Source: Propionibacteriaceae bacterium AM104-82
GTDB lineage: Bacteria; Actinomycetota; Actinomycetes; Propionibacteriales; Propionibacteriaceae
Reading direction: 5' to 3'
NCBI GenBank assembly: GCA_027658995.1
Contig: JAQDQK010000001.1
Location: 124,001-188,000, forward strand
DNA: 64,000 bases
The notes below the pieces were generated by a model. It was not told the origin of the DNA and ran no database searches. It worked only from the letters and a program-made list of their open reading frames with translations. A program made the translations under genes and the position numbers. Within the stretch, counting starts at the first letter, position 1. Each line of letters starts with the position of its first letter. Shown here piece by piece: positions 1 through 64,000 of the stretch.

Positions 1-1
1 C

Positions 2-646
2 ACCATGGTGATCGGGACGCTGCTCGCGCTGATGATGGTCAAGCTCCGCAAGGGGATGCGTCTCCTGCTGCTGGTCTGCCTGCTGCTCGCCTGGGCGACC
101 CCGCAGGTCACCGCGACCCAGGTCTGGCAGTGGCTGTTCGACACCCGCTACGGCCTCATCAACCACCTGCTCTCCAGCGCAGGGCTCAAGCAGTTCGAGA
201 ACTACTCCTGGCTCGCCAACCCGGCCTCCCTGCTCGCGGTCGCAGGCATCATCGTCGTGTGGGGCGCCGTCCCCTTCGTGACGCTGACGATCTATGCGGG
301 CCGCACGCAGGTCTCCGAGAGCCTGTACGAGTCCGCCGGCCTCGACGGCGCGGGTGGCTGGCGTTCCTTCTTCAGCATCACGCTTCCCATGCTCGCCCCC
401 ATCTTCACGATGCTTGCCGCGCTGAGCACCATCTGGGACTTCCGCGTCTTCACCCAGGTCTACCTGCTGCAGATGGCGGGCGGCATCACGTCCGAGACCA
501 ACCTGATCGCCATCTACGCCTACCGCACCTCGTTCTCCGGCAACGATTTCGGCCTCGGCGCCGCCATGGCGATGGCCATGATCGTCGTCCTCGCGGGCCT
601 CAGCGTGTTCTACGTCCGCCGGATGCTCAAGGAGGTCCAGGCATGA
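2..646 (+). CDS. Sugar ABC transporter permease, MalF type (5' end outside window)
   Basis: Inner-membrane permease of a binding-protein-dependent carbohydrate importer. The reading frame is open at the window edge. MalF-type permeases are usually about 290-320 residues and only about 214 are present, so the first helices are missing and the ATG at position 5 is probably internal. Several hydrophobic segments are visible, plus a cytoplasmic loop reading YESAGLDGAGGWRSFF and followed by ITLPML. This is the EAA loop of type I ABC importers, which docks the ATPase. The stop overlaps the next permease start by 4 bases (ATGA), so the two are translationally coupled. The substrate is not visible here, but the downstream GH3 enzyme suggests an amino sugar or oligosaccharide. 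Confidence 0.9.
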   Translation, partial: TMVIGTLLALMMVKLRKGMRLLLLVCLLLAWATPQVTATQVWQWLFDTRYGLINHLLSSAGLKQFENYSWLANPASLLAVAGIIVVWGAVPFVTLTIYAGRTQVSESLYESAGLDGAGGWRSFFSITLPMLAPIFTMLAALSTIWDFRVFTQVYLLQMAGGITSETNLIAIYAYRTSFSGNDFGLGAAMAMAMIVVLAGLSVFYVRRMLKEVQA

Positions 647-1485
647 CCAACCGTGCCCGCAAGCAGTTCAAGCGCGGCCTGCTCAACGTCATCACCGTCA
701 TCGTGGCGCTGTTCACGATCTTCCCCGTCTACTGGATGGTCACCACGGCGCTGAAGCCCAAGCAGGACGTGTTCACCCAGAACCCGATCATCGTGCCCCG
801 GCGCCTGACCCTCGAGCACTTCCAGCGGGTGCTCTCCGACGACGGCTTCCTCACCTTCGCCCGCAACTCGCTGGTCGTGACGCTCGTGGTGGTCGCCATC
901 ACGATCGTGGTCGGCTTCCTCGCGGCCACCGCGATGGCCAGGTTCAACTACCGCGGCCGCCACGCGAGCATCATCATCATCCTCGCGGTGCAGATGATCC
1001 CCCTCGAGGCGCTCGTCATCTCGATGTACGTGATGCTCGACTCGATGGGCCTGATCGACCGCCTGCTCGGCGTCATCGTCGCCTACATGGCCTTCGGCCT
1101 GCCGTTCACGATCTGGACGCTGCGCGGCTTCGTCGCCAACATCCCGGTCGAACTGGAGGAGGCCGCCATGGTCGACGGCTGCTCCAGGATGCAGAGCTTC
1201 TGGCGGATCCTGCTCTCGCTCGTGATGCCCGGCCTCGTCGCCGCAAGCGTCTTCGCGTTCATCCTCGCCTGGAACGAGTTCATCCTCGCCAACGTGGTGC
1301 TGCTGTCCAGCAAGAGCCAGACGCTCCCGCTGTGGCTTGCCAGCTTCCAATCCTCCTTCAAGGAGATCGACTGGAGCGGCCTGATGGCCTCCTCGAGCCT
1401 GTTCGCGCTCCCCGTGATCGTCTTCTTCGTCATCGTCCAGGGTCGCCTGCACGAGGGCGCAGCGGCTGGGGGTGTGAAGGGATGA
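643..1485 (+). CDS. Sugar ABC transporter permease, MalG type
   Basis: Second membrane subunit of the same carbohydrate importer, 280 residues and full length for the family. About six hydrophobic helices are visible. The EAA loop reads VELEEAAMVDGCSRMQSFWR, and the C-terminal region carries the typical AWNEFILANV segment. The ATG at 643 was chosen because it overlaps the stop of the previous permease as ATGA and begins with a short basic cytoplasmic tail before the first helix. Its own stop overlaps the start of the GH3 gene in the same way. The three genes therefore form one coupled unit, whose solute-binding protein probably lies upstream of the window. Confidence 0.92.
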   Translation: MTNRARKQFKRGLLNVITVIVALFTIFPVYWMVTTALKPKQDVFTQNPIIVPRRLTLEHFQRVLSDDGFLTFARNSLVVTLVVVAITIVVGFLAATAMARFNYRGRHASIIIILAVQMIPLEALVISMYVMLDSMGLIDRLLGVIVAYMAFGLPFTIWTLRGFVANIPVELEEAAMVDGCSRMQSFWRILLSLVMPGLVAASVFAFILAWNEFILANVVLLSSKSQTLPLWLASFQSSFKEIDWSGLMASSSLFALPVIVFFVIVQGRLHEGAAAGGVKG

Positions 1486-2942
1486 CCGGAACAGTCAGAA
1501 GGCTCGCGCTCGGCGTCCTGCTCGCAGGCTTCGAGGGTGACACCGTCCCGCCGGAGTGGCTCACCGCGCTTGCCGCGGAGGGGCTCGGGGGAGTGACCCT
1601 TTTCGGCCGCAACGTGGTCGACGACGACCCGGTCGGCGCGCTGTCGCGGCTCACCACCGAACTGCGTCGCGAACGACCCGACCTGTTGATCTGCATCGAC
1701 GAGGAGGGCGGCGACGTCACCCGGCTCGAGACCCGCAGCGGTTCCATGACGCTCGGCCAGGCCAGCCTCGGCGCGATCGACGACGTCGACGTCACCCGCC
1801 GCTCCGCAGCGCTGCTCGCGGCCCGGCTCGCGGCCGGCGGCGTCAACGTGAACTTCGCTCCCGTCGCCGACATCGCGAGCGAGCGCAACAACCCGGTGGT
1901 CGGCGCGCGGTCGTTCTCGCACGACCCGGACGTCGCCGCGCGACACGTCGCCGCGTCGATCCGCGGCCACCTCGACGGGGGAGTCTGCCCCACGGCGAAG
2001 CACTTCCCGGGCCACGGCGGCACCGTCGACGACTCGCACCTGGTGGTGCCCGTCGTCTCTGCCGACGCTGGACTGCTGCGTCGCCGCGAACTGGTGCCTT
2101 TCCAGGCCGCGATCGCGGCGGGGGTGCCGATGATCATGACGGGCCACCTGCGGGTGCTGGCGCTGGACCCGTACCAGCCGGCCACGCTGTCGCGCGTCAT
2201 CATCACCGACCTGCTCCGCGGCGACCTCGGCTTCGGCGGCGTTGTCGTCACCGACGGCATGGACATGCACGCCATCAGCCGCGGCGTCGGTCGCCCCGAG
2301 GGCACCGTGCAGGCGCTCCTGGCTGGCGTCGACCTGATCTGCATCGGGGGAGACTCCGTCACCCTTGAGGCGGTCGAGGACATCGTCTCCGCCGTGGAGA
2401 ACGCCGTCGCGCAGGGTCGGCTGCCGCTCGACCGGTTGGTCGAGGCGCAAGGGAGGGTCGCCGCGCTTGCGCGCCGGTTCTGGTTCAACACCGACCCGGC
2501 GCCGATGCCCGAGACCGACGAGGTCCTGGTGGCCGCCGCGCGCCGCTCGCTGCAGGTCGTCGGGAACCCGCACCTCGACTCGGTCGCCGCGGTGGTCGAG
2601 TTGTACAACGAGCCCACCATCGTCGCCGGCGAGATCGCCTTCGGCGTCGGCCGCCACCTGGCGGCGCTGTCCGAGGCGCCGGTCGAGGTCGTCCGGTTGG
2701 AGGAAGGGGCCCCGCTCCCGACGCTTCCCGACGGAGGCCTCGTCGTCTCGGCCCGCGCCAGCCACCTGCACCCGTGGCAGGTCGAGGCGGTGCGGCGGAT
2801 GAGGCTGCGCCACCCCGACCTGGTCGTGGTCGACCACGGCGCAACCGGAGGCACCGACCTGCTGGGTGACCGCGCGGTCATCGCGCACGACACCTCGGCG
2901 ATCGCGGCCCGCGCCGCGGCAGGACTCCTGCTGGCGGGCTAG
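1482..2942 (+). CDS. Glycoside hydrolase family 3, NagZ-like beta-N-acetylhexosaminidase
   Basis: 486-residue GH3 enzyme. KHFPGHG at about residues 173-179, followed shortly by DDSH, is the signature of the beta-N-acetylglucosaminidase (NagZ) branch, where the histidine acts in catalysis. VTDGMDMH places the expected nucleophile at Asp258. After the barrel there is a C-terminal part of about 150 residues, as in two-domain Gram-positive NagZ homologues. No signal peptide is seen, so it probably acts in the cytoplasm on disaccharides or muropeptides brought in by the adjoining ABC importer. The ATG at 1482 overlaps the permease stop (ATGA). Exact specificity (muropeptide, chitobiose or another beta-hexosaminide) cannot be read from sequence. 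Confidence 0.88.
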   Translation: MTGTVRRLALGVLLAGFEGDTVPPEWLTALAAEGLGGVTLFGRNVVDDDPVGALSRLTTELRRERPDLLICIDEEGGDVTRLETRSGSMTLGQASLGAIDDVDVTRRSAALLAARLAAGGVNVNFAPVADIASERNNPVVGARSFSHDPDVAARHVAASIRGHLDGGVCPTAKHFPGHGGTVDDSHLVVPVVSADAGLLRRRELVPFQAAIAAGVPMIMTGHLRVLALDPYQPATLSRVIITDLLRGDLGFGGVVVTDGMDMHAISRGVGRPEGTVQALLAGVDLICIGGDSVTLEAVEDIVSAVENAVAQGRLPLDRLVEAQGRVAALARRFWFNTDPAPMPETDEVLVAAARRSLQVVGNPHLDSVAAVVELYNEPTIVAGEIAFGVGRHLAALSEAPVEVVRLEEGAPLPTLPDGGLVVSARASHLHPWQVEAVRRMRLRHPDLVVVDHGATGGTDLLGDRAVIAHDTSAIAARAAAGLLLAG

Positions 2943-2956
2943 TCATCCCGTCATGA

Positions 2957-2993
2957 GTCCCCACCCGACGGTGCGCGTCGGGTGGGGACTTTT
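2957..2993 (+). terminator. Rho-independent terminator after the GH3 gene
   Basis: A perfect 13-bp stem (2957-2969 pairing with 2977-2989, arm GTCCCCACCCGAC) has a 7-base loop and is followed by TTTT. It lies 15 bases after the GH3 stop and ends the importer operon. Confidence 0.9.
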
Positions 2994-3017
2994 GCCGCGC
3001 CGCGGTCGCGGCGCGGC
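2994..3017. repeat. GC-only hairpin directly after the terminator
   Basis: A 10-bp perfect inverted repeat GCCGCGCCGC / GCGGCGCGGC with a 4-base loop starts one base after the terminator T-run. It has no T-run of its own. It may strengthen termination or protect the toxin-antitoxin promoter from read-through; that role is inference. Confidence 0.5.
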
Positions 3018-3050
3018 AGTGGGCGAGCCATCCTCGATGGGTTGCCTCGC

Positions 3051-3083
3051 AGTGATACCAGAGTGATACCAGGGGAGTAGAGT
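3051..3083 (+). promoter_or_regulatory. Toxin-antitoxin promoter with tandem operator repeats
   Basis: AGTGATACCA occurs twice, at 3051-3060 and 3062-3071. The 11-base spacing puts both copies on the same face of the helix. A -10-like TAGAGT lies at 3078-3083, six bases before the antitoxin ATG, so the transcript would be nearly leaderless and the repeats would cover the -35 region. This fits autorepression by a ribbon-helix-helix antitoxin, which typically binds short tandem sites; binding is inferred. Confidence 0.55.
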
Positions 3084-3089
3084 TGTGGC

Positions 3090-3293
3090 ATGGCGATGAC
3101 ACTGCGGCTGACGTCCGAGGACGAGCGGGTCCTGTCCGAACTTGCTGAGGCGGAAGGCATCAGCAAGCAGGAGGCGACGGTCCGCGCGATCCATGAGGCG
3201 CACGCACGGCACGGGCATCAGCAACGGGTGGATGAAGCCTCCGCCTGGGCGCGTGAGCGCTACGCCGATGTACTGCGGCGGCTCGGGGAGTGA
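3090..3293 (+). CDS. Ribbon-helix-helix-like antitoxin
   Basis: Small 67-residue protein. Its N-terminus (AMTLRLTSEDERVLSELAE followed by GISKQEATVRAI) has the beta-strand then two-helix pattern of CopG/Arc-type ribbon-helix-helix DNA-binding proteins. The C-terminal part is charged and helical (ARERYADVLRRLGE), as expected for a toxin-neutralising tail. It lies 27 bases before a Doc-type gene and behind tandem 10-bp repeats, the usual layout of an autoregulated type II toxin-antitoxin operon. Doc toxins are classically paired with Phd antitoxins; here the partner looks like a ribbon-helix-helix protein. ATG 3090 is preferred over ATG 3096 from its distance to the -10 element. Confidence 0.75.
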   Translation: MAMTLRLTSEDERVLSELAEAEGISKQEATVRAIHEAHARHGHQQRVDEASAWARERYADVLRRLGE

Positions 3294-3320
3294 CCCGCCG
3301 GCAGGGTGAGAGGCGCCGTC

Positions 3321-3680
3321 GTGGAATACCTTGCCACTGAAGACCTGCTGAGACTGGCGAATCAACTCGGAGTCGGGCCGGTGCGAGACTTCGGGCTACT
3401 CGACTCGGCTGCCTACCGGCCGCGATCATCGCTGTTCGGGCAGGACGCCTACCCCGACCTGGACGTGAAGGCGGCAAGCCTGCTGGAGTCCATCGTGCGA
3501 AATCATCCACTGGTGGACGGCAATAAGCGGCTCGGCTGGCTGGCCACCCTCGCGTTCTACTACATCAACGGAATCAGGCTGAACGCCCCCGACGACGAGT
3601 GCTACGACCTGGTGATTGCGGTCGCGTCCGGGCAGCGGAGCGTCGCGGCCGTCGCAGAGGAGCTGGCGCGCTGGCACTGA
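3321..3680 (+). CDS. Doc/Fic-family toxin (death-on-curing type)
   Basis: 119-residue protein of Doc size. HPLVDGNKR at residues 62-70 is the Fic-fold active-site motif; in Doc proteins this fold phosphorylates elongation factor Tu, whereas larger Fic proteins AMPylate. The N-terminus (YLATEDLLRLA) and the segment AYRPRSSLFGQDAYPDL match the death-on-curing family. GTG 3321 was chosen rather than GTG 3306, because a GAGAGG ribosome-binding site lies about 8 bases before it and the protein then begins as Doc proteins normally do. The DGN version of the motif lies between classical Doc (NAN) and Fic (EGN/DGN), so the modification chemistry is not certain. Confidence 0.85.
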   Translation: MEYLATEDLLRLANQLGVGPVRDFGLLDSAAYRPRSSLFGQDAYPDLDVKAASLLESIVRNHPLVDGNKRLGWLATLAFYYINGIRLNAPDDECYDLVIAVASGQRSVAAVAEELARWH

Positions 3681-3724
3681 TCGGCTGCCTCAACCGGCCC
3701 TGGCGGCCTAAGCACAGACAGAAA

Positions 3725-3760
3725 CAAGGCCTCGCGGGTGATGTATCGGGCGGGGCCTTG
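3725..3760. terminator. Convergent terminator between the toxin gene and a small minus-strand ORF
   Basis: An 11-bp stem (3725-3735 with 3750-3760, one G-U pair) encloses a 14-base loop. On the minus strand it is followed by TTTCTGTCTG, and on the plus strand by CTTCAG. It is therefore a better terminator for the minus-strand ORF at 3831-4013 than for the toxin gene, but could serve both. Confidence 0.55.
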
Positions 3761-3830
3761 CTTCAGAAAATGCTTTGCGACAAAAGCAGGTTCAGTTTCT
3801 CGCCAGGCGAACAGTTCGTGCTTGCTCTGG

Positions 3831-4013
3831 CTAGACGGTATCGCCAACCGAAGGGTCCAGGTGGCGGCTGGGTGTCGTGCATTTGCGCACGTACTCGGTA
3901 CGGGGTCGGGCGTCAGTGACCGATATGTCGCGAACCTCAGCTTGGACTACGCGCAGTGGCGAACCGCAAATACGGCAGGGCCCAATGGCTTCCAGTTCGG
4001 ATTTGGTTGGCAT
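3831..4013 (-). CDS. Small hypothetical protein with possible zinc-binding cysteines
   Basis: Predicted 60-residue protein starting MPTKSELEAIGPCRICGSPL. The CRIC pair near residue 13 and a later KC...H resemble a partial zinc ribbon. Support for expression is a well-placed GGAGAA ribosome-binding site just before ATG 4013 and a terminator-like hairpin just past its stop at 3725-3760. Base composition is less GC-rich than the neighbours, consistent with accessory DNA. I do not recognise the family, and the frame could be open by chance. Confidence 0.35.
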   Translation of the reverse strand: MPTKSELEAIGPCRICGSPLRVVQAEVRDISVTDARPRTEYVRKCTTPSRHLDPSVGDTV

Positions 4014-4283
4014 TGCTTCTCCAATCGTCGGACTTTCAGAATCGCACGCATGAGTCTGTGCCGACCGGGCGGGGTCGTCAGTGCCAGCAGCCCCGTCAAA
4101 AGCGGTGTCGGAGTGATGCGCGACACATGCGCGTTGACAGGCTCGGGTAGCTCGACGCCCTGGGTGACAACCACCCATCGCCGCGAGGGCGCCTGGGCAG
4201 CGCCTGTCGGGAACGCTTCTGGCACGAAACTGGCACGTCAGCCCTTTTCGGGGCTCCAGTTGCGGGTTGGCTGGGGGTTTAAG
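4014..4283. other. Gene-free stretch next to tRNA-Pro, possible integration scar
   Basis: I see no credible gene here. Directly downstream of the tRNA-Pro 3' end are two copies of CTGGCACG (4219-4226 and 4230-4237, 11 bases apart) and a short hairpin AGCCC / GGGCT (about 4240-4254). Paired repeats next to a tRNA 3' end resemble arm sites left by tyrosine-recombinase elements, but no integrase gene is present in the window. Confidence 0.35.
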
Positions 4284-4359
4284 TGGTCGGGGCGACAGGA
4301 CTCGAACCTGCGGTCTCCTGCTCCCAAAGCAGGCGCGCTAGCCACTACGCTACGCCCCG
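4284..4359 (-). tRNA. tRNA-Pro (UGG)
   Basis: The reverse complement folds as a cloverleaf: acceptor CGGGGCG pairs with CGCCCCG, the T-arm contains GGTTCGAGTCC, and the anticodon arm CCTGC-TTTGGGA-GCAGG gives anticodon TGG. The CCA end is encoded (4284-4286). It lies in the same orientation as tRNA-Gly, 52 bases downstream of it. Confidence 0.95.
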
Positions 4360-4411
4360 TGGTGCGGCGGAGGCCCGTCAAACGGTGTCTGACAAGGCCT
4401 CCGGCGCATCG

Positions 4412-4482
4412 AGCGGATGACGGGAATCGAACCCGCGTAGCTAGTTTGGAAGACTAGGGCTCTACCATTGAGCTACATCCGC
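4412..4482 (-). tRNA. tRNA-Gly (UCC)
   Basis: The reverse complement folds as a cloverleaf: acceptor GCGGATG pairs with CATCCGC, the T-arm contains GGTTCGATTCC, and the anticodon arm CTAGT-CTTCCAA-ACTAG gives anticodon TCC. CCA is not encoded. A -10-like TACACT (4496-4501 on the minus strand) lies upstream and could drive this gene and tRNA-Pro together. Confidence 0.95.
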
Positions 4483-4541
4483 AGAACCGCGGATCAGTGT
4501 ATCAGCGATCCGCCGCATCCTCATTTTTGCAGTCCCGGCCC

Positions 4542-5435
4542 TCAGTCGAGGCCCAGGAAGTCGCGGATCTGGGGGAGCTGCCTCGTCGCCTGGCGGCGGC
4601 CCGCGTCGAAGACGCCGCGCAACCTGGTGAGGTCCCGCTCCGAGTTCCTGATGGGCATCTCGTCGGGGAAGATCAGGAACGCGCGACCCTCGCGCTCCAG
4701 GTCGAGCAGTTCGTCGAGGCTCCTGTTGTAGTTGTCGGGCCGCTCGAGGATGCCCCGGGCGACCGCCGGGTACCTGCGAAACAGCGACCGGTACGCGGAC
4801 GACAGCCTCGACCTGCGCTTGCGGTAGCCGCGCTCCCGCGTCATCACCACCAGGAACCGCTCGAAGCCCGCCTCCTTTGCCGCGTCGTGCGCGAAGCCGC
4901 CGGTCGGGCCGAGGGCGCCGTCGCAGTAGTCGACGCCGTCGATGGTGGTCAGCGGCATCAGCAGCGGCATCGTCGACGACGCCCGCACCCGCTTCATCAA
5001 CGCGGGCAGTTCGGCGACGTCGTCGCGGCCCCAGTAGACCATCTCGCCGTCCTCGCAGCGGTAGCCGCCGAGCGCCACCCGTGCCGGGTTGGCCGTGAAC
5101 GCGTCGAAGTCGAACGGCATCACCTGGTGCGGCAGCGCCGTCTGCTCGTAGATCCACTCGGCGTTGAAGACGCCCTTGCCGCGCAGCCAGGTGCGCCAGT
5201 CGCCGAACTCGGGTTCCGCGGCGAAGTCCACGAAGGAGCGCTCCGCGCGGGCGGGGTCGCGCGAGACGTAGTTGGCGAGGCAACTGGTGCCCGCCGAGAT
5301 CCCGCCGACCCAGTCGGCGTGGATGCCCGCCTCCAACAGCGCCACCAGCACCCCGGACGAGAACGATCCGCGCATGCCCCCGCCCTCGAAGACGAGGGCG
5401 GTGTCTGTCACGTTGTTGGTCAGGAGGGTCGTCAC
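4542..5435 (-). CDS. Patatin-like phospholipase / acyl hydrolase
   Basis: 297-residue protein of the patatin family, lipid acyl hydrolases with a Ser-Asp dyad. Visible signatures are the oxyanion loop EGGGMRGSFSSG at residues 17-28, the nucleophile elbow GISAGTS with Ser47, and the catalytic Asp172 in YCDGALG. There is no signal peptide, so action in the cytoplasm or at the inner membrane face is likely. GTG 5435 was chosen because the patatin fold begins within 12 residues of it; the ribosome-binding site is weak. The substrate is unknown. The gene runs divergently from tig and ends 59 bases from tRNA-Gly. Confidence 0.88.
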   Translation of the reverse strand: MTTLLTNNVTDTALVFEGGGMRGSFSSGVLVALLEAGIHADWVGGISAGTSCLANYVSRDPARAERSFVDFAAEPEFGDWRTWLRGKGVFNAEWIYEQTALPHQVMPFDFDAFTANPARVALGGYRCEDGEMVYWGRDDVAELPALMKRVRASSTMPLLMPLTTIDGVDYCDGALGPTGGFAHDAAKEAGFERFLVVMTRERGYRKRRSRLSSAYRSLFRRYPAVARGILERPDNYNRSLDELLDLEREGRAFLIFPDEMPIRNSERDLTRLRGVFDAGRRQATRQLPQIRDFLGLD

Positions 5436-5502
5436 ATCGGCCCATGCTACGACGCAGCCAGGCGAGGCCCTGGGCAGGCCTCGCGCGTAGCCGGGCGCGC
5501 GA

Positions 5503-5531
5503 TTGGTGGCTGAGGCGCGGACGGTTAGACT
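5503..5531 (+). promoter_or_regulatory. Sigma-70-type promoter of tig
   Basis: TTGGTG (5503-5508), a 17-base spacer and TAGACT (5526-5531) lie 36 bases before the tig start. A short leader then carries AGGAG at 5556-5560. Confidence 0.65.
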
Positions 5532-5567
5532 GGCGGGCGAACCTTTTTCAACTTCAGGAGTCCATTC

Positions 5568-6962
5568 GTGCCTAGCACCGTTGAGAAGCTGAGCCCGACG
5601 CGGGTCAAGCTCACCGTCGAGATCCCGTTCGCCGACCTTCAGCCTTACCTCGATAAGGCGTACAAGGAGATCGCCGAGCAGGTCAACATCCCCGGTTTCC
5701 GCAAGGGCAAGGTGCCCTCGACGGTGATCGACCAGCGCTTCGGCCGCGGCGTCGTGCTGCAGGAGGCCATCAACGAGGCCATCCCCGTCGCCTACAACGA
5801 GGCGATCGACGAGGCCAAGGTGTGGCCGATGGCCCAGCCCGAGGTCGACGTCACCAAGCTCGAGGACAAGGAACTCGTCGAGTTCACCGCCGAGGTCGAC
5901 GTGCGTCCCGAGGTCAAGCTCCCCGACTTCAAGAAGGTCAAGGTCACCGTCGACGCTCCCGAGTCGGCCGACGACTTCACCAACGAGCGCCTCGAACTGC
6001 TGCGTGAGCGCTTCGCCACCACCAACGAGGTCGACCGTGCGGCCAAGGACGGCGACGTCCTCAGCCTCGACCTGGTCGCCACCCAGGACGGCGAGGTGCT
6101 GCCCGACGCGACCGCCGACGGCATCGCCTACAAGGTCGGCCAGGAGCGCAACATGCTCGAGGGCCTCGACGAGGCCGTCACCGGCCTGAAGGCCGGCGAG
6201 TCGAAGAAGTTCACCTCGACGCTGGTCGGTGGCCAGTTCCGCGGCCAGGAGGCCGACATCGAGGTCACCGTGCAGTCGGTCTCCGAGCAGGAGCTGCCCG
6301 CCCTCGACGACGAGTTCGCCCAGATGATCTCCGAGTTCGACACTGTCGAGGAGATGAAGGAGGACCTGCAGAAGGCCGCCGAGCAGCAGGTCAAGGCCGA
6401 GCAGCTCGCCAACGCCCGCGACAAGGTCCTTGAGGCCGTCGTCGAGAAGACCAAGTTCGAGCTCCCCGAGGCCGTCCTGAACGGTGAGAAGGAGGCGCGT
6501 CGCGCCGACATCGAGCGTCAGCTCGCCCAGGGTGGCCTGACCGTCGAGGCCTACCTCGAGCAGGCCGAGGATGAGGACGCCGAGACCGCGGAGGAGTTCT
6601 GGGCCTCGATCGACGAGCGTTCCGAGCAGGCCCTGCGCGCGCAGGTCATCCTCGACGTGTTCGCCGACGAGAACAAGATCGACGTCTCGCAGCAGGAGCT
6701 GACCGAGCTGATCTTCCGTCGCGCCCAGCAGAACGGTTCCTCGCCCCAGGACGAGATCAACCACATGATGGAGCACAACCACATGCCCGAGTGGATGCAG
6801 GAGATCCGCCGGGGCAAGGCGCTTGCCGACATCTGCGCCGCCGCGACCGTCACCGACACCGACGGCAATGCCGTCGACACCTCGCTCCCCACGCCGGAGA
6901 CCGCCGAGGACGTCGCCGACGAGGTTGAGGCCGAGGAGGCCGAAGAGGCCAAGGTCGACTGA
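5568..6962 (+). CDS. tig: Trigger factor
   Basis: Ribosome-associated chaperone and peptidyl-prolyl isomerase that meets nascent chains at the exit tunnel. The 464-residue length fits. The N-terminal ribosome-binding domain contains GFRKGKVP at residues 43-50, the trigger factor signature. A FKBP-like isomerase domain follows at about 150-240, then the helical C-terminal chaperone domain. The tail is strongly acidic (AEEAEEAKVD), common in actinobacterial versions. GTG 5568 has AGGAG seven bases upstream. The gene heads a protein-quality block continuing with clpP1, clpP2 and clpX, a conserved arrangement, though here an AI-2E-type permease intervenes. Confidence 0.97.
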   Translation: MPSTVEKLSPTRVKLTVEIPFADLQPYLDKAYKEIAEQVNIPGFRKGKVPSTVIDQRFGRGVVLQEAINEAIPVAYNEAIDEAKVWPMAQPEVDVTKLEDKELVEFTAEVDVRPEVKLPDFKKVKVTVDAPESADDFTNERLELLRERFATTNEVDRAAKDGDVLSLDLVATQDGEVLPDATADGIAYKVGQERNMLEGLDEAVTGLKAGESKKFTSTLVGGQFRGQEADIEVTVQSVSEQELPALDDEFAQMISEFDTVEEMKEDLQKAAEQQVKAEQLANARDKVLEAVVEKTKFELPEAVLNGEKEARRADIERQLAQGGLTVEAYLEQAEDEDAETAEEFWASIDERSEQALRAQVILDVFADENKIDVSQQELTELIFRRAQQNGSSPQDEINHMMEHNHMPEWMQEIRRGKALADICAAATVTDTDGNAVDTSLPTPETAEDVADEVEAEEAEEAKVD

Positions 6963-6980
6963 CCCGAGCAGCCATCAGGA

Positions 6981-7022
6981 GGCCGCCGTCAGTTCCCGAC
7001 ACGGGAACGACGGCGGCCTTCG
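6981..7022 (+). terminator. Terminator after tig
   Basis: A long stem (6981-6990 with 7009-7018, continued by 6992-6998 with 7002-7008, one bulged base) has a 3-base loop and a short TT tail. It lies 18 bases after the tig stop. Confidence 0.75.
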
Positions 7023-7068
7023 TCGTCCCTGCGGGGGATAGACTCATCGCCGCACGAGGAGGACGACC

Positions 7069-8313
7069 GTGAGCCAAGACCACCACGACGCACCCGAGGT
7101 CGACGAGACCGCGGCTGAGTCGAGCAAGGCACCGCAACGCGCGGAGGCGACAACGGTCGCCGAGCCAGAGCCAGCGGCGGCGCCCGCAGCCGGGCCCGAC
7201 GCCCTGCCCGCGCCGAGCGCGCACCTGCACGACGAGACCCCGCCGCAGGACGTGGGCGCCGAGGGCGTGCACCGCCCGGGTCTGCCCCGACTCGGCATGG
7301 TGGCCATCGTCATCGCCGCGATCGCCGTGTCGCTGTGGCTGCTGCAGAGCCTGTCGAGCACGGTCGCACCGATGTTCCTGGCGCTGAACCTGCTGATCGC
7401 CGCCTACCCGATCTACACGGGCCTCACCCGGATCAAGGCGCCCAAGATCCTGGCCGCCGTCGTGACGATGCTTGCAGTCTTCGTCCTCCTGATGCTCGGC
7501 ATCGGCGCCATCGTCTGGTCCGTGACCCAGGTCGTGACGGTGCTGACGCAGTACAGCGACCAGTTCGTCACGATGTACACCTCAGCGATCGACTGGCTCG
7601 CCCAGTTCGGCCTCGACCAGGAGGGCCTGCTCAACTCGCTGAAGACCATCTCCCCGTCGTCGGTGATCGACTTCGCGGGCGGCATCCTGTCCAGCACCTC
7701 GGCCGCCAGCGGCATCGTCGCCGTGATGGTCGTCGGCGTCGTGTTCATGACGATGGACATCCCCTCCATGCAGGAGCGCCTCGGCATCACGCACCGCCAG
7801 CACCCCGGCCTCACCGACTCGATCTCGGCCGTGACCAGCGGCGTGCGCCGCTACTGGGTCGTCACCACGCTGTTCGGCCTGATCGTCGCGCTGATCAACG
7901 GCGGCATCATCGCGGTGCTCGGCGTCTCGCTGCCGCTGGTGTGGATCGTGCTGACGTTCATCACCAACTACATCCCCAACATCGGCTTCGTCATCGGCCT
8001 GGTGCCGCCCGCGCTTCTCGCCCTCGTCGAGAAGGGCCCGGTGACGGCGCTGATCGTGGTGATCGCCTTCAGCGTCGTCAACTTCATCCTGCAGTCGCTG
8101 ATCCAGCCCAAGTTCACCGGCGACGCCGTCGGCATCACGCCCGTGATCTCCTTCATCTCGCTGCTCGTGTGGGCGTGGGTGTTCGGGCCGCTCGGCGCCC
8201 TGATCGCGCTGCCCGCGACGCTCACCGTCAAGGCCCTGCTGATCGATCCCGACCCGAAGCTGCGCTGGGTCAACGCGTTCATCAGCAACGATCCGAAGAC
8301 TGCAGAGGGCTGA
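7069..8313 (+). CDS. AI-2E/PerM-family membrane permease
   Basis: 414-residue polytopic membrane protein of the AI-2E transporter family (formerly UPF0118, includes TqsA and PerM). The first 80 or so residues are hydrophilic, rich in Ala, Glu and Pro, and probably cytoplasmic. Paired N-terminal helices follow, then a soluble stretch, then a helical bundle with the family-typical segments TNYIPNIGFVIGLVPPALLAL and AWVFGPLGALIALPATLTVKALL. GTG 7069 follows a GAGGAGG ribosome-binding site, and a TAGACT -10 lies at 7039-7044. Members export autoinducer-2 or act as Na+(Li+)/H+ antiporters; the substrate cannot be decided here. Confidence 0.88.
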   Translation: MSQDHHDAPEVDETAAESSKAPQRAEATTVAEPEPAAAPAAGPDALPAPSAHLHDETPPQDVGAEGVHRPGLPRLGMVAIVIAAIAVSLWLLQSLSSTVAPMFLALNLLIAAYPIYTGLTRIKAPKILAAVVTMLAVFVLLMLGIGAIVWSVTQVVTVLTQYSDQFVTMYTSAIDWLAQFGLDQEGLLNSLKTISPSSVIDFAGGILSSTSAASGIVAVMVVGVVFMTMDIPSMQERLGITHRQHPGLTDSISAVTSGVRRYWVVTTLFGLIVALINGGIIAVLGVSLPLVWIVLTFITNYIPNIGFVIGLVPPALLALVEKGPVTALIVVIAFSVVNFILQSLIQPKFTGDAVGITPVISFISLLVWAWVFGPLGALIALPATLTVKALLIDPDPKLRWVNAFISNDPKTAEG

Positions 8314-8351
8314 GCCCGTTCACGCCTCCGGCGAACTTGGCGACCACCTGC

Positions 8352-8379
8352 TTGGGCGCTTGCAATTAGCCGGTAGGTT
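8352..8379 (+). promoter_or_regulatory. Promoter of clpP1-clpP2
   Basis: TTGGGC (8352-8357), a 16-base spacer and TAGGTT (8374-8379) end six bases before the GTG at 8386. The predicted transcript would be leaderless. No good match to the inverted ClgR box known from other actinobacteria is seen. Confidence 0.5.
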
Positions 8380-8385
8380 AGTGGG

Positions 8386-9012
8386 GTGACTCAGACTCCA
8401 ATTGACGCAACCCGCATGGCCGGTCCCGGGGCCTCCGGGCTCGGCATGACCGACAACGTCTACGCGTCCCTGCTGGCCAACCGGATCATCTTCCTCGGCT
8501 CCGAGGTGAAGGATGAGAACGCCAACGCCATCTGCGCGCAGATGCTTCTGCTGAATGCGGAAGATCCCGAGAAGGACATCTACCTCTACATCAACTCGCC
8601 CGGCGGCTCCGTCGACTCCGGCATGGCGATCTTCGACACCATGCAGTGGATCAGCAACGACGTGGCGACCGTCGCGATGGGCCTCGCGGCCTCGATGGGC
8701 CAGTTCCTGCTGTCGGCAGGCACCCCAGGCAAGCGCTTCGCGCTGCCGCACAGCCGCATCATGATGCACCAGCCCTCCGGCGGCCTCGGTGGCACCGCCT
8801 CCGACATCCGCATCCAGGCCGAGCAGTCCCTGCACATCAAGAAGACGATGGCCGAACTGATCGCAAAGCACACCGGACAGAGCATCGAGCAGATCGAGGC
8901 CGACTCCGACCGCGACCGGTGGTTCACCGCCGAGCAGGCGCTCGAGTACGGATTCATCGACCACGTCTTCGAGCGCGCGTCCCAGATCAAGTCGGAGGCT
9001 CCGAACCAGTGA
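8386..9012 (+). CDS. clpP: ATP-dependent Clp protease proteolytic subunit (first copy)
   Basis: Serine peptidase subunit of the Clp protease. The 208 residues carry a complete triad: Ser103 in GLAASMGQ, His128 in RIMMHQP and Asp177 in SDRDRW. The first 20 residues are probably a cleaved or disordered propeptide, and an internal Met21 is a possible alternative start. GTG 8386 fits a leaderless promoter. Its stop overlaps the next clpP by one base (TGATG). Actinobacteria usually need two different ClpP proteins that assemble into a mixed tetradecamer, which matches this pair. Confidence 0.96.
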
Positions 9013-9662
9013 TGATCAACACCAGCACCCTGCCCCAGGGCACCGCTCCCGCGGGCATGGACATGAACTACTACATCCCGCAGTGGGAGGAGCGCACCAG
9101 CTACGGCGTGCGCCGCGTCGATCCGTACACGAAGCTTTTCGAGGACCGGATCATCTTCCTCGGCACCCCGATCAACGACGAGGTCGCGAACGCCGTGATG
9201 GCGCAGTTGCTGTGCCTGCAGTCGATGGACCCCGAGCGTCAGATCTCGATGTACATCAACTCGCCCGGCGGCTCGTTCACGGCCCTGACGGCCATCTACG
9301 ACACGATGCGCTACATCAAGCCCGACATCCAGACGGTCTGCCTCGGGCAGGCGGCCTCCGCCGCCGCCGTCATCCTGGCTGCTGGCACCAAGGGCAAGCG
9401 CCTCGCACTGCCGAACTCGCGCATCCTGATCCACCAGCCTGCGACCGAGGGCGGCTACGGCCAGTCCTCCGACCTGGAGATCCAGGCCAAGGAGATCCTG
9501 CGCATCCGCTCCCTGATGGAGGAGATGCTCGCAAACGACACCGGCCAGGACGTCGCGAAGGTCAGCAAGGACATCGAACGCGACAAGTTCCTCACGGCCC
9601 AGGAGGCCGTCGAGTACGGCATCGTCGACGACATCCTGCCTTCCCTGAAGGAACTGGACTGA
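9012..9662 (+). CDS. clpP: ATP-dependent Clp protease proteolytic subunit (second copy)
   Basis: Second ClpP, 216 residues, with Ser116 in GQAASAAA and His141 in RILIHQP. It diverges from the upstream copy especially at the N-terminus (MDMNYYIPQWEERTSYG), typical of ClpP2 in actinobacteria. ATG 9012 overlaps the clpP1 stop; GTG 9009 is an alternative one codon earlier. Together the two copies form the chamber fed by ClpX, encoded next, and by ClpC elsewhere in the genome. Confidence 0.96.
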   Translation: MINTSTLPQGTAPAGMDMNYYIPQWEERTSYGVRRVDPYTKLFEDRIIFLGTPINDEVANAVMAQLLCLQSMDPERQISMYINSPGGSFTALTAIYDTMRYIKPDIQTVCLGQAASAAAVILAAGTKGKRLALPNSRILIHQPATEGGYGQSSDLEIQAKEILRIRSLMEEMLANDTGQDVAKVSKDIERDKFLTAQEAVEYGIVDDILPSLKELD

Positions 9663-9667
9663 GCAAG

Positions 9668-9709
9668 CCGAAGGCGTCGTCCCCGAGCATCCGGGGGCGG
9701 CGCCTTCGG
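9668..9709 (+). terminator. Hairpin after clpP2
   Basis: CCGAAGGCG (9668-9676) pairs with CGCCTTCGG (9701-9709), with a GC-rich partly paired interior. There is no clear T-run, so it may be a weak terminator or attenuator before clpX. Confidence 0.5.
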
Positions 9710-9833
9710 GCTATCTCAAGCACTGCTTGAGGGCCCGGCGGGTCGGCTGGGAGTGTCGCCAGACGCCTGACCCGGCCGCAGGTAGTCTGTGAGATGAACA
9801 GCAGATGACAACATTTTCGAGGGGGTGGACGGC

Positions 9834-11117
9834 GTGGCACACATCGGTGAATCCAGCGACCTGTTCAAGTGCAATTTCTGCGGCAAGAGCCAAAAGCAGG
9901 TCAAGAAGCTGATCGCCGGCCCAGGCGTCTACATCTGCGACGAGTGCATCGGGCTCTGTAACGAGATCATCGAGGAGGAGTTCCCGGTCCAGACCGACGG
10001 AACCCTGTCGACCGACCTCCCCAAGCCCCGCGAGATCCGCGATTTCCTCGACACCTACGTGATCGGCCAGGACGGCGCCAAGAAGGCCCTGTCGGTGGCG
10101 GTCTACAACCACTACAAGCGCATCCAGTCGGAGCAGAACCCGCACGGTCGCCGGGCGGAGGGCGACGACGTCGAGGTCGGCAAGTCCAACATCCTGCTGA
10201 TCGGCCCAACGGGCTGCGGCAAGACCTACCTGGCGCAGACCCTCGCACGGATGCTGAACGTGCCGTTCGCGATGGCCGACGCCACCGCCCTGACGGAGGC
10301 GGGCTACGTCGGCGAGGACGTCGAGAACATCCTGCTCAAGCTGATCCAGGCGGCAGACTTCGACATCGCGAAGGCCGAGACCGGCATCATCTACATCGAC
10401 GAGATCGACAAGGTGGCCCGCAAGTCGGAGAACCCGTCGATCACCCGCGACGTCTCAGGTGAGGGCGTGCAGCAGGCCCTGCTGAAGATCCTTGAGGGCA
10501 CCGTCGCGAGCGTCCCGCCGCAGGGCGGCCGCAAGCACCCCCACCAGGACTTCCTGCAGATCGACACCACCAAGGTGCTGTTCATCGTCGGTGGCGCCTT
10601 CGCCGGCCTTGAGGAGATCATCAACCAGCGTGTCGGCAAGCGCCCGCTCGGCTTCAACACCGGCGCCTCCGCGAAGGTCGAGGCCGTTGTCGACCCCTTC
10701 GCGCAGGTGCGCCCCGAGGACCTGCACAAGTTCGGCCTGATCCCCGAGTTCATCGGCCGTCTTCCCATGATGACGTCCGTCAGCCCGCTCGACCGTGAGT
10801 CCCTGGTGCGGATCCTCGTCGAGCCCCGCAACGCGCTGACCCGCCAGTTCCAGAAGCTTTTCGACCTCGACGGCGTCGAACTGGAGTTCACCGACGAGGC
10901 CATCGAGGCGATCGCCGACCTGGCCCTTGAGCGCGGCACGGGTGCCCGTGGCCTGCGCGCCATCCTTGAGGAACTGCTCCTCGACGTGATGTTCGAGGTG
11001 CCCTCCGAGGACGACGTCGCCCAGGTCGTGATCACCCGCGAGGCCGTCGACGGCACCGCGGCGCCGACGATGGTGCCCCGCGCGAAGCTGGCCCGCCGCC
11101 GCGACCTGTCCGCCTGA
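9834..11117 (+). CDS. clpX: ATP-dependent Clp protease ATP-binding subunit ClpX
   Basis: AAA+ unfoldase that recognises substrates and threads them into ClpP. It is 427 residues from GTG 9834, chosen because the protein then starts [13 protein letters not shown] like other ClpX proteins and a GAGGGGG ribosome-binding site lies 8 bases away; GTG 9825 would sit inside that site. The zinc-binding domain uses Cys13, Cys16, Cys35 and Cys38. Walker A GPTGCGKT is at residues 124-131 and Walker B is IIYIDEIDK. The pore loop GYVGED and an RKH loop are present. A -10-like TAGTCT at 9783-9788 suggests its own promoter, separate from clpP1P2. Confidence 0.97.
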
Positions 11118-11153
11118 CGGTTCGCCGCGATTGCGCCCATTCCGAGGGCGCAG

Positions 11154-11180
11154 TTGACGGCTTTCCGGGCGCGGTAGGCT
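11154..11180 (+). promoter_or_regulatory. Promoter of the tricorn-like protease
   Basis: TTGACG (11154-11159) and TAGGCT (11175-11180) are separated by 15 bases. The -10 ends seven bases before the ATG, so the mRNA is predicted to be leaderless. Confidence 0.55.
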
Positions 11181-11187
11181 CACCCTC

Positions 11188-14100
11188 ATGGCCTATTTGC
11201 GTTACCCCCATCTGCACGGAACCGACGTTGTGTTCGTGGCCGATGACGACCTGTGGCTCGCCTCCCTCGACGGCGGCCGCGCCTCCCGGCTCACCTTCGG
11301 TGAGGTGGCCGCACGCAGCCCCCGATTCTCGCCCGACGGCTCGCGGGTCGCGTTCGTCTCCGCCTCCGGCGGGGGCAACGACGCCTACGTCGTCGACCTG
11401 GACGGCACCACCACCCGGCTCACCTGGCTGAGTGCCCGCCGGCTGCAGATCTCGGGCTGGCTGGACGACGAGCACATCCTGCTGGCCTCCGACCACCAGG
11501 GCATCCACCGCATCGACGCGTCCATGTACTCGCTGTCGCTGTCGGGCGACCTGGAGCGGCTGCCCTACGGCGTGGCCACCTCCGCCGCCGTCGACAAGAA
11601 GGGGCGCGTGGCCGTCGCCACCTCCAACTTCCGCGACCCGTCCGGCTGGAAGCGCTACCGCGGCGGCATGGCCACCCGCCTGTATGTGTCCAACGGCAAG
11701 GGCGACTGGACGCGGATCCTGCCTCAGGAGGAGGCCAGCCTGTTCGGTCCGACCTGGGTCGGCGACCGGATCGTGTTCACCTCCGACCTTGGCGACGGCC
11801 CCGACGTGCAGGCCCAGGTCTGGTCGGTCAACGCCTCGGGCAAGGACCTGCGCCAGCACACCTCGCACACCGAGGCCGAGGGATACGTCCGCGACGCCGC
11901 CAGCGACGGCAAGGGCATCGTCTACCACGCCCATGGCCAGCTCTACTGGCTCGCAAGCCTCAAGGCTGAGCCGCAGCGACTCGACATCCAGGTGCCCGTC
12001 GGTGAGCCCCGGCCCGTCACCCTCGCCCCAGGCGACCGCCTTGAGCAGGTCGTGCCCGACCAGGGCGCCGACGGCTCCCTGCTGGAATGGCGCGGCGCCG
12101 CGTACTTCCTGACGCACCGCGGCGGCCCCGCCCGCGCCCTCGCCGACCAGCCGGGCGTGCGGATCCGTGAGCCCCGCTTCCTCGGCGGCACGGGCAAGGC
12201 CGTGTGGGTGAGCGACGCAGAGGGCGACGACTGCCTTGAGATCCGCCAACTCGACGGCGACAAGGCGCCCCGCAGGCTCGCCGCAGGCCGGATCGGCCGG
12301 GTGCTGGCGCTCGAGCCAAACAAGGCGGGCACCAAGGTCGCCGTCGGCAGCCACGACGGCGCGATCCACCTCGTCGACGTGGCGCGCGGCTCCGTGAAGA
12401 AGATCGGCGTCTCCGAGGGAGGCGAGCCGACCGGCTTCGCCTGGTCGCCCGACGGCCGCTACCTGGTGTGGCGGCAGGCGATCGCCAACGAGGGGACGCT
12501 CGGCCGCCTCGTCGGCTACGACCTGACGGCGGACAAGGCGTTCACGCTGACCCGCGGCCAGTTCAACGACTTCTCGCCGGTGTTCACCCCCGACGGCAAG
12601 CACCTGTGCTTCCTGTCGAGCCGCACGATCGACCCCAGCTACGACGAACTGACCTTCGACCTGTCGTTCAGCAACACCGTCCGGCCCTGGCTCGCCCCGC
12701 TCAGCGCGAGCGAGCCCGCCCCGTTCGGGCCCGCCGCCGACGGCTGGCCGATCAGCGAGCCCGCAGAACGCGACGACGCGAAGGCAGAAGACAAGCCCGA
12801 CAAGCCCGAGGGCGAGGCCAAGGAGGAGGTCGCCATCGAGTTCGACGTCGACGGCTTCGAGGACCGGATGGTGTCCTTCCCGGTGCCGTCGGGGCGCTAC
12901 GCGTCGCTGCAGGCGACCAAGGACGGCCTGCTCTGGGTGTCGCTGAAGTCGGCCGGAGAGTTGGGCGCCGTCCGCGCAGGCGTCGAGGGCGAGATCAAGG
13001 ACCAGGTCGAGCACTTCTCGTTCAAGTCCCGCAAGGTCTCGGTCGTCGTCGACGCCGCAGACGGCGCCGCGGTCTCCGGGGACGGGGAACGGTTGCTGGT
13101 GCGCAACGGCGAGGACCTGTGGGTCCAGTCCGCCGAGCAGGCCCCGGGCGATGACGACGACGCCAAGACCCACGTCGACCTCTCGCGGCTGCGTCGCGAA
13201 CTGTCGCCGCGGGCCGAATGGCGCCAGATGTACGCCGAGAACGCCCGCATCATGCGCGACCACTACTGGCGCGACGACTTCGACGGCACCGACTGGGACG
13301 CCGTCGTGGCGCGCTACGCGCCGCTGGTGGAGCAGATCGCAACCCACGACGACCTCGTCGACGTGCTGTGGGAGACCGTCGGCGAACTGAACACCTCGCA
13401 CGCCTACGTGATGCCGCCGGCGGCGCACGACGACGCGCCCCGCGTCGGCTTCCTCGGGGCCGAGTACCGCCGCAACGCCAAGCGTGAGGTCGTCATCTCG
13501 CGCGTGCTGCGCGGCGAGAACTCTGACCCGGGAGCCCGCGCGCCGCTGCGCGCCGCGGGCGTGGCCGCCGAGGCAGGGGACGTGATCGTCGCCGTCGACG
13601 GCAAGCCGACCGGCGACGTGCCCGACCTGGGCGAACTGCTGCTCGGCTCGGCGGACAAGGTCGTCGAACTGACCCTTGCAAGGGGCAGGCAGAAGCGCCG
13701 CGTCGCCGTCGTGCCGACCGCCAGCGAGTCGGCCATGCGCTACCACGAGTGGGTCGCGGGCCGCGTCGAGTACGTGGAGAAGCATTCCGACGGGCGGCTG
13801 GGCTACGTGCATGTGCCCGACATGGTGGCCAGCGGCTGGGCCGAGTTCCAGCGCCTCGTCGACACCGCCATGCGTCACGAGGGCGTCATCGTGGACGTGC
13901 GCTTCAACGGCGGCGGTCACACCTCCGAACTGATCCTCGAGCGGATCGCCCGCCGCGCGATCGGCTGGTCCGGGGCGCGCCACATGGGCGTGCTCGGCAC
14001 CTACCCGTCGCAGGCCCGTCGCGGCCCCGTGGTGTTCGTCACCAACCCGTACGCGGGCTCCGACGGCGACATCGTCACGGCGGCGGCGCAGAACATGGGC

Positions 14101-14403
14101 CTCGGCCCGGTCGTCGGCGAGCGCAGTTGGGGCGGCGTGGTCGGCATCGACGGCCGGTTCACCCTGGTCGACGGCACCGAGGTCACGCAGCCGCGCTACT
14201 GGATCGCCTTCGACAAGCAGGGCTTCGGCGTCGAGAACCACGGCGTCGACCCCGACGTGGTCGTCGAGGTCGGCCCGGGGGAGTGGGAGTCCGACCGGGA
14301 CATCCAACTCGACAAGGCCATCGAGATCGCCCTGGAGGGCCTGTCCGCGACCCCTGCCTCGGTGCCGCAGGAGTTCCAGCCCCCGCGCTTCACGCGCGGC
14401 TGA
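11188..14403 (+). CDS. Tricorn-like protease, S41 family
   Basis: 1071-residue homologue of the tricorn protease, a giant cytoplasmic peptidase that trims peptides released by larger proteases. Residues from about 1 to 660 carry repeated propeller-like blades (LTFGEVAARSPRFSPDGSRV is typical), with a charged linker of Asp, Lys and Glu near 530-550. A PDZ-like segment lies around 770-850 and the S41 peptidase domain at the C-terminus. Expected catalytic residues are His738 (NTSHAYV), Ser958 (GSDGD) and Glu1016 (FGVENHG). No signal peptide is present. Its place directly after clpX suggests a shared role in intracellular protein turnover; that functional link is inference. Confidence 0.93.
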   Translation: MAYLRYPHLHGTDVVFVADDDLWLASLDGGRASRLTFGEVAARSPRFSPDGSRVAFVSASGGGNDAYVVDLDGTTTRLTWLSARRLQISGWLDDEHILLASDHQGIHRIDASMYSLSLSGDLERLPYGVATSAAVDKKGRVAVATSNFRDPSGWKRYRGGMATRLYVSNGKGDWTRILPQEEASLFGPTWVGDRIVFTSDLGDGPDVQAQVWSVNASGKDLRQHTSHTEAEGYVRDAASDGKGIVYHAHGQLYWLASLKAEPQRLDIQVPVGEPRPVTLAPGDRLEQVVPDQGADGSLLEWRGAAYFLTHRGGPARALADQPGVRIREPRFLGGTGKAVWVSDAEGDDCLEIRQLDGDKAPRRLAAGRIGRVLALEPNKAGTKVAVGSHDGAIHLVDVARGSVKKIGVSEGGEPTGFAWSPDGRYLVWRQAIANEGTLGRLVGYDLTADKAFTLTRGQFNDFSPVFTPDGKHLCFLSSRTIDPSYDELTFDLSFSNTVRPWLAPLSASEPAPFGPAADGWPISEPAERDDAKAEDKPDKPEGEAKEEVAIEFDVDGFEDRMVSFPVPSGRYASLQATKDGLLWVSLKSAGELGAVRAGVEGEIKDQVEHFSFKSRKVSVVVDAADGAAVSGDGERLLVRNGEDLWVQSAEQAPGDDDDAKTHVDLSRLRRELSPRAEWRQMYAENARIMRDHYWRDDFDGTDWDAVVARYAPLVEQIATHDDLVDVLWETVGELNTSHAYVMPPAAHDDAPRVGFLGAEYRRNAKREVVISRVLRGENSDPGARAPLRAAGVAAEAGDVIVAVDGKPTGDVPDLGELLLGSADKVVELTLARGRQKRRVAVVPTASESAMRYHEWVAGRVEYVEKHSDGRLGYVHVPDMVASGWAEFQRLVDTAMRHEGVIVDVRFNGGGHTSELILERIARRAIGWSGARHMGVLGTYPSQARRGPVVFVTNPYAGSDGDIVTAAAQNMGLGPVVGERSWGGVVGIDGRFTLVDGTEVTQPRYWIAFDKQGFGVENHGVDPDVVVEVGPGEWESDRDIQLDKAIEIALEGLSATPASVPQEFQPPRFTRG

Positions 14404-14424
14404 GTGGGCCTCCCCGCCTAACAG

Positions 14425-14464
14425 GAATCGCCCCGACCAGATGCTGGTCGGGGCGATTCTGTCT
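14425..14464. terminator. Terminator between the tricorn-like gene and valS
   Basis: A near-perfect stem of about 15 bp (14426-14440 with 14444-14458) with a very small loop is followed by TCTGTCTCT on the plus strand. It separates two convergent genes and probably works mainly for the plus-strand transcript. Confidence 0.8.
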
Positions 14465-14479
14465 CTGGCGGCGTCGGCG

Positions 14480-17035
14480 TCAGTCGGCCTCGACCAGGTC
14501 GACGGCGACGGACAGCGGTTCCGTCGACTCCGACCAGGTCACCTCGCCGGTAATCCGGCCGACCGCGCGCAGGTCGGGCTCGATGGCCTGGAGCCTTGCC
14601 ACCACGTCGGCCGGGCCCGAGAAGTCGGCGCGCGACACCTCGGTCTTCATGGAGACCTTCGCGTTCGACTTGGCGCCGCGGATCGCGATCAGGGCCTGCG
14701 CGACGTCGTCGAGAAGCACCGGCTCGCCCGCCACGTCGAGTTCGGCGGCGGTCGGCCATGCGGAACGGTGGACGGAGGTGTCGTTGGTCCAGCGCCACAC
14801 CTCCTCCGTGACGAACGGCAGGAACGGGGCGAACAGCCGCAACTGGACGCCGAGCGCGATGGCGAGCGCGGCCTGCGCGGAGGCGCGCTCCTCATCGGAG
14901 CCGGTGTAGGTGCGCTCCTTGACGAGTTCGAGGTAGTCGTCGCAGAACGCCCAGAAGAACGTCTCCGTCTTCTCCAGCGCCGTCGTGTAGTCGAAGTCCT
15001 CGAACGCCGCGGTCGCCTCGGCGACCACGCCAGCAAGCGCGGCGAGCATCGCGGCGTCGACGGGGTTGGTGACCCGGTCAAGCGAGCCGGGCTCCTCGGC
15101 GAGCGAGAGCACGAACTTGCCCGCGTTGAGCACCTTCATGGCGAGGCGCCTTCCGACCTTCATCTGGGTCTCGTCGAACGGCGAGTCCATGCCGGGGCGG
15201 GCCATCGCGGCGCGCCAGCGCACCGCGTCGGAGCCGAACTTGTCGAGGACGTCGGTGGGGACCACCACGTTGCCCTTCGACTTGCTCATCTTCTTGCGGT
15301 CGGGGTCGACCACGAAGCCGGAGATGGTGGCGCGCTTCCACGGCAGCGAGTCGTTCTCGAAGTTCGCCCGCACGATGCGGCTGAACAGCCAGGTGCGGAT
15401 GATGTCGTGCGCCTGCGGAGCGATGTCCATCGGGAACGTCAGGTTGAACAGTTCCTCGTCGCGCTCCCAGCCCGTCGCGATCTGCGGCGTGAGGGACGAC
15501 GTCGCCCAGGTGTCCATCACATCGGGATCGGCCATGAAGCCGCCCGGCTGATTGCGCTGCTCCTCGGAGAAGCCGGGCGCGGGCGCCGACATCGGATCGA
15601 CGGGGAGCGCGGCCTCCTCAGGCACGATCGGGTGGTCGTAATCGGGCTCGCCCTCGGCGTCCAGCGGGTACCAGATCGGGAACGGCACGCCGAAGAAGCG
15701 CTGCCGCGAGACGAGCCAGTCGCCGTTGAGGCCGCCGACCCAGTTCTCGTAGCGGTGCCGCATGTGCTCGGGCGACCACTCCAACTCCTCGCCGCGGGCC
15801 AACAGGGCGGCCTTCAGTGCCTCGTCGCGGCCGCCGTTGCGGATGTACCACTGGCGGGTCGCGACGATCTCGAGGGGCTTGTCGCCCTTCTCGTAGAAGT
15901 TGGCCTTGCGGGTGGTGGCCTTCGGTTCGCCGTCGAGGTCGCCCGTCTCGCGCAGCGCTGCGACCGTGGCCTCGCGCGCCGAGAACGCCGTCTTGCCTGC
16001 GAGCGGCTCGTAGGCCTCGGTGTTGACGACCCACTCGGGGGTCTCGGCCTGGAACCGGCCGTCACGGCCGATCACGGTGCGGGTCGGCAGGTCCAGTTCG
16101 CGCCACCAGGTGACGTCGGTGAGGTCGCCGAAGGTACAGCACATCGCGATGCCAGCGCCCTTGTCCGGCTCGGCCGCCGGGTGGGCGAGCACCGGGATCT
16201 CGACGCCGAACAGCGGCGAGGTGACTGTGCTTCCGAACAGGTCGGTGTAGCGCTCGTCGTCGGGGTGGGCGATCAGCGCGCATACCGAGACCAGCAGTTC
16301 GGGGCGGGTCGTCTCGATGTAGACGGGCTCGCCGCCCTCGCGGTGGAACGCCACGCGGTGGTAGGCGCCGGGATAGTCGCGCGCCTCAAGCTCGGCCTGC
16401 GCGACCGCCGTCTGGAACGTGACGTCCCACAGCGTCGGCGCGTAGCTGAGGTAGGCCTCGTCGCGGGCGAAATTGCGCAGGAACGCCATCTGGGCGATCG
16501 CCTGCGACGACTCCGAGATGGTCGCGTACAGCGTGTCCCAGTCGACCGACAGGCCGAGCTGGCGCCACAGGTCCTCAAACGCCTTCTCGTCGACCGCCGT
16601 CAGCTCGTGGCACAACTCGATGAAGTTGCGCCTGCTGATCGGCACCTGCCGCTTCGGGTCGGGCTTCGCGGGCGGCTGGAAGTCCGGGTCGTAGGCGACC
16701 GACGGATCGCAACGAACGCCGTAGTAGTTCTGCACGCGGCGCTCGGTCGGCAGGCCGTTGTCGTCCCAGCCCATCGGGTAGAACACCTGCTTGCCGTTCA
16801 TCCGCTGGTAGCGGGCGATCGTGTCGGTGTGGGTGTAGCTGAACACGTGGCCCACGTGCAGCGATCCCGACACCGTCGGCGGCGGGGTGTCGATGGAGAA
16901 CACCTGCTCGCGGCTCTCCGGCCGGACGAACGCGTAGGTGCCCTCGTCCGCCCATACCTGTCCCCACTTGGCTTCGAGGCCTTCGAGGACGGGCTTGTCG
17001 GGGAGGGCGCGCTGCTGCGCGTTCGGTGCAGTCAT
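14480..17035 (-). CDS. valS: Valine--tRNA ligase, archaeal-like form
   Basis: Charges tRNA-Val and edits misactivated threonine. It is 851 residues from ATG 17035. The class I signatures are HVGH (in [14 protein letters not shown]) and KMSKS (in [11 protein letters not shown]). The words TPPPTVSG and DDNGLPTE are characteristic of archaeal-type ValRS rather than the usual bacterial enzyme. The protein stops soon after the anticodon-binding domain, without the long C-terminal coiled coil of canonical bacterial ValRS. Such archaeal-like enzymes are known from Rickettsia and scattered bacteria. valS lies 38 bases after a DsbA-like gene and may share its transcript. In many actinobacteria valS directly precedes folC on the same strand; here it does not. 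Confidence 0.95.
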
Positions 17036-17073
17036 GGCCCCGATCTTAGTTGGACGCCCGACGGCGGCGAAAC

Positions 17074-18099
17074 CTAGCCGTCGAGCGTCTTGCCGCCCTT
17101 CTCCCACGCCTCGGTCACGGCCGCGAGGACGCCCTCAGGGGTGCCGTCCATCGGGGCGTCGGTCGAGGCGATCGGGAGGTCGACGCCGCTGACGACGTAC
17201 TTGGGGACGGTCTGGAGTCCCGCGGCGAGCGGCGCCTCGCCCTCCTCGGTCACCCACGCCTCGTAGTTGGGCGCGGCGTAGAGGGCCTGGAACTGGGCCA
17301 GCGTCTCGCCCGTCATGCTCGCTTCCTGAGGCAGGGTGGTGCTGAGCGCCTCGTCGTCGAACGGCACACCCATGTTCTGGCTCTCCATCAGGGCGCGGTG
17401 GTAGTTGTCGAAGAAGCCGAGCAGGTCGGCGTTGGCGGCGCCAAGCGCCGACTTCATCGACCACTGGTTGCCCTTGTTGGTGTCCATGAAGTGCAGCGCG
17501 CGCACCTCTGCGGTGATCTTGCCCTCGCTGACGAGTAGCTCGATCGAGTCGAAATAGGTCGCCGACGCGGCGGCGCAGTGCGGGCACTGGTAGTCGACGT
17601 ACATGATCAGGTTGGGCGTGCCCTCGCGCGGCTGCTTGCCCTGCAGCGCGATGCCGTGGCCGGGGGTGGCGTTCGGGGGAGCGTCCGAGGCGTCCGGCAG
17701 GTCGACGGTGGGCGTCGCGGCAGTGGTGGCCGGGCCCGCAGCGGTGGGGGCCGGCTGCCGAGGGGCGTTGGCGACCACGATGCCGGCCACGATGGCGGCG
17801 GCCGCGCCGATCAGGAGAAGAACCCCGAGCACGATCCCGACGACGATCGCCACGACCTTGCCGCTACCGGACTTCTTGGGCTGCTGCCAACCGGGGCCGC
17901 TCGGCGGACCCTGCCACTGGCCACCGTTGGGAGGGCCTTGCCACTGGCCGTTCGGGGGACCCTGCCACTGGCCCCCGGGACCGGGCTGAGTCGGGCCGTT
18001 CGGCTGCCCCTGGGGGCCGGGCTGTCCGGAAGAACCAGGACCCCCGGGGCTGCCCTGAGAGGGCTGCTGCCGGGGGTCGAAGTTGGGTGGCTGGCTCAT
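17074..18099 (-). CDS. Membrane-anchored DsbA/thioredoxin-like protein with Gly/Pro/Gln-rich N-terminus
   Basis: 341-residue protein. The cytoplasmic N-terminus (about 1-75) is low complexity, rich in Gln, Gly and Pro, with repeated GQWQGPPNG units. One transmembrane helix follows ([20 protein letters not shown]), then an external DsbA/thioredoxin_4 domain with active-site CPHC in YVDYQCPHC and a helical insertion. It is the most derived of three neighbouring paralogues (next at 18125-18952 and 19062-19817). It probably forms or reshuffles disulfides in exported proteins. Actinobacterial DsbA-like proteins pair with VKOR for reoxidation; no VKOR gene is in the window. Confidence 0.86.
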
Positions 18100-18124
18100 T
18101 CGACGAGCCTAACCGCTTGTTGGA

Positions 18125-18952
18125 TCAGCTCTCGATCTTCTTGCCGCCGGCGTTCCAGGCCTCGGTGACGGCCCGCAGGAGGTCGGCCTCGGTCGGCTGG
18201 ATGAGCGCCTCGCCCGCGTCGGTGGCGAACTTCAGTTGCTGGCCGCTGACGATGTAGGTGGGCGTGCCGGTGATCTGGTCCTCGTCGAAGCGCTTCTGCG
18301 CGTCGCGCACGAACGTGTCGTAGGCCCGCTCGTTGTACCTCTTCTGGAACTTGGTCAGGTCGTCGCCCTCGATGCCGGCCTCCTTGGCGAAGTCCTCGCG
18401 CAACTGCTGGTCGGTGTAGCCGACGCCCTCGGTGGGCTGGTTCTTGTAGACGACGTCGTGGTACTGGCGGTACTTGCCGACCTCGTCTGCCGCCGCGGCA
18501 GCGATCGCCGCGCGCTTGGACGGGCCGTCCTCGACGCGGGTGCCGTCGAGCTTCTTGCCGTCGAGGAAGTAGACGCTGCGGACCTCGACCGTGATCTTGT
18601 CCTCGGCGACCAGCTTCTCGGTCACCGGGCCGTAGTACTGCTCGCGGACCTTACACGCGGGGCACTGGTAGTCCTCGTAGATCACCAGGTGCGGCTTGTC
18701 TGCGCTCGGCTGCTTCGCGTCCATCAGGACGCCCTTGCGGTCGGTCGCGTTCGGAGGGGTGAGCTGGTCTGCGGTGATGCCCTGGGCCTTGGTGAACGCG
18801 GAGACGGCGACGAAGCCGATCACGATCAGGACCACCGCGACCGCCAGGCCGATGCCCGCGAACGCGATGCGCTTGTTGCGCTTGGAGCGCTCGTCCTGCT
18901 CCTGCTGCTGACGCAGTGCTGCGCGCTTGCTCAGCGACGAGTTGTTGGCCAT
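18125..18952 (-). CDS. Membrane-anchored DsbA/thioredoxin-like protein
   Basis: 275 residues. A basic N-terminus (SKRAALRQQQEQDERSKRNKR) is followed by one transmembrane helix at about 28-50 and an extracytoplasmic DsbA-like domain with CPAC in YEDYQCPAC. A cis-proline-like element is visible in TGTPTYIVSG. AAGGAG lies nine bases before ATG 18952. It shares the RAALRQQQ N-terminal signature with the next paralogue upstream, which supports recent tandem duplication. Role: thiol-disulfide exchange on exported proteins, by family. Confidence 0.88.
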   Translation of the reverse strand: MANNSSLSKRAALRQQQEQDERSKRNKRIAFAGIGLAVAVVLIVIGFVAVSAFTKAQGITADQLTPPNATDRKGVLMDAKQPSADKPHLVIYEDYQCPACKVREQYYGPVTEKLVAEDKITVEVRSVYFLDGKKLDGTRVEDGPSKRAAIAAAAADEVGKYRQYHDVVYKNQPTEGVGYTDQQLREDFAKEAGIEGDDLTKFQKRYNERAYDTFVRDAQKRFDEDQITGTPTYIVSGQQLKFATDAGEALIQPTEADLLRAVTEAWNAGGKKIES

Positions 18953-19061
18953 AGGGGAGCGCTCCTTGAGTTCCGGGTCAGGGTGCCGACCCTCAGCTCG
19001 GGCGCGGCGGTTCCATCGTAACCGGTGACCAAAGAGATCCCATATTCAACTACCCGTCGGA

Positions 19062-19817
19062 TCAGCGGGCTGCGGCCTCAATGGCCTCCAGTAGCGCCTC
19101 GGGGGAGGCGAACGAGGGCTGGCCGCCCGGCCCGAACAGTTCGAGGTCGACGCCGTCGACCTGATAGGACGGCGTGCCCTGGATTCCTGAGGAGAACAGG
19201 GCGGCGTTGGCGTCGGCCGTGAACTGCGCGAAGGTGCGCTCGTCGTAGGCCCGCCGGAACGTCTCAAGGTCCGATCCGGTGATGCCCAGCCGCGCCGGGA
19301 GTTCCTCGCGGAGGAAGGCGTCGGGGAAGCCGTTGCCCATGGCCTCGTAGAGGGCCACGTGGTACGCGTCGAAGCGCCCGACGGCGTCGGCCGCCGCCGC
19401 GGCCATCGCTGCCCGCCTGGACGGCCCGAACTCGGCCTTCCCGTCCCGGAAGTGGGCGGTGCGGACCTCGGCCGTCAGGCGTCCGTCGTCGACCAGGCCG
19501 ATGATGGCCTCGCCGTAGGCGTGCTCGGCGACAGCGCAGTACGGGCACTGGTAGTCGCCCCACATCACCAGGTGCGGCACCCCGTCGACCGGTGCCTTGC
19601 CCGCCACCAGGATGCCGTGGCCTGCCGTCGCGGCCGGCGGCCTTCCCTGTTCCGCGGCGGGCTCGTCCGGGCTCAACGAACGGACGAGCAGGAGGGCGAG
19701 CACCCCGACGACGGCGACCGTCACGATGGCGACCGCCGCGATCGCGATCCGCCTGGTCCGCTTGGCCCGTTCCTCCGCCAGTTGCTGCTGGCGCAGTGCG
19801 GCGCGTCTGCTCGACAT
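19062..19817 (-). CDS. Membrane-anchored DsbA/thioredoxin-like protein
   Basis: 251 residues. The N-terminus SSRRAALRQQQLAEERAKRTRR is followed by a transmembrane helix at about 24-46 and a DsbA-like domain with CPYC in WGDYQCPYC and the cis-proline region QGTPSYQVDG. GAAGGG provides a ribosome-binding site before ATG 19817. It is the first of three paralogues on the minus strand and diverges from folC. The three share domain order but use different dipeptides between the cysteines (PY, PA, PH). This normally changes redox potential, so they may have different partners. Confidence 0.88.
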   Translation of the reverse strand: MSSRRAALRQQQLAEERAKRTRRIAIAAVAIVTVAVVGVLALLLVRSLSPDEPAAEQGRPPAATAGHGILVAGKAPVDGVPHLVMWGDYQCPYCAVAEHAYGEAIIGLVDDGRLTAEVRTAHFRDGKAEFGPSRRAAMAAAAADAVGRFDAYHVALYEAMGNGFPDAFLREELPARLGITGSDLETFRRAYDERTFAQFTADANAALFSSGIQGTPSYQVDGVDLELFGPGGQPSFASPEALLEAIEAAAR

Positions 19818-19913
19818 GCGTGCCCTTCCGCAGGTGGGTCATCACACTAACCGGCGCCAGCAGGCGGCGCGGAGGCGCCCCCGCGCAGCGTCGACCAGTA
19901 CCCTGAAGGCACC

Positions 19914-21248
19914 ATGAGTCACACCACACATCAAGAACTGACGGCGGCACTTACCGCCAGGTGGCCGGAGCATCGCGTCGCGCCGAGCCTGAGTCGCGTC
20001 TCCGCGCTGATGGAACTGCTGGGCGACCCGCAGCGCGCCATGCCGGTGATCCAGATCGCGGGCACCAACGGCAAGGGCAGCACCGCCATCATGATCGACA
20101 CGATCCTGCGGGCCGCGGGGCTGCGCGTCGGCAGGTTCGCCAGCCCGCACCTGAGCGACGTGCGCGAACGGATCGTGATCGACGGCGAGCCGATCAGCGA
20201 GGAGCGCTTCGATGAGGTGTGGGCCGACATCGCCCCCTACGTCGCCATGGTCGACGAGCAGCAACTCGACGGCGTCGACATGACCTTCTTCGAGGTCATC
20301 ACCGGCATGGCCTACGCGGCCTTCGCCGACGCGCCCGTCGACGTCGCCGTCATAGAGGTGGGCCTCGGCGGACGCTGGGACGCCACCAACGTCGCCGACG
20401 CGGCCGTCGCGGTCGTCACGCCCATCGGGCTCGACCACACCCACATCCTCGGCGACACCATCGCGGAGATCGCGGGGGAGAAGGCAGGCATCATCAAGCA
20501 CGGCTCCACCGCCGTCCTCTCCGGCCAGGACCCGGCGGCCGCCCGCGTGCTGCTGGAACGCGCCGTCGAGGTGGGTGCACTGGTCAAGGCCGAGGGGCCC
20601 GACTTCGGCGTGATCGACCGGCAGTTGGCCGTCGGGGGCCAGTTGCTGCGACTCGAGACCCTCACCGGCCCGATCGGGGACGTGTTCCTGCCGCTGTACG
20701 GCGAGCACATGGCCCGCAACGCGGCGCTGTCGGTGGCCGCCGTCGAGGCCTTCCTCGGCTCGAAGCCGCTCAACCCGGAGATCGTCGTCGAGGGACTCGG
20801 CGCGGTCGAGGCCCCGGCGCGGCTGGAACTGGTGCGCACCTCGCCTCCCATCGTGATCGACACCGCGCACAACCCGCAGGCCGCCCGCGTCACCATCGAC
20901 GCCGTCAACGAGAGCTACGACTTCGACCCCGTCATCGGCGTGGTCGCCATGATGCAGGACAAGGACGCGGAGGAGGTGCTCGGCATCTTCGCGGAGAAGA
21001 TGGACCAGGTCGTCATCACCAAGACCTCGACGAGCCCCCGCGCCCGTTCCGTCGACGACCTCGCGGCGCTCGCCGAGACGATCTGGTCGACGCACCAGGT
21101 GCACCGCGCCGCGACCATGGCCGAGGCGCTGGACCTCGCGGTGATGCTCGCCGACACCTCCACCGCGCAGGCGGGCGTGCTGGTCGCGGGTTCCGTGATC
21201 GCCGCGGGCGAGGCCCGCGACCTCCTGAAGAAGGGGGACCAGGAGTGA
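19914..21248 (+). CDS. folC: Bifunctional folylpolyglutamate / dihydrofolate synthase
   Basis: Mur-ligase-type ATP-dependent enzyme that adds glutamate to dihydropteroate or to folates. It is 444 residues. The ATP-binding loop GTNGKGST is at about 50-57, with the family segments GLGGRWDATN and IGLDHTHILGDT and the C-terminal DTAHNPQ. ATG 19914 begins a protein of normal length. The stop overlaps the start of the DUF4233 gene by 4 bases (GTGA), and four further genes follow with similar overlaps, so it heads an operon. The folC-DUF4233-ndk order is conserved in actinobacteria. Confidence 0.95.
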   Translation: MSHTTHQELTAALTARWPEHRVAPSLSRVSALMELLGDPQRAMPVIQIAGTNGKGSTAIMIDTILRAAGLRVGRFASPHLSDVRERIVIDGEPISEERFDEVWADIAPYVAMVDEQQLDGVDMTFFEVITGMAYAAFADAPVDVAVIEVGLGGRWDATNVADAAVAVVTPIGLDHTHILGDTIAEIAGEKAGIIKHGSTAVLSGQDPAAARVLLERAVEVGALVKAEGPDFGVIDRQLAVGGQLLRLETLTGPIGDVFLPLYGEHMARNAALSVAAVEAFLGSKPLNPEIVVEGLGAVEAPARLELVRTSPPIVIDTAHNPQAARVTIDAVNESYDFDPVIGVVAMMQDKDAEEVLGIFAEKMDQVVITKTSTSPRARSVDDLAALAETIWSTHQVHRAATMAEALDLAVMLADTSTAQAGVLVAGSVIAAGEARDLLKKGDQE

Positions 21249-21601
21249 CGCTCGCGCCAGACAACCCGATGCGGATGCCCGCCATGTCGACGCTGATCCT
21301 GCAGATCATCGTGGTCTGGCTCGGCTACATCGGCATGATCCAGGTCTCCGGGATCCACCTCGGCGTCGCGGCACTGTGCTGCGCCGTCGTCACCCTGCTG
21401 TGCCTCGCCGGGAGCGCGGGGCTACGGAAGCGCTGGGGTTACCTGGTGGGCTGGGCCGCGCAGGCCGCCACCATTGCGCTGGGGCTGCTCACGCCGTGGA
21501 TGTATGCCATGGGTATCATCTTTGCGTTGATCTGGGTGACGTGCGTCGTACTAGGAAAGCGCATCGAAACCCACCGCAGCCGAGAGGGAAGCGCTCAATG
21601 A
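21245..21601 (+). CDS. DUF4233 membrane protein
   Basis: 118-residue membrane protein with three to four hydrophobic helices and almost no soluble part, ending in a short basic tail (KRIETHRSREGSAQ). DUF4233 proteins are regularly encoded between folC and ndk in actinobacteria, exactly as here, but their function is unknown. GTG 21245 overlaps the folC stop, and the stop overlaps the ndk ATG as ATGA. The position suggests co-translation with folC and ndk rather than a proven link to folate metabolism. Confidence 0.85.
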   Translation: MTLAPDNPMRMPAMSTLILQIIVVWLGYIGMIQVSGIHLGVAALCCAVVTLLCLAGSAGLRKRWGYLVGWAAQAATIALGLLTPWMYAMGIIFALIWVTCVVLGKRIETHRSREGSAQ

Positions 21602-22005
21602 CCGCGCGCACATTCGCCATCATCAAGCCAGACGCAGTCGAGGACGGCAACGTCGGAGACATTCTGTCGCGTTACGAGCACGCAAAGTTGCGGCCCGTCG
21701 CCATGGACCAACGCACCATCACCCCGGCGTTCGCAGACCGGCACTACAGCGAGCACGTCGGAAGGGACTACTACCCGGCGCTGCGCGACTTCATGACAGA
21801 GGGCCCGCTCATCGCGCTGGTGCTCGAGGGCGAGGAGGCCGTCGCCCGGGTGCGTGCGCTCAACGGCGCCACCGACCCGGCGAAGGCCGCGCCCGGCACC
21901 ATCCGCGCCGACTTCGCGCAGTCGGTGCGCCGCAACGCGGTGCACGCCTCCGACTCGCCCGAGACCGCCGCCTCCGAGATCGCCCTCTGGTTCCCCGACC
22001 TGTGA
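21598..22005 (+). CDS. ndk: Nucleoside diphosphate kinase
   Basis: Balances nucleoside triphosphate pools by transferring the gamma-phosphate through a phosphohistidine. It is 135 residues, the normal size. The active site is His116 in RRNAVHASDS. The N-terminus TFAIIKPDAVED is typical, as is the GTIRADFA segment. ATG 21598 overlaps the upstream stop by 4 bases, and the stop overlaps the next start in the same way. Confidence 0.96.
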   Translation: MTARTFAIIKPDAVEDGNVGDILSRYEHAKLRPVAMDQRTITPAFADRHYSEHVGRDYYPALRDFMTEGPLIALVLEGEEAVARVRALNGATDPAKAAPGTIRADFAQSVRRNAVHASDSPETAASEIALWFPDL

Positions 22006-23162
22006 CCGATCCCCAGGACCCGCAGGGCGCGCTGGCCGACCCGAACGAGCCCTGGTCGCCGCGGTGGGAGCCTCCCGCCGCGCCGCAGTCCTGGGAGCAA
22101 CAGCAGTCCTGGGAGCAGCAGGGCGAACAGTGGCCGCCGCCCATGGCCGAGCAGGGGTCGTGGGAGCAGCAACGCCAACAGTGGCCGCCGCCCGTCGTCG
22201 GGGGGCCCGAGCCCTACCTGCCGCAGCAGCGGCCCTCGCTGATGCCGGTCGAGCCGACCAGTTACCAGCAGTTCTGGCGCGCGCCCGGCATCAAGCCCGC
22301 GATCCCCATCATCGCGACGGTGCTGATGGGCGTCGTCTTCGTGGCGCTGTCCACCCTCATCCTGCTCATCGCGGTCTTCGCGGGAGGCATGCCCGACGAG
22401 GCGGCCCTCGAGGCACTGACGCAGGGCTCGCTTAGCCCCACCATGGTGCTCGCCAACAGCATCTCGATCGCGCTGGTGCTGCCGATGGGGTTCGTGGTGG
22501 TGCGCCTGATCGGCCAGCCGCCCGGCTACCTGTCCTCGGTGGTGGGGCGCTTCCGGTGGGGCTTCTTCCTGCGCTGCGTCGGCGTCACGGCCGCGGTGTT
22601 CCTCGTCTACACCGCGGTCAGCGTGCTGATCGACGGCGTGGACGCGCTCGGGCTCGGCGTGCGCGACTACACGTGGTGGCTGCTGATCGGCCTGATGCTC
22701 GTGACCCCGTTCCAGGCCGCGGCGGAGGAGTACCTGCTGCGCGGCTTCGTGCTGCGCACCGTCGGATCCTGGTTCGCGGCACCGCTGACTGCGGCCCTGG
22801 TCGGCGGCATCGTCAACAGCCTGATCTTCATGGGCCTGCACGCCTCCACCGACGTGTGGCTCAACCTCGTCTACTTCTCGATGGGCGCCGTCGGCACCTA
22901 CCTCGCGTGGCGCACCGGGGGCCTCGAGGGCGCCGTCGCGATCCACATCGTCAACAACATGATCGGCATGGCGCTGCTGTCCTTCCAGGACATGGAGGCG
23001 CAGTTCGACCGCGCCGCAGGAGCGGGCGGCCCCGAGGTGCTGCTGCAGGTCGCCACGACCGTTGCCGCAGGCGCCCTGATCCTGTGGGTCGCCAAGCGGC
23101 AGAGGATCGTCACCGTCGGCCCGCCCGAGCGGGTCGAGCAGACGGCGCCTCCCGCCCCGTGA
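22002..23162 (+). CDS. CPBP-family intramembrane metalloprotease with Trp/Gln-rich N-terminal repeats
   Basis: 386 residues. The first 85 or so are hydrophilic, with repeats of the form SWEQQ and QWPPP. A multi-helix CPBP (Abi/Rce1-like) domain follows. Its three motifs are visible: the glutamate pair Glu242-Glu243 in AAEEYLLRGFVLR, a histidine in FMGLHAST, and HIVNN near the C-terminus. These residues bind the catalytic metal in Rce1-type proteases. GTG 22002 overlaps the ndk stop (GTGA). Actinobacterial CPBP proteins are poorly characterised; possible roles are peptide maturation or self-protection. The cytoplasmic Gln/Trp repeat region is unusual and may bind a partner. Confidence 0.87.
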   Translation: MTDPQDPQGALADPNEPWSPRWEPPAAPQSWEQQQSWEQQGEQWPPPMAEQGSWEQQRQQWPPPVVGGPEPYLPQQRPSLMPVEPTSYQQFWRAPGIKPAIPIIATVLMGVVFVALSTLILLIAVFAGGMPDEAALEALTQGSLSPTMVLANSISIALVLPMGFVVVRLIGQPPGYLSSVVGRFRWGFFLRCVGVTAAVFLVYTAVSVLIDGVDALGLGVRDYTWWLLIGLMLVTPFQAAAEEYLLRGFVLRTVGSWFAAPLTAALVGGIVNSLIFMGLHASTDVWLNLVYFSMGAVGTYLAWRTGGLEGAVAIHIVNNMIGMALLSFQDMEAQFDRAAGAGGPEVLLQVATTVAAGALILWVAKRQRIVTVGPPERVEQTAPPAP

Positions 23163-24229
23163 TGACGCTGCCGCCCGGCTTCGAGCCGGCAGGGGAGGCG
23201 ACCTTCCGCGACGCCCCTCCAGGCGTGGCCGCCGGCCCGAAGGTCGCGCTGTACCGCGGCTTCGGCGCGGAGTTCGTCCTGGTGCCCGGCGCCGAGGTCG
23301 AACTGGGCTGGGTCGCGCCGGGGCGCGGCGTGTTCGACGCGATGCCCGGGGACATCGTCGACTCCATCGAGGCCGACCTGTTCGCCATCGCCCACCCGTT
23401 GGAGGGCGCGCTTCGCTGGCTCGCCACCGCGGAGGCGGAACCCGACGTCGATCCAGCCGTCCTCGGCTTCCTGCGCGCCCGCGTCGAGGGGCTTCGTGAC
23501 TACCCGGAGGCCGAGCCCGAGGTGGCCGCCGAGTTCACGATGAGCGCCTACGGCGCCCGCGTCGCCGAGGCGCTCTCACCGGTGCGCACCGTCACGATCG
23601 CCCCGATGCTGGTGGAGCGCGTCCCACGGCCCATCGGTCGGCGCTACGTGGGCAGCTACGACGACGCCAGCGGTGCCGTCGATCTCGACCCCGAGCACGC
23701 CGACCGCGCGCTCGACGGGATCGCGCGACTCGGCGAGATCGCCCCGAACGGGAACGCCCGGCTCGTCGGCGTCGTCGACCTCGTCCGCCAAGAAGGCGGC
23801 GACCTCGCCGTCTACCTCGAGGAGCCGACGACGCACGCGCGCCTCAGCGCCGACGTCGAGGCCGAGGGTTTCGCGCTGCCGTCCGAGGACGAATGGGAGT
23901 ACCTGTGCGGCGGCGGATCGCGCACACTGTTCAGGTGGGGCGACGACGACCCGGGCGACATCGGCTACGGCTACGGCAGCGAGCCGGACGTGCTTGCCGA
24001 GCCGAACCGCTTCGGGCTGCGGATCGCCTGGGACCAGTTCAAGCAGGAGGTCACCGCCGACCCGAGGATCGCCAAGGGCGGCGACGGCGGCGTGTCGCTG
24101 CACGACTCGATCGGCTGGTTTCACCAGAGCCTCCCGCTGTCCACGTTCTACCGCTCGTGGGCCTCGGAGGAGTGGGACAAGGACCTGGCGTCCGGGTACC
24201 ACGTGTACCGACGCATCGTGCGGCTGTGA
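23162..24229 (+). CDS. Hypothetical protein with a degenerate FGE/SUMF1-like C-terminal domain
   Basis: 355 residues, no membrane segment or signal peptide. About the first 230 residues match nothing I recognise. From about residue 238 the sequence reads ALPSEDEWEYLCGGGSRTLF, then RWGDD and EPNRFGLR. This resembles the LPTEAEWEYA / WGD / N-FGL signature of the formylglycine-generating enzyme fold (SUMF1, EgtB, PvdO). The usual GN-WEW motif is absent, and I cannot find the paired catalytic cysteines of true FGE, so it is probably not an active sulfatase-activating enzyme. It starts on the last base of the CPBP stop and is the last gene of the folC operon. Confidence 0.7.
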   Translation: MTLPPGFEPAGEATFRDAPPGVAAGPKVALYRGFGAEFVLVPGAEVELGWVAPGRGVFDAMPGDIVDSIEADLFAIAHPLEGALRWLATAEAEPDVDPAVLGFLRARVEGLRDYPEAEPEVAAEFTMSAYGARVAEALSPVRTVTIAPMLVERVPRPIGRRYVGSYDDASGAVDLDPEHADRALDGIARLGEIAPNGNARLVGVVDLVRQEGGDLAVYLEEPTTHARLSADVEAEGFALPSEDEWEYLCGGGSRTLFRWGDDDPGDIGYGYGSEPDVLAEPNRFGLRIAWDQFKQEVTADPRIAKGGDGGVSLHDSIGWFHQSLPLSTFYRSWASEEWDKDLASGYHVYRRIVRL

Positions 24230-24292
24230 AGCCCTGGACAACCGCAACGCCCTAGGGAAATCGCCTCCCCGCCGGTTATTCTGGGCGGCGCT

Positions 24293-26248
24293 ATGACTAT
24301 GACGCCAGCGCTTCCAACCCATTCGGTGTTCGACCGGCTCGAGCCGCTGCTCGCGCAGGTGAGCAAGCCGATCCAGTACGTCGGCGGGGAACACAACTCC
24401 GTCGTCAAGGACTGGGACTCCGTCGACGTGCGTTGGTGCCTCTCGTACCCCGACGCGTACGAGGTCGGGCAGCCCAACCAGGGCGTGGCGATCCTGTACG
24501 AGGTGCTCAACGAGCGCGACTGGATCCTCGCGGAGCGCACCTACTCGGTGTGGCCGGACATGGAGGAGCAGATGCGCTCGCACTCCGTCCCGCAGTTCAC
24601 GCTCGACGCGCACCGCCCCGTCGGCCTGTTCGACGTGCTCGGAGTGTCGTTCTCGACCGAGTTGGGCTACACCAACCTGCTGAACCTGATCGACCTGTCG
24701 CAGCTCAGCCTGCACGCGGCCGACCGCGGCGAGGACGAGCCGCTGGTCATCGCGGGAGGCCATGCGGCGTTCAACCCGGAGCCGATCGCCGACTTCATCG
24801 ACGTCGCGGTGCTGGGCGACGGCGAGGAGGCCTCGCTGCTGATCTCCGACATCATCCGCGAATGGAAGCTTGACGGGCGCGAGGGCGGCCGCGACGGGCT
24901 GCTGATGCGGCTCGCGCTGACCGGCGCCTTCTACGTGCCGCGCTTCTACGACGTCGACTACCTCGACGACGGTCGCATCCAGCGCGTCGCCCCCAACCGC
25001 GCGGGGGTGCCGCACCAGGTCCGCAAGCACACGCTGATGGACCTCGACCAGTGGCCCTACCCCAAGAAGCCCATCGTGCCGATGGCCGAGACGGTGCACG
25101 AGCGCTACTCCGTCGAGATCTTCCGCGGCTGCACCCGCGGCTGCCGGTTCTGCCAGGCGGGCATGATCACCCGCCCGGTGCGCGAGCGCAACATCGAGAC
25201 CATCGGCGCCATGGTGCAGGGCGGCCTGCAGGCGACGGGTCTCGAGGAGATCGGGCTGCTGTCGCTGTCGTCGGCCGACCACTCCGAGATCGCGGAGGTG
25301 ACCCGCCAACTCGCGGACCGCTACGAGGGCACCAACGTGTCCCTCTCGCTGCCGTCGACCCGCGTCGATGCCTTCAACATCGACCTGGCAAACGAACTGA
25401 GCCGCAACGGCCGTCGCTCCGGCCTCACGTTCGCGCCCGAGGGCGGCTCGGAGCGGATGCGCAAGGTGATCAACAAGATGGTCACCGAGGACGACCTGAT
25501 CGACACGGTGGCCGCGGCGTTCTCGTCCGGGTGGCGCCAGGTGAAGCTGTATTTCATGTGCGGCCTGCCGACCGAGACCGACGAGGACGTGCTGGCGATC
25601 GCCTCGCTCGCGACCCGCGTGATCGAGACCGGCCGCAAGGCCTCAGGCACCCGCGACATCCGCTGCACCGTCTCCATCGGCGGCTTCGTGCCGAAGCCCC
25701 ACACGCCGTTCCAGTGGGCGGCGCAGGCCAGCGCCGAGACGATCGACCGGCGCCTGATGCTGCTGAAGGAGACCATCCGGCAGGACCGCAACTACGGCAA
25801 GGCCATCGGCATGCGCTACCACGACGGCAAGCCGGGCATCATCGAGGGCCTGCTGTCGCGCGGCGACCGTCGCGTCGGCCGCGTGATCGAGCGGGTCTGG
25901 CGCGAGGGCGGCAAGTTCGACGGGTGGAGCGAGCACTTCAGCTTCGAGCGGTGGACGACCGCAGCCAACGAGGAACTGGCCCTCGACGGCATCGACCTTG
26001 ACTGGTTCACCACCCGCGAGCGCGGCTACGAGGAGGTCCTGCCGTGGGACCACCTCGACGCGGGCCTCGACCGCGACTGGCTGTGGGAGGACTGGCAGGA
26101 CGCCGTCGACGAGCGCGAGGTCGAGGACTGCCGCTGGACGCCGTGCTACGACTGCGGCGTCTGCCCGCAGATGGACACCGAGATCCAGATCGGCCCCACG
26201 GGTCGCACGCTGCTTCCGCTGTCGGTCGTCAAGCCCGACCTGGCCTGA
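24293..26248 (+). CDS. TIGR03960-family B12-binding radical SAM protein
   Basis: 651 residues. It has an N-terminal cobalamin-binding-like region (PDAYEVGQPNQGVAILYEVL), then a radical SAM core with the iron-sulfur cysteines Cys280, Cys284 and Cys287 in RGCTRGCRFCQAG. A C-terminal cysteine cluster (CYDCGVCPQMD) is also present. In most actinobacteria this gene lies directly before the TIGR03936 gene and rne, and its product is thought to act with TIGR03936, though the reaction is unknown. Here the partner is 16 kb away at 42325. ATG 24293 lies 10 bases after a TATTCT -10-like element, giving a very short leader. Confidence 0.93.
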   Translation: MTMTPALPTHSVFDRLEPLLAQVSKPIQYVGGEHNSVVKDWDSVDVRWCLSYPDAYEVGQPNQGVAILYEVLNERDWILAERTYSVWPDMEEQMRSHSVPQFTLDAHRPVGLFDVLGVSFSTELGYTNLLNLIDLSQLSLHAADRGEDEPLVIAGGHAAFNPEPIADFIDVAVLGDGEEASLLISDIIREWKLDGREGGRDGLLMRLALTGAFYVPRFYDVDYLDDGRIQRVAPNRAGVPHQVRKHTLMDLDQWPYPKKPIVPMAETVHERYSVEIFRGCTRGCRFCQAGMITRPVRERNIETIGAMVQGGLQATGLEEIGLLSLSSADHSEIAEVTRQLADRYEGTNVSLSLPSTRVDAFNIDLANELSRNGRRSGLTFAPEGGSERMRKVINKMVTEDDLIDTVAAAFSSGWRQVKLYFMCGLPTETDEDVLAIASLATRVIETGRKASGTRDIRCTVSIGGFVPKPHTPFQWAAQASAETIDRRLMLLKETIRQDRNYGKAIGMRYHDGKPGIIEGLLSRGDRRVGRVIERVWREGGKFDGWSEHFSFERWTTAANEELALDGIDLDWFTTRERGYEEVLPWDHLDAGLDRDWLWEDWQDAVDEREVEDCRWTPCYDCGVCPQMDTEIQIGPTGRTLLPLSVVKPDLA

Positions 26249-26269
26249 TGGGCCCACGCTGAGCTGGAC

Positions 26270-26294
26270 CCACCCGGGGGTGCGGTGCGGGTGG
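26270..26294 (+). terminator. Hairpin after the TIGR03960 gene
   Basis: CCACCCG (26270-26276) pairs with CGGGTGG (26288-26294) across an 11-base loop, 21 bases after the stop. There is no T-run directly after it, so it is a weak candidate. The 80-bp element at 26299 begins four bases later. Confidence 0.4.
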
Positions 26295-26298
26295 CTCG

Positions 26299-26378
26299 TT
26301 GAGCATGTTTGGTAACTCGTTTCAGATCTGATCGTTAAAACCCGGCGTGTCGCGCAACGAGCAACCAAACATGCTCAA
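26299..26378. repeat. 80-bp palindromic element, copy 1
   Basis: The ends are a perfect 15-bp inverted repeat: TTGAGCATGTTTGGT at 26299-26313 and its complement at 26364-26378. A second pair lies inside, CTCGTT (26316-26321) and AACGAG (26356-26361). The centre is AT-rich for this genome and holds the palindrome TCAGATCTGA (26322-26331). It lies between convergent genes, 50 bases past the stop of the minus-strand lipoprotein gene. A related element of identical length lies on the other side of that gene at 27522-27601. There is no T-run, so it is not a standard terminator. Confidence 0.85.
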
Positions 26379-26428
26379 GCCCTCACCCAACCCCAGCGAC
26401 CCGGGACCGGCGATAGGGCGGGACAGGC

Positions 26429-27469
26429 TCAGCGTGAGACGAAGACCGGTTCGCGCTGCTGCAGCATCTGCTCCGCGAGGGCGGGGCTCGCGCCCTCGGC
26501 GATGTCGAGCGTGACGATCCCGACGTTGCCCTTCGCGGTGACCGATGCCACCGACAAGCGCTCCGAGATCGGGGTCTGGGTCGTGAACATCATCCCGTCG
26601 CGCCAGACCGCCTCCAGGGCTGCGGTGTCGGGCTCCTCGGCGAACCGGTACGCGACCACGACCTGACCGCGCTTCCACCCGAGCCCGACCGTGTCGAACG
26701 GCGCCGGCGGCGTCGCCTTCTCCAGGGCCTCCATCTGCTGGGCGGCCGACTCGGGCGTTGCCATCAGGTCGGGGGCCATCGGCATCGCGTCGGTCAGGAG
26801 CGCCGAGAACACGTCCTCGCCGTCGAGCGCCTTGGCGACCTCGACGAGTCCCTCGTCCTCGGCCAGCGTGGGGGCGTCGCCGCCCAGCCAGTCGGTGACA
26901 AGCGGTGTGCTGGTGCTCATCGCGATCGCGTTCTCCTTCGCCGCGAACCGGACCGGCCGACCGATCGGGTCGATGCCCTCCCTGGCCATGTTGGCGGCCC
27001 CGTCCTCGCCGTCGATGTCGCTGCGGATCCCGTCGCCGACGTCCGTGAGGGAGTCCGGCAGCGTGTCGGGACCCAGGTCGCCCATGACGACCGTGAAGGG
27101 CTGCTCGCCGAGCCCGTTGGCGACGAACCGGTCGGCTTCGAGCAGGTCGAAGCCCGACAGTTCCTCGAAGACCGCCGGATCGGAGCGGACCGGCAGGTCC
27201 GGGAACGGCACGTAGACGGGGGAGTTGACGCCGAGCAGCCTCTGGGCGTTGCTTTCGTCGTGAGGGTCGAAGCCCCCGGCCTTGCCCGCCCCCTCCAGGT
27301 CGCCCGCGACCACGAAGCGCGGCGTCCCGATGGCGTCGGCGGGCACCTGCTCGAGCGACGCGGCAACTGACCATTTGCTGTCGACGTTGACCCCGCCGGT
27401 CGAACAGCCCGCGAGGGCGAGGCAGGCGATGGCAACGGTTGCTGCGGTGGCGCGGAGGGAGCGGCGCAT
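26429..27469 (-). CDS. Lipoprotein of unknown function
   Basis: 346 residues with a clear lipoprotein signal: a basic start, a hydrophobic core and the lipobox LALAGC with Cys22 as the lipidated residue. The mature part is soluble, acidic and has no cysteines or motifs that I recognise. It would be anchored on the outer face of the membrane. ATG 27469 has an AGAGG ribosome-binding site. The gene stands alone between two related 80-bp palindromic elements (26299-26378 and 27522-27601), which suggests that gene and elements moved or evolved together. A role beside the upstream BCCT transporter is possible but unproven. Confidence 0.8.
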   Translation of the reverse strand: MRRSLRATAATVAIACLALAGCSTGGVNVDSKWSVAASLEQVPADAIGTPRFVVAGDLEGAGKAGGFDPHDESNAQRLLGVNSPVYVPFPDLPVRSDPAVFEELSGFDLLEADRFVANGLGEQPFTVVMGDLGPDTLPDSLTDVGDGIRSDIDGEDGAANMAREGIDPIGRPVRFAAKENAIAMSTSTPLVTDWLGGDAPTLAEDEGLVEVAKALDGEDVFSALLTDAMPMAPDLMATPESAAQQMEALEKATPPAPFDTVGLGWKRGQVVVAYRFAEEPDTAALEAVWRDGMMFTTQTPISERLSVASVTAKGNVGIVTLDIAEGASPALAEQMLQQREPVFVSR

Positions 27470-27521
27470 GGAAAACCTCTCGTCGGAAGTCGTCAGGCTA
27501 ACAACGGTGCGGGGTCAGGCG

Positions 27522-27601
27522 TTGAGCAGCATCCGTGCCTCGTTGACGATGCGAGCGCTAACACGCGTCCCTACGGCGCACGAACATCGACTACTGCTCA
27601 A
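27522..27601. repeat. 80-bp palindromic element, copy 2
   Basis: Same length and plan as the element at 26299-26378: terminal TTGAGCA / TGCTCAA, CTCGTT at internal positions 18-23 and ACGA at 59-62. An ungapped alignment by eye gives 48 identical bases of 80. The outer inverted repeat here extends to 12 bp (27518-27529 with 27594-27605). It starts 10 bases past the stop of the minus-strand BCCT gene and lies upstream of the lipoprotein gene. Confidence 0.8.
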
Positions 27602-27611
27602 CGCCGGGACC

Positions 27612-29594
27612 TCACCGAGCGTCGGGGCCCGGTGCCTGCTCCGTGACGGCGGTGTCGGGGACCTCGCCGTCGGGGACCTGCGGGACGGTGCCATCGGCGA
27701 CGTCCTGAGCGTCGCCCTCGGGGGTCCAGCCGTCGGCGTAGGTGCCGGTGGCGTAGTCGTAGTCGACGGGCTGACCCTCCTCGTCGGTGCGCTGGTACCA
27801 GTCGGTGACCTTCGCGTCGTGCGAGTCGAAGTCGGCTCCGGCGCCCTCGCCCTCGGGGGCGCGCTGCACCGCGAGGCGGAAGTCGTCGCCGTACCGGTCG
27901 ACGCCCTTCTTGACGGCGTCGCGCAGCGCCCAGGTGGCGTAGGCGCGGCGGATCACCAGCGGGTCGGAGCGCAGGTCCTTGGCAAAGGAGATCATCATCG
28001 CGACCAGGATCGCCGCGAACGGGATGGCCGTGACGATGATCATGTTCTGCAGGCCCGACAGGGCGTCGCCGCCGCCGATCAGCAGCATCACCACGGCGAT
28101 GCCCATCATGGCGAGGCCCCAGAAGATCGTCACCAGCTTCGCGGGCTCCGAGTTGCCGCGCTGCGACAGCGTGCCCATCACGATGGAGGCCGAGTCGGCA
28201 GAGGTGATGAAGAAGATCGCGATGATCACCATGCCGAGGATCGGCGTGACCTGCGCAAGCGGCAGCGTGCTCAGCACGTGGAAGAACATCTCCTCGGGGT
28301 CGCCGTCGGCGGAGATCGGGTCGCCCTGGCTGCGCAGCCAGATGCTGCTGCCGCCGAGGATGCCGAAGGTCATCACGCACACGAGCGTCGGCATCGTGAT
28401 CACGTACAGGACGAACTCGCGCAGCGTCCTGCCGCGGGAGATCTTCGCCAGGAAGATGCCGACGAACGGCGACCAGGAGATCCACCACGCCCAGTAGAAG
28501 ACGGTCCAGGTGCCGGTGAATGTCGCGGCTTCCGCGCCGTAGGCGGGGCCGAGGCCCAGCATGTGGAAGAAGCTCTGGAAGTACTCCATGATCGCGGCGG
28601 GCCACAGGTTCAGGATGAACAGCGTCGGGCCCGCGATGAAGATGAACAGCGACAGCACAAGGGCCAGCACCATGTTGATGTTGGACAGCCAGCGGATGCC
28701 GCGCCCGACGCCGGAGACGGCGGAGGCGATGAAGCAGGCGGTCAGCACCGCGATGATCGCGATCAGCGCCGCGTTGGGGAGCTTGCCGATCCCGCCGACG
28801 ATCTCGACCCCGCGGCCGATCTGCATGGCGCCGATGCCGAGCGAGGCGGACGTGCCGAACAGCGTGGCGACGATGGCGAACATGTCGACCATCCGACCCG
28901 CGATGCCGTCGGCGCGCTTCTGGCCGAGCAGCGCTACCAGGATCGAGCTCATCAGGGGCACCCGGCCGCGGCGGAACGCGCCGTAGGCCACGGCGGCGCC
29001 GACCAGGCCGTAGATCGCCCAGGGGCCGATGCCCCAGTGGAAGAAGGTCTGCGCGAGGGCCTTGACGGCGGCCTCGGGCGTCTCGGGGGTCGCGGCGTCG
29101 GGGGCGGGCGACTGGTAGTAGGTCAGCGGCTCGAGCGGGCCGAAGAAGATGATGCCGATGCCGATGCCCGCGGAGAACATCATGGCGATCCACGAGAACT
29201 TGCGGTACTCCGGCTTCTCGTCGTCCTTGCCGAGCGGGATGTTGCCGTAGCGGCTCATCGCGATGAACAGCATGAACAGCAGGATCACCGCGACGAGGCC
29301 GGTGAACAGCCAGCCGACGTGGGCGAGCGTCCACTCCAGCGCGACCTTCGAGGCGGACGAGAGGGTCTCGGTCGAGACGACACCCCAGGCGATGAACGCG
29401 ATGATCAGGACGGCGGTGACGCCGAAGACGACCTTGTCCGTTCCGTACCGGTTTCGCTGCTCCTCGACGCCGATGCCAGGCACGAGGGCCGGGTGGATGC
29501 CGTGGGGGTAGGTCTCGTCGACCTGCTTGAACAGGCGTCGGGCCTTCGGCCCGATGCCCTCCTTCTGCGACCGGTTGTGATGGTCGGACTGCAC
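27612..29594 (-). CDS. BCCT-family transporter (choline/betaine/carnitine type)
   Basis: 660-residue secondary transporter with about 12 helices. Family landmarks are FSAGIGIGIIFFGPLEPLTY in the third helix region and the BCCT signature YWAWWISWSPFVGIFLAKIS, whose tryptophans form the substrate site. A hydrophilic N-terminal tail of about 50 residues and an acidic C-terminal domain of about 120 residues flank the core; in BetP-like proteins such tails sense osmotic stress. GTG 29594 has a strong GGAGGAG site six bases upstream. Likely substrates are glycine betaine or choline, for osmoprotection. Sodium or proton coupling cannot be decided by eye. Confidence 0.92.
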   Translation of the reverse strand: MQSDHHNRSQKEGIGPKARRLFKQVDETYPHGIHPALVPGIGVEEQRNRYGTDKVVFGVTAVLIIAFIAWGVVSTETLSSASKVALEWTLAHVGWLFTGLVAVILLFMLFIAMSRYGNIPLGKDDEKPEYRKFSWIAMMFSAGIGIGIIFFGPLEPLTYYQSPAPDAATPETPEAAVKALAQTFFHWGIGPWAIYGLVGAAVAYGAFRRGRVPLMSSILVALLGQKRADGIAGRMVDMFAIVATLFGTSASLGIGAMQIGRGVEIVGGIGKLPNAALIAIIAVLTACFIASAVSGVGRGIRWLSNINMVLALVLSLFIFIAGPTLFILNLWPAAIMEYFQSFFHMLGLGPAYGAEAATFTGTWTVFYWAWWISWSPFVGIFLAKISRGRTLREFVLYVITMPTLVCVMTFGILGGSSIWLRSQGDPISADGDPEEMFFHVLSTLPLAQVTPILGMVIIAIFFITSADSASIVMGTLSQRGNSEPAKLVTIFWGLAMMGIAVVMLLIGGGDALSGLQNMIIVTAIPFAAILVAMMISFAKDLRSDPLVIRRAYATWALRDAVKKGVDRYGDDFRLAVQRAPEGEGAGADFDSHDAKVTDWYQRTDEEGQPVDYDYATGTYADGWTPEGDAQDVADGTVPQVPDGEVPDTAVTEQAPGPDAR

Positions 29595-29671
29595 GCGGTT
29601 CTCCTCCGCAGGGGCCAGGGACGATCTAGCACCTTACCCGCTGAGCGGTCAGCGACCACCTTCAATGCTTG

Positions 29672-30439
29672 TCAGAGACCCGCAAGAAACGCGTCGACGG
29701 CGGAGAAGTAGGCCTCCGGGCGATCCCGCCTGACGCAGTGCCCGGCGCCCTCGATCTCGACGCAGCGCACAAGCGGATTGCCGATCAGCGCGGGATCGGG
29801 CGCCATCTCCCCGTCGATGGGAGTGACGATGAGCGTCGGCACCGTAAGTTCGCTGAACAGGCCACGCTCCCACGGCCCGGACATGAGCCGGAGCCCTTCG
29901 CGCAGGTAGACACGGTCGACGCGCGGCTTGGAGTCGGCCCACGCCTCGATCTCAGTGCCCGTCCACGGCGTCTCGCGGCCCATCCGGGCGACCTCGTCCG
30001 CGCGGCGCGACGTGACGGCCTCCACGAAGGCCACCTGCTGGTCGCGAAACCCGGTCAGGTCGAAGTCCGGGTCGTCGACGGGCGGGGGCTTCGCCGGGTC
30101 CTCCAGCACCGCCGCCCTGACGAGGTCGGGCCGCTCCAGCGCGATCCGGGCCGAGAGGAAGCCGCCGAGCGAGTGACCCACCAGCACCGCCGGCGCGCCG
30201 AGAGAGGCGAGCACCTCCTCGACGTCGCGCTGCATCACCGTCGAGGCGGCGGCCAGTTGCGAGGCCTCGAAGCGCGGCGAGGTGCCGTGGCCGCGGAGGT
30301 CGACGGCGATCAGGTCGTAGGTCCCGCGCCAGTGCTCGACCGCGTCGGGCCAGTTGGTGCCGTCGTCGGTCAGGCCGTGCACGAGCACCATCGTCGGCGC
30401 CCCGCTCGTGCCGAGACGATGCAGAGTCAACTCAGTCAT
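29672..30439 (-). CDS. Alpha/beta hydrolase
   Basis: 255 residues of the alpha/beta hydrolase fold without signal peptide. The oxyanion region is VLVHGLTDDG (His21-Gly22), the nucleophile Ser90 lies in VGHSLGG, and the final histidine is in EGAGHCVRRD. The cap region between about 115 and 190 is charged. The substrate is unknown: esterase, lactonase or C-C hydrolase activities are all possible in this family. The gene is divergent from the DUF1846 gene and ends 77 bases before the BCCT start, so it may share a transcript with BCCT. Confidence 0.87.
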   Translation of the reverse strand: MTELTLHRLGTSGAPTMVLVHGLTDDGTNWPDAVEHWRGTYDLIAVDLRGHGTSPRFEASQLAAASTVMQRDVEEVLASLGAPAVLVGHSLGGFLSARIALERPDLVRAAVLEDPAKPPPVDDPDFDLTGFRDQQVAFVEAVTSRRADEVARMGRETPWTGTEIEAWADSKPRVDRVYLREGLRLMSGPWERGLFSELTVPTLIVTPIDGEMAPDPALIGNPLVRCVEIEGAGHCVRRDRPEAYFSAVDAFLAGL

Positions 30440-30503
30440 GCCGGGATGTTAACAACCGCATGGATGGGGGATTCATGGGGGCGGCACGATACGATCGACC
30501 TCC

Positions 30504-31997
30504 GTGACGCGCAACGTTGGTTTTGACCGGGAACGCTATCTGGCTCTGCAGTCGGAGCACATCAACGAGCGGCGGAAGCGCTTCGGCGGCAAGCTGTATC
30601 TGGAGTTCGGCGGCAAGCTTTTCGACGACCACCACGCGTCGCGCGTCCTGCCCGGCTTCACACCCGACAACAAGATCCAGATGCTGGAGACCATCAAGGA
30701 CGACATCGAGGTCGTCATCGCGGTCTCGGCGCACGACCTGGCCCGCAACAAGGTCCGTGCCGACCTCGGCATCACCTACGAACTGGACGTGCTGCGCCTG
30801 ATCGACGAGTTCCGCTCCTACGGCCTGTTGGTCGGCAGCATCGTCATCACGCAGATGACGGACGAGCACCGCCAGGCCCGCGCCTTCAAGCGCAAGCTGG
30901 AGCGCCTCGGCCTGAAGGTGTACCGGCACTACCCGATCAAGGGCTACCCCAACGACGTCTCCCTGATCGTCAGCGACGCGGGCTACGGCCGCAACGACTA
31001 CATCGAGACCGAGCGCGACGTCGTGATCGTGACCGCGCCGGGCCCCGGCAGCGGCAAGATGGCCACCTGCCTTTCGCAGCTCTATCACGACCATCAGCGC
31101 GGCATCAGCTCCGGCTACGCCAAGTACGAGACGTTCCCGATCTGGAACCTGCCGCTCGACCACCCCGTCAACCTCGCCTACGAGGCCGCCACCGCCGACC
31201 TCGACGACGTCAACATGATCGACCCGTACCACCTTGCCGCCTACGGCGAGCAGTGCGTCAACTACAACCGCGACGTCGAGATCTTCCCCGTCCTGAAGCT
31301 CCTGCTTGAACGCCTCACGGGCAGCTCCCCCTACGAGTCGCCCACCGACATGGGCGTCAACATGGCCGGGGTGTGCATCTCCGACGACGAGGTGTGCCGC
31401 GACGCCGCGAAGCAGGAGATCATCCGGCGCTACTTCAAGGCATTGGTCGCCGAGCGGCGCGACGAACTCGAGCCGACCGTCTCTGACCGGATCGCGCTGA
31501 CGATGAGCCAGGTCGGCATCGCCCGCGAGGACCGCCCGGTGGCGGGCCCCGCGCTGGAGGTGGAGCGGCGCACCAAGGCGCCCGCAGCGGCCATGGAACT
31601 GGCCGACGGCCGGATCATCACGGGCAAGACCTCCCCGCTTCTGGGAGCCTGCTCCGCGATGCTGCTCGACGCGCTCAAGGAGTTGGCAGGCATCGACCCG
31701 AAGGTGCGGCTGCTCTCGCCCGAGACCATCGAGCCCATCCAGACCCTCAAGACGGCGCATCTGGGCAGCCTCAACCCGAGGCTGCACACCGACGAGGTGC
31801 TGATCGCGCTGTCGGTCAGCGCGACCTACGACCCGAACGCGAAGGCGGCCCTCGAGCGGCTCAGCGAGTTGCGCGGCTGCGACGTGCACAGCAGCGTGAT
31901 CCTCGGCTCGGTGGATGAGGGGATCCTGCGCAACTTGGGCGTCAACGTGACGAGCGAGCCCGTCTACCAGTCGAAGAAGCTCTACAAGAAGCGCTAG
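30504..31997 (+). CDS. DUF1846 domain-containing protein
   Basis: 497 residues, full length for the DUF1846 family, whose structures are known but whose function is not. The conserved beginning ([20 protein letters not shown], then [13 protein letters not shown]) and [18 protein letters not shown], which contains a P-loop-like GSGKM, are present. It has no signal peptide or membrane helix. A TACGAT -10-like element at 30490-30495 lies eight bases before GTG 30504, so the message is probably leaderless. Its TAG stop overlaps the stop of the convergent MFS gene within a single palindromic CTAG (31994-31997). Confidence 0.93.
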
Positions 31998-33178
31998 TCG
32001 CCCAGTTCGTCCTCGACGAGCACGGGCCGGCAGGCGTACAGGCCGGCGAGCAGCATCGGCGCCACCAGGAACAGTTGCAGCGCGATCGGCGCAGTCCAGC
32101 CTCCCGTGACGGAGTGCAGCACCCCGAACGACAGTGGGCCGAGCGTCGCGATGACGTAGCCGACCGACTGCGAGAACCCGCTGAGCGCCGCGGTGGCCGC
32201 GGGCGTCCGTGCCCGGGTGCCGAACAGCGCGAGCAGCAGCGGGAACGACGCGGTGCCGAGCGCCAGGAAGATCGCCCACAGCCACGGAAGGCTCGACGGC
32301 GCAAGCATCAGCCCGAGGTAGCCGGCGACCAGGAACGCGAGGATCGACAGGAAGAGCACCGTCGGGTTGCGGGTGCGCGCCACGTAGGCGGGGATCGCGA
32401 AGGCGGGGATCAGCCCGACGCCGGTGGCGATGCCGAGCATCAGGCCCGCCTGCACCTCGTCGAGGCCTGCGGAGCGGTAGACGCTGGGCAGCCACCCGAA
32501 GATCGAGTAGGCCTGCGCCGACTGGATACCGAAGAGCACCGCGAGCGCCCAGCCGAGCCGGGTCCGGGCGATCTGGCCGAGCGTGACGCGCGGCTGCCCG
32601 TCCGTGCGGCGCTGCTCGCGGGAGCGAAGCAGCGGGAGCCAGGCGACAAGGGCCGCCGCCGCAGCCACCACCCAGACGGCGAGCGCCGCACGCCACCCGC
32701 CCATCGAGTGCGCGACGGGCACGGTCGCCACGCTCGCGGTCGTGACGCCCACCGTCAGGGTGAACGAGTACAGGGCCGTCGCCAGCCCGATCCGGCGCGG
32801 ATAGTGCTGGCGCACCAGCGACGGCATCAGGACGTTGGCCTGCGCCATGCCGGCAAGCGCGACCATCGACAGCAGCAGGAACGGCACGGGGGAATGGACC
32901 AGCAGGCGGCCGACCTGCCCAACGATCAGCACCCCGAGCGCGAGAGCGATGGCCAGGTGGTCGCCGAGCTTGCGCGCGATGGTGGGGGCGAGCGCCCCGA
33001 AGCTCGCGAAGCAGATCGTCGGCAGCGACGTCAGCAGGCCGGCGGTGGTGCCGGTCAGCCCGATGTCGGCGCTGATCTCGGAGAGCACGGGGCCGACCGC
33101 GACCGCGACGGGGCGCAGGTTGAACGCCAGCGCGAGCAGGGCGACCAGCGGCCACCAGCGGCGGAGGTGTTCGATCAC
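31994..33178 (-). CDS. MFS transporter, CynX/NimT type
   Basis: 394-residue major facilitator protein with about 12 helices. The first helix region [17 protein letters not shown] resembles CynX/NimT transporters, whose characterised members handle cyanate and 2-nitroimidazole; most are uncharacterised exporters. GTG 33178 was chosen because the membrane domain begins directly after it and AAAGG lies about eight bases upstream; the longer open frame upstream is only GC-rich read-through. It is the last gene of a minus-strand run starting with the sugar-binding protein at 40131. A sugar-related role is therefore possible but not supported by family. Confidence 0.87.
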
Positions 33179-33234
33179 GGTCAGGCCTTTCTCATTGGCC
33201 CGCACACGATACCCCGCCTTGGCGTCGCCGTCCC

Positions 33235-34446
33235 TCAGTCGCTCAGCAGCCCCCGGTCGACGGCGGTCGCCATCGACGGCGCGAGCGGCAGTCGGGGGAT
33301 CAGCGTCGCCTGCACCGCGTGGTACAGGTCGGGCTTGCCCGGCCACACCGTGTCTGTGGGGCGGTTCGACGGATCCAACTGGTGGAACCAGGAGCCGTGG
33401 CGCAGGTCGCGGAAGCAGGCATCGACGTGGTCCCACCAGCGGGCGTAGTCGTCGGCGTAGCGCTGCGATCCGGTGCGCTGCAGCAGCGCGGCGGCGGCGC
33501 CGACGGCCTCCGCGGCGACCCAGTGCATCCGGTCGCGGGTGACGGGGGTGCCGTCCCAGCCGGTGGTGTAGACGAAGCCGTCGGCGCCGTCAGCGGCCCA
33601 GCCGTCTGCGACGGCACGGTCGTACAGCGCCTCCGCGGCCTCGGCCCAGCCCGCGTCTGCGTCGCCGAGCGCCGCCTCCAGGTGCAGGAACAGCCGGGAC
33701 CACTCAAGGCCGTGGCCGACGGTGGCGCCGTAGGGGCGGAACGGGTCGTCGGGCCGGTCGACGTTGTATTCGAGTTGGGCGACCCAGGTGTCGTCGTAGT
33801 GCTCGGGCAGGCGCCACCCGTTGGCCTCCGCCTGCGAGCGGGCGAACCGGGCGATCCGCTCGGCCCGGCGCAGCCACAGGTCGTCGCCCGTGACGTCGGC
33901 CGCGGCGAGGAAGGCCTCGACGGTGTGCATGTTGGCGTTGATGCCGCGGTACGGGTCGGTGCTTGAGAAGTCGGCGGCCACGGCGTCGGCGACCAGGCCG
34001 TCCTCCTCGAGCCAGAACCGTTCGATGACGCGCAGCGCCTCGTCAAGCAGTTCGCGGGCGCCGTCGAGCCCTGCGAGCGTCGCGGAACTGGAGGCGAGCA
34101 CCACGAACGCGTGGTCGTAGGCCTCCTTGGCGCCCTGCCTGCGCGAGTCGTGGAACCAGCCGCCGTGCTCTGCGTCGCGCAGCGGGCCGCTGATCAGCCC
34201 GTCGAGTGCGCCCTGCGCGACGGCCCGCGAGCCGGGCCGGCCCATCAGCACGCCGAGCGAGTAGACGTGCACCGTGCGGCAGGTGATCCACGCCTCGATG
34301 GCGTGGCCCGGCTCCGGGTCGCCCGAGGCGTCGAGCCAGATGGCGCCCTGGCCGGGCAGCACGGCCCGGGTTCCGAAGCTCATCAGGCGCTCGGTCTCCG
34401 ACTGGAGCCAGGAGCGGTGTTGGGCGATGGTTGGCCAGGGCAGCAT
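33235..34446 (-). CDS. AGE-family sugar epimerase/isomerase, probable mannose isomerase
   Basis: 403-residue (alpha/alpha)6-barrel enzyme of the N-acylglucosamine 2-epimerase family. Histidines expected in the barrel active site are visible in CRTVHVYSLG, NANMHTVEAF, TVGHGLEWSR and RMHWVAAEA. Within the family, mannose isomerases and YihS-type aldose-ketose isomerases keep this pattern. Its position 18 bases after a beta-mannosidase gene favours conversion of released mannose to fructose. AAGGA lies before ATG 34446. N-acetylglucosamine or cellobiose epimerase activity cannot be excluded. Confidence 0.85.
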   Translation of the reverse strand: MLPWPTIAQHRSWLQSETERLMSFGTRAVLPGQGAIWLDASGDPEPGHAIEAWITCRTVHVYSLGVLMGRPGSRAVAQGALDGLISGPLRDAEHGGWFHDSRRQGAKEAYDHAFVVLASSSATLAGLDGARELLDEALRVIERFWLEEDGLVADAVAADFSSTDPYRGINANMHTVEAFLAAADVTGDDLWLRRAERIARFARSQAEANGWRLPEHYDDTWVAQLEYNVDRPDDPFRPYGATVGHGLEWSRLFLHLEAALGDADAGWAEAAEALYDRAVADGWAADGADGFVYTTGWDGTPVTRDRMHWVAAEAVGAAAALLQRTGSQRYADDYARWWDHVDACFRDLRHGSWFHQLDPSNRPTDTVWPGKPDLYHAVQATLIPRLPLAPSMATAVDRGLLSD

Positions 34447-34464
34447 CTGGTGTCCTTCTGTGGA

Positions 34465-36984
34465 TCAGGCCCGCGCGAGCGCGGACAGGTCGTTGGCGGT
34501 GCGCAGCACCGGTGCAACTCTAAACGCCTCCGCGACGCCGCGTTCAGCGGTGTGCACGTTGATTGACCGGGAGGCCCCCGCGGGAAGCGTGACCAGCGCG
34601 TCGTCGGCGACCGCGTCGGCCGCGACCCGGTCGGCGAGCACCGTCAGGTCCTTCACAAGCGAGCGCGCCGTCACGTCGATCCGGTAGCCCTTCGCGGTCT
34701 CCGCGACCCGGACGTCCACCGCGTCGGGGGAGAGCCGGGCGTCCTTGACCTCGGCGAACAGTTCCACGACCCGCTCGGCGCCCAGTCCGACGACGAGAGC
34801 CTCGCCCTCCGCGTCGCCGGGGGTGACGAGGGGGGCCGACAGCGGCAGCCTGAGCACGGAGCGCGCGGGCACCGAGACCGGGGCCGAGTCCTCGGCGAGG
34901 AGTCCTCCGTCGAAGGTCTCGCGGCGTGCACGCAGCTCGTCCTCCCATGCCTGGTCGGTGTCGTTGACGGCGGTGACGCTCCAGCCGTCGGCCTCCTTGG
35001 CCACGACGAGCCTGCGCGGGGCGTAGGCCTGGCGCAGCGCGTACCACAGCGGCTTCCTGCGTTCCTCGTAGTCGATGGCCGCCCAGGACGTGACCGGCCA
35101 GCAGTCGTTGAGTTGCCACACGATGGAACCTGCGGTGCGCGGCCAGTGGCTGCGGTAGTGGTCGACGGCGTAGGCGACGGCGTGGGCCTGCTGCAGTTGG
35201 GTCGCCCAGTGCCAGTCCGCGAAGTCGGTCGGCACGCCCAGGTGCGGCGCCATCCCGTCGTCGAGTTTGCGGTTGCCGCCGTCGGCCTTCTGGTGCTCGA
35301 GGAAGACCGCGGTCTCCTTCGCGCCCGGCACGCTCGTGATGGGCTGGCCGTCGACGTGCAGCCAGTCCTGCAGCGTGCGCCAGGCGGGGGGCGCCTGGTA
35401 GCCGAACTCCGAGGCGAAGCGGGGGATGTCGTCGCGGTAGTGCGTGTAGTCGATCCGGTTCCAGACCTCCCACTGGTGATGGGTGCCGTGGTCGGGATCG
35501 TTGGGGTGCACGCCAGTGGCGGAGGCGCCGGGGGAGTAGGGCGAGTTCACGCTGTACGGCACGCCGGGGGCGAGTTCGGCCGCCACCGCCGGGAACAGTT
35601 CGGCCGCGTACCAGCCGCCCCAGCTTCGGCCGTCGAGCAGTTCCTTCCAGCCCCAGTCCTCGTAGCCCCACACGTTCTCGTTGCCGCCGTTGAGGACGGC
35701 GAGGCTCGGGTGCGCCACGAGCCGGGCGAGGTTCTCGCGGGCCTCGGCCTCCATCTCGGCGCGGAGCGGGGCGGCCTCGTCGTAGGCGGCGCAGGCGAGC
35801 AGGAAGTCCTGCCACACGAGCAGGCCCAGTTCGTCGCAGGCCTGGTAGAACGCGTCGTCCTCGTAGATGCCGCCTCCCCAGACCCGCACCAGGTTGATGT
35901 GCGCGTCGCGCGCCTGCACCAGTCGCCTGCGGTACCTGTCGGCGTCGATCCGGGAGACGAAGTGGTCGTCCGGGATCCAGTTGACGCCCTTGGCGAAGAC
36001 GGGGACGCCGTTGACCATGAGCGTGAACCGGGTGCCGAACTCGTCGGGGGAGCGGTCGACCTCGACGGTGCGGAAGCCGACCCTGCGCTCCCAGGCATCG
36101 AGCGTCGCGTCGTCGTCGGAGAGGGTGACGCGCAGCGGCCAAAGCGGTTGGTCGCCGTAGCCGACGGGCCACCAGAGCGCCGGGTCGTCGACCTGGACCG
36201 TCAGGCTCGCCCGGCGTTGCCCGTGGGCGACCCGCACCTCGGCGCGCCGCCCGGCGATCTCGGCCGTCAGCGTCACATCGCCTTCGGAGGCCCAGTCGAG
36301 GGCCGTGGTGAGTTCGACGATCCCGACGCCGTCCTCGACGCGGACCCGCGGGACGACCTCGGCGAGCCGGGCGTGGCGCCACCGCTCGACCCGGGCCGGA
36401 CGCCAGATGCCGGACGTGCGCAGGTCGGGCCCCCAGTCCCAGCCGAAGCTCGCCGCCATCTTGCGCACCGCGTTGAACGGCGTCGGGTAGGCGCTCGGCC
36501 GGTGCCCTTGACGCTCGGCCTCCGCGTCGGCGATCCGGGTGGGGGAGGCGAAATCGACCCGCAGTTCACGAGCGGGGAGCAGGTCCGTCACGTCGACGCG
36601 CAGCGCGCGGTGCATGTTGGCGCTGCTGCCGACCACCCGGCCGTCGACGGAGACCTCCGCGAAGGTGTCGAGCCCGTCGAAGACGATCTCGACCCGCTCG
36701 CCGTCGGCGGGCGCCTCGACGTCGGCGAGGTCGCGGACGTAGCGCCAGTCGAGGTCGAAGAGCCAGGCCTGCCCGCTCGCGTTGGTGTCGAGGTACGGGT
36801 CGGCGATCGCCCCTGCCCGGAGCAGGTCGGTGTGGACGCAGCCGGGCACCTGCGCGTCGAGGCGCTCGGGCAGCAGGGCGGAGCCCTCGCCGAGCGGGTG
36901 GAGCAGCCATCCTGAGTCGAGTCGGGTCACGCTGCGATCCTTGCGTCGGTCGGCGGTGTCGGTGGTCGAAATCGTCGAGGTCAC
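34465..36984 (-). CDS. Glycoside hydrolase family 2, beta-mannosidase type
   Basis: 839 residues from GTG 36984. Domain order is an N-terminal sugar-binding beta-sandwich (about 1-220), a second beta-sandwich, a TIM barrel (about 320-640) and C-terminal beta domains. The expected acid/base is Glu436 in NGGNENVWGYEDW and the nucleophile Glu526 in FASEFGYQ, as in exo-beta-mannosidases. There is no signal peptide, so it cleaves imported oligosaccharides in the cytoplasm. GTG 36984 overlaps the permease stop (GTGA) and has AGGAG seven bases upstream; GTG 36930 with AAGGA is an alternative. The AGE-family isomerase follows. Confidence 0.9.
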   Translation of the reverse strand: MTSTISTTDTADRRKDRSVTRLDSGWLLHPLGEGSALLPERLDAQVPGCVHTDLLRAGAIADPYLDTNASGQAWLFDLDWRYVRDLADVEAPADGERVEIVFDGLDTFAEVSVDGRVVGSSANMHRALRVDVTDLLPARELRVDFASPTRIADAEAERQGHRPSAYPTPFNAVRKMAASFGWDWGPDLRTSGIWRPARVERWRHARLAEVVPRVRVEDGVGIVELTTALDWASEGDVTLTAEIAGRRAEVRVAHGQRRASLTVQVDDPALWWPVGYGDQPLWPLRVTLSDDDATLDAWERRVGFRTVEVDRSPDEFGTRFTLMVNGVPVFAKGVNWIPDDHFVSRIDADRYRRRLVQARDAHINLVRVWGGGIYEDDAFYQACDELGLLVWQDFLLACAAYDEAAPLRAEMEAEARENLARLVAHPSLAVLNGGNENVWGYEDWGWKELLDGRSWGGWYAAELFPAVAAELAPGVPYSVNSPYSPGASATGVHPNDPDHGTHHQWEVWNRIDYTHYRDDIPRFASEFGYQAPPAWRTLQDWLHVDGQPITSVPGAKETAVFLEHQKADGGNRKLDDGMAPHLGVPTDFADWHWATQLQQAHAVAYAVDHYRSHWPRTAGSIVWQLNDCWPVTSWAAIDYEERRKPLWYALRQAYAPRRLVVAKEADGWSVTAVNDTDQAWEDELRARRETFDGGLLAEDSAPVSVPARSVLRLPLSAPLVTPGDAEGEALVVGLGAERVVELFAEVKDARLSPDAVDVRVAETAKGYRIDVTARSLVKDLTVLADRVAADAVADDALVTLPAGASRSINVHTAERGVAEAFRVAPVLRTANDLSALARA

Positions 36985-37817
36985 TTGGTAGCTCCTGCGG
37001 CGAAGCCGCTGTAGATGTAGCGCTGGAGGAAGAGGAAGGCGAGCAGGGTCGGGATCAGCACGATCAGGATGCCCGCGCAGATGACCTCCCACTGGGCGCC
37101 GTAGGGGCCCATGAAGCGGAACAGCGAGGTCGAGATGACGCCGAGGTCGCGCGAGGGCATGTACAGGAAGGGTGTGTAGAACTCGTTGTAGATGCCGATC
37201 CCCTTGATGATGACGACGGTGGCGATCGCGGGCTTGAGCATCGGCAGGATGATCTGGAAGAAGATCCGGACGTGTCCCGCACCCTCCAACGCGGCGGCCT
37301 CGTCGAGTTCCCGCGGGATGTTGCGGATGAACTGCAGGAAGATGTAGATGCTGACGATGTCGGTGCCCATGAACAGCAGGATCGCCGCCCCCCTGGTGTT
37401 GAAGATGCCGAGCGAGTTGACGATCTGGAAGGTAGCCACCTGGGTCGTCACGGCGGGCACCAGGGTGGCGAGCAGGAACAGGCCGAGCACCACGGCCCTG
37501 CCACGGAACTCGAAGCGGTCGATCGCGTAGGCGGCGAACGCGCCGATCAGGACGGTGCCCGTCACGGACACGACCAGGATGATCGAGGTGTTCGCGAAGG
37601 CCTGGAGCATGCCACCGCGGGTGAAGGCGGTGACGAAGTTGGAGAAGTTCAGCCAGTTCTCCGGCAGGTCGAACGGGCCCGACTTCAGGAACTCGCGCTT
37701 GCCCTTGAACGCGCCGATCACGATCAGCGCGATAGGCAGCATCATCGCCACCGCCGCGACGGTGAGGGAGAGGTACTTCAGCGCGGTCAGCGTGCCGCGC
37801 AGGATGCGTCCGGTCAT
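36981..37817 (-). CDS. Sugar ABC transporter permease, MalG type
   Basis: 278 residues, six predicted helices. The EAA loop is PRELDEAAALEGAGHVRIFF followed by QIILPML. It pairs with the upstream MalF-type permease, overlapping it by 4 bases at ATG 37817, and overlaps the beta-mannosidase start by 4 bases. Likely cargo is a beta-mannoside or manno-oligosaccharide, inferred from the coupled enzyme. No ATPase gene is in the cluster; carbohydrate importers of this class often share a common MsiK-type ATPase encoded elsewhere. Confidence 0.92.
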   Translation of the reverse strand: MTGRILRGTLTALKYLSLTVAAVAMMLPIALIVIGAFKGKREFLKSGPFDLPENWLNFSNFVTAFTRGGMLQAFANTSIILVVSVTGTVLIGAFAAYAIDRFEFRGRAVVLGLFLLATLVPAVTTQVATFQIVNSLGIFNTRGAAILLFMGTDIVSIYIFLQFIRNIPRELDEAAALEGAGHVRIFFQIILPMLKPAIATVVIIKGIGIYNEFYTPFLYMPSRDLGVISTSLFRFMGPYGAQWEVICAGILIVLIPTLLAFLFLQRYIYSGFAAGATK

Positions 37818-38815
37818 TTCGAGGCCTCCTGTGCCTTCCTGCGGGCGGCCCGCCTCGCCGTCTTGGCGTCGGGGTCGTCCGGGATGAGGGTGCGCTGCGC
37901 CCAGGTGATGACGAGCACGATCAGCAGCAGCACCACGGCCATCGCCGAGGCGAGGCCGACGTGGTTGAGCTGGAATGCCGTGTGGACGGTGCGGATCACG
38001 AAGGTCTCGGAGCCGTTGGCGCCGCCCGTCATGATGAACGGGATCTCGAAGACCGACAGCGCGCCGGAGACCGCAAGGATCGCCGACAGCCCCACGATCG
38101 GGCGGATCGACGGCAGGATCAGGTGCCGGAACTGCTGCCACCGGTTGGCGCCGTCGAGCGCGGCCGCCTCGTACTGTTCGGCGCCGATCGACTGGATCGC
38201 GCCCAGGAAGAGCACGAAGTTGAGCCCCATGTAGCGCCACACCGACACCGAGGCCAGCGTGTAGTTGACGACGTCCGGGTTGCCGGTCCACTGCAGGATC
38301 AGGTCGTCGAGCCCCATCGAGAGCAGCAGCGAGTCGAGGCCGCCGTCAGGGCGGAGGAAGTTATTGAAGATCAGCCCGATGGCCACCCCGTTGATGAGGT
38401 AGGGGAAGAACAGCAGGCCCTTCCACATGTTGCGGAAGGCGGTGCTGAAGCTGAGCACGGTGGCGAAGTACAGCGCGAGGCCCATCTGGGCGAAGGCCCC
38501 CACGAAGTAGAACAGCGAGACGTAGAAGACCCGCAGGTTCTCCGGCTGGGTGAACACGCTGACGAAGTTCTTCAGGCCGACGAAGTTCTTGACGGGGTCG
38601 AGGCCGTCCCAGTCGGTCAGGGAGTACCAGAACATGTTGGCGACGGGAAGGTAGGTGAGGAGGCCGAGCAGCGTGAGGGGAAGCAGCAGGAACAGCCAGG
38701 GGGTCGCCTTCGACCTGAGGGTGCGGTGCGGCCGGCGGGCCGGGGAGGGCTCTGCGGTGAGCCCTTCCCCGGTCGCGGTCGACGCCTTCGGGGGCGCCTG
38801 GGTGAGGGTGCTCAT
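37814..38815 (-). CDS. Sugar ABC transporter permease, MalF type
   Basis: 333 residues. An extended hydrophilic N-terminus of about 45 residues precedes the first helix (TPWLFLLLPLTLLGLLTYL). The EAA loop is EQYEAAALDGANRWQQFRHL. ATG 38815 leaves a 5-base gap after the solute-binding protein stop. The downstream permease overlaps by 4 bases. It forms the membrane channel with the MalG-type partner. Confidence 0.92.
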   Translation of the reverse strand: MSTLTQAPPKASTATGEGLTAEPSPARRPHRTLRSKATPWLFLLLPLTLLGLLTYLPVANMFWYSLTDWDGLDPVKNFVGLKNFVSVFTQPENLRVFYVSLFYFVGAFAQMGLALYFATVLSFSTAFRNMWKGLLFFPYLINGVAIGLIFNNFLRPDGGLDSLLLSMGLDDLILQWTGNPDVVNYTLASVSVWRYMGLNFVLFLGAIQSIGAEQYEAAALDGANRWQQFRHLILPSIRPIVGLSAILAVSGALSVFEIPFIMTGGANGSETFVIRTVHTAFQLNHVGLASAMAVVLLLIVLVITWAQRTLIPDDPDAKTARRAARRKAQEASK

Positions 38816-38820
38816 CGCGA

Positions 38821-40131
38821 TCAGCCGACCTCGGCGCGCGCCTTCGTCCACGACGCGTTGAGGGTGTCGAAGAGTTCCTGCTTGGTCGCGGTCTTGTTGC
38901 GCGCGGCGTCGACGACCCCCTGGCGGAGCTTCGGCGTGTCGAGGCCGACCTGGGCGGTCTTGTCGATGTCGGTGAGCAGCGCCTCCTCGCCCTCCGCGGG
39001 CGGGTTGAGCGTGATCAGTTCGACGCCGGTCGCCTCGAAGTCCTTCAGGGTGGCGGGCAGTTCCCCGTCGACCTGCGGGGTGAGGCCGTCCTGCGAGATC
39101 GCGTAGCCGGACTCGTCGATGAACCAGTCGAGGAAGGCGCGCGCGGCGGCCTTGTTCTTCGAGTTCTTGTTGACGGCCAGGTTGTAGTCGCCTGCGGCGA
39201 CCGCGTGCAGCGTGCCGTCGACGGCGGCGGGGAACGGGATGTAGCTGATGTCGTCCGGGTTGGCACCCATGTCCTCGGCGGCCTGACGCATCTGCGGGAT
39301 CGCCCACGAGCCGAGGAACATGGCCCCGACCTGGCCATCCGCGATCATCGTCTTGGACAGTTCCCAGTTGGTGCTCGTCGGGTCGGCCTCGGTGAGTCCC
39401 TCGGCGACCAGGTCGTAGAGCAGGCCGTCGATGACCGCGTGATCCTTGCCTTCGGCCCAGGGCGCGTCCTCGTGGGCCATGGTGTTGACGACGTCGACGT
39501 CGTCGGTGATGGCGCCGCGGTAGTACTCCCACGCGGTGAGCGGCCAGCCGTCCTTGTAGTTGGTGTAGACGGGCGTGACCTCGGGGTCGGCCGCCTTGAT
39601 CTTCTTCATGGCGGCGATGAACTCTTCGGGGCTGGTGGGGGTGTCGGTGACGCCTGCCTCCGTCCAGACGCGCTTGTTGATCAGGACGCCGTTGGCGTTG
39701 CCGATCACGGGGATGCCGTAGGAGGTGCCCTCGAACGACTTGTCCTTGAGCCAGCGGTAGGTGGCCGACATGTCGTCGGTCTTGCCGAGCGGTTCGAAGA
39801 AGCTGGGCAGTTGGTCGCGGGTGACCGAGTTGGGGATGGCGAGCACGTCGCCGTAGTCCTCGGTGTTCATGCGGGTGCGGACCTCACCCTCGTAGTCGGT
39901 GATGCCCTCGAAGCTGACCTTCACGTCGGGGTACTTCTCCTCGAACTTCTTCGCGAAGCCGTCGAGGGTGCCGTCCTCGAGGAGGTCGGTGCGCCAGGTG
40001 AGCACGGTGATGTCGCCTGCTACGGCGTTGGGGTCCTCGTTGGCTGGCGAGGTGGAGCCGCAGGCGCTCGTGGCGAGCAGCATGCCTGCTGTGGCGATGC
40101 CGACGAATCGGCGGAGGGGGGTGGTGAACAT
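38821..40131 (-). CDS. Extracellular solute-binding lipoprotein, family 1
   Basis: 436 residues. A lipoprotein signal ends in LLATSAC with Cys24 as the anchor. The mature domain has the family 1 sugar-binding pattern (DITVLTWRTDLLEDGTLDGF, EEKYPDVKVSFEG, MFLGSWAIPQ). It captures an oligosaccharide outside the membrane and delivers it to the two permeases encoded next. It is the first gene of the minus-strand mannoside operon and is driven by a well-formed promoter with an overlapping palindrome at 40159-40187. GGACAAGG lies directly before ATG 40131. Confidence 0.93.
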   Translation of the reverse strand: MFTTPLRRFVGIATAGMLLATSACGSTSPANEDPNAVAGDITVLTWRTDLLEDGTLDGFAKKFEEKYPDVKVSFEGITDYEGEVRTRMNTEDYGDVLAIPNSVTRDQLPSFFEPLGKTDDMSATYRWLKDKSFEGTSYGIPVIGNANGVLINKRVWTEAGVTDTPTSPEEFIAAMKKIKAADPEVTPVYTNYKDGWPLTAWEYYRGAITDDVDVVNTMAHEDAPWAEGKDHAVIDGLLYDLVAEGLTEADPTSTNWELSKTMIADGQVGAMFLGSWAIPQMRQAAEDMGANPDDISYIPFPAAVDGTLHAVAAGDYNLAVNKNSKNKAAARAFLDWFIDESGYAISQDGLTPQVDGELPATLKDFEATGVELITLNPPAEGEEALLTDIDKTAQVGLDTPKLRQGVVDAARNKTATKQELFDTLNASWTKARAEVG

Positions 40132-40158
40132 CCTTGTCCTTTCGGGTGACCTGAAACT

Positions 40159-40187
40159 AACTTAGATAAGTTCCCGAAGTAAGTCAA
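40159..40187 (-). promoter_or_regulatory. Promoter of the mannoside operon with a palindrome over the -10
   Basis: Read on the minus strand: TTGACT (40187-40182), exactly 17 bases, then TAAGTT (40164-40159). The palindrome AACTTA-GA-TAAGTT (40159-40172 on the plus strand) covers the -10 box, so a bound repressor would block transcription. The ROK regulator at 41114 is the obvious candidate. The LacI-like neighbour lacks a DNA-binding domain. Confidence 0.7.
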
Positions 40188-40221
40188 GGACGTGATCGTG
40201 TCGCGATTGGCGGGGGTTGAC

Positions 40222-41046
40222 TCAGGTGCTCTCGGCGAGCCTGACGGTGGGCGCGGGGACGGTGTAGACGCGCGGCTTGGCCCCCGTGATCGCGTCGAGC
40301 GTCGCGGTGCCGAGCGTGCTGCCCAGTTCGAACACGTCGATCGCGACGACGCTCAGTGGCGGGGTCGACAGGCGGGCGTTGGCGGTGTCGTCCCAGGCGA
40401 TGACTGCAAGGTCGGCGGGGACCCGGCGGCCGAGTTCAGCGGCCACGGCGATGCCCCCGACGGCCATCAGGTCGTTGTCGAAGAGGATCGCCGTCGGCGG
40501 CACCGGACGCTCGAGCAGCGCGCGCACCGCGTCGCCCCCGGAGCGCTCCGAGAAGTCGCCGTAGCCGAGCACGACGGTGAGGCCCAGTTCGTCGGCGACC
40601 CGGTGGAAGGCCTCGTCGCGGGCTTGAGTGTGCAGCAGATTGCGTGGTCCGCCGACCCGGGCGATGTGGCGGTGGCCGAGGTCGGCGAAGGTGATTGCCG
40701 CCGCCCGTGCGCCCTCGGCGTTGTCCACGTAGACGTGGCTGAGGGGCAGGGAGGGGGAGTCGCCGCCGAGCAGCACGACCGGGATCGGCAGTTCGGCCGC
40801 GAGGCCGACGCGCGGGTCGCCCTCGTGGTGGTCGGTCATGATGATCGCGTCGACCGCGCGCTCGTCGGCCCAGCGTCGCCACAGCCGTGGCTCCTCGGCT
40901 GGGTCGCTGACCAGTTGGATCAGCAGGCTCGTGTCGCGCCCGGCGAAGGCCGCCTCGATGCCCTGGGCGAGGTCGGACATGAACGGCTGCATGCCCTGGA
41001 TGGGGGCAGGGCGCACCAGCACCATGCCGACGACCTTCTCCGTCAT
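40222..41046 (-). CDS. LacI/GalR-type sugar-sensor protein lacking the helix-turn-helix domain
   Basis: 274 residues that correspond only to the periplasmic-binding-like sensor domain of LacI/GalR regulators. The protein starts at the first sensor strand (MTEKVVGMVLVRPA) and includes DNAEGARAAAITFADLGHRH, DAIIMTDHHEG and FDNDLMAVGGIAVAAELGRR. The usual N-terminal helix-turn-helix of about 60 residues is absent. It cannot be hidden upstream, because ATG 41046 has a strong GGAGG site and only 67 bases separate it from the divergent ROK gene. There is no signal peptide, so it is cytoplasmic. It lies between the mannoside operon and the ROK regulator. A sugar-sensing partner role is inference; decay of a former repressor is the alternative. 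Confidence 0.82.
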   Translation of the reverse strand: MTEKVVGMVLVRPAPIQGMQPFMSDLAQGIEAAFAGRDTSLLIQLVSDPAEEPRLWRRWADERAVDAIIMTDHHEGDPRVGLAAELPIPVVLLGGDSPSLPLSHVYVDNAEGARAAAITFADLGHRHIARVGGPRNLLHTQARDEAFHRVADELGLTVVLGYGDFSERSGGDAVRALLERPVPPTAILFDNDLMAVGGIAVAAELGRRVPADLAVIAWDDTANARLSTPPLSVVAIDVFELGSTLGTATLDAITGAKPRVYTVPAPTVRLAEST

Positions 41047-41113
41047 GAGGCAACCTCCTCGTTTGCTGAGTGGCACCGACTATATTCACTGAACGAACAA
41101 TGAGGAGGGTGGC
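41047..41113. promoter_or_regulatory. Divergent promoter region between the LacI-like and ROK genes
   Basis: Only 67 bases separate the two starts, and both strands carry strong ribosome-binding sites (GGAGG before 41046, GAGGAGG at 41102-41108). The AT-rich core TATATT (41081-41086) is followed by the small palindrome TTCACTGAA (41085-41093). Both promoters must overlap here, so one bound regulator could control both genes. Confidence 0.5.
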
Positions 41114-42301
41114 GTGGCAGACTCAGGAGGCTTCGCGCGGCTACCGATGTCCAGCAGGGCCGTCGCGGTCGAGCACATCCGCAACCACGGCACCCTGAGC
41201 CGCGTGGAGTTGACCCGGCTGATGGGGCTGTCCGCCCCGGCCGTGAGTGCCATCGTCCGCAAGTTGATCGACGACTCGCTCGTGGAGGAGACGGGGCGAG
41301 GGGAGTCCTCCGGGGGCAAGCCGCGCACGCTGCTGCGGCTCAACCCTGTCGCCCGCTACGTCGTGGGCCTGCACCTGAGTTTCCACTCCATCACCTATGT
41401 GCTGATCGACTTCGAGGGCGACGTCGTCGCGCGCTGGCGGCGGCCCAACCCGCTGCAGGGCTCCGACCCGAAGAACGTGGTCGCCCGGATCGTCGACCAG
41501 GTCGGCGACATGCTGGAGGCCGTCGACGTGGCATGGGGGAGCGTCATCGGTCTGGGCGTCGCGGCCCCCGGCCCGCTTGCGCGGGACCACGGGCTGCTCT
41601 CGGCGCCCCCTGACATGGCCGGCTGGGCGGGCTTCGAACTGCGCCAGGCGCTCGAGAGCAGGCTCCGCCTGCCGGTGCTGCTCGACAACGACGGGACCGC
41701 CGCGGCCGCGGGCACCCGGCTGTCGACCGAGCACTCGGAGAACTCCGTCGCGGTGCTGTTCATGAGCGACGGCATCGGCTCGGGGTTGCGGACGGGCGCC
41801 GACGTGTTCGCAGGATCGCACGGCAATGCGGGGGAGGTCGGGCACCTGTGCGTCGACGTCGACGGCCCGCAGTGCTGGTGCGGGGCAAAGGGCTGCCTGG
41901 AGGCTGTCGCGGGCCCCTCCGCGATGATCCGCGACGCGAGGGGGCTCGGCCTGCTCCCCGAGACGGCCGACCCGTCGAACCTCGCGTCCTTCTCGCTGCT
42001 CGCCAGGCTCGCGCTCCGCGGCGACCGCCGCGCGCTCGAGATCATCGACCGGTCGGCCCGGTACATGGCGCTCGGCGTGCAGGCCGTCGCGGCCATGTTC
42101 GACCCGCAGTTGCTCGTCCTCACCGGGCCCAGTTTCGCCGTCGCCGGGACGCTGTACCTGCCCGCCGCGCGCAGCCGGATCGAGTCCTCGGCCTTCGGCC
42201 GCGCGACGGGGTTGCGGGTCGTGATGGACGAACGCGGCTTCGACTCGGCGGCCATCGGCGCGGCCGACATCATGCTGCGCTCGGAGACGGCCGCCTCCTG
42301 A
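41114..42301 (+). CDS. ROK-family transcriptional regulator
   Basis: 395 residues. The N-terminal winged helix (about 15-80) contains GTLSRVELTRLMGLSAPAVS, a helix-turn-helix. The ROK domain follows, with the zinc ligands His244, Cys254, Cys256 and Cys261 (CWCGAKGCLEA). The ATP phosphate loop of ROK kinases (D-GGT) is replaced by GLHLSFHS, so it should be a regulator without kinase activity, like Mlc, NagC or XylR. GTG 41114 follows GAGGAGG. It is the best candidate to control the mannoside operon and its own divergent promoter. The ligand is probably a sugar or sugar phosphate. Confidence 0.9.
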   Translation: MADSGGFARLPMSSRAVAVEHIRNHGTLSRVELTRLMGLSAPAVSAIVRKLIDDSLVEETGRGESSGGKPRTLLRLNPVARYVVGLHLSFHSITYVLIDFEGDVVARWRRPNPLQGSDPKNVVARIVDQVGDMLEAVDVAWGSVIGLGVAAPGPLARDHGLLSAPPDMAGWAGFELRQALESRLRLPVLLDNDGTAAAAGTRLSTEHSENSVAVLFMSDGIGSGLRTGADVFAGSHGNAGEVGHLCVDVDGPQCWCGAKGCLEAVAGPSAMIRDARGLGLLPETADPSNLASFSLLARLALRGDRRALEIIDRSARYMALGVQAVAAMFDPQLLVLTGPSFAVAGTLYLPAARSRIESSAFGRATGLRVVMDERGFDSAAIGAADIMLRSETAAS

Positions 42302-42324
42302 GCCCTGCGGCTAGACTGCGCGCC

Positions 42325-43023
42325 GTGGGAAACCGACAGCCGCCAGTCCAGCAGGCGCCCCCTGCGCAGAAGCTCCGCCTGAAGTACGCCAAGCGAGGCC
42401 CGGGCCGGTTCACGTCGCACCGCGACTTCGGCCGCGCGCTGGAGCGGGCGCTGCGCCGCGCCGAGATCCCGATGGCCTACTCGTCAGGATTCTCTCCCCA
42501 CCCGCGCATCTCCTACGCCAACGCGGCGCCGACATCGGCCGCCTCGGAGGCCGAGTACGTCGAACTGGGGTTGAAGGAGGTCTGCGCGCCCGCGAAGGTC
42601 GTCGAGGCCCTCAACGACGTGCTTCCGCACGGCTTCGTGGTGCTCGACGCCGCCGACGCCGTCAGCGCCTCCCTCGGCGACCTGCTGCAGGCCTCCGACT
42701 GGGTGCTGCGGGTCAGCGACGCCGGTGAAGGGGTGCTCGCGGGCGCCGTCGACGACCTGATGGGGCGCGACGAGTCCCTGGTCGAGCGGATGACCAAGAA
42801 CGGGATGCGGACCTTCGATGTGCGCTCCGCCGTGATCTCGCTCGAGGTGAGCGACGACGAGACGCTCGCGCTGCGGTCGCTGCACCAGACGCCGCTGGTG
42901 CGTCCGGATGACGTGCTGACCGCGCTGCGGATGATCGACGAAAGGGTGCCCGCGAGGGCGTTGCTGACCCGGCTTGCGCAGGGGCCGCTGAAGGACGGGG
43001 AGATCGGCGACCCGCTCAGATAA
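42325..43023 (+). CDS. TIGR03936-family radical-SAM-associated protein
   Basis: 232 residues. The conserved start KLRLKYAKRGPGRFTSHRDF, then YSSGFSPHPRISYANA, matches TIGR03936/DUF2344, the regular partner of TIGR03960 radical SAM proteins. The function of the pair is not known. Normally the two genes are adjacent and followed by rne. Here rne follows as usual but the partner is at 24293. GTG 42325 lies seven bases after TAGACT (42312-42317), so this gene now has its own predicted leaderless promoter. Confidence 0.9.
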   Translation: MGNRQPPVQQAPPAQKLRLKYAKRGPGRFTSHRDFGRALERALRRAEIPMAYSSGFSPHPRISYANAAPTSAASEAEYVELGLKEVCAPAKVVEALNDVLPHGFVVLDAADAVSASLGDLLQASDWVLRVSDAGEGVLAGAVDDLMGRDESLVERMTKNGMRTFDVRSAVISLEVSDDETLALRSLHQTPLVRPDDVLTALRMIDERVPARALLTRLAQGPLKDGEIGDPLR

Positions 43024-43028
43024 GCCTT

Positions 43029-43217
43029 GGGCATAATGCCCGCGTTTTTGGATACCTGTGCGAGAATAACGGTTAGGTCACGGCGCCGCCGGTGCCAACC
43101 GGGTGCAGCGAGTTGCACCGCGGCAATTCTGCCGCGACTCCTCGTAGCCCCGGCCGGCCTTCTGTCTTAGCGCACAGTTCGCTGTGCCTGTCCGCGCTAC
43201 GCGCGTTAAGGAGCCGC
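43029..43217 (+). promoter_or_regulatory. Structured leader region upstream of the RNase E/G gene
   Basis: A weak terminator-like hairpin (GGGC / GCCC around 43029-43041, then GCGTTTTT) follows the TIGR03936 stop. Further on, several hairpins can form: GGTGC (43091-43095) with GCACC (43115-43119); CGCGGCA (43119-43125) with TGCCGCG (43130-43136); and GCACAG (43172-43177) with CTGTGC (43182-43187), closed by a stable TTCG loop. AAGGAG (43208-43213) precedes the rne ATG. RNase E genes are commonly autoregulated through their 5' leader, so this may be a cleavage target; that is inference. Confidence 0.5.
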
Positions 43218-46200
43218 ATGCTCGACATCGAGAATTCCAGCGAGTCCAACGAACCCACCGAGGCCACCAAGCCTGCAGCGGAGAAGGCGCCCACCCGCCG
43301 CCGCAGGGCCGCGTCCCGCCCGGCCGGAACCCCCGAGGCGACCCAGTCCGCCGAGACCCCCGCAGCCGAAACCCCGGCCGCGGAGGCCGCCTCGGAGTCG
43401 GCCCCCGAGGCCGATGTGACGCCCAAGCGTCGCCGCGCCACCACGAAGCCCGCAGCGGAGAAGGCGCCGACGCGCCGCCGCAAGGTCGCCGTCCCGAGCG
43501 AGGGGGCCTCGGAGGCCCCCGTGACCGAGGCGCCCGCCGTCGAGACCCCCGCCGCCCCTGCAGAGCAGCAGGCCGAGGAGCCCACCAAGCCGGTGCGTCG
43601 CCGCGCCACGCGCAAGACCGCTCCGCCCGCAGAGGTCGCATCGCCCTTCGCCGAGCCCGCCACCGAGGCGCCCGCAGCTGAGGCCGCCCCCAAGACCACC
43701 CGCCGCCGCGCGACCAAGCCGAAGGCCGAGCCGGTCGCCGCCGTCGAGGCCGCCGTCGCCGAGACCGGTCCTGTCGCTGAGGCCGCGCCGGTCGAGGCCG
43801 CCCCCGTCGAGCAGGACGAGGCCCCCATGGCCCCGGTGCGCCGCCGTCGCGCCACCCGCGCCGCCGCGGCCCCCGTGCACGTCGAGGCCCCCGCAGCAAA
43901 GGCCGTCGAGGCCAGCGCCCCCGCTCCTGCCGTCGAGGCCGGCGCCCCCGCTCCTGCCGTCGAGGCCGGCGCCCCCGCTCCTGCCGTCGAGGCCGCCCCG
44001 GCCCCCGCGGAGATCGCCCCCGCCGAGCAGGCCGAGGCCCAGGAGGAGGAGCCCAAGGCTCCGGTGCGTCGCCGCCGCGCCACCCGCGCCGCCGCCGCCC
44101 CCGCGCCCGTCGAGGCCCCGGCCGTCGCCCCGGCCCCCGCTGCCGAGGAGGCCCCCGCGGAGGAGCCCGAGGCCGTCCAGGCCGTCGAGGAGCAGGCCGT
44201 TCAGGAGGCGCCCGAGCCGACCCAGCCGCGCGCCCGCGGCCGCCGCAGGGCCACCCGCCCCGCAGCAGCGCCCACCGAGGCTCCTGCCGACGAGGACGAC
44301 GATCCGATCGGCGCCGCCCTGCGCGCGGCCGAGGATCTCGCCGAGGCCCGCAAGTCGGTGCTCGCCGATCCGTTCATGACGAAGGAGGCCCGCGACGCCC
44401 AACTGGCGGCGCTGGCCGGTGCCATCGCCGCCGACGACGCGGCCGAGGACGAAGAGGATGAGGACGACGAGGAGTCGACCCAGCCCGAGGACGCCGAGTC
44501 CCACGAGGACGACGAGACCTCCGACGACGAGTCCGGCGACGACGACTCGGGTGACGACGACTCCAGCGACGAGGACGGGGACCGTCCGGCCCGCCGCCGC
44601 CGTCGCCGCGGTGGACGCCGCCGCCGTCGCGGTGGACCCCGCGACGAGGACGACAACGACGAGCAGGGCGAGTCCAACGGCGAGGAGGAGTCCCACGACG
44701 AGGGCGAGGAATCGACCTCCGACGACGACTCCGACGACCATGACCACAGCGAGGGGGAGGGCGACTCCTCGTCGACCACCCGTCGCCGTCGACGCCGCCG
44801 CCGTCGTGGCGACTCCGACAAGGAGGGTGCCTCCGACAACGACGAGGTGACCGGCATCGAGGGCTCCACCCGCATGGAGGCCAAGCGCCAGCGACGCAAG
44901 GAATCCCGCGCCGCGGGCCGCCGTCGCGCGCCGATCCTCAGCGAGGCCGAGTTCCTGGCCCGCCGCGAGAGCGTCGACCGCACCATGGTGATCCGCCAGT
45001 CCGAGGACTACACGCAGTTGGCCGTGATTGAGGACGACATCCTCGTCGAGCACTACGTCGACAAGGCCTCTGCCACCTCGCTGATCGGCAACATCTACCT
45101 CGGCAAGGTGCAGAACGTGCTGCCGAGCATGGAGGCCGCCTTCATCGACATCGGCCGAGGCCGCAACGCCGTGCTGTACGCAGGCGAGGTCGACTGGGCC
45201 TCGTTCGGGGTTACCGGCGAGAACCGCAAGGTCGAAAACGTCCTCAAGTCGGGCCAGAGCGTGCTCGTCCAGGTCACCAAGGACCCGGTCGGCGCCAAGG
45301 GTGCCCGCCTCACGTCGCACATCTCGCTGCCCGGCCGCTACATCGTGTACTCGCCCGGCGGCCACCTGAGCGGCATCTCCCGCAAGCTTCCCGACAGCGA
45401 GCGTCAGCGCCTGCGCAGCGTGCTCGGCCACCTGATCTCCGACGAGGAGTCCGTGATCGTGCGGACCGCCGCTGAGGGGGTCAGCGAGGACGAACTGGTC
45501 CGCGACGTGAACCGCCTCAAGGCACAGTGGGAGGTCATCGAGAAGAAGTCGAAGCAGGGCGGCGCGCCGCAGGCGCTGTACGCCGAGCCCGACCTGACGC
45601 TGCGCATCGTGCGCGACCTGTTCACGGAGGACTTCGGTCACCTGATCGTGCAGGGCAACGGCGACCAGGACGACGCCTTCGACGCGATCTCGGCCTACGT
45701 CGGCCACGTGGCCCCGCACCTGCTCGACCGCGTCGAGCGCTTCGACGGCGGCGACGACGGCAAGGACGTGTTCTCCAAGTTCCGCGTCGACGAGCAGATC
45801 GCCAAGGCGCTCGACCGCAAGGTCTACCTGCCCTCCGGTGGCTCGCTCGTGATCGACCGCACCGAGGCCATGACCGTCATCGACGTCAACACCGGCCGGT
45901 TCACCGGCTCGGCGGGCAACCTCGAGGCGACCGTCACCAGCAACAACCTGGAGGCGGCAGAGGAGATCGTGCGCCAACTGCGCCTGCGCGACCTGGGCGG
46001 CATCATCGTGATCGACTTCATCGACATGGTGCTTCCCTCGAACCGCGACCTGCTGCTGCGCCGCCTCGTCGAGTGCCTCGGCCGCGACCGGACCCGTCAC
46101 CAGGTCGCAGAGGTCACCAGCCTCGGCCTGGTGCAACTGACCCGCAAGCGGATCGGCACCGGCCTGCAGGAGGCCTTCACCGAGCAGTGCGAGCACTGCC

Positions 46201-46298
46201 ACGGGGCCGGCTATCTGCGCTTCGGCGAGCCCGTCGACTCGCAGGCCCCGGCGGACGGTGGCGACCGCAGGTCGAACGGTCGGCGCAGACGGAAGTGA
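43218..46298 (+). CDS. rne: Rne/Rng-family ribonuclease with very long N-terminal extension
   Basis: Endoribonuclease of the RNase E/G family for mRNA decay and rRNA processing; 1026 residues. The first 410 or so are low complexity, rich in Ala, Pro and Glu, with recurring basic RRRRATRAAAAP blocks. An acidic Asp/Ser-rich stretch and an Arg/Gly-rich patch follow (about 410-560). The catalytic half begins near 590 with an S1-like domain and carries the metal-binding Asp889 (IDVN) and Asp933 (IDFIDM) and the zinc-link CEHC at 991-994. The intrinsically disordered part is N-terminal, as in mycobacterial RNase E, not C-terminal as in E. coli. ATG 43218 has AAGGAG upstream. Confidence 0.94.
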   Translation: MLDIENSSESNEPTEATKPAAEKAPTRRRRAASRPAGTPEATQSAETPAAETPAAEAASESAPEADVTPKRRRATTKPAAEKAPTRRRKVAVPSEGASEAPVTEAPAVETPAAPAEQQAEEPTKPVRRRATRKTAPPAEVASPFAEPATEAPAAEAAPKTTRRRATKPKAEPVAAVEAAVAETGPVAEAAPVEAAPVEQDEAPMAPVRRRRATRAAAAPVHVEAPAAKAVEASAPAPAVEAGAPAPAVEAGAPAPAVEAAPAPAEIAPAEQAEAQEEEPKAPVRRRRATRAAAAPAPVEAPAVAPAPAAEEAPAEEPEAVQAVEEQAVQEAPEPTQPRARGRRRATRPAAAPTEAPADEDDDPIGAALRAAEDLAEARKSVLADPFMTKEARDAQLAALAGAIAADDAAEDEEDEDDEESTQPEDAESHEDDETSDDESGDDDSGDDDSSDEDGDRPARRRRRRGGRRRRRGGPRDEDDNDEQGESNGEEESHDEGEESTSDDDSDDHDHSEGEGDSSSTTRRRRRRRRRGDSDKEGASDNDEVTGIEGSTRMEAKRQRRKESRAAGRRRAPILSEAEFLARRESVDRTMVIRQSEDYTQLAVIEDDILVEHYVDKASATSLIGNIYLGKVQNVLPSMEAAFIDIGRGRNAVLYAGEVDWASFGVTGENRKVENVLKSGQSVLVQVTKDPVGAKGARLTSHISLPGRYIVYSPGGHLSGISRKLPDSERQRLRSVLGHLISDEESVIVRTAAEGVSEDELVRDVNRLKAQWEVIEKKSKQGGAPQALYAEPDLTLRIVRDLFTEDFGHLIVQGNGDQDDAFDAISAYVGHVAPHLLDRVERFDGGDDGKDVFSKFRVDEQIAKALDRKVYLPSGGSLVIDRTEAMTVIDVNTGRFTGSAGNLEATVTSNNLEAAEEIVRQLRLRDLGGIIVIDFIDMVLPSNRDLLLRRLVECLGRDRTRHQVAEVTSLGLVQLTRKRIGTGLQEAFTEQCEHCHGAGYLRFGEPVDSQAPADGGDRRSNGRRRRK
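43905..43985 (+). repeat. Three 27-bp tandem repeats inside rne
   Basis: Units begin at 43905, 43932 and 43959 and are identical except for one base. They encode VEAGAPAPA-type nonapeptides (VEASAPAPA in the first) in the disordered N-terminus. Copy number could vary by slippage. Confidence 0.9.
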
Positions 46299-46303
46299 CC
46301 GGT

Positions 46304-46333
46304 TTGGTCAATCCGAGACCTGCGGGTTAATAT
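46304..46333 (+). promoter_or_regulatory. Promoter of rpmB
   Basis: TTGGTC (46304-46309), an 18-base spacer and TAATAT (46328-46333), five bases after the rne stop. It gives a leader of about 75 bases. Confidence 0.65.
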
Positions 46334-46413
46334 TGTGCGGTTGCCTTCTTCGGAGGGCGCCCCTCGAACCAAACCTGGGCTTCAGCCTGGGCACGAACTA
46401 CAAGGAGATTCCA

Positions 46414-46599
46414 GTGGCTGCCAAGTGTGACGTTTGCGCCAAGGGACCTGGGTTCGGTCACAACGTGCCGTGGTCGAAGAAGAAGACCAACCGTCGCTGG
46501 AACCCGAACATTCAGCGCGTCCGCGCCACCGTCAACGGTGTCCCGCAGCGCGTCAACGTGTGCACCTCCTGCCTGAAGGCTGGCAAGGTCGCTCGCTGA
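46414..46599 (+). CDS. rpmB: 50S ribosomal protein L28
   Basis: 61-residue L28 of the large ribosomal subunit. The start AAKCDVCAKGPGFGHNVPWS is typical. It keeps two CxxC pairs (Cys5/Cys8 and CTSC near the end), the zinc-binding form; genomes often also carry a cysteine-free copy for zinc starvation. GTG 46414 has GGAG six bases upstream. A strong terminator follows, so it is transcribed alone. Confidence 0.96.
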   Translation: MAAKCDVCAKGPGFGHNVPWSKKKTNRRWNPNIQRVRATVNGVPQRVNVCTSCLKAGKVAR

Positions 46600-46618
46600 A
46601 CCCGAGCAAGTCTGTAAG

Positions 46619-46660
46619 AGATCGGCGGTCCGCTTCTGCGGGCCGCCGATCTTTTCTTTG
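46619..46660 (+). terminator. Rho-independent terminator after rpmB
   Basis: AGATCGGCGG (46619-46628) pairs with CCGCCGATCT (46643-46652). An inner 4-bp stem and a TTCT loop complete the hairpin, and TTTTCTTTG follows. A classic strong terminator 20 bases after the stop. Confidence 0.92.
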
Positions 46661-46688
46661 CGTCGGTGGGGGTCGCTAGGGTTGCCCC

Positions 46689-48893
46689 ATGGCGAACTGG
46701 CGCACCCCGATCTACCGCGAACTGGCGCGCCGCCTCGTCGACGTCGTCGGAGGCAAGACGGCGGGGGAGTTCGCGAAGCTCGGCATCATCACCGTCGACG
46801 ACCTCGTCCGGCACGTGCCGCGCCGCTACATCGCGGGCACCGAGATGACCTCCTTCGACCAACTGCAGGTCGGCGAGGACGTCGCGGTGATCGCCAAGGT
46901 GGTCCGCTCCGAGATCAAGCACAGCCGCGGCACCGGGCGCGTGCAGGCCAGCCTCACCGACGGCTCCGACTACCTCTCGCTTTCCTTCTTCTCCAAGCGC
47001 AACCACCTGCTCGAGTACTGGGCGAAGCAGTTGGCGCCCGGCTCGCGCGGCATCTTCGTCGGGAAGGTCGGCGCGTTCAACGGGCAACTGCAACTGACCC
47101 ATCCCGACTACGTGATCCTCGACGGCGCCCGCGTCACCGGCGGCAAGAACTCGCCCGCGCGCGAGGCGATGGAGCGTCAGGTGCAGCGCGCCACCCTCGT
47201 CGGCCTGTACCCGGCGTCGTCGAAGCTGCCGACCTGGGTGATCGCCGACTCCATCGAGATGGTGCTTCCGTCGCTGCACGGAGACACGCTGCCCGAGTGG
47301 ATCGTCGAGCGGGCCGGCGTGCTGCCCTTCGAGCACGCCCTGACCGCCGTCCACGAACCTACCTCGATCGAGCAGGCGAAGGTCGGCGTCGACCGGTTGC
47401 GCTTCGATGAGGCCTTCGGCATCCAGTTGGCCATGGCGACAAGGCGCCGCGAGTTGGCGGGGCAGAAGGCCACGCCGAGGCCGCGCAGGTCGGGTGGCAT
47501 CCTTGAGGCGTTCGACGAGCGGCTCCCGTTCACGCTGACGCAGGGCCAGCGCGACGTCGGCGACCTGATCTTCGACGAACTGGCCGAGTCCTCGCCCATG
47601 AACCGGTTGCTGCAGGGGGAGGTCGGCTCGGGCAAGACCATCGTCGCGCTGCGGGCCATGCTCGACGTGGTCGACGCGGGCGGCCAGGCCGTGCTGCTCG
47701 CCCCCACCGAGGTGCTCGCCAAGCAGCACTACCACTCCATCACCCGGATGCTGGGCGACCTGGGTGAGGGCCGCCAACTGGGCGCCCACCCCGACGCGAC
47801 CGGGGTCGTGCTGCTCACCGGAAGCCGCTCCACGGCGGCCAAGCGTGAGGCCCTCAACGACATCGTCACCGGCGACGCGGGCATCGTGATCGGCACCCAC
47901 GCGCTGCTCAGCGACCCCGTCACCTTCTTCGACCTCGGGCTCGTTGTCGTCGACGAGCAGCACCGCTTCGGCGTCGAACAGCGCGCCGCGCTCTCTGCCA
48001 AGGCCGAGAACAAGCCCCACACGCTCGTCATGACGGCCACCCCGATTCCCCGCTCGATCGCGATGACCGTCTTCGGCGACCTGGAGGTCAGCGAACTGCG
48101 CGAACGCCCGGCGGGCAGGCAGCCCGTCCAGACGGTGTTCGTCAACACCATGAAGCACCCCACCTGGGTCGACCGGGCGTGGGAGCGGATCCGCGAGGAG
48201 GTCGCGGACGGGCGCCAGGCGTTCGTCGTGTGCCCCGCGATCACCGGCTCGCAGGTCGAGGCGGGCATCGAGGCCGACGGCGAGCGGCAGCTGGCCGCCG
48301 TCGAGGACCTCGCCCCGCAACTCGCGGCGGGCCCGCTGAAGGGCCTCAAGATCGGCGTTGTGCACGGCAAGCAGAACGTGACCGAGCGCGATGACACCAT
48401 GGCGGCGTTCGCGGACGGCACCCTCGACGTGCTGGTGGCCACCACCGTCATCGAGGTGGGCGTCGATGTCCCCAACGCGTCGGTGATGGTCGTGATGGAC
48501 GCCGACCGGTTCGGCCTCAGCCAGTTGCACCAGTTGCGTGGCCGGATCGGCCGCGGCGAGCACGCGGGCCTCTGCCTGCTGCTCGCCCCCGTCTCCGAGA
48601 ACCTCGACGCCGAGACCCGGCTCGGCGCGATGGGCGCCACCGACGACGGCTTCGAACTGGCCGAACTCGACCTCACCCTGCGCCGCGAGGGCGACGTGCT
48701 CGGCGCCAACCAGTCCGGTCGCGGCTCCCTCAAACTGCTGCGCGCGCTCACCGACGCCGACGTGATCCGGCAGGCGAAGGTGCTCGCCGAGGAGGTCCTC
48801 GACGACGAGCGCGCGGCCACCGACCCGCTGCTAGCCGACCTGATGACCAAGGCGGAGGAACTCGCGGCAGGCGAGTGGATGGAGAAGTCGTGA
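46689..48893 (+). CDS. recG: ATP-dependent DNA helicase RecG
   Basis: 734-residue superfamily 2 helicase that regresses stalled replication forks and branch-migrates recombination intermediates. It has an N-terminal wedge/OB domain (about 1-180) and then helicase domains with Walker A GSGKT (Lys316) and the DEQH box (Asp422-His425, VVDEQHRFGVEQR). Late motifs read QLHQLRGRIGRGEH. A TAGGGT -10 (46677-46682) ends six bases before ATG 46689, so the message is probably leaderless. The stop overlaps rsmD by 4 bases. Confidence 0.95.
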   Translation: MANWRTPIYRELARRLVDVVGGKTAGEFAKLGIITVDDLVRHVPRRYIAGTEMTSFDQLQVGEDVAVIAKVVRSEIKHSRGTGRVQASLTDGSDYLSLSFFSKRNHLLEYWAKQLAPGSRGIFVGKVGAFNGQLQLTHPDYVILDGARVTGGKNSPAREAMERQVQRATLVGLYPASSKLPTWVIADSIEMVLPSLHGDTLPEWIVERAGVLPFEHALTAVHEPTSIEQAKVGVDRLRFDEAFGIQLAMATRRRELAGQKATPRPRRSGGILEAFDERLPFTLTQGQRDVGDLIFDELAESSPMNRLLQGEVGSGKTIVALRAMLDVVDAGGQAVLLAPTEVLAKQHYHSITRMLGDLGEGRQLGAHPDATGVVLLTGSRSTAAKREALNDIVTGDAGIVIGTHALLSDPVTFFDLGLVVVDEQHRFGVEQRAALSAKAENKPHTLVMTATPIPRSIAMTVFGDLEVSELRERPAGRQPVQTVFVNTMKHPTWVDRAWERIREEVADGRQAFVVCPAITGSQVEAGIEADGERQLAAVEDLAPQLAAGPLKGLKIGVVHGKQNVTERDDTMAAFADGTLDVLVATTVIEVGVDVPNASVMVVMDADRFGLSQLHQLRGRIGRGEHAGLCLLLAPVSENLDAETRLGAMGATDDGFELAELDLTLRREGDVLGANQSGRGSLKLLRALTDADVIRQAKVLAEEVLDDERAATDPLLADLMTKAEELAAGEWMEKS

Positions 48894-49465
48894 GCCGGAT
48901 CATCGCGGGCAGCGCAAAGGGGCGAAGGCTCGCCACCCCGAAGGGCGCCAACACGCGCCCCACCACCGACCGGACCCGCGAGGCGCTCTTCTCGGCGCTG
49001 GTGAGTTGGTTCGACACCACCGACGCCGAGCCAGGGGCCCAACTCGCGGGCGTCGCCGTCCTCGACCTGTACGCGGGATCCGGGGCGGTCGGGCTCGAGG
49101 CGGCGAGCAGGGGAGCGGGTCCCGTGGTGCTCGTCGAGGCGGACCGCCCGACGGCAAGGCTGATCGAGTCGAACGGGCGCGACCTGGGGTTGAGCGTCGA
49201 CGTGCGCGCCGCGAAGGCCGAGGCGGTCGCGTCGGGCGCTGGGAGGGCGTTCGATCTGGTCTTTCTCGATCCTCCCTACGGCGTGCCGACCGAGACCGTC
49301 GAGGCACTGCTCGCCTCGCTGGCCGAGGCCGCTGTCGCGCCGCGCGGGCTCGTGGTGGTGGAACGCTCCGCGCGGGACCGGGCGCCCGAGTGGCCGGAGG
49401 TGTTCACGGACACGTGGGAGAAGAACTACGGAGAGACGACGCTCTACTATGGCTCGGTGGACTGA
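48890..49465 (+). CDS. rsmD: 16S rRNA (guanine(966)-N(2))-methyltransferase
   Basis: 191-residue Rossmann-fold methyltransferase acting on assembled small ribosomal subunits. The N-terminus RIIAGSAKGRRLATPKG is the RsmD hallmark. The SAM-binding loop is LDLYAGSGAVGLEAASRG and the catalytic motif DPPYG sits in VFLDPPYG. GTG 48890 overlaps the recG stop (GTGA). In related genomes coaD usually follows directly; here a two-component/ABC block comes first. It converges with the response regulator across a 4-base gap. Confidence 0.94.
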   Translation: MSRIIAGSAKGRRLATPKGANTRPTTDRTREALFSALVSWFDTTDAEPGAQLAGVAVLDLYAGSGAVGLEAASRGAGPVVLVEADRPTARLIESNGRDLGLSVDVRAAKAEAVASGAGRAFDLVFLDPPYGVPTETVEALLASLAEAAVAPRGLVVVERSARDRAPEWPEVFTDTWEKNYGETTLYYGSVD

Positions 49466-49469
49466 CGCG

Positions 49470-50135
49470 CTACCCGACCACGCCCAGTTCGTAGGCGCGG
49501 ATCACGGCCTGCACCCGGGTCGCGGCCCCCAACTTCGCGAGCACCCGTCCGACGTGCGCCTTGACCGTCGACTCGCTGAGGAACAGTTCCTGGGCGATCT
49601 CGGCGTTGGTCAGCCCCCGGCCGATCAGCACGAACACCTCCCGCTCCCGCTCCGACAGGGCGCCGAGCGCGGCCTCGGCGTCCGTGGCGGGGGAGCCTGC
49701 ACCCAGATGCGGGACGGCGACCTCGATCAGCTTCGACGTCACGCGGGGCGAGACGACGGCGTCGCCGGAGTTGACGGTGCGCACCGCGGCCACCAGTTCG
49801 TCTGGCCGGGTGTTCTTCAACAGGAAGCCCGCGGCGCCGGCCTGCAGCGCGCCGAAGGCGAACTCGTCGCGGTCGTAGGTGGTCAGCACAAGCACCCTGG
49901 TCTCCGGGTGGCTTGCGTGCAGGGTGCGGGTCGCCTCGATGCCGCCGACGCCGGGCATCCGCACGTCCATCAGCACCACGTCGGGGTCGAGCAGGTCGAC
50001 CATCCGGATCGCCTCCGCGCCGTCGGAGGCCTCGCCGACCACGACGATGTCGTCCTGGGCCTCCAGGACCAGCCGGAACCCGTAGCGCACCAACTCCTGG
50101 TCGTCGACCAGCAGCACCCTGATCCGGTCGCTCAC
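49470..50135 (-). CDS. LuxR-family (NarL-type) response regulator
   Basis: 221 residues. The receiver domain has phosphoacceptor Asp57 (VVLMDVRMPG) and a conserved threonine in VLTTYD. The C-terminal LuxR helix-turn-helix contains LSEREREVFVLIGRGLTNAEIA. GTG 50135 overlaps the kinase stop by 4 bases (GTGA). It is the last gene of a four-gene minus-strand unit: ATPase, permease, kinase, regulator. It most likely controls the ABC genes it travels with. Confidence 0.93.
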   Translation of the reverse strand: MSDRIRVLLVDDQELVRYGFRLVLEAQDDIVVVGEASDGAEAIRMVDLLDPDVVLMDVRMPGVGGIEATRTLHASHPETRVLVLTTYDRDEFAFGALQAGAAGFLLKNTRPDELVAAVRTVNSGDAVVSPRVTSKLIEVAVPHLGAGSPATDAEAALGALSEREREVFVLIGRGLTNAEIAQELFLSESTVKAHVGRVLAKLGAATRVQAVIRAYELGVVG

Positions 50136-51367
50136 TTCTCGCCGCTCCTCACCGGCAGGCGCACCAGCACCCGCCAACCGCCCCCGTCGCGGGGGCCGGA
50201 CTGCACCTCGCCATCGTAGAGCGCGGCCCGCTCCCGGATCCCCACCAGCCCGCGGCCGGGATCCGACGCAGCGGCGGCGGCCTCTGAGGCATCCTCGACG
50301 AGGATCTCGACGTCGTCGCCCAGGTCGACCCGGACGAGGACCTCCCGCACGCCGCGCGCGTGGCGCAGCGCGTTGGTCAGCGACTCCTGCACGATCCGGT
50401 AGATCGTGAGGCCGAGCGCCGGGTCGTCTGGGATGCCGCCGGAGAGTTCGAGGCGGACCGGGAGGCCCGCGTCGCGGAACTCGTCGATCAGGCCCGACAC
50501 CTGTGCCACGCCTGGCTGCGGCACCTCGCCGGGGCTGACGTCGTCCCCGCGGACGCGGCCAAGCAGCCTGCGCACCTCGCCGAGCGTGCGCCTGCCGGTC
50601 TCCGCGACCCGGCCGATCGCCGCTCGGGACTCCTCGGGCCTGCGCTCAGCGGCCGCCTCCGCGCCGTCGGCCAGCGCGATCATCACCGACAGGCTGTGGG
50701 CGATCACGTCGTGCATCTCCCGGGCGATCCGCTCCCGCTCCTCGGCTACTGCGATGCTGGCCCGCTGGTCGCGCTCCCTGCGCAACTGCTCCGCCCGGTC
50801 GACCAGCGCCGCGATGTTGCGCCGCCGGTGCCCGACGTTGACGCCGAGCAGGGTCGCGATCAGCGCGGCGGCGGCGAGCAGCAGGAAGAAGTTCAGCCAC
50901 TCCGTCGCCCAGTCCGGCGCCCCGACCCGCAGGCCGAGGCCGAGCAGCGGAGGCCCGTTGTGCAGGCGGTACACCAGCACCGCCGCGCCGATGGCGTCGA
51001 CGACGGCCGCGGCCGCTAGCCACATCCACGCCGCCGCAGGGCGCAGGATCAGCCCCGCCCGGTACAGCAGCGGGATCACCAGGATGGCCTCCGCCCCGCT
51101 GCCGACCGCGAACGACGCCACCATGCAGGCAAGCGACGCCACGAAGGCAGCGAGCGGGAACTGGTGCCGGACGGCGAGCGTCGCGACCCCGGCCGCGGTC
51201 AGCAGCAGCATCGGCCACAGGGGAGTGGCGATGCTCGACTCGACCGAGAGGTAGATCATCCCGGCCGACAGCAGCAGGTAGGTGGCGCCGAGCACCAGAT
51301 CCGACGGCGAGCCGCGCCGCCCCCGCGCGACCGCCGTCACGTCCTGGCTACCGGTGAGGCGTCTCAT
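50132..51367 (-). CDS. Sensor histidine kinase (HisKA_3 type)
   Basis: 411 residues with several N-terminal membrane helices (about 25-190) and almost no external loop, so it may sense a signal within the membrane. It then has the HisKA_3 dimerisation domain with phosphoacceptor His219 in EREMHDVIAHSLS-type context, and an ATPase domain with QESLTNALRHA and GRGLVGIRER. ATG 51367 overlaps the permease stop by 4 bases. Kinases of this build are often coupled to ABC exporters that respond to envelope stress or antimicrobial peptides. Confidence 0.92.
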   Translation of the reverse strand: MRRLTGSQDVTAVARGRRGSPSDLVLGATYLLLSAGMIYLSVESSIATPLWPMLLLTAAGVATLAVRHQFPLAAFVASLACMVASFAVGSGAEAILVIPLLYRAGLILRPAAAWMWLAAAAVVDAIGAAVLVYRLHNGPPLLGLGLRVGAPDWATEWLNFFLLLAAAALIATLLGVNVGHRRRNIAALVDRAEQLRRERDQRASIAVAEERERIAREMHDVIAHSLSVMIALADGAEAAAERRPEESRAAIGRVAETGRRTLGEVRRLLGRVRGDDVSPGEVPQPGVAQVSGLIDEFRDAGLPVRLELSGGIPDDPALGLTIYRIVQESLTNALRHARGVREVLVRVDLGDDVEILVEDASEAAAAASDPGRGLVGIRERAALYDGEVQSGPRDGGGWRVLVRLPVRSGEK

Positions 51368-52203
51368 GCGTCCCTTCGTAGCAGAGCCACCGCCCCGCAG
51401 GCCAGAGCCAGCGATGCGCTGACGGTGGCGATCAGCCACCCGGCGGCCGGGCTGATGTGGCCGCTCCACAGGGTCAGGAACGGTGCGTCGGGCAGCGGGA
51501 CCCGCGCCATCGCGTCGCCTGCGTTGCCGATCAGCAGCAGACGCACGACCCGCGAGACGATGCCGTAGGGGAGGTAGGTCGACAGGATCGGGCCGAGCAT
51601 CGTCGCGAAGAAGACCAGGCAGGCTCCGGCGGTGGTGGAGCGCAGCAGTGCCCCGAGGCCGAGGCCGAACACGCCGCACAGGCCCAGGTAGCCGGCCGCG
51701 CCGAACAGCGACGAGATCACCTGCGGCCCGAAGGCCGCCTGCAGGCCGAACTCCGCGTAGAAGGGATATGTGGCGGCCCAGGCGAGAGTCACGGTCACCA
51801 GGCCCGTCGCGGTCAGCACCGCGAACAGCAGGACCGCCTTGGCAAGCAGCGCCCTGAGCCGGGTCGGTGCGGCCAGCAGCGTGGAGGTGATGGTGCCAGA
51901 GGAGTACTCGGAGCCGATGCAGAGCACCCCGATGATGCCGGCCATGATCTGTCCGAGGAGCACGGTGACCATCGTCACGTCGCCCATGGTCGTCTCGATG
52001 TTGAAGGTGGACGGCGGGATCGACGACTTGAGGGTGATCGCCAGGAACATCGAGCCGCCGAACCCGACGACCGCGAGCGCGATCAGCGTGAGGTACATCG
52101 AGGGCAGGCTGGTGAACTTGATCCATTCGGAGCGCAGCAGGTGGGCGAAGCGCGGCTCCCGCGTGACGCTGGTGGCGCGGGCCGGGGCGGTCATGGTGGT
52201 CAT
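51364..52203 (-). CDS. ABC-2 type transporter permease
   Basis: 279 residues with about six helices. A cytoplasmic N-terminus (RFAHLLRSEWIKFTSLPSMY) is typical of ABC-2 exporters related to those for lantibiotics and other drugs. IGSEYSSGTITSTLLAAPTR is the conserved coupling loop. ATG 52203 overlaps the ATPase stop by 4 bases. It forms an exporter with the upstream ATPase; the substrate is unknown. Confidence 0.9.
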   Translation of the reverse strand: MTTMTAPARATSVTREPRFAHLLRSEWIKFTSLPSMYLTLIALAVVGFGGSMFLAITLKSSIPPSTFNIETTMGDVTMVTVLLGQIMAGIIGVLCIGSEYSSGTITSTLLAAPTRLRALLAKAVLLFAVLTATGLVTVTLAWAATYPFYAEFGLQAAFGPQVISSLFGAAGYLGLCGVFGLGLGALLRSTTAGACLVFFATMLGPILSTYLPYGIVSRVVRLLLIGNAGDAMARVPLPDAPFLTLWSGHISPAAGWLIATVSASLALACGAVALLRRDA

Positions 52204-53126
52204 CGGGTTGCTCCCATCTCGAGGGTCTGCGAACGGTAGTCGACGGCGCCCGTGGTCAACGCCAGATAGGCGTCCTCGAGCGAGCCGGTGAGGGTGGAGA
52301 CCTCGTACAGCACAACGCCGGCCGCGGAGGCGGCCTCGGCGACCTGCTCGGCTCGTAGTCCCGTGATGTCGACGGTGTCGTCCGGGCCCGTCGTGATGGT
52401 GACGTCGGGTCCGGCGATGGCGGAGGTCAGGCGCTCGATGTGCCTGGTGCGGACGCGGACCGTCTCGTGCGTGACGCCGTCGATCACCTCCCGCAGCGGC
52501 CCGTCGGCCAGGATCGTGCCTTGGCCGATGACGATCAGGTGGTCGGCGGTCTGGGTCATCTCGCCCATCAGGTGCGAGGAGAGCAGCACGGTGCGGCCCT
52601 CGGCGGCGAGCCGCCGCAGGAGCGAGCGCATCCACATGATCCCGTCGGGATCGAGGCCGTTGACGGGCTCGTCGAGGATGACGGTGCTCGGGTCGCCCAG
52701 CATGGCTGCCGCGATGCCGAGGCGCTGGCCCATGCCGAGGGAGAAGCCCCCGACGCGCCTGCCAGCGGCCGACTCGAGGCCCGCCAGGGCGATCACCTCG
52801 TCGACGCGCGAGGCGGGGATGCCGTGGGTCGCGGCGATGCCGCGCAGATGCTTGTATGCGGTGCGGCCCTTCGCCGCGGCGCGCCCGTCGAGGAGCACCC
52901 CGACCTCGCGCAGCGGGGCGTCGAGGTCGCGGTAGCGCCTGCCGTTGACCTCCGCGGTCCCCGAGTCGGGCCGGTCGAGGCCGACGATCATCCGCATGGT
53001 CGTGGACTTGCCCGCCCCGTTAGGGCCGAGGAAGCCGGTGACCTTTCCCGGCTGGACGGTGAAGTCCACGCCGTCGACGGCGAGGTGGTCGCCGTAGCGC
53101 TTGGTGAGAGCGTGTGCTCGGATCAT
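52200..53126 (-). CDS. ABC transporter ATP-binding protein
   Basis: 308-residue ATPase. Walker A is GPNGAGKST and Walker B is VILDEPVNGLDP. The signature sits in FSLGMGQRLGIAAAML (SLGMGQ in place of LSGGQ), a form common in ABC-2 exporter ATPases. A C-terminal regulatory extension of about 80 residues follows. ATG 53126 was chosen because AAAGG lies nine bases upstream; ATG 53150 would place that site inside the gene. It heads the exporter/two-component operon, an arrangement frequent in self-protection and envelope-stress systems. Confidence 0.92.
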   Translation of the reverse strand: MIRAHALTKRYGDHLAVDGVDFTVQPGKVTGFLGPNGAGKSTTMRMIVGLDRPDSGTAEVNGRRYRDLDAPLREVGVLLDGRAAAKGRTAYKHLRGIAATHGIPASRVDEVIALAGLESAAGRRVGGFSLGMGQRLGIAAAMLGDPSTVILDEPVNGLDPDGIMWMRSLLRRLAAEGRTVLLSSHLMGEMTQTADHLIVIGQGTILADGPLREVIDGVTHETVRVRTRHIERLTSAIAGPDVTITTGPDDTVDITGLRAEQVAEAASAAGVVLYEVSTLTGSLEDAYLALTTGAVDYRSQTLEMGATR

Positions 53127-53241
53127 GTCATCACACCTTTCGTTCGTCATCGACGCTACGAAGAGGTGGGTGCTGCGACAACGGTTCCCAGGTGCCGTCC
53201 GGATGGGTGACCAGTACCAGGGTCCTACCGCAGGCGGGTGC

Positions 53242-53538
53242 TCAGGTGCCCATGCCCCGGTGTGCGCTCCAGCGGCGCCCCGCCTCGTCCGCGGCCATGT
53301 CGATCAGGTCGCGCAACTCCGGGCGGTCGGGCACCGCGAAGGAGACGTAGCCGCCCCGACCGCCTGCGACCGGCCGCCCGTACGCCTTCGCCGCGAGCGT
53401 GCCGTCGGGCAGCATCCGCACCGTCAACGACTGCAACTCGAACTCCTCGCCGCGGCGCGAGTCGCGCCAGCGCAACTCCTCTGGGATCGCGACGTTGATC
53501 GCAAGGGCACTGACCGCGGACTCCTGAGGGCTGGACAT
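53242..53538 (-). CDS. Hypothetical protein
   Basis: 98 residues from ATG 53538, no membrane helix. It has a charged N-terminal half (IPEELRWRDSRRGEEFELQS) and a mixed alpha/beta C-terminal half with a Gly-rich turn (GRPVAGGRGGYVSF). I do not recognise the family. It stands alone on the minus strand between the ABC operon and the plus-strand gene at 53640. The same-strand ABC start is 115 bases downstream, so co-transcription is possible. Confidence 0.6.
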   Translation of the reverse strand: MSSPQESAVSALAINVAIPEELRWRDSRRGEEFELQSLTVRMLPDGTLAAKAYGRPVAGGRGGYVSFAVPDRPELRDLIDMAADEAGRRWSAHRGMGT

Positions 53539-53598
53539 GCCCCGATCCTCGCACACCGCCCAGACGGTAAACTCAAAGCTGGCTGACAAGGAGGATCG

Positions 53599-53643
53599 AT
53601 GCCCCACTGGCTGATCTCGCGAAGCGTCCGGAAGCGGTCGTGA
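53599..53643 (+). CDS. 14-codon ORF coupled to the next gene (possible leader peptide)
   Basis: It reads MPHWLISRSVRKRS then stop. AAGGAGG (53588-53594) lies four bases before its ATG, a better site than any neighbour has. A TAAACT -10-like element is at 53568-53573. Its TGA overlaps the GTG of the following gene as GTGA. It could couple or regulate translation of that gene. It could also simply be a chance frame that uses the site for re-initiation. Confidence 0.4.
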   Translation: MPHWLISRSVRKRS

Positions 53644-54311
53644 CCGGCCTCCTCGCGCTGCTCTGCCTGTTGGCGCTCGTCGGCGGGTTGCTGGTCGCTG
53701 GCGCCCAGGTCCGGGCCGACCAACACTTCTTCCGCTCGCGCGACCGGCCGCGCGAACTGTTCTCCCAGCGCGATCCGAAGGGCCCTGTCGGCGGCCTGCC
53801 CCACGAGTGGACCGTCGACGACGCCAGATACCGCGAGCAGAGGCCGCTTCCTCCCCGCTTCCCGACGAGGCAGGCGTCGCTGCGCCGCGTGCAGGAGGTC
53901 AAGGCCCGGCTCGGCGCGCTGCGCACCGACCTGGTGTGGGTGATCGAGCACCCCTCGCTGTTCGACGGTGCGACCCCGGCCTCCAGCGCCATGTTCGAAG
54001 CCATCGCGCGCTGGGACGACGAGTTCGAGCACCTGTCCGACCGCGAGGCCGACCTGGCCGCGGGCCAGATCGAGGACGCCTTCACCACGGCACGGCGCGC
54101 CGCCGAACGCCTCGGGCTGGGCTTCTACGCGGAGGCCGACCGCGGCGAGGCCGAGATGGCGCTGAAGTTGGTCAGCAAGGCCCGCTCGACCACGGGTCCG
54201 GAGGCCGCGGCGCTGATGGACAAGGTGGCCGAGATCCTCACGCGACTGCTGCCCTTCGATCCCCAGGCTGCGCTGCCGCGGGGCAGGACCCCCGGCGCTC
54301 CTCCCGCCTGA
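53640..54311 (+). CDS. Membrane-anchored protein of unknown function, paralogue of the gene after coaD
   Basis: 223 residues. One N-terminal transmembrane helix (TGLLALLCLLALVGGLLVAG) is followed by a helical soluble domain. Residues from about 80 to 210 closely match the protein at 54848-55474: DLVWVIEHPSLFDGATP, LSDREA, EDAFT-ARRAAE, LMDKVAEIL-RLLPFD. Family and function are not known to me. GTG 53640 overlaps a 14-codon ORF with a strong ribosome-binding site, which suggests coupled translation. It lies 58 bases before coaD. Confidence 0.75.
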   Translation: MTGLLALLCLLALVGGLLVAGAQVRADQHFFRSRDRPRELFSQRDPKGPVGGLPHEWTVDDARYREQRPLPPRFPTRQASLRRVQEVKARLGALRTDLVWVIEHPSLFDGATPASSAMFEAIARWDDEFEHLSDREADLAAGQIEDAFTTARRAAERLGLGFYAEADRGEAEMALKLVSKARSTTGPEAAALMDKVAEILTRLLPFDPQAALPRGRTPGAPPA

Positions 54312-54369
54312 GCGCTCCGCGACTCCGCGGCGCGGTACTCTCGCCTGAACCACCTGCGGAGGAGCAACG

Positions 54370-54843
54370 TTGAAGGTTCTGTGCCCCGGGTCGTTCGACC
54401 CGATCACCGTCGGACACCTCGACATCATCAGGCGCGCACACGCCCTGTTCGGGGAGGTGGTCGTCGCGATCGGGAACAACTCCACCAAGAGCTACCTGTT
54501 CGACTTCGATGAGCGCGTCGACCTCGTCAAGGGGGCCACCTCCGACCTGGACGGCATCACCGTCGAGGCGATGGACGGCCTGCTGGTGGACTTCTGCAAC
54601 GACCGGGGGATCCCGGCCGTCGTCAAGGGGCTCCGGTTCGGCGCCGACTTCGACTTCGAACTGCAGATGGCGCACATGAACCAGGAGATGGGCGGCATCG
54701 AGACCGTGCTGCTTCCCGCGGCCCGCGAACATGTCACGCTGAGCTCGACCATCATCCGACAGGTCGTGCGGCTCGGCGGCGACGTCAGCCGCTACGTGCC
54801 AGCCAACGTTCAGGCCGCGCTCGCGGCCCGGTTCCCCGGATGA
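54370..54843 (+). CDS. coaD: Phosphopantetheine adenylyltransferase
   Basis: Fourth step of coenzyme A synthesis: transfers AMP from ATP to 4'-phosphopantetheine. It is 157 residues, the normal size. The nucleotidyltransferase motif TVGH is at residues 13-16 (GSFDPITVGHLDII), and LSSTIIRQ matches the family's second motif. The start codon is TTG at 54370, supported by GGAGGAG directly upstream and by the conserved N-terminus MKVLCPGSFDP. It sits between two paralogous membrane-anchored proteins, an unusual setting for coaD. Confidence 0.95.
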   Translation: MKVLCPGSFDPITVGHLDIIRRAHALFGEVVVAIGNNSTKSYLFDFDERVDLVKGATSDLDGITVEAMDGLLVDFCNDRGIPAVVKGLRFGADFDFELQMAHMNQEMGGIETVLLPAAREHVTLSSTIIRQVVRLGGDVSRYVPANVQAALAARFPG

Positions 54844-54847
54844 CCCT

Positions 54848-55474
54848 GTGGAACTGATCTTCCCGATCCTGATGGGGCTCGTGCTGCTGGTGGTCGCGAT
54901 GGGAACCAGGGTAGGGAGAGGGGGCCTCGGCCGCTACGGCATCGGGAACGACCGACTGGAACCCTGGGTGGACAGGCCCGCGGCCCTCCCGCCGATGCCC
55001 GTCGTGCCCCGCTTCCCGGCCAAGGAGGCCTCGACGGCGCGGATCGAGGCCGTCAAGGAGCGCCTCGGCGAACTGCGCGCCGACCTGGTCTGGGTCATCG
55101 AGCACCCCTCGCTCTTCGACGGCGCGACGCCCGAGTCCGCCCTGATGTTCGAGAAGCTCGCGGCCTGGGGCGACGAGTCCAGGTACCTGTCCGACCGGGA
55201 GGCGCACAACCTGGCGGGCGCCGTCGAGGACGCGTTCACCTCCGCGAGGCGCGCGGCAGAGGCCCTCGGGCTGGACTTCTACGACGAGTCGGGCCGCCAG
55301 GAGGCCGACGTCGCCGTCAAGCTCGTCGCGAAGGCCAGGTCGACCAGCGGCGCGGAGGCGAGGCTGCTGATGGACAAGGTAGCCGAGATCCTCGCCCGGC
55401 TGCTTCCCTTCGACGTCCCCGAGGCGATCACCGCCGCGCGCGAGTCGGACGAGCCCGGGGTTCAGGCCCCGTAG
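54848..55474 (+). CDS. Membrane-anchored protein of unknown function, paralogue of the gene before coaD
   Basis: 208 residues with an N-terminal transmembrane helix (ELIFPILMGLVLLVVAMG) and a helical domain strongly similar to the product of 53640-54311, including VWVIEHPSLFDGATP and LMDKVAEILARLLPFD. GTG 54848 is four bases after the coaD stop, so both are probably co-translated. The C-terminus overlaps the convergent gene at 55462 by 13 bases. No known function; the duplication around coaD is the most telling feature. Confidence 0.78.
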   Translation: MELIFPILMGLVLLVVAMGTRVGRGGLGRYGIGNDRLEPWVDRPAALPPMPVVPRFPAKEASTARIEAVKERLGELRADLVWVIEHPSLFDGATPESALMFEKLAAWGDESRYLSDREAHNLAGAVEDAFTSARRAAEALGLDFYDESGRQEADVAVKLVAKARSTSGAEARLLMDKVAEILARLLPFDVPEAITAARESDEPGVQAP

Positions 55475-56223
55475 CCGGTCGCCTCGCTCGGCGCGTCGAT
55501 GTCGCGCGGGTGGCGGCCGGGCAGCAGCGCGATCTTCTGCCAGATCTCGCGGCCCATGCCGCTGGTGAGGTCCTCGATGCTGTCGACGGTCTGCAGCACG
55601 GTGTTGTCCTGCGAGTGCTCCGCGAACAGCGCCGCGGTCTTGCCGACCAGCGACAGCATCTCGGAGCAGTAGTCCAGGTAGTTGCTCAACTCGCCCGCAG
55701 TCATGTGGATGTCGACGCTCTGGCTGGTCGGCCGGAAGTCGGCCCGCAGCCGGTCAGGGTCCTTGGTCAACTGGTGCATGTCGATGACGTGGGCAAGCGA
55801 TCTGAGCTTGTGCAGCGCCGCCAGGTCGTGGGCCCGCTCCCAGCGCAGCGGCAGTTGCCACAGGAAGAACACGGCGATGCTGACGAACACGATGTCGTTG
55901 ATCACCGACTCGACGATCTGGACCCACTCCCAGACGCTGCCCGGCTGCCGGTCGTCGGCGGCCTGCCCCACCAGCACCACGAGCGCGATCACCAGCACCG
56001 CGATCAGGACGACGACAGCCGCGCGCGAGGCGACCCGCAGCCACGCGTACCAGCGGGCGCGCGGCCGCAGCAGCAGTTCGTCGATGGCGCCGGAGAGCGA
56101 CTGCGACACCTCGCCCAGATTCCGGTCCGGGAATCGCGCCCTGATCCGCTGGGTGAGGCGGTCCACCGTCGCCTGCACGGCGAGGGCGTCGAGGCGCTGA
56201 TAGTCGCGTGGTTCGGCGGACAT
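55462..56223 (-). CDS. Hypothetical membrane protein
   Basis: 253 residues with two central hydrophobic helices at about 65-90 and 105-125 (AAVVVLIAVLVIALVVLVG and DIVFVSIAVFFLWQLPL). Both flanking regions are hydrophilic and probably cytoplasmic. The C-terminal half is helical (LDYCSEMLSLVGKTAALFAE). No family recognised. It converges with the preceding gene with a 13-base overlap, so the two transcripts are antisense at their 3' ends. Confidence 0.78.
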   Translation of the reverse strand: MSAEPRDYQRLDALAVQATVDRLTQRIRARFPDRNLGEVSQSLSGAIDELLLRPRARWYAWLRVASRAAVVVLIAVLVIALVVLVGQAADDRQPGSVWEWVQIVESVINDIVFVSIAVFFLWQLPLRWERAHDLAALHKLRSLAHVIDMHQLTKDPDRLRADFRPTSQSVDIHMTAGELSNYLDYCSEMLSLVGKTAALFAEHSQDNTVLQTVDSIEDLTSGMGREIWQKIALLPGRHPRDIDAPSEATGYGA

Positions 56224-56346
56224 GGCGGTACCCTAGCGGCGCCCCCGCTCAGCGGGCGCAGGGGATTTGGCCGCGCAGTCCCGCCACGGTAGAGTTGGCG
56301 GTCGGTCATGACGAGATTCATGGACGGTCTACGAAGGAGATCCGAC

Positions 56347-56895
56347 GTGTCACCCGTGCATTCCCAGCCAGATCGGCGCTCGCCCCTCGTTTTCGAGGTG
56401 CACGAGCTCGGTCGACGCGCGGGGGCGTGCAAGCGGATCGACACCACGGTACCTGCGCCGGCCGACCTGGGCATCGAAGTGATCGGAGTGCCGCAAGATT
56501 CCGACATCGAGCTCGACCTGATGCTCCAGTCGGTCTCGGAAGGCGTCCTGGCCTCGGGAACCGCGACCGTGCAACTGCACGGCCAGTGCGCCCGCTGCCT
56601 GGACGACATCGAAGACGAGGAAACCTTCGATGTGCAGGAACTCTTCTTCTATCCCGGACGGGAAATGGAGGAGGACGAGAGCCTCGTCATCGACGAGACG
56701 ATCGACCTTGAGGAGGTCCTGCGCGACGCCGTGGTGCTCGAGTTGCCGTTCACGCCTCTGTGCAGTCAAGATTGTCTGGGCCTGTGCCCCGAATGCGGTG
56801 TCAATCGCAATCTCGACCCTGACCATGGGCACGGAGAGAAGATCGACCCTCGCTGGGACAAGCTCTCCGAGCTGACCGGGGACACCCCAAACTGA
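56347..56895 (+). CDS. DUF177 / YceD-family protein
   Basis: 182 residues. The gene lies directly upstream of rpmF, the conserved position of yceD/DUF177 genes, whose products affect 23S rRNA and ribosome accumulation. CARCLDD and CLGLCPECG supply cysteines expected to bind zinc in the bacterial form. GTG 56347 is preferred to ATG 56308, because AAGGAGA lies six bases before it and nothing suitable precedes the ATG. Confidence 0.9.
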   Translation: MSPVHSQPDRRSPLVFEVHELGRRAGACKRIDTTVPAPADLGIEVIGVPQDSDIELDLMLQSVSEGVLASGTATVQLHGQCARCLDDIEDEETFDVQELFFYPGREMEEDESLVIDETIDLEEVLRDAVVLELPFTPLCSQDCLGLCPECGVNRNLDPDHGHGEKIDPRWDKLSELTGDTPN

Positions 56896-56925
56896 GTTTG
56901 AGTCGCAAGACATAAGGAGAAGATC

Positions 56926-57117
56926 GTGGCCGTTCCGAAGCGGAAGATGTCGCGCAGCAACACCCGTTCGCGTCGGGCCCAGTGGAAGACGTCCGTCGTC
57001 CCCACCGTGGTCTGCGCCAACCCGGCGTGCCGTGAGCCCCACCTCCAGCACACCGCGTGCCCGAGCTGTGGCCAGTACGGCCCCCGCGGCGAGCGTCGCC
57101 AGGTCCTCGAGGCCTGA
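56926..57117 (+). CDS. rpmF: 50S ribosomal protein L32
   Basis: 63-residue L32. The start AVPKRKMSRSNTRSRRAQWK is characteristic. CANPAC and CPSC give four cysteines, the zinc-binding form. GTG 56926 follows AAGGAGAAG. It sits between DUF177 and rnc, as in many bacteria, and is probably co-transcribed with both. Confidence 0.97.
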   Translation: MAVPKRKMSRSNTRSRRAQWKTSVVPTVVCANPACREPHLQHTACPSCGQYGPRGERRQVLEA

Positions 57118-57140
57118 GCACAAAGCTGGCACCCCGCGAA

Positions 57141-57830
57141 ATGACGCGGGCGAGTAGGCTCCAAAACCGGCTGAGAGAGCTGGGCGTCGAGGTCGACGCC
57201 CAGCTCTTTGAGTTGTCTTTTACCCACCGCAGCTATGCCTACGAGCACGGTGGCATCCAGTCGAATGAGCGGCTGGAGTTCCTGGGCGACGCCGTGCTGC
57301 AGATTGTCGTCACGGAGCACATCTACCGCACCTATCCCGACCTCAGCGAGGGCCAGTTGGCCAAGCTGCGCGCGAGCGTCGTCAGCTCGGTCGCGCTCGC
57401 GGAGGTCGCCAAGACGCTCGACCTCGGCCAGCACATCCTGCTCGGCAAGGGCGAGTTGGCAACGCATGGCACCGAGAAGACCTCGATCCTGGCCGACACC
57501 ATGGAGGCCGTCATCGGCGCCATCCACCTGTCGGCAGGCGCGGACGCGTCGGCGCTGTTCGTGCACCGCACGTTCGACCCGCTGATCGCGGCCTCCGAGG
57601 CGACCGGCGACTACGCCGACCACAAGACCGTGCTGCAGGAGATGTGCGCGGCCCGCGGCTGGGGGCTGCCCCGCTACGAGGTCACCGGCGCAGGCCCCGA
57701 CCATCAGCGGGTCTTCACCGCGAGCGTCATCGTCGACGGCAAGTCCATGGGGGAGGGCACCGCGCCGAGCAAGAAGCGCGCCGAGCAGATCGCCGCGCGC
57801 CTCGCCGTCCGGGAGCTCGCAGGTGCCTGA
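57141..57830 (+). CDS. rnc: Ribonuclease III
   Basis: Double-strand-specific endoribonuclease that processes rRNA precursors. It is 229 residues. The signature NERLEFLGDAVL contains Glu46 and Asp50, and DTMEAVIGAIHL holds the second acidic pair. A dsRNA-binding domain is at the C-terminus (DHKTVLQEMCAARGW to SKKRAEQIAARLAV). ATG 57141 is the only reasonable start but has a poor ribosome-binding site, 23 bases after rpmF. The stop lies 8 bases inside mutM. Confidence 0.94.
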   Translation: MTRASRLQNRLRELGVEVDAQLFELSFTHRSYAYEHGGIQSNERLEFLGDAVLQIVVTEHIYRTYPDLSEGQLAKLRASVVSSVALAEVAKTLDLGQHILLGKGELATHGTEKTSILADTMEAVIGAIHLSAGADASALFVHRTFDPLIAASEATGDYADHKTVLQEMCAARGWGLPRYEVTGAGPDHQRVFTASVIVDGKSMGEGTAPSKKRAEQIAARLAVRELAGA

Positions 57831-58662
57831 GCTTCCCGAGGTCGAGGTCGTCCGACGGGGCCTCGAGACCCACGCTGCAGGCAGAACGATCGACGCGGTC
57901 ACCGTGCTGCACCCCCGCCCCGTCCGCGCGCACCCTGTCGGGCCGGACGCGTTCGCGGCCGATCTGACCGGCCGCGCCATCGACGCCGTGCGACGCAAGG
58001 GCAAGTACCTGTGGCTGGTGCTCGGCGACGACGCCGTCATCGTCCACCTGGGGATGAGCGGCCAGTTCCGGATCGGCGACGCCGCCGACGACCTGCTGCG
58101 CAACACCCGGCTGCTCTTCGACCTCGACGACGGCAGGCAACTGCGCTTCGTGGACCAGCGGATGTTCGGGGGCCTCGAGATCGTGCCGGGCGGCGCGGCC
58201 GACCCGGTGCCGCACATCGCCCTCGACCCGTTCGACCAGCGCTACGACGAATCCGACGTGGCAAGGCGACTGAGGGCGCGGCGCAGCACCGTCAAGCGCT
58301 CGATCCTCGACCAGTCGCTGGTCAGCGGCATCGGCAACATCTACGCCGACGAGGCGCTGTGGCGCGCCCGTATCCACTTCGAGCAGCCCACCGCAGAGCT
58401 TGGCCCCCGCAAGGCGCTCGCCGTGCTGCGCGCCGCCCGCGACGTGATGGACGAGGCCCTCGCGCAGGGCGGCACGTCGTTCGACTCGCTGTATGTCGAC
58501 GTCAACGGCGAGTCAGGCTACTTCGCCCGCGGCCTCGACGCCTATGGTCGGGAGGGACAACCCTGCGGCCGTTGCGGCGCGCCCATCGTGCGTCGCAGCT
58601 TCATGAACCGCAGCTCATACCTGTGCCCGAGGTGCCAACGGGCCCCGAAGGGACATCGATGA
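57823..58662 (+). CDS. mutM: Formamidopyrimidine-DNA glycosylase (Fpg)
   Basis: Removes 8-oxoguanine and ring-opened purines. It is 279 residues. Mature PELPEVEVVRRGL gives the catalytic N-terminal proline and Glu. A helix-two-turn-helix around SILDQSLVSGIGNIYADEAL is present. The C-terminal zinc finger is CGRCGAPIVRRSF then YLCPRCQ. GTG 57823 overlaps rnc by 8 bases, and the stop overlaps the gtrA start by 4. Confidence 0.95.
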   Translation: MPELPEVEVVRRGLETHAAGRTIDAVTVLHPRPVRAHPVGPDAFAADLTGRAIDAVRRKGKYLWLVLGDDAVIVHLGMSGQFRIGDAADDLLRNTRLLFDLDDGRQLRFVDQRMFGGLEIVPGGAADPVPHIALDPFDQRYDESDVARRLRARRSTVKRSILDQSLVSGIGNIYADEALWRARIHFEQPTAELGPRKALAVLRAARDVMDEALAQGGTSFDSLYVDVNGESGYFARGLDAYGREGQPCGRCGAPIVRRSFMNRSSYLCPRCQRAPKGHR

Positions 58663-59228
58663 TCAAGGACCTGACCGCCAAGTACGGCAACACGATCCGC
58701 CAACTGTTCAAGTTCGGCATCGTGGGCGGCTCCGGCGTCATCGTCAACATGATCGTCGCGGTCGTGATGAACAAGCTCAACGGCGGCTCCGCCAACGCGC
58801 AGGACGTGCTGTTCGGCATCGGGAACACCCAGTTCAACTTCCGCTTCAGCATGCTGGTGTGGATCGTCGCGTTCCTGATCGCCAACCTGTACAACTTCCA
58901 GCTCAACCGGTGGTGGACGTTCAAGTCCAGCAAACACGCAGGCTGGTTCAAGGAGTTCTGGCCATTCCTCGCCGTCGGCTCCGTCGCCGCCCTCGTCGGC
59001 ATGTTCCTCAAGTGGGCCATGACCAACCCGACCAGCCCCGTCTACCTCCCGGAGCCGTTCTTCCACGAGGAGACCGGGCTCCGCTCCCGCGAGTACTGGT
59101 CGCAACTGATCGCCATCATCATCACCATGCCGATCAACTTCATCGTCAACAAGCTATGGACGTTCAGGGCGGTGCGCGCAGGCCACCAGGCCCACCACGA
59201 CGCGCCCGAGGTCGAGGCCGCCGAATAA
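58659..59228 (+). CDS. GtrA-family membrane protein
   Basis: 189 residues with four hydrophobic helices and the GtrA pattern (RQLFKFGIVGGSGVIVNMIV, FLIANLYNFQLNRWWTF, MPINFIVNKLWTFR). GtrA proteins help flip lipid-linked sugars for cell-envelope glycans. A loop of about 60 residues between helices 3 and 4 is longer than usual. ATG 58659 overlaps the mutM stop (ATGA), and smc starts 3 bases after its stop. Its place inside the mutM-smc gap is unusual; no glycosyltransferase is nearby. Confidence 0.85.
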   Translation: MIKDLTAKYGNTIRQLFKFGIVGGSGVIVNMIVAVVMNKLNGGSANAQDVLFGIGNTQFNFRFSMLVWIVAFLIANLYNFQLNRWWTFKSSKHAGWFKEFWPFLAVGSVAALVGMFLKWAMTNPTSPVYLPEPFFHEETGLRSREYWSQLIAIIITMPINFIVNKLWTFRAVRAGHQAHHDAPEVEAAE

Positions 59229-59231
59229 GCC

Positions 59232-62200
59232 ATGTACCTGAAGAAGCTCACCCTCCGTGGGTTCAAATCCTTCGCGTCAGCGACGACGCTGCTGTTTGAA
59301 CCGGGCATCACCTGCGTCGTTGGGCCCAACGGATCCGGAAAGTCGAACGTCGTCGACGCCCTCAGCTGGGTGATGGGCGAGCAGGGCGCCAAGACGCTGC
59401 GCGGCGGCAAGATGGAAGACGTCATCTTCGCGGGCACCACCAAGCGCGCCCCGCTCGGCAGGGCAGAGGTCGAGCTGACCATCGACAACTCCGACGGTGC
59501 GCTGCCGATCGAGTACACCGAGGTGACCATCACCCGGACGATGTTTCGCAGCGGCGGCTCCGAGTACGCCATCAACGGCGCCTCCGCCCGGCTGCTCGAC
59601 GTGCAGGAACTGCTCAGCGACTCGGGCATCGGCCGCGAGATGCACGTCATCGTCGGGCAGGGCCAACTCGACGCGATCCTGCAGGCCACCCCCGAGTCGC
59701 GCCGCGGCTTCATCGAGGAGGCGGCGGGCGTCCTGAAGCACCGCAAACGCAAGGAGAAGGCGCTGCGGAAGCTCGACGCGACGAAGGCCAACCTGGAACG
59801 CCTCCAGGACCTGGTCGCCGAACTGCAGCGCCAACTCAAGCCGCTCGGGCGCCAGGCCCAGGCCGCCAGGAAGGCGGCGGTGATCCAGGCGGAGCTCCGC
59901 GACGCCAAGGCGCGACTGCTCGCCGACGATCTGGCCACCGAACAGGCCAAGCTCGACGCGGAACTGGCCGACGAGGCCGCCGCGGCCGAGGCGAAGGCGC
60001 GCGCCGAACGCGCCGTCGCCGACGCGCAGGCCGCCGAGGAGGCCGCCGAGCGCCGCCTCAAGGCCGCCGCGGCCGACTACGACAGGGCCCAGGAGCAGTG
60101 GTACGCGCTTGCCGGGCTGCGCGAACGCGTCACCACCACCATCTCCATCTCCGCCGAGCGGATGCGGGCGGGGGAGAACCAGCCGACGCTCGACGTCGGG
60201 GGCCGCGACCCGGAGGCGCTCGAGGCGGAGGCCGCAGAGGTCAGGGCACGGGAACAGGCGCTGCGCCAGGCGGCCGATGAGGCCAACGGGGCGCTCACCG
60301 ACGCCACACTCAGGCGCAACGGAGCCGAGCAGCAGCACGGGGCCGCCGAACAGGCCTACGCCGCCGCGCTGCGCGCCATCGCCGACCGCCGCGAGGGCCT
60401 CGCCAAGCTGACGGGGCGCGTCAACTCCATCACCTCACGCCTGGAGGCCTCCGACGAGGAGGTCGCCCGGCTCGGCGCCCGCCGGGACGAGGCGCTCGCC
60501 CGCGCGGAAGAGGCGGCCCGGCAGTTCCACGGCACCGAATCCTCGCTCGCGGGGCTCGGCGCCTCCGAGTCCGACCTCGACCGGCTCTTCGAGGAGGCCT
60601 CCGACGCGGTCGCCGAGGCCGAGCGGCAGGCGGCCGACCTGAAGGCACGCGAGACGGAGACCGGAAGGCAGCGCGCCGCGCTCGAGGCGAGGATCGAGGC
60701 GCTGCGCCTGCTCAGCGAGGTCAAGGACGGCACCGCCGACCTGCTCGGCGCGGGCCGCGACGACGTCGTCGGACGCCTGGGCGACCTGATCGCCGTCCAG
60801 CCTGGCCACGAGCGGGTCGTGGCGGCCGCGCTGCGCGGGATGGCCGAGGCGGTCGTCGTCGACGGCCTCGACGGGGCGCTCTCCGCCGCGGGCTTCCTCG
60901 CCGACTCCGACCTGGGCCGCGCGCCGCTCGTCGTGGCCGGGGCACCGACCGCGTCGCACTCGCGCCCGGCAGGGGTGCCGGTGCGTGACCTCGTCACTGC
61001 CCCAGACCGGCTGGCGGGCGCGCTCGACCGGCTGCTGGCCGGCGTCGTCGCCGTTGACGGTCCCACCGAGGCGGCCGCGGTCGTCGCCGAGCATCCCGAC
61101 GTGGTCGCCGTCACGCCCGATGGTGACCTGTACTCGTCGTGGCTGGTGGAGTCCGGGTCCGCCGCGGCGCCGTCGCTGCTTGAGGTGCAGGCCCAACTCG
61201 CCGAGGCGCAGGAGGCGCTGGAGGCCGCCGTGCGCACGGCGGAGGGGCTGCGGTTCGAGTCCGGCGCCGTCGCCGCCCGACTGGACGACGCCCGCGCCGC
61301 AGAGCAGGACGCGCTCGGCCAGTTGCATGCCTCCGACGCCCAACTCGCGGCCGTCGCCGACCAACTCAACTCCTACCGGCAGGGCCAGGCGACCGCCACC
61401 CGGGAGGCGGAGAGGCTCGCCGAGGCCATCGAGGCGGCACGGGCCTCGCGGGTCAGCGACGAGGCGTCCCTCGCGGAACTCACCGCCCGCCTGGAGGCCG
61501 CCTCCGCCGAGGACGACCTCGCCGAACCCGACCCAACCGAGCGCGACACCCTGGCTGCTGAGGCCCGCCGCGCCAGGCAGGCCGAGATGGACGCCCGGCT
61601 GGCGCTGCGCAGCGTCGAGGAGCAGGCGAAGGCCATCGCGGGTCGGGCCGACTCGCTGCAACGCGCCGCCCAACACGAACGGCAGTCCCGCGCGAAGGCG
61701 CAGCAGCGCGCCGAGCAGTTGCGCAGGGAGGCGCAGGTCGCCCGGGTCGTGCACGAGGCCGCGCTGGTCCTCGCCGACCGCGTCGAGGGCACCAGGCAGC
61801 GCGCCGCCGCGCAGCGCGACGCCGCCGAGCAGGCCCGCCGCGAGGCCGAGTCCGGCACCACGCAGGCTAGGCACGCGTCAAAGGCGGCGGCGACCCGGCT
61901 CGACGAGATCGTCCGCGGCGCCCACAAGGACGAGATGGTGCGCATCGAGCACCGGATGCGGATCGAACAACTCGTCGACCGCTCGCTCAGCGAACTTGGC
62001 CTCGACCCGGAGCAACTCGTCGCCGAGTACGGGCCCGAGCAACCCGTCCCCGTGCTGACCCGCCCCGACGGCACCGCGCTCACCGACGAGGACGAACAGC
62101 CAGAGCCCGTCGCCTACGACCGCGACAAGCAGACCTCCCGGCTCCGCGCCGCCGAACGCAACCTCGCCGTCCTCGGACGGGTCAACCCGCTCGCCCTGGA

Positions 62201-62771
62201 GGAGTTCGACGCCATGACGGCGCGACACCAGTTCCTCGCCGAGCAGTTGGAGGACCTGCGCCAGACCCGCGCCGATCTCATCGACATCGTCGCCGAGGTC
62301 GACAAGCGCGTCCAGGAGGTCTTCGAGGCCGCCTACCTCGACGTCGAGAAGAGCTTCCGCTCCGTCTTCTCCCGCCTGTTCCCCGGCGGCGAGGGCAAGC
62401 TGATCCTGACCGAACCGGGCGACTGGCTCACCACCGGCGTCGACGTCGAGGCGCGCCCCGCAGGCAAACAGGTCAAGCGCCTCTCGCTGCTCTCCGGCGG
62501 CGAACGGTCGCTGGTGGCCGTCGCGTTCCTGGTGTCGCTGTTCATCGCCCGGCCCAGCCCCTTCTACATCCTCGACGAGGTGGAGGCGGCCCTCGACGAC
62601 GCGAACCTCGGCCGACTGCTCGGCATCTACGAGGAACTGCGCGCCAACTCCCAGTTGCTCATCATCACGCACCAGAAGCGGACCATGGAGATCGCCGACT
62701 CGCTCTACGGAGTCACGATGCGCGGCGACGGCATCTCGACGGTCGTGTCGCAGCGTCTCGCCGAAGGGTGA
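59232..62771 (+). CDS. smc: Chromosome segregation protein SMC
   Basis: ATPase of the condensin complex that organises and segregates the chromosome with ScpA and ScpB. It is 1179 residues. Walker A GPNGSGKS is at 31-38. Long coiled coils rich in Ala, Glu and Arg flank a hinge at about 505-645. The C-terminal head has the signature LSGGERSLVAVAFL and Walker B ILDEVEAALDD. ATG 59232 is three bases after the gtrA stop. ftsY lies downstream, a common neighbour. Confidence 0.97.
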   Translation: MYLKKLTLRGFKSFASATTLLFEPGITCVVGPNGSGKSNVVDALSWVMGEQGAKTLRGGKMEDVIFAGTTKRAPLGRAEVELTIDNSDGALPIEYTEVTITRTMFRSGGSEYAINGASARLLDVQELLSDSGIGREMHVIVGQGQLDAILQATPESRRGFIEEAAGVLKHRKRKEKALRKLDATKANLERLQDLVAELQRQLKPLGRQAQAARKAAVIQAELRDAKARLLADDLATEQAKLDAELADEAAAAEAKARAERAVADAQAAEEAAERRLKAAAADYDRAQEQWYALAGLRERVTTTISISAERMRAGENQPTLDVGGRDPEALEAEAAEVRAREQALRQAADEANGALTDATLRRNGAEQQHGAAEQAYAAALRAIADRREGLAKLTGRVNSITSRLEASDEEVARLGARRDEALARAEEAARQFHGTESSLAGLGASESDLDRLFEEASDAVAEAERQAADLKARETETGRQRAALEARIEALRLLSEVKDGTADLLGAGRDDVVGRLGDLIAVQPGHERVVAAALRGMAEAVVVDGLDGALSAAGFLADSDLGRAPLVVAGAPTASHSRPAGVPVRDLVTAPDRLAGALDRLLAGVVAVDGPTEAAAVVAEHPDVVAVTPDGDLYSSWLVESGSAAAPSLLEVQAQLAEAQEALEAAVRTAEGLRFESGAVAARLDDARAAEQDALGQLHASDAQLAAVADQLNSYRQGQATATREAERLAEAIEAARASRVSDEASLAELTARLEAASAEDDLAEPDPTERDTLAAEARRARQAEMDARLALRSVEEQAKAIAGRADSLQRAAQHERQSRAKAQQRAEQLRREAQVARVVHEAALVLADRVEGTRQRAAAQRDAAEQARREAESGTTQARHASKAAATRLDEIVRGAHKDEMVRIEHRMRIEQLVDRSLSELGLDPEQLVAEYGPEQPVPVLTRPDGTALTDEDEQPEPVAYDRDKQTSRLRAAERNLAVLGRVNPLALEEFDAMTARHQFLAEQLEDLRQTRADLIDIVAEVDKRVQEVFEAAYLDVEKSFRSVFSRLFPGGEGKLILTEPGDWLTTGVDVEARPAGKQVKRLSLLSGGERSLVAVAFLVSLFIARPSPFYILDEVEAALDDANLGRLLGIYEELRANSQLLIITHQKRTMEIADSLYGVTMRGDGISTVVSQRLAEG

Positions 62772-62851
62772 CGCGCCGCGCCGGATAGTGGAGATACCGA
62801 GGATCGCTGGCACAATGGGTGACGCTTCCCCAGCGTCTGTGAGGTTCTCCC

Positions 62852-63049
62852 ATGATGTTCGCCGCGTCCATCACGCTCCTGCTCATCCTCGTTGCCGCCG
62901 CCGCGGTCTTCCTCGTTGTCGGCGTCGCGTCCGGCAACGTCCGGGTCAAGCACCAGCGCGTCGAGCAGATCGCGCTCGAGGCGAACCAGCGCCTCAACGG
63001 CAGGGGAGAGGTTCCCCAGTTCCTGCAGCGCCTCGACAACCGGCGCTGA
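62852..63049 (+). CDS. Small membrane protein of unknown function
   Basis: 65 residues: one transmembrane helix at about 4-28 (AASITLLLILVAAAAVFLVVG) and a short charged cytoplasmic tail. It lies between smc and ftsY on the same strand. GTGAGG provides a modest ribosome-binding site; ATG 62855 is equally possible. No family recognised. Confidence 0.55.
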   Translation: MMFAASITLLLILVAAAAVFLVVGVASGNVRVKHQRVEQIALEANQRLNGRGEVPQFLQRLDNRR

Positions 63050-63210
63050 GCACCCGGGCCTCCGATGCCCGCCGCTGACGGCGGCCCCGACAACGGTGGG
63101 CGCCGTCGACGCGACCCGTCGGCCGCCCTCTGAACACCTGCCCTGTGGCCGGCCCCGTAGCGCCCGGGTCGCTGCGCTGCGTCGATGCAGGCCCCTCGGC
63201 CTCGCCTCGG

Positions 63211-63216
63211 TAGGAT
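63211..63216 (+). promoter_or_regulatory. -10 element of ftsY
   Basis: TAGGAT ends seven bases before GTG 63224, predicting a leaderless ftsY message. No convincing -35 is seen. The rest of 63050-63210 holds nothing I can name. Confidence 0.45.
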
Positions 63217-63223
63217 GAACGGC

Positions 63224-64000
63224 GTGTGGATTTTCTGGACAGTAATCGCGATCGTCGGCCTTGCCATCCTGATTGGCGGCGTCGTCGTCTACCTCGACGG
63301 ACGCAAGCAGCGTGAGCTCGAACAGGCCGAGAAGGGCGAACTGGAGGCGGCCACGGGCGACGAGGACGTCGTCGTCGCGCCGCCGCTGTCCGAGTTCGAC
63401 GACCCGGAGCCTGCAGGCGTCGGCGTCGACACCCTCGAGCGGCCCGCCGAGCCAGAGGTCGAGGTCGAGACGGTCACCGTCGAGGAGCCCGTCGCCCCCG
63501 AACTCGACCGCCCCGAGGCGCCGCTCAGCCGCTGGGCGCGGCTGCGTCGCCGGCTGTCCTCCAGCAACAACGCGCTGGCCCGGGCGCTGGCCGACCTGCT
63601 CTCGGTCGACAAGATCGACGCCGACGTCTGGGACGACTTCGAGACAACGCTGATCACCTCCGACCTCGGCGTCGGCCCCGCCACCGAGTTGACCGACGCG
63701 CTGCGCAAGCGGCTCGCCGTCGACGGGGTCGCCGACCCCGCAAAGGCGAAGGAGGTCCTCACCGAGGAACTGCTGAAGCTGGTCGACCCGACCCTCGACC
63801 GCTCGCTGAACCTCACCCCCGCCAACGAGGGCGACCCCGCCGTCGTGCTCGTCGTCGGCGTCAACGGCACGGGCAAGACCACCACGGTCGGCAAGCTGGC
63901 ACGCGTGCTGGTCGCCGACGACAAGTCGGTCGTGCTTGGCGCAGCAGACACCTTCCGCGCCGCCGCGGCCGAGCAGTTGGCCACCTGGGGTGAGCGGGTC
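63224..64000 (+). CDS. ftsY: Signal recognition particle receptor FtsY (3' end outside window)
   Basis: SRP-receptor GTPase that delivers ribosome-nascent chain complexes to the Sec translocon. 259 codons are present and open at the window end; about 100-130 more are expected. An N-terminal membrane helix ([23 protein letters not shown]) is followed by an acidic linker (about 27-100). The N domain of the NG module comes next, and the G1 loop GVNGTGKT is at 212-219. The later [11 protein letters not shown] is an SRP-GTPase hallmark. GTG 63224 agrees with the -10 at 63211. Confidence 0.95.

Follow-up and report, generated by a model that had tools for sequence, protein, structure and literature searches.

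The closest described systems are ERIC (also IRU or RU-1; 127 bp) and YPAL (RU-2; about 168 bp). In the excerpts of two reviews available to us, these enterobacterial repeats are small intergenic imperfect palindromes that contain no gene, are regarded as mobile by inference and often lie at 3′ ends, and the excerpts name no mover (PMC2229807, PMC10969869). The same excerpts leave open the route by which these repeats spread and the reason for their persistence at gene ends (PMC2229807, PMC10969869). The family analyzed here resembles ERIC and YPAL in all of these features but has another sequence, occurs in another phylum and possesses a nearly fixed core of 80 bp. It also recalls REPs, which the excerpted account in PMC3733652 presents as dispersed palindromes, 20–40 bp hairpins with a GTAG or CGTC tag, the CGTC class having no known transposase. 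No description of the family was found in the open-licence literature on this group of Actinomycetota, to which it would add a sizeable and easily recognised set of mobile hairpins.

The window, the whole stretch of 64,000 nucleotides that we analyzed, contains two elements, E1 (26299..26378) and E2 (27522..27601), neither of which is assigned to a strand. Both had been noticed in a preliminary description, and its account of their sequence proved accurate: each is exactly 80 bp long, starts with TTGAGCA, ends with TGCTCAA and carries CTCGTT at positions 18–23 and ACGA at 59–62, and the two agree without gaps at 48 of 80 positions, the number previously counted by eye. This likeness exceeds chance. 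Of the 66 inner nucleotides, 34 are identical, compared with a mean of 16.6 and a maximum of 30 in 20,000 base shuffles, and the pattern TTGAGCA-N52..80-TGCTCAA, which occurs twice in the window, was found in 0 of 100 dinucleotide shuffles. E1 has type 1 arms (TTGAGCATGTTTGGT). Its left arm (26299..26321) and right arm (26356..26378) form inverted repeat I5, which is 91% complementary, and are predicted to fold into a 15-bp outer stem, a 2x2 internal loop and a 6-bp inner stem. In alignments and listings, the E1 centre (26322..26355) contains CGGCGTGTCGC and GATCGTTA-like stretches that are repeated in many other copies in either order or orientation. E2 has type 2 arms, beginning with TTGAGCAGCAT and ending with GACTACTGCTCAA, and a mismatched outer stem. 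As RNA, E1 folded far better than its shuffles (z = −6.2 and −7.8 for the two strands); folding of E2 was moderate (z = −2.3 and −2.2) because of the mismatches in its outer stem. Covariance model R1 scored E1 at 77.4 bits and E2 at 60.2 bits, both elements being part of its training set. At the gathering score, Rfam reported only two tRNAs in the window, with weak sub-threshold matches at E1.

E1 lies between the convergent stops (26248 and 26429) of a TIGR03960 B12-binding radical SAM protein gene (24293..26248, plus strand) and a lineage-restricted lipoprotein gene (26429..27469, minus strand), in which the lipobox LALAGC can be read. E2 lies 10 bp past the stop (27612) of a BCCT transporter gene (27612..29594, minus strand), yet is also 52 bp ahead of the lipoprotein start (27469). 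The earlier statement that each element follows a minus-strand gene thus holds for the lipoprotein gene with E1 and the BCCT gene with E2 but was incomplete, E1 being downstream of two convergent genes rather than of the lipoprotein gene alone. The lipoprotein matched nothing in Pfam or NCBIfam. It was found in 3 of the 198 genomes compared from this bacterial family and among four database proteins, and a scan of genome contigs found no relative. One of the family genomes, G018, contains partial tandem copies of this lipoprotein.

E1 and E2 belong to a dispersed family found in Tessaracoccus and part of the Propionibacteriaceae. The 198 family genomes were reached via a radical SAM search and the Propionibacterium MAG L001; the closest, G012 (Tessaracoccus aquimaris, Propionibacteriaceae), matches the window at about 93% and about 91% over the two blocks flanking E1. 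The exact pattern gave 109 matches in G012, 82 in G013, 32 in G017, 22 in G040, 20 in G041 and 15 each in G019 and G038, compared with 2 in G012 and 0–3 per genome overall for a reversed-pattern control. One match in G012 (415878, L116) was not a family member and its row was dropped from the analysis, as was the chance-like G038:C15:136653. At least one match occurred in 57 of the 198 genomes, many of these being single matches at the control level. A covariance model built from 46 hand-picked copies matched 27 of the 198 genomes, 15 of them with at least 10 hits among the matches listed (both strands counted), and 20 of 391 order-level genomes, every one among the same 27; the strict filtering applied in each run discards weak matches. 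The outermost base is altered in G023 and G033 (GTGAGCA or ATGAGCA), so that the constant end is TGAGCA. Tandem groups repeat whole units of 129–183 bp. The dnaA gene of G012 was located, and no link between element density and chromosome position is claimed from the matches, whose positions were covered up to about 2.93 Mb. A distant blastn search of plasmids with E1 and an exact arm-pattern search of viral contigs, both narrow tests, gave no match.

The many copies in relatives support the earlier suggestion of a dispersed, MITE-like repeat, and the outcome named earlier as its refutation, a lack of copies and shuffle-level scores, clearly did not occur; the 109 matches in G012, the 27 of 198 matched genomes and the derived insertion of E1 all speak for it. 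As in MITE- or ERIC-like families, many short copies without genes are located mostly between genes, and relatives provide both occupied and empty sites. The stop-to-stop gap between the radical SAM and lipoprotein genes is 180 bp in the window but 12 bp in G012, 5 bp in G018 and 2 bp in G016, indicating that E1 and its surroundings are a derived insertion. Homology to G012 ends at 26248 and starts again at 26420, and the extra DNA that holds E1 (26249..26419, no strand) has no alignable counterpart in G012, G016 or G018, with insertion ends that are not sharp. Around this locus, the covariance model found no match in either G018 or G016. The best match to E1 is G012:C1:3862117, identical at 77 of 80 positions (runner-up, 68 of 80), and this twin is far from the empty site, which is located at about 531.9 kb. 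From these comparisons, E1 appears to be a fairly recent arrival. E2 has an orthologue in G012 (L114 13007-13086; 74 of 80 identical) and is missing from G016, where the BCCT–lipoprotein gap is 45 bp rather than 142 bp and the promoter-side sequence can be aligned. Empty sites, predicted for a mobile family, thus exist for E1 in three relatives and for E2 in one. No target-site duplication, a possible difference from ERIC and YPAL, was seen at the sites compared, where the insertion ends are not sharp.

The lipoprotein gene keeps its two neighbours both in G012, where E1 is absent, and in G016, where neither element is present, so that the bracket consists of two separate insertions. Judged from sequence comparison, the split from G012 would be younger than E2 but older than E1, the gene being older than both elements, and the pairing of E1 and E2 around one gene is probably coincidental. 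The idea that the elements mark or move gene cassettes is not supported, given the unmoved lipoprotein gene and an integron integrase above the cut-off in only 1 of 20 genomes. In addition, the neighbours of the 66 loci in G012 and the window share no gene family beyond large paralogue groups; in the absence of enrichment among neighbours, a gene-neighbour family was rejected.

The core length is nearly fixed at 79–81 bp. In the window plus about 0.95 Mb of G012, lengths of 72–84 bp were permitted, yet 75 of 83 matches were exactly 80 bp. Two arm types occur side by side in G012: type 1, which is E1-like and has the 2x2 internal loop, and type 2, which is E2-like and has the mismatched outer stem. 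Near-invariant across copies are the ends and an internal TC/GA; the remaining arm bases vary between subfamilies yet remain paired. This replacement of arms with pairing kept, together with ends that persist across subfamilies, distinguishes the family from ERIC and YPAL. Among 141 copies selected beforehand for TTGAGC ends and for complementarity at 14 or more of 22 pairs, base 7 was paired in 98% and T19 and C20 in 97–98%, bases 1–6 being constant by the filter. Position 8 was paired in 97% of these filtered copies, with four pair types, compared with 28% if the two sides were independent. In an alignment of the 46 hand-picked copies, 88.1% of cells were paired, compared with 70.1% after shuffling and at most 40.5% after sliding, and 202 cells were altered on both sides as against 82.6. 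Because of the pre-filtering and hand-picking, the paired fractions in both sets are inflated, and two of five covariation measures for the 46 copies (pairs changed on both sides and further pair types) did not exceed those of shuffles. The centres are variable but, by eye, recycle GCGACACGCCG and TTGAACGTTCAA-like stretches in either half. The outward flanks are C-rich over about 15 nt, with CACCC in 29 of 132 and its reverse complement in 6 of 132. A copy-specific extended outer stem was unsupported, flank pairing being −28.4 kcal/mol with a copy's own flanks and −28.3 kcal/mol with swapped flanks.

G038 and G040, which are relatives of each other, allowed a comparison that is independent of the pairing filter; the copies were found by their ends, and positions 1–7 were therefore excluded. 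Fourteen of the 15 pattern matches in G038 were kept, and 13 of these 14 had an orthologue in the G040 stretches compared; the remaining copy, C17:37709, had no partner among 20 G040 stretches. Across the 13 pairs, arm positions 8–24 were changed at 45 of 442 sites (10.2%), flanks at 326 of 1469 (22.2%) and centres at 90 of 426 (21.1%). The divergence of the arms is half that of flanks and centre (Fisher's test, arms versus flanks, p = 4e-9; centre versus flanks, p = 0.69). Moreover, 11 pair positions were changed on both sides, compared with 2.9 expected, a number reached by 0 of 5000 shuffles, and 8 of the 11 are Watson-Crick pairs in both G038 and G040. Selection on a hairpin or a paired site explains both the arm conservation and the compensatory changes. 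Template-switch repair of imperfect palindromes, in the partial account available to us, can likewise bring arms into agreement, so covariation alone is no proof of function. In the opposite direction, three G040 copies (L218 8549, L231 7561 and L234 3296) had no counterpart at the aligned G038 place, the alignments there being poor.

To describe placement relative to genes, we collapsed tandem copies into 66 loci and used our own crude gene caller (coding fraction, 0.89). Sixty-three of the 66 loci were outside predicted genes. The nearest boundary was a 3′ end at 45 of the 63, compared with 31.2 under length-weighted random placement, and 0 of 5000 draws reached 45. Divergent gaps were avoided (9 of 63 loci versus 17.5 expected, p = 0.008), and convergent gaps held 21 loci, compared with 17.1 under the length-weighted null (p = 0.16) and 11.4 under the per-region null (p = 0.003). 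Type 1 elements pointed in the same direction as co-directional genes at 8 loci and in the opposite direction at 15; an oriented 3′-UTR RNA was rejected because of this lack of orientation bias. For the broader proposal of a structured RNA at 3′ ends, which is possible, the position of 45 of 63 loci speaks in favour, and the unfixed orientation and the lack of a fitting Rfam family speak against.

It is possible, though we would not bet on it, that the elements are functional RNA hairpins at transcript ends, acting as bidirectional terminators or as stabilisers of mRNA ends, and that selection maintains them with spread being secondary. The 3′-end bias, the strong folding of E1 and the constrained, compensating arms of the G038 and G040 orthologues would all be expected, and a symmetrical element would serve two convergent genes, like the pair that meets at E1. 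However, the hairpin of an intrinsic terminator is present without the T-tract that should follow it: the absence of T-runs noted earlier is correct, and the first 15 nt of the outward flanks contain only 5–10% T. Nor would a terminator need fixed TTGAGCA ends, and neither the unfixed orientation nor the 9 loci between divergent genes is accommodated. The polarised insertion of E1 and its near-identical distant copy require a spreading step in any case. If instead the arms were sites of about 22 bp (TTGAG...CTC) for a DNA-binding protein, the 80-bp unit being two inverted sites of a regulatory or nucleoid set, the near-invariance of bases 1–7 and 19–20 among the 141 copies and the scarcely varying core length would follow, and the similar units found in G040, repeated head to tail every 31 bp to either side of cores, would fit as well. 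We consider this unlikely: the neighbouring genes have no function in common, arm bases 8–15 vary between subfamilies within one genome, unlike the sites of one protein, and the 31-bp unit has 0 or 1 match in the three other genomes searched.

Two known classes of mobile palindrome were rejected as very improbable. One class, the REPs that a Y1 (RAYT) transposase mobilises, is likewise palindromic, intergenic, dispersed and interrupted by insertion sequences, but the present elements differ from REPs in length (about 80 bp) and in tag, having TGAGCA ends. Furthermore, among 26 genomes Y1_Tnp (PF01797) was detected only in G004, where the exact pattern has no match, and was absent from the ten element-rich genomes tested (G012, G013, G017, G018, G019, G021, G038, G040, G041 and G045; G020, G023, G025, G033 and G036 were outside the searched set). 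Integron attC and VCR sites have lineage-specific palindromic arms and conserved end boxes. The present elements share imperfect palindromy, conserved ends and lineage-specific arms with these sites, and an integron integrase exceeds the curated cut-off in G017, with a partial match in G023 (242.7 bits; cut-off, 265). On the other hand, 18 of 20 genomes, G012 included, gave weak matches only (best, 82.8 bits); an integrase above the curated cut-off occurs in 1 of 20 genomes and not in G012. The copies are dispersed rather than arrayed with cassettes, their tandem groups repeat the element and not genes, most carriers have no integron integrase, and the lipoprotein gene stays in place in genomes without E1 or without either element. 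The G017 integrase is located at L317 (G017:C1:3176653-3177432; 383.5 bits). As a separate observation, G018 contains several identical-scoring tyrosine recombinase genes (frames of 354, 329 and 370 aa), apparently in repeated mobile elements.

REPs are known targets of IS3, IS110, IS4, IS256 and IS5, according to the part of PMC1525189 available to us; the present family hosts insertion sequences too, the difference being that these are IS30. All three close IS30-family transposase copies in G012 are inside the centres of type 1 elements (L121 8950-10248, L164 about 11236-12529 and L206 about 1483-2776) and their proteins are 100% identical. Elements abound without a close IS30 in G013, G018, G019, G021, G038, G040 and G041, indicating that IS30 is a visitor and not the mover; conversely, the covariance model matched nothing in G016, a genome with six IS30-like genes. 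A solo-arm search for a parent transposon in about 0.95 Mb of G012 returned only the IS30 copies inside elements, which have their own ends. The family is thus a target for IS30 insertions; it is also a possible marker for strain typing.

E1 and E2 are probably copies of a non-autonomous, hairpin-forming family of mobile DNA, comparable to ERIC and YPAL, in Tessaracoccus and part of the Propionibacteriaceae. The mobility in this explanation rests on the polarised insertion of E1 and on the near-identical E1 copy elsewhere in G012. A trans-acting recombinase or transposase would recognise the terminal TGAGCA and the inner TC/GA, whether the DNA is double-stranded or folded as a single strand, and would copy the unit, that is, the core with roughly 10–40 bp per side, into intergenic DNA. 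Insertions that damage promoters would be lost, leaving the surviving copies beside stop codons, where a hairpin transcribed from either strand may function as an mRNA end or attenuator; a role at transcript ends is thus possible. No mobilising enzyme was found, the ten element-rich genomes searched having no Y1 (RAYT) transposase and 19 of 20 genomes no integron integrase above the cut-off, and this counts against the explanation. So do the retention of 13 of 14 copies and the constraint on the arms, which go beyond what would be required of a decaying parasite. A more specific version, which we regard as rather improbable, is that the mover is an unrecognised DNA recombinase specific for hairpins and distinct from both Y1 transposases and integron integrases. 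Such an enzyme would gauge a folded unit with a fixed length of 80 bp, would read TGAGCA and the inner TC/GA and would tolerate full replacement of the other arm bases provided that these remain paired, so that each lineage has its own arm dialects. The fixed length and the paired replacement of arms make the family well suited to studying the movement of such elements and their persistence at gene ends.

Other repeats were seen alongside the family. G040 has spaced direct repeats of 31 bp with an iteron-like look, made of units starting with TTGAGCC or TTGAGCACGACTTCGG, which have opposite orientations on either side of cores (for example, L228 11342-11514, L226 700-926 and L231 7499-7560). 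The 31-bp unit had 29 forward and 27 reverse matches in G040, 1 in G038 and 0 in G041 and G012. A different palindromic repeat, starting with TTGAGCATGCACAA and outside the family, is located just upstream of a gene start at L116 15820-15960 and L089 1501-1581 (G012 and G014). In G013, a second palindrome type of 90 bp has TTGAGCA ends and another centre (TCTGCTGACGATGC; L128 11603-11692 and L129 1104-1193).
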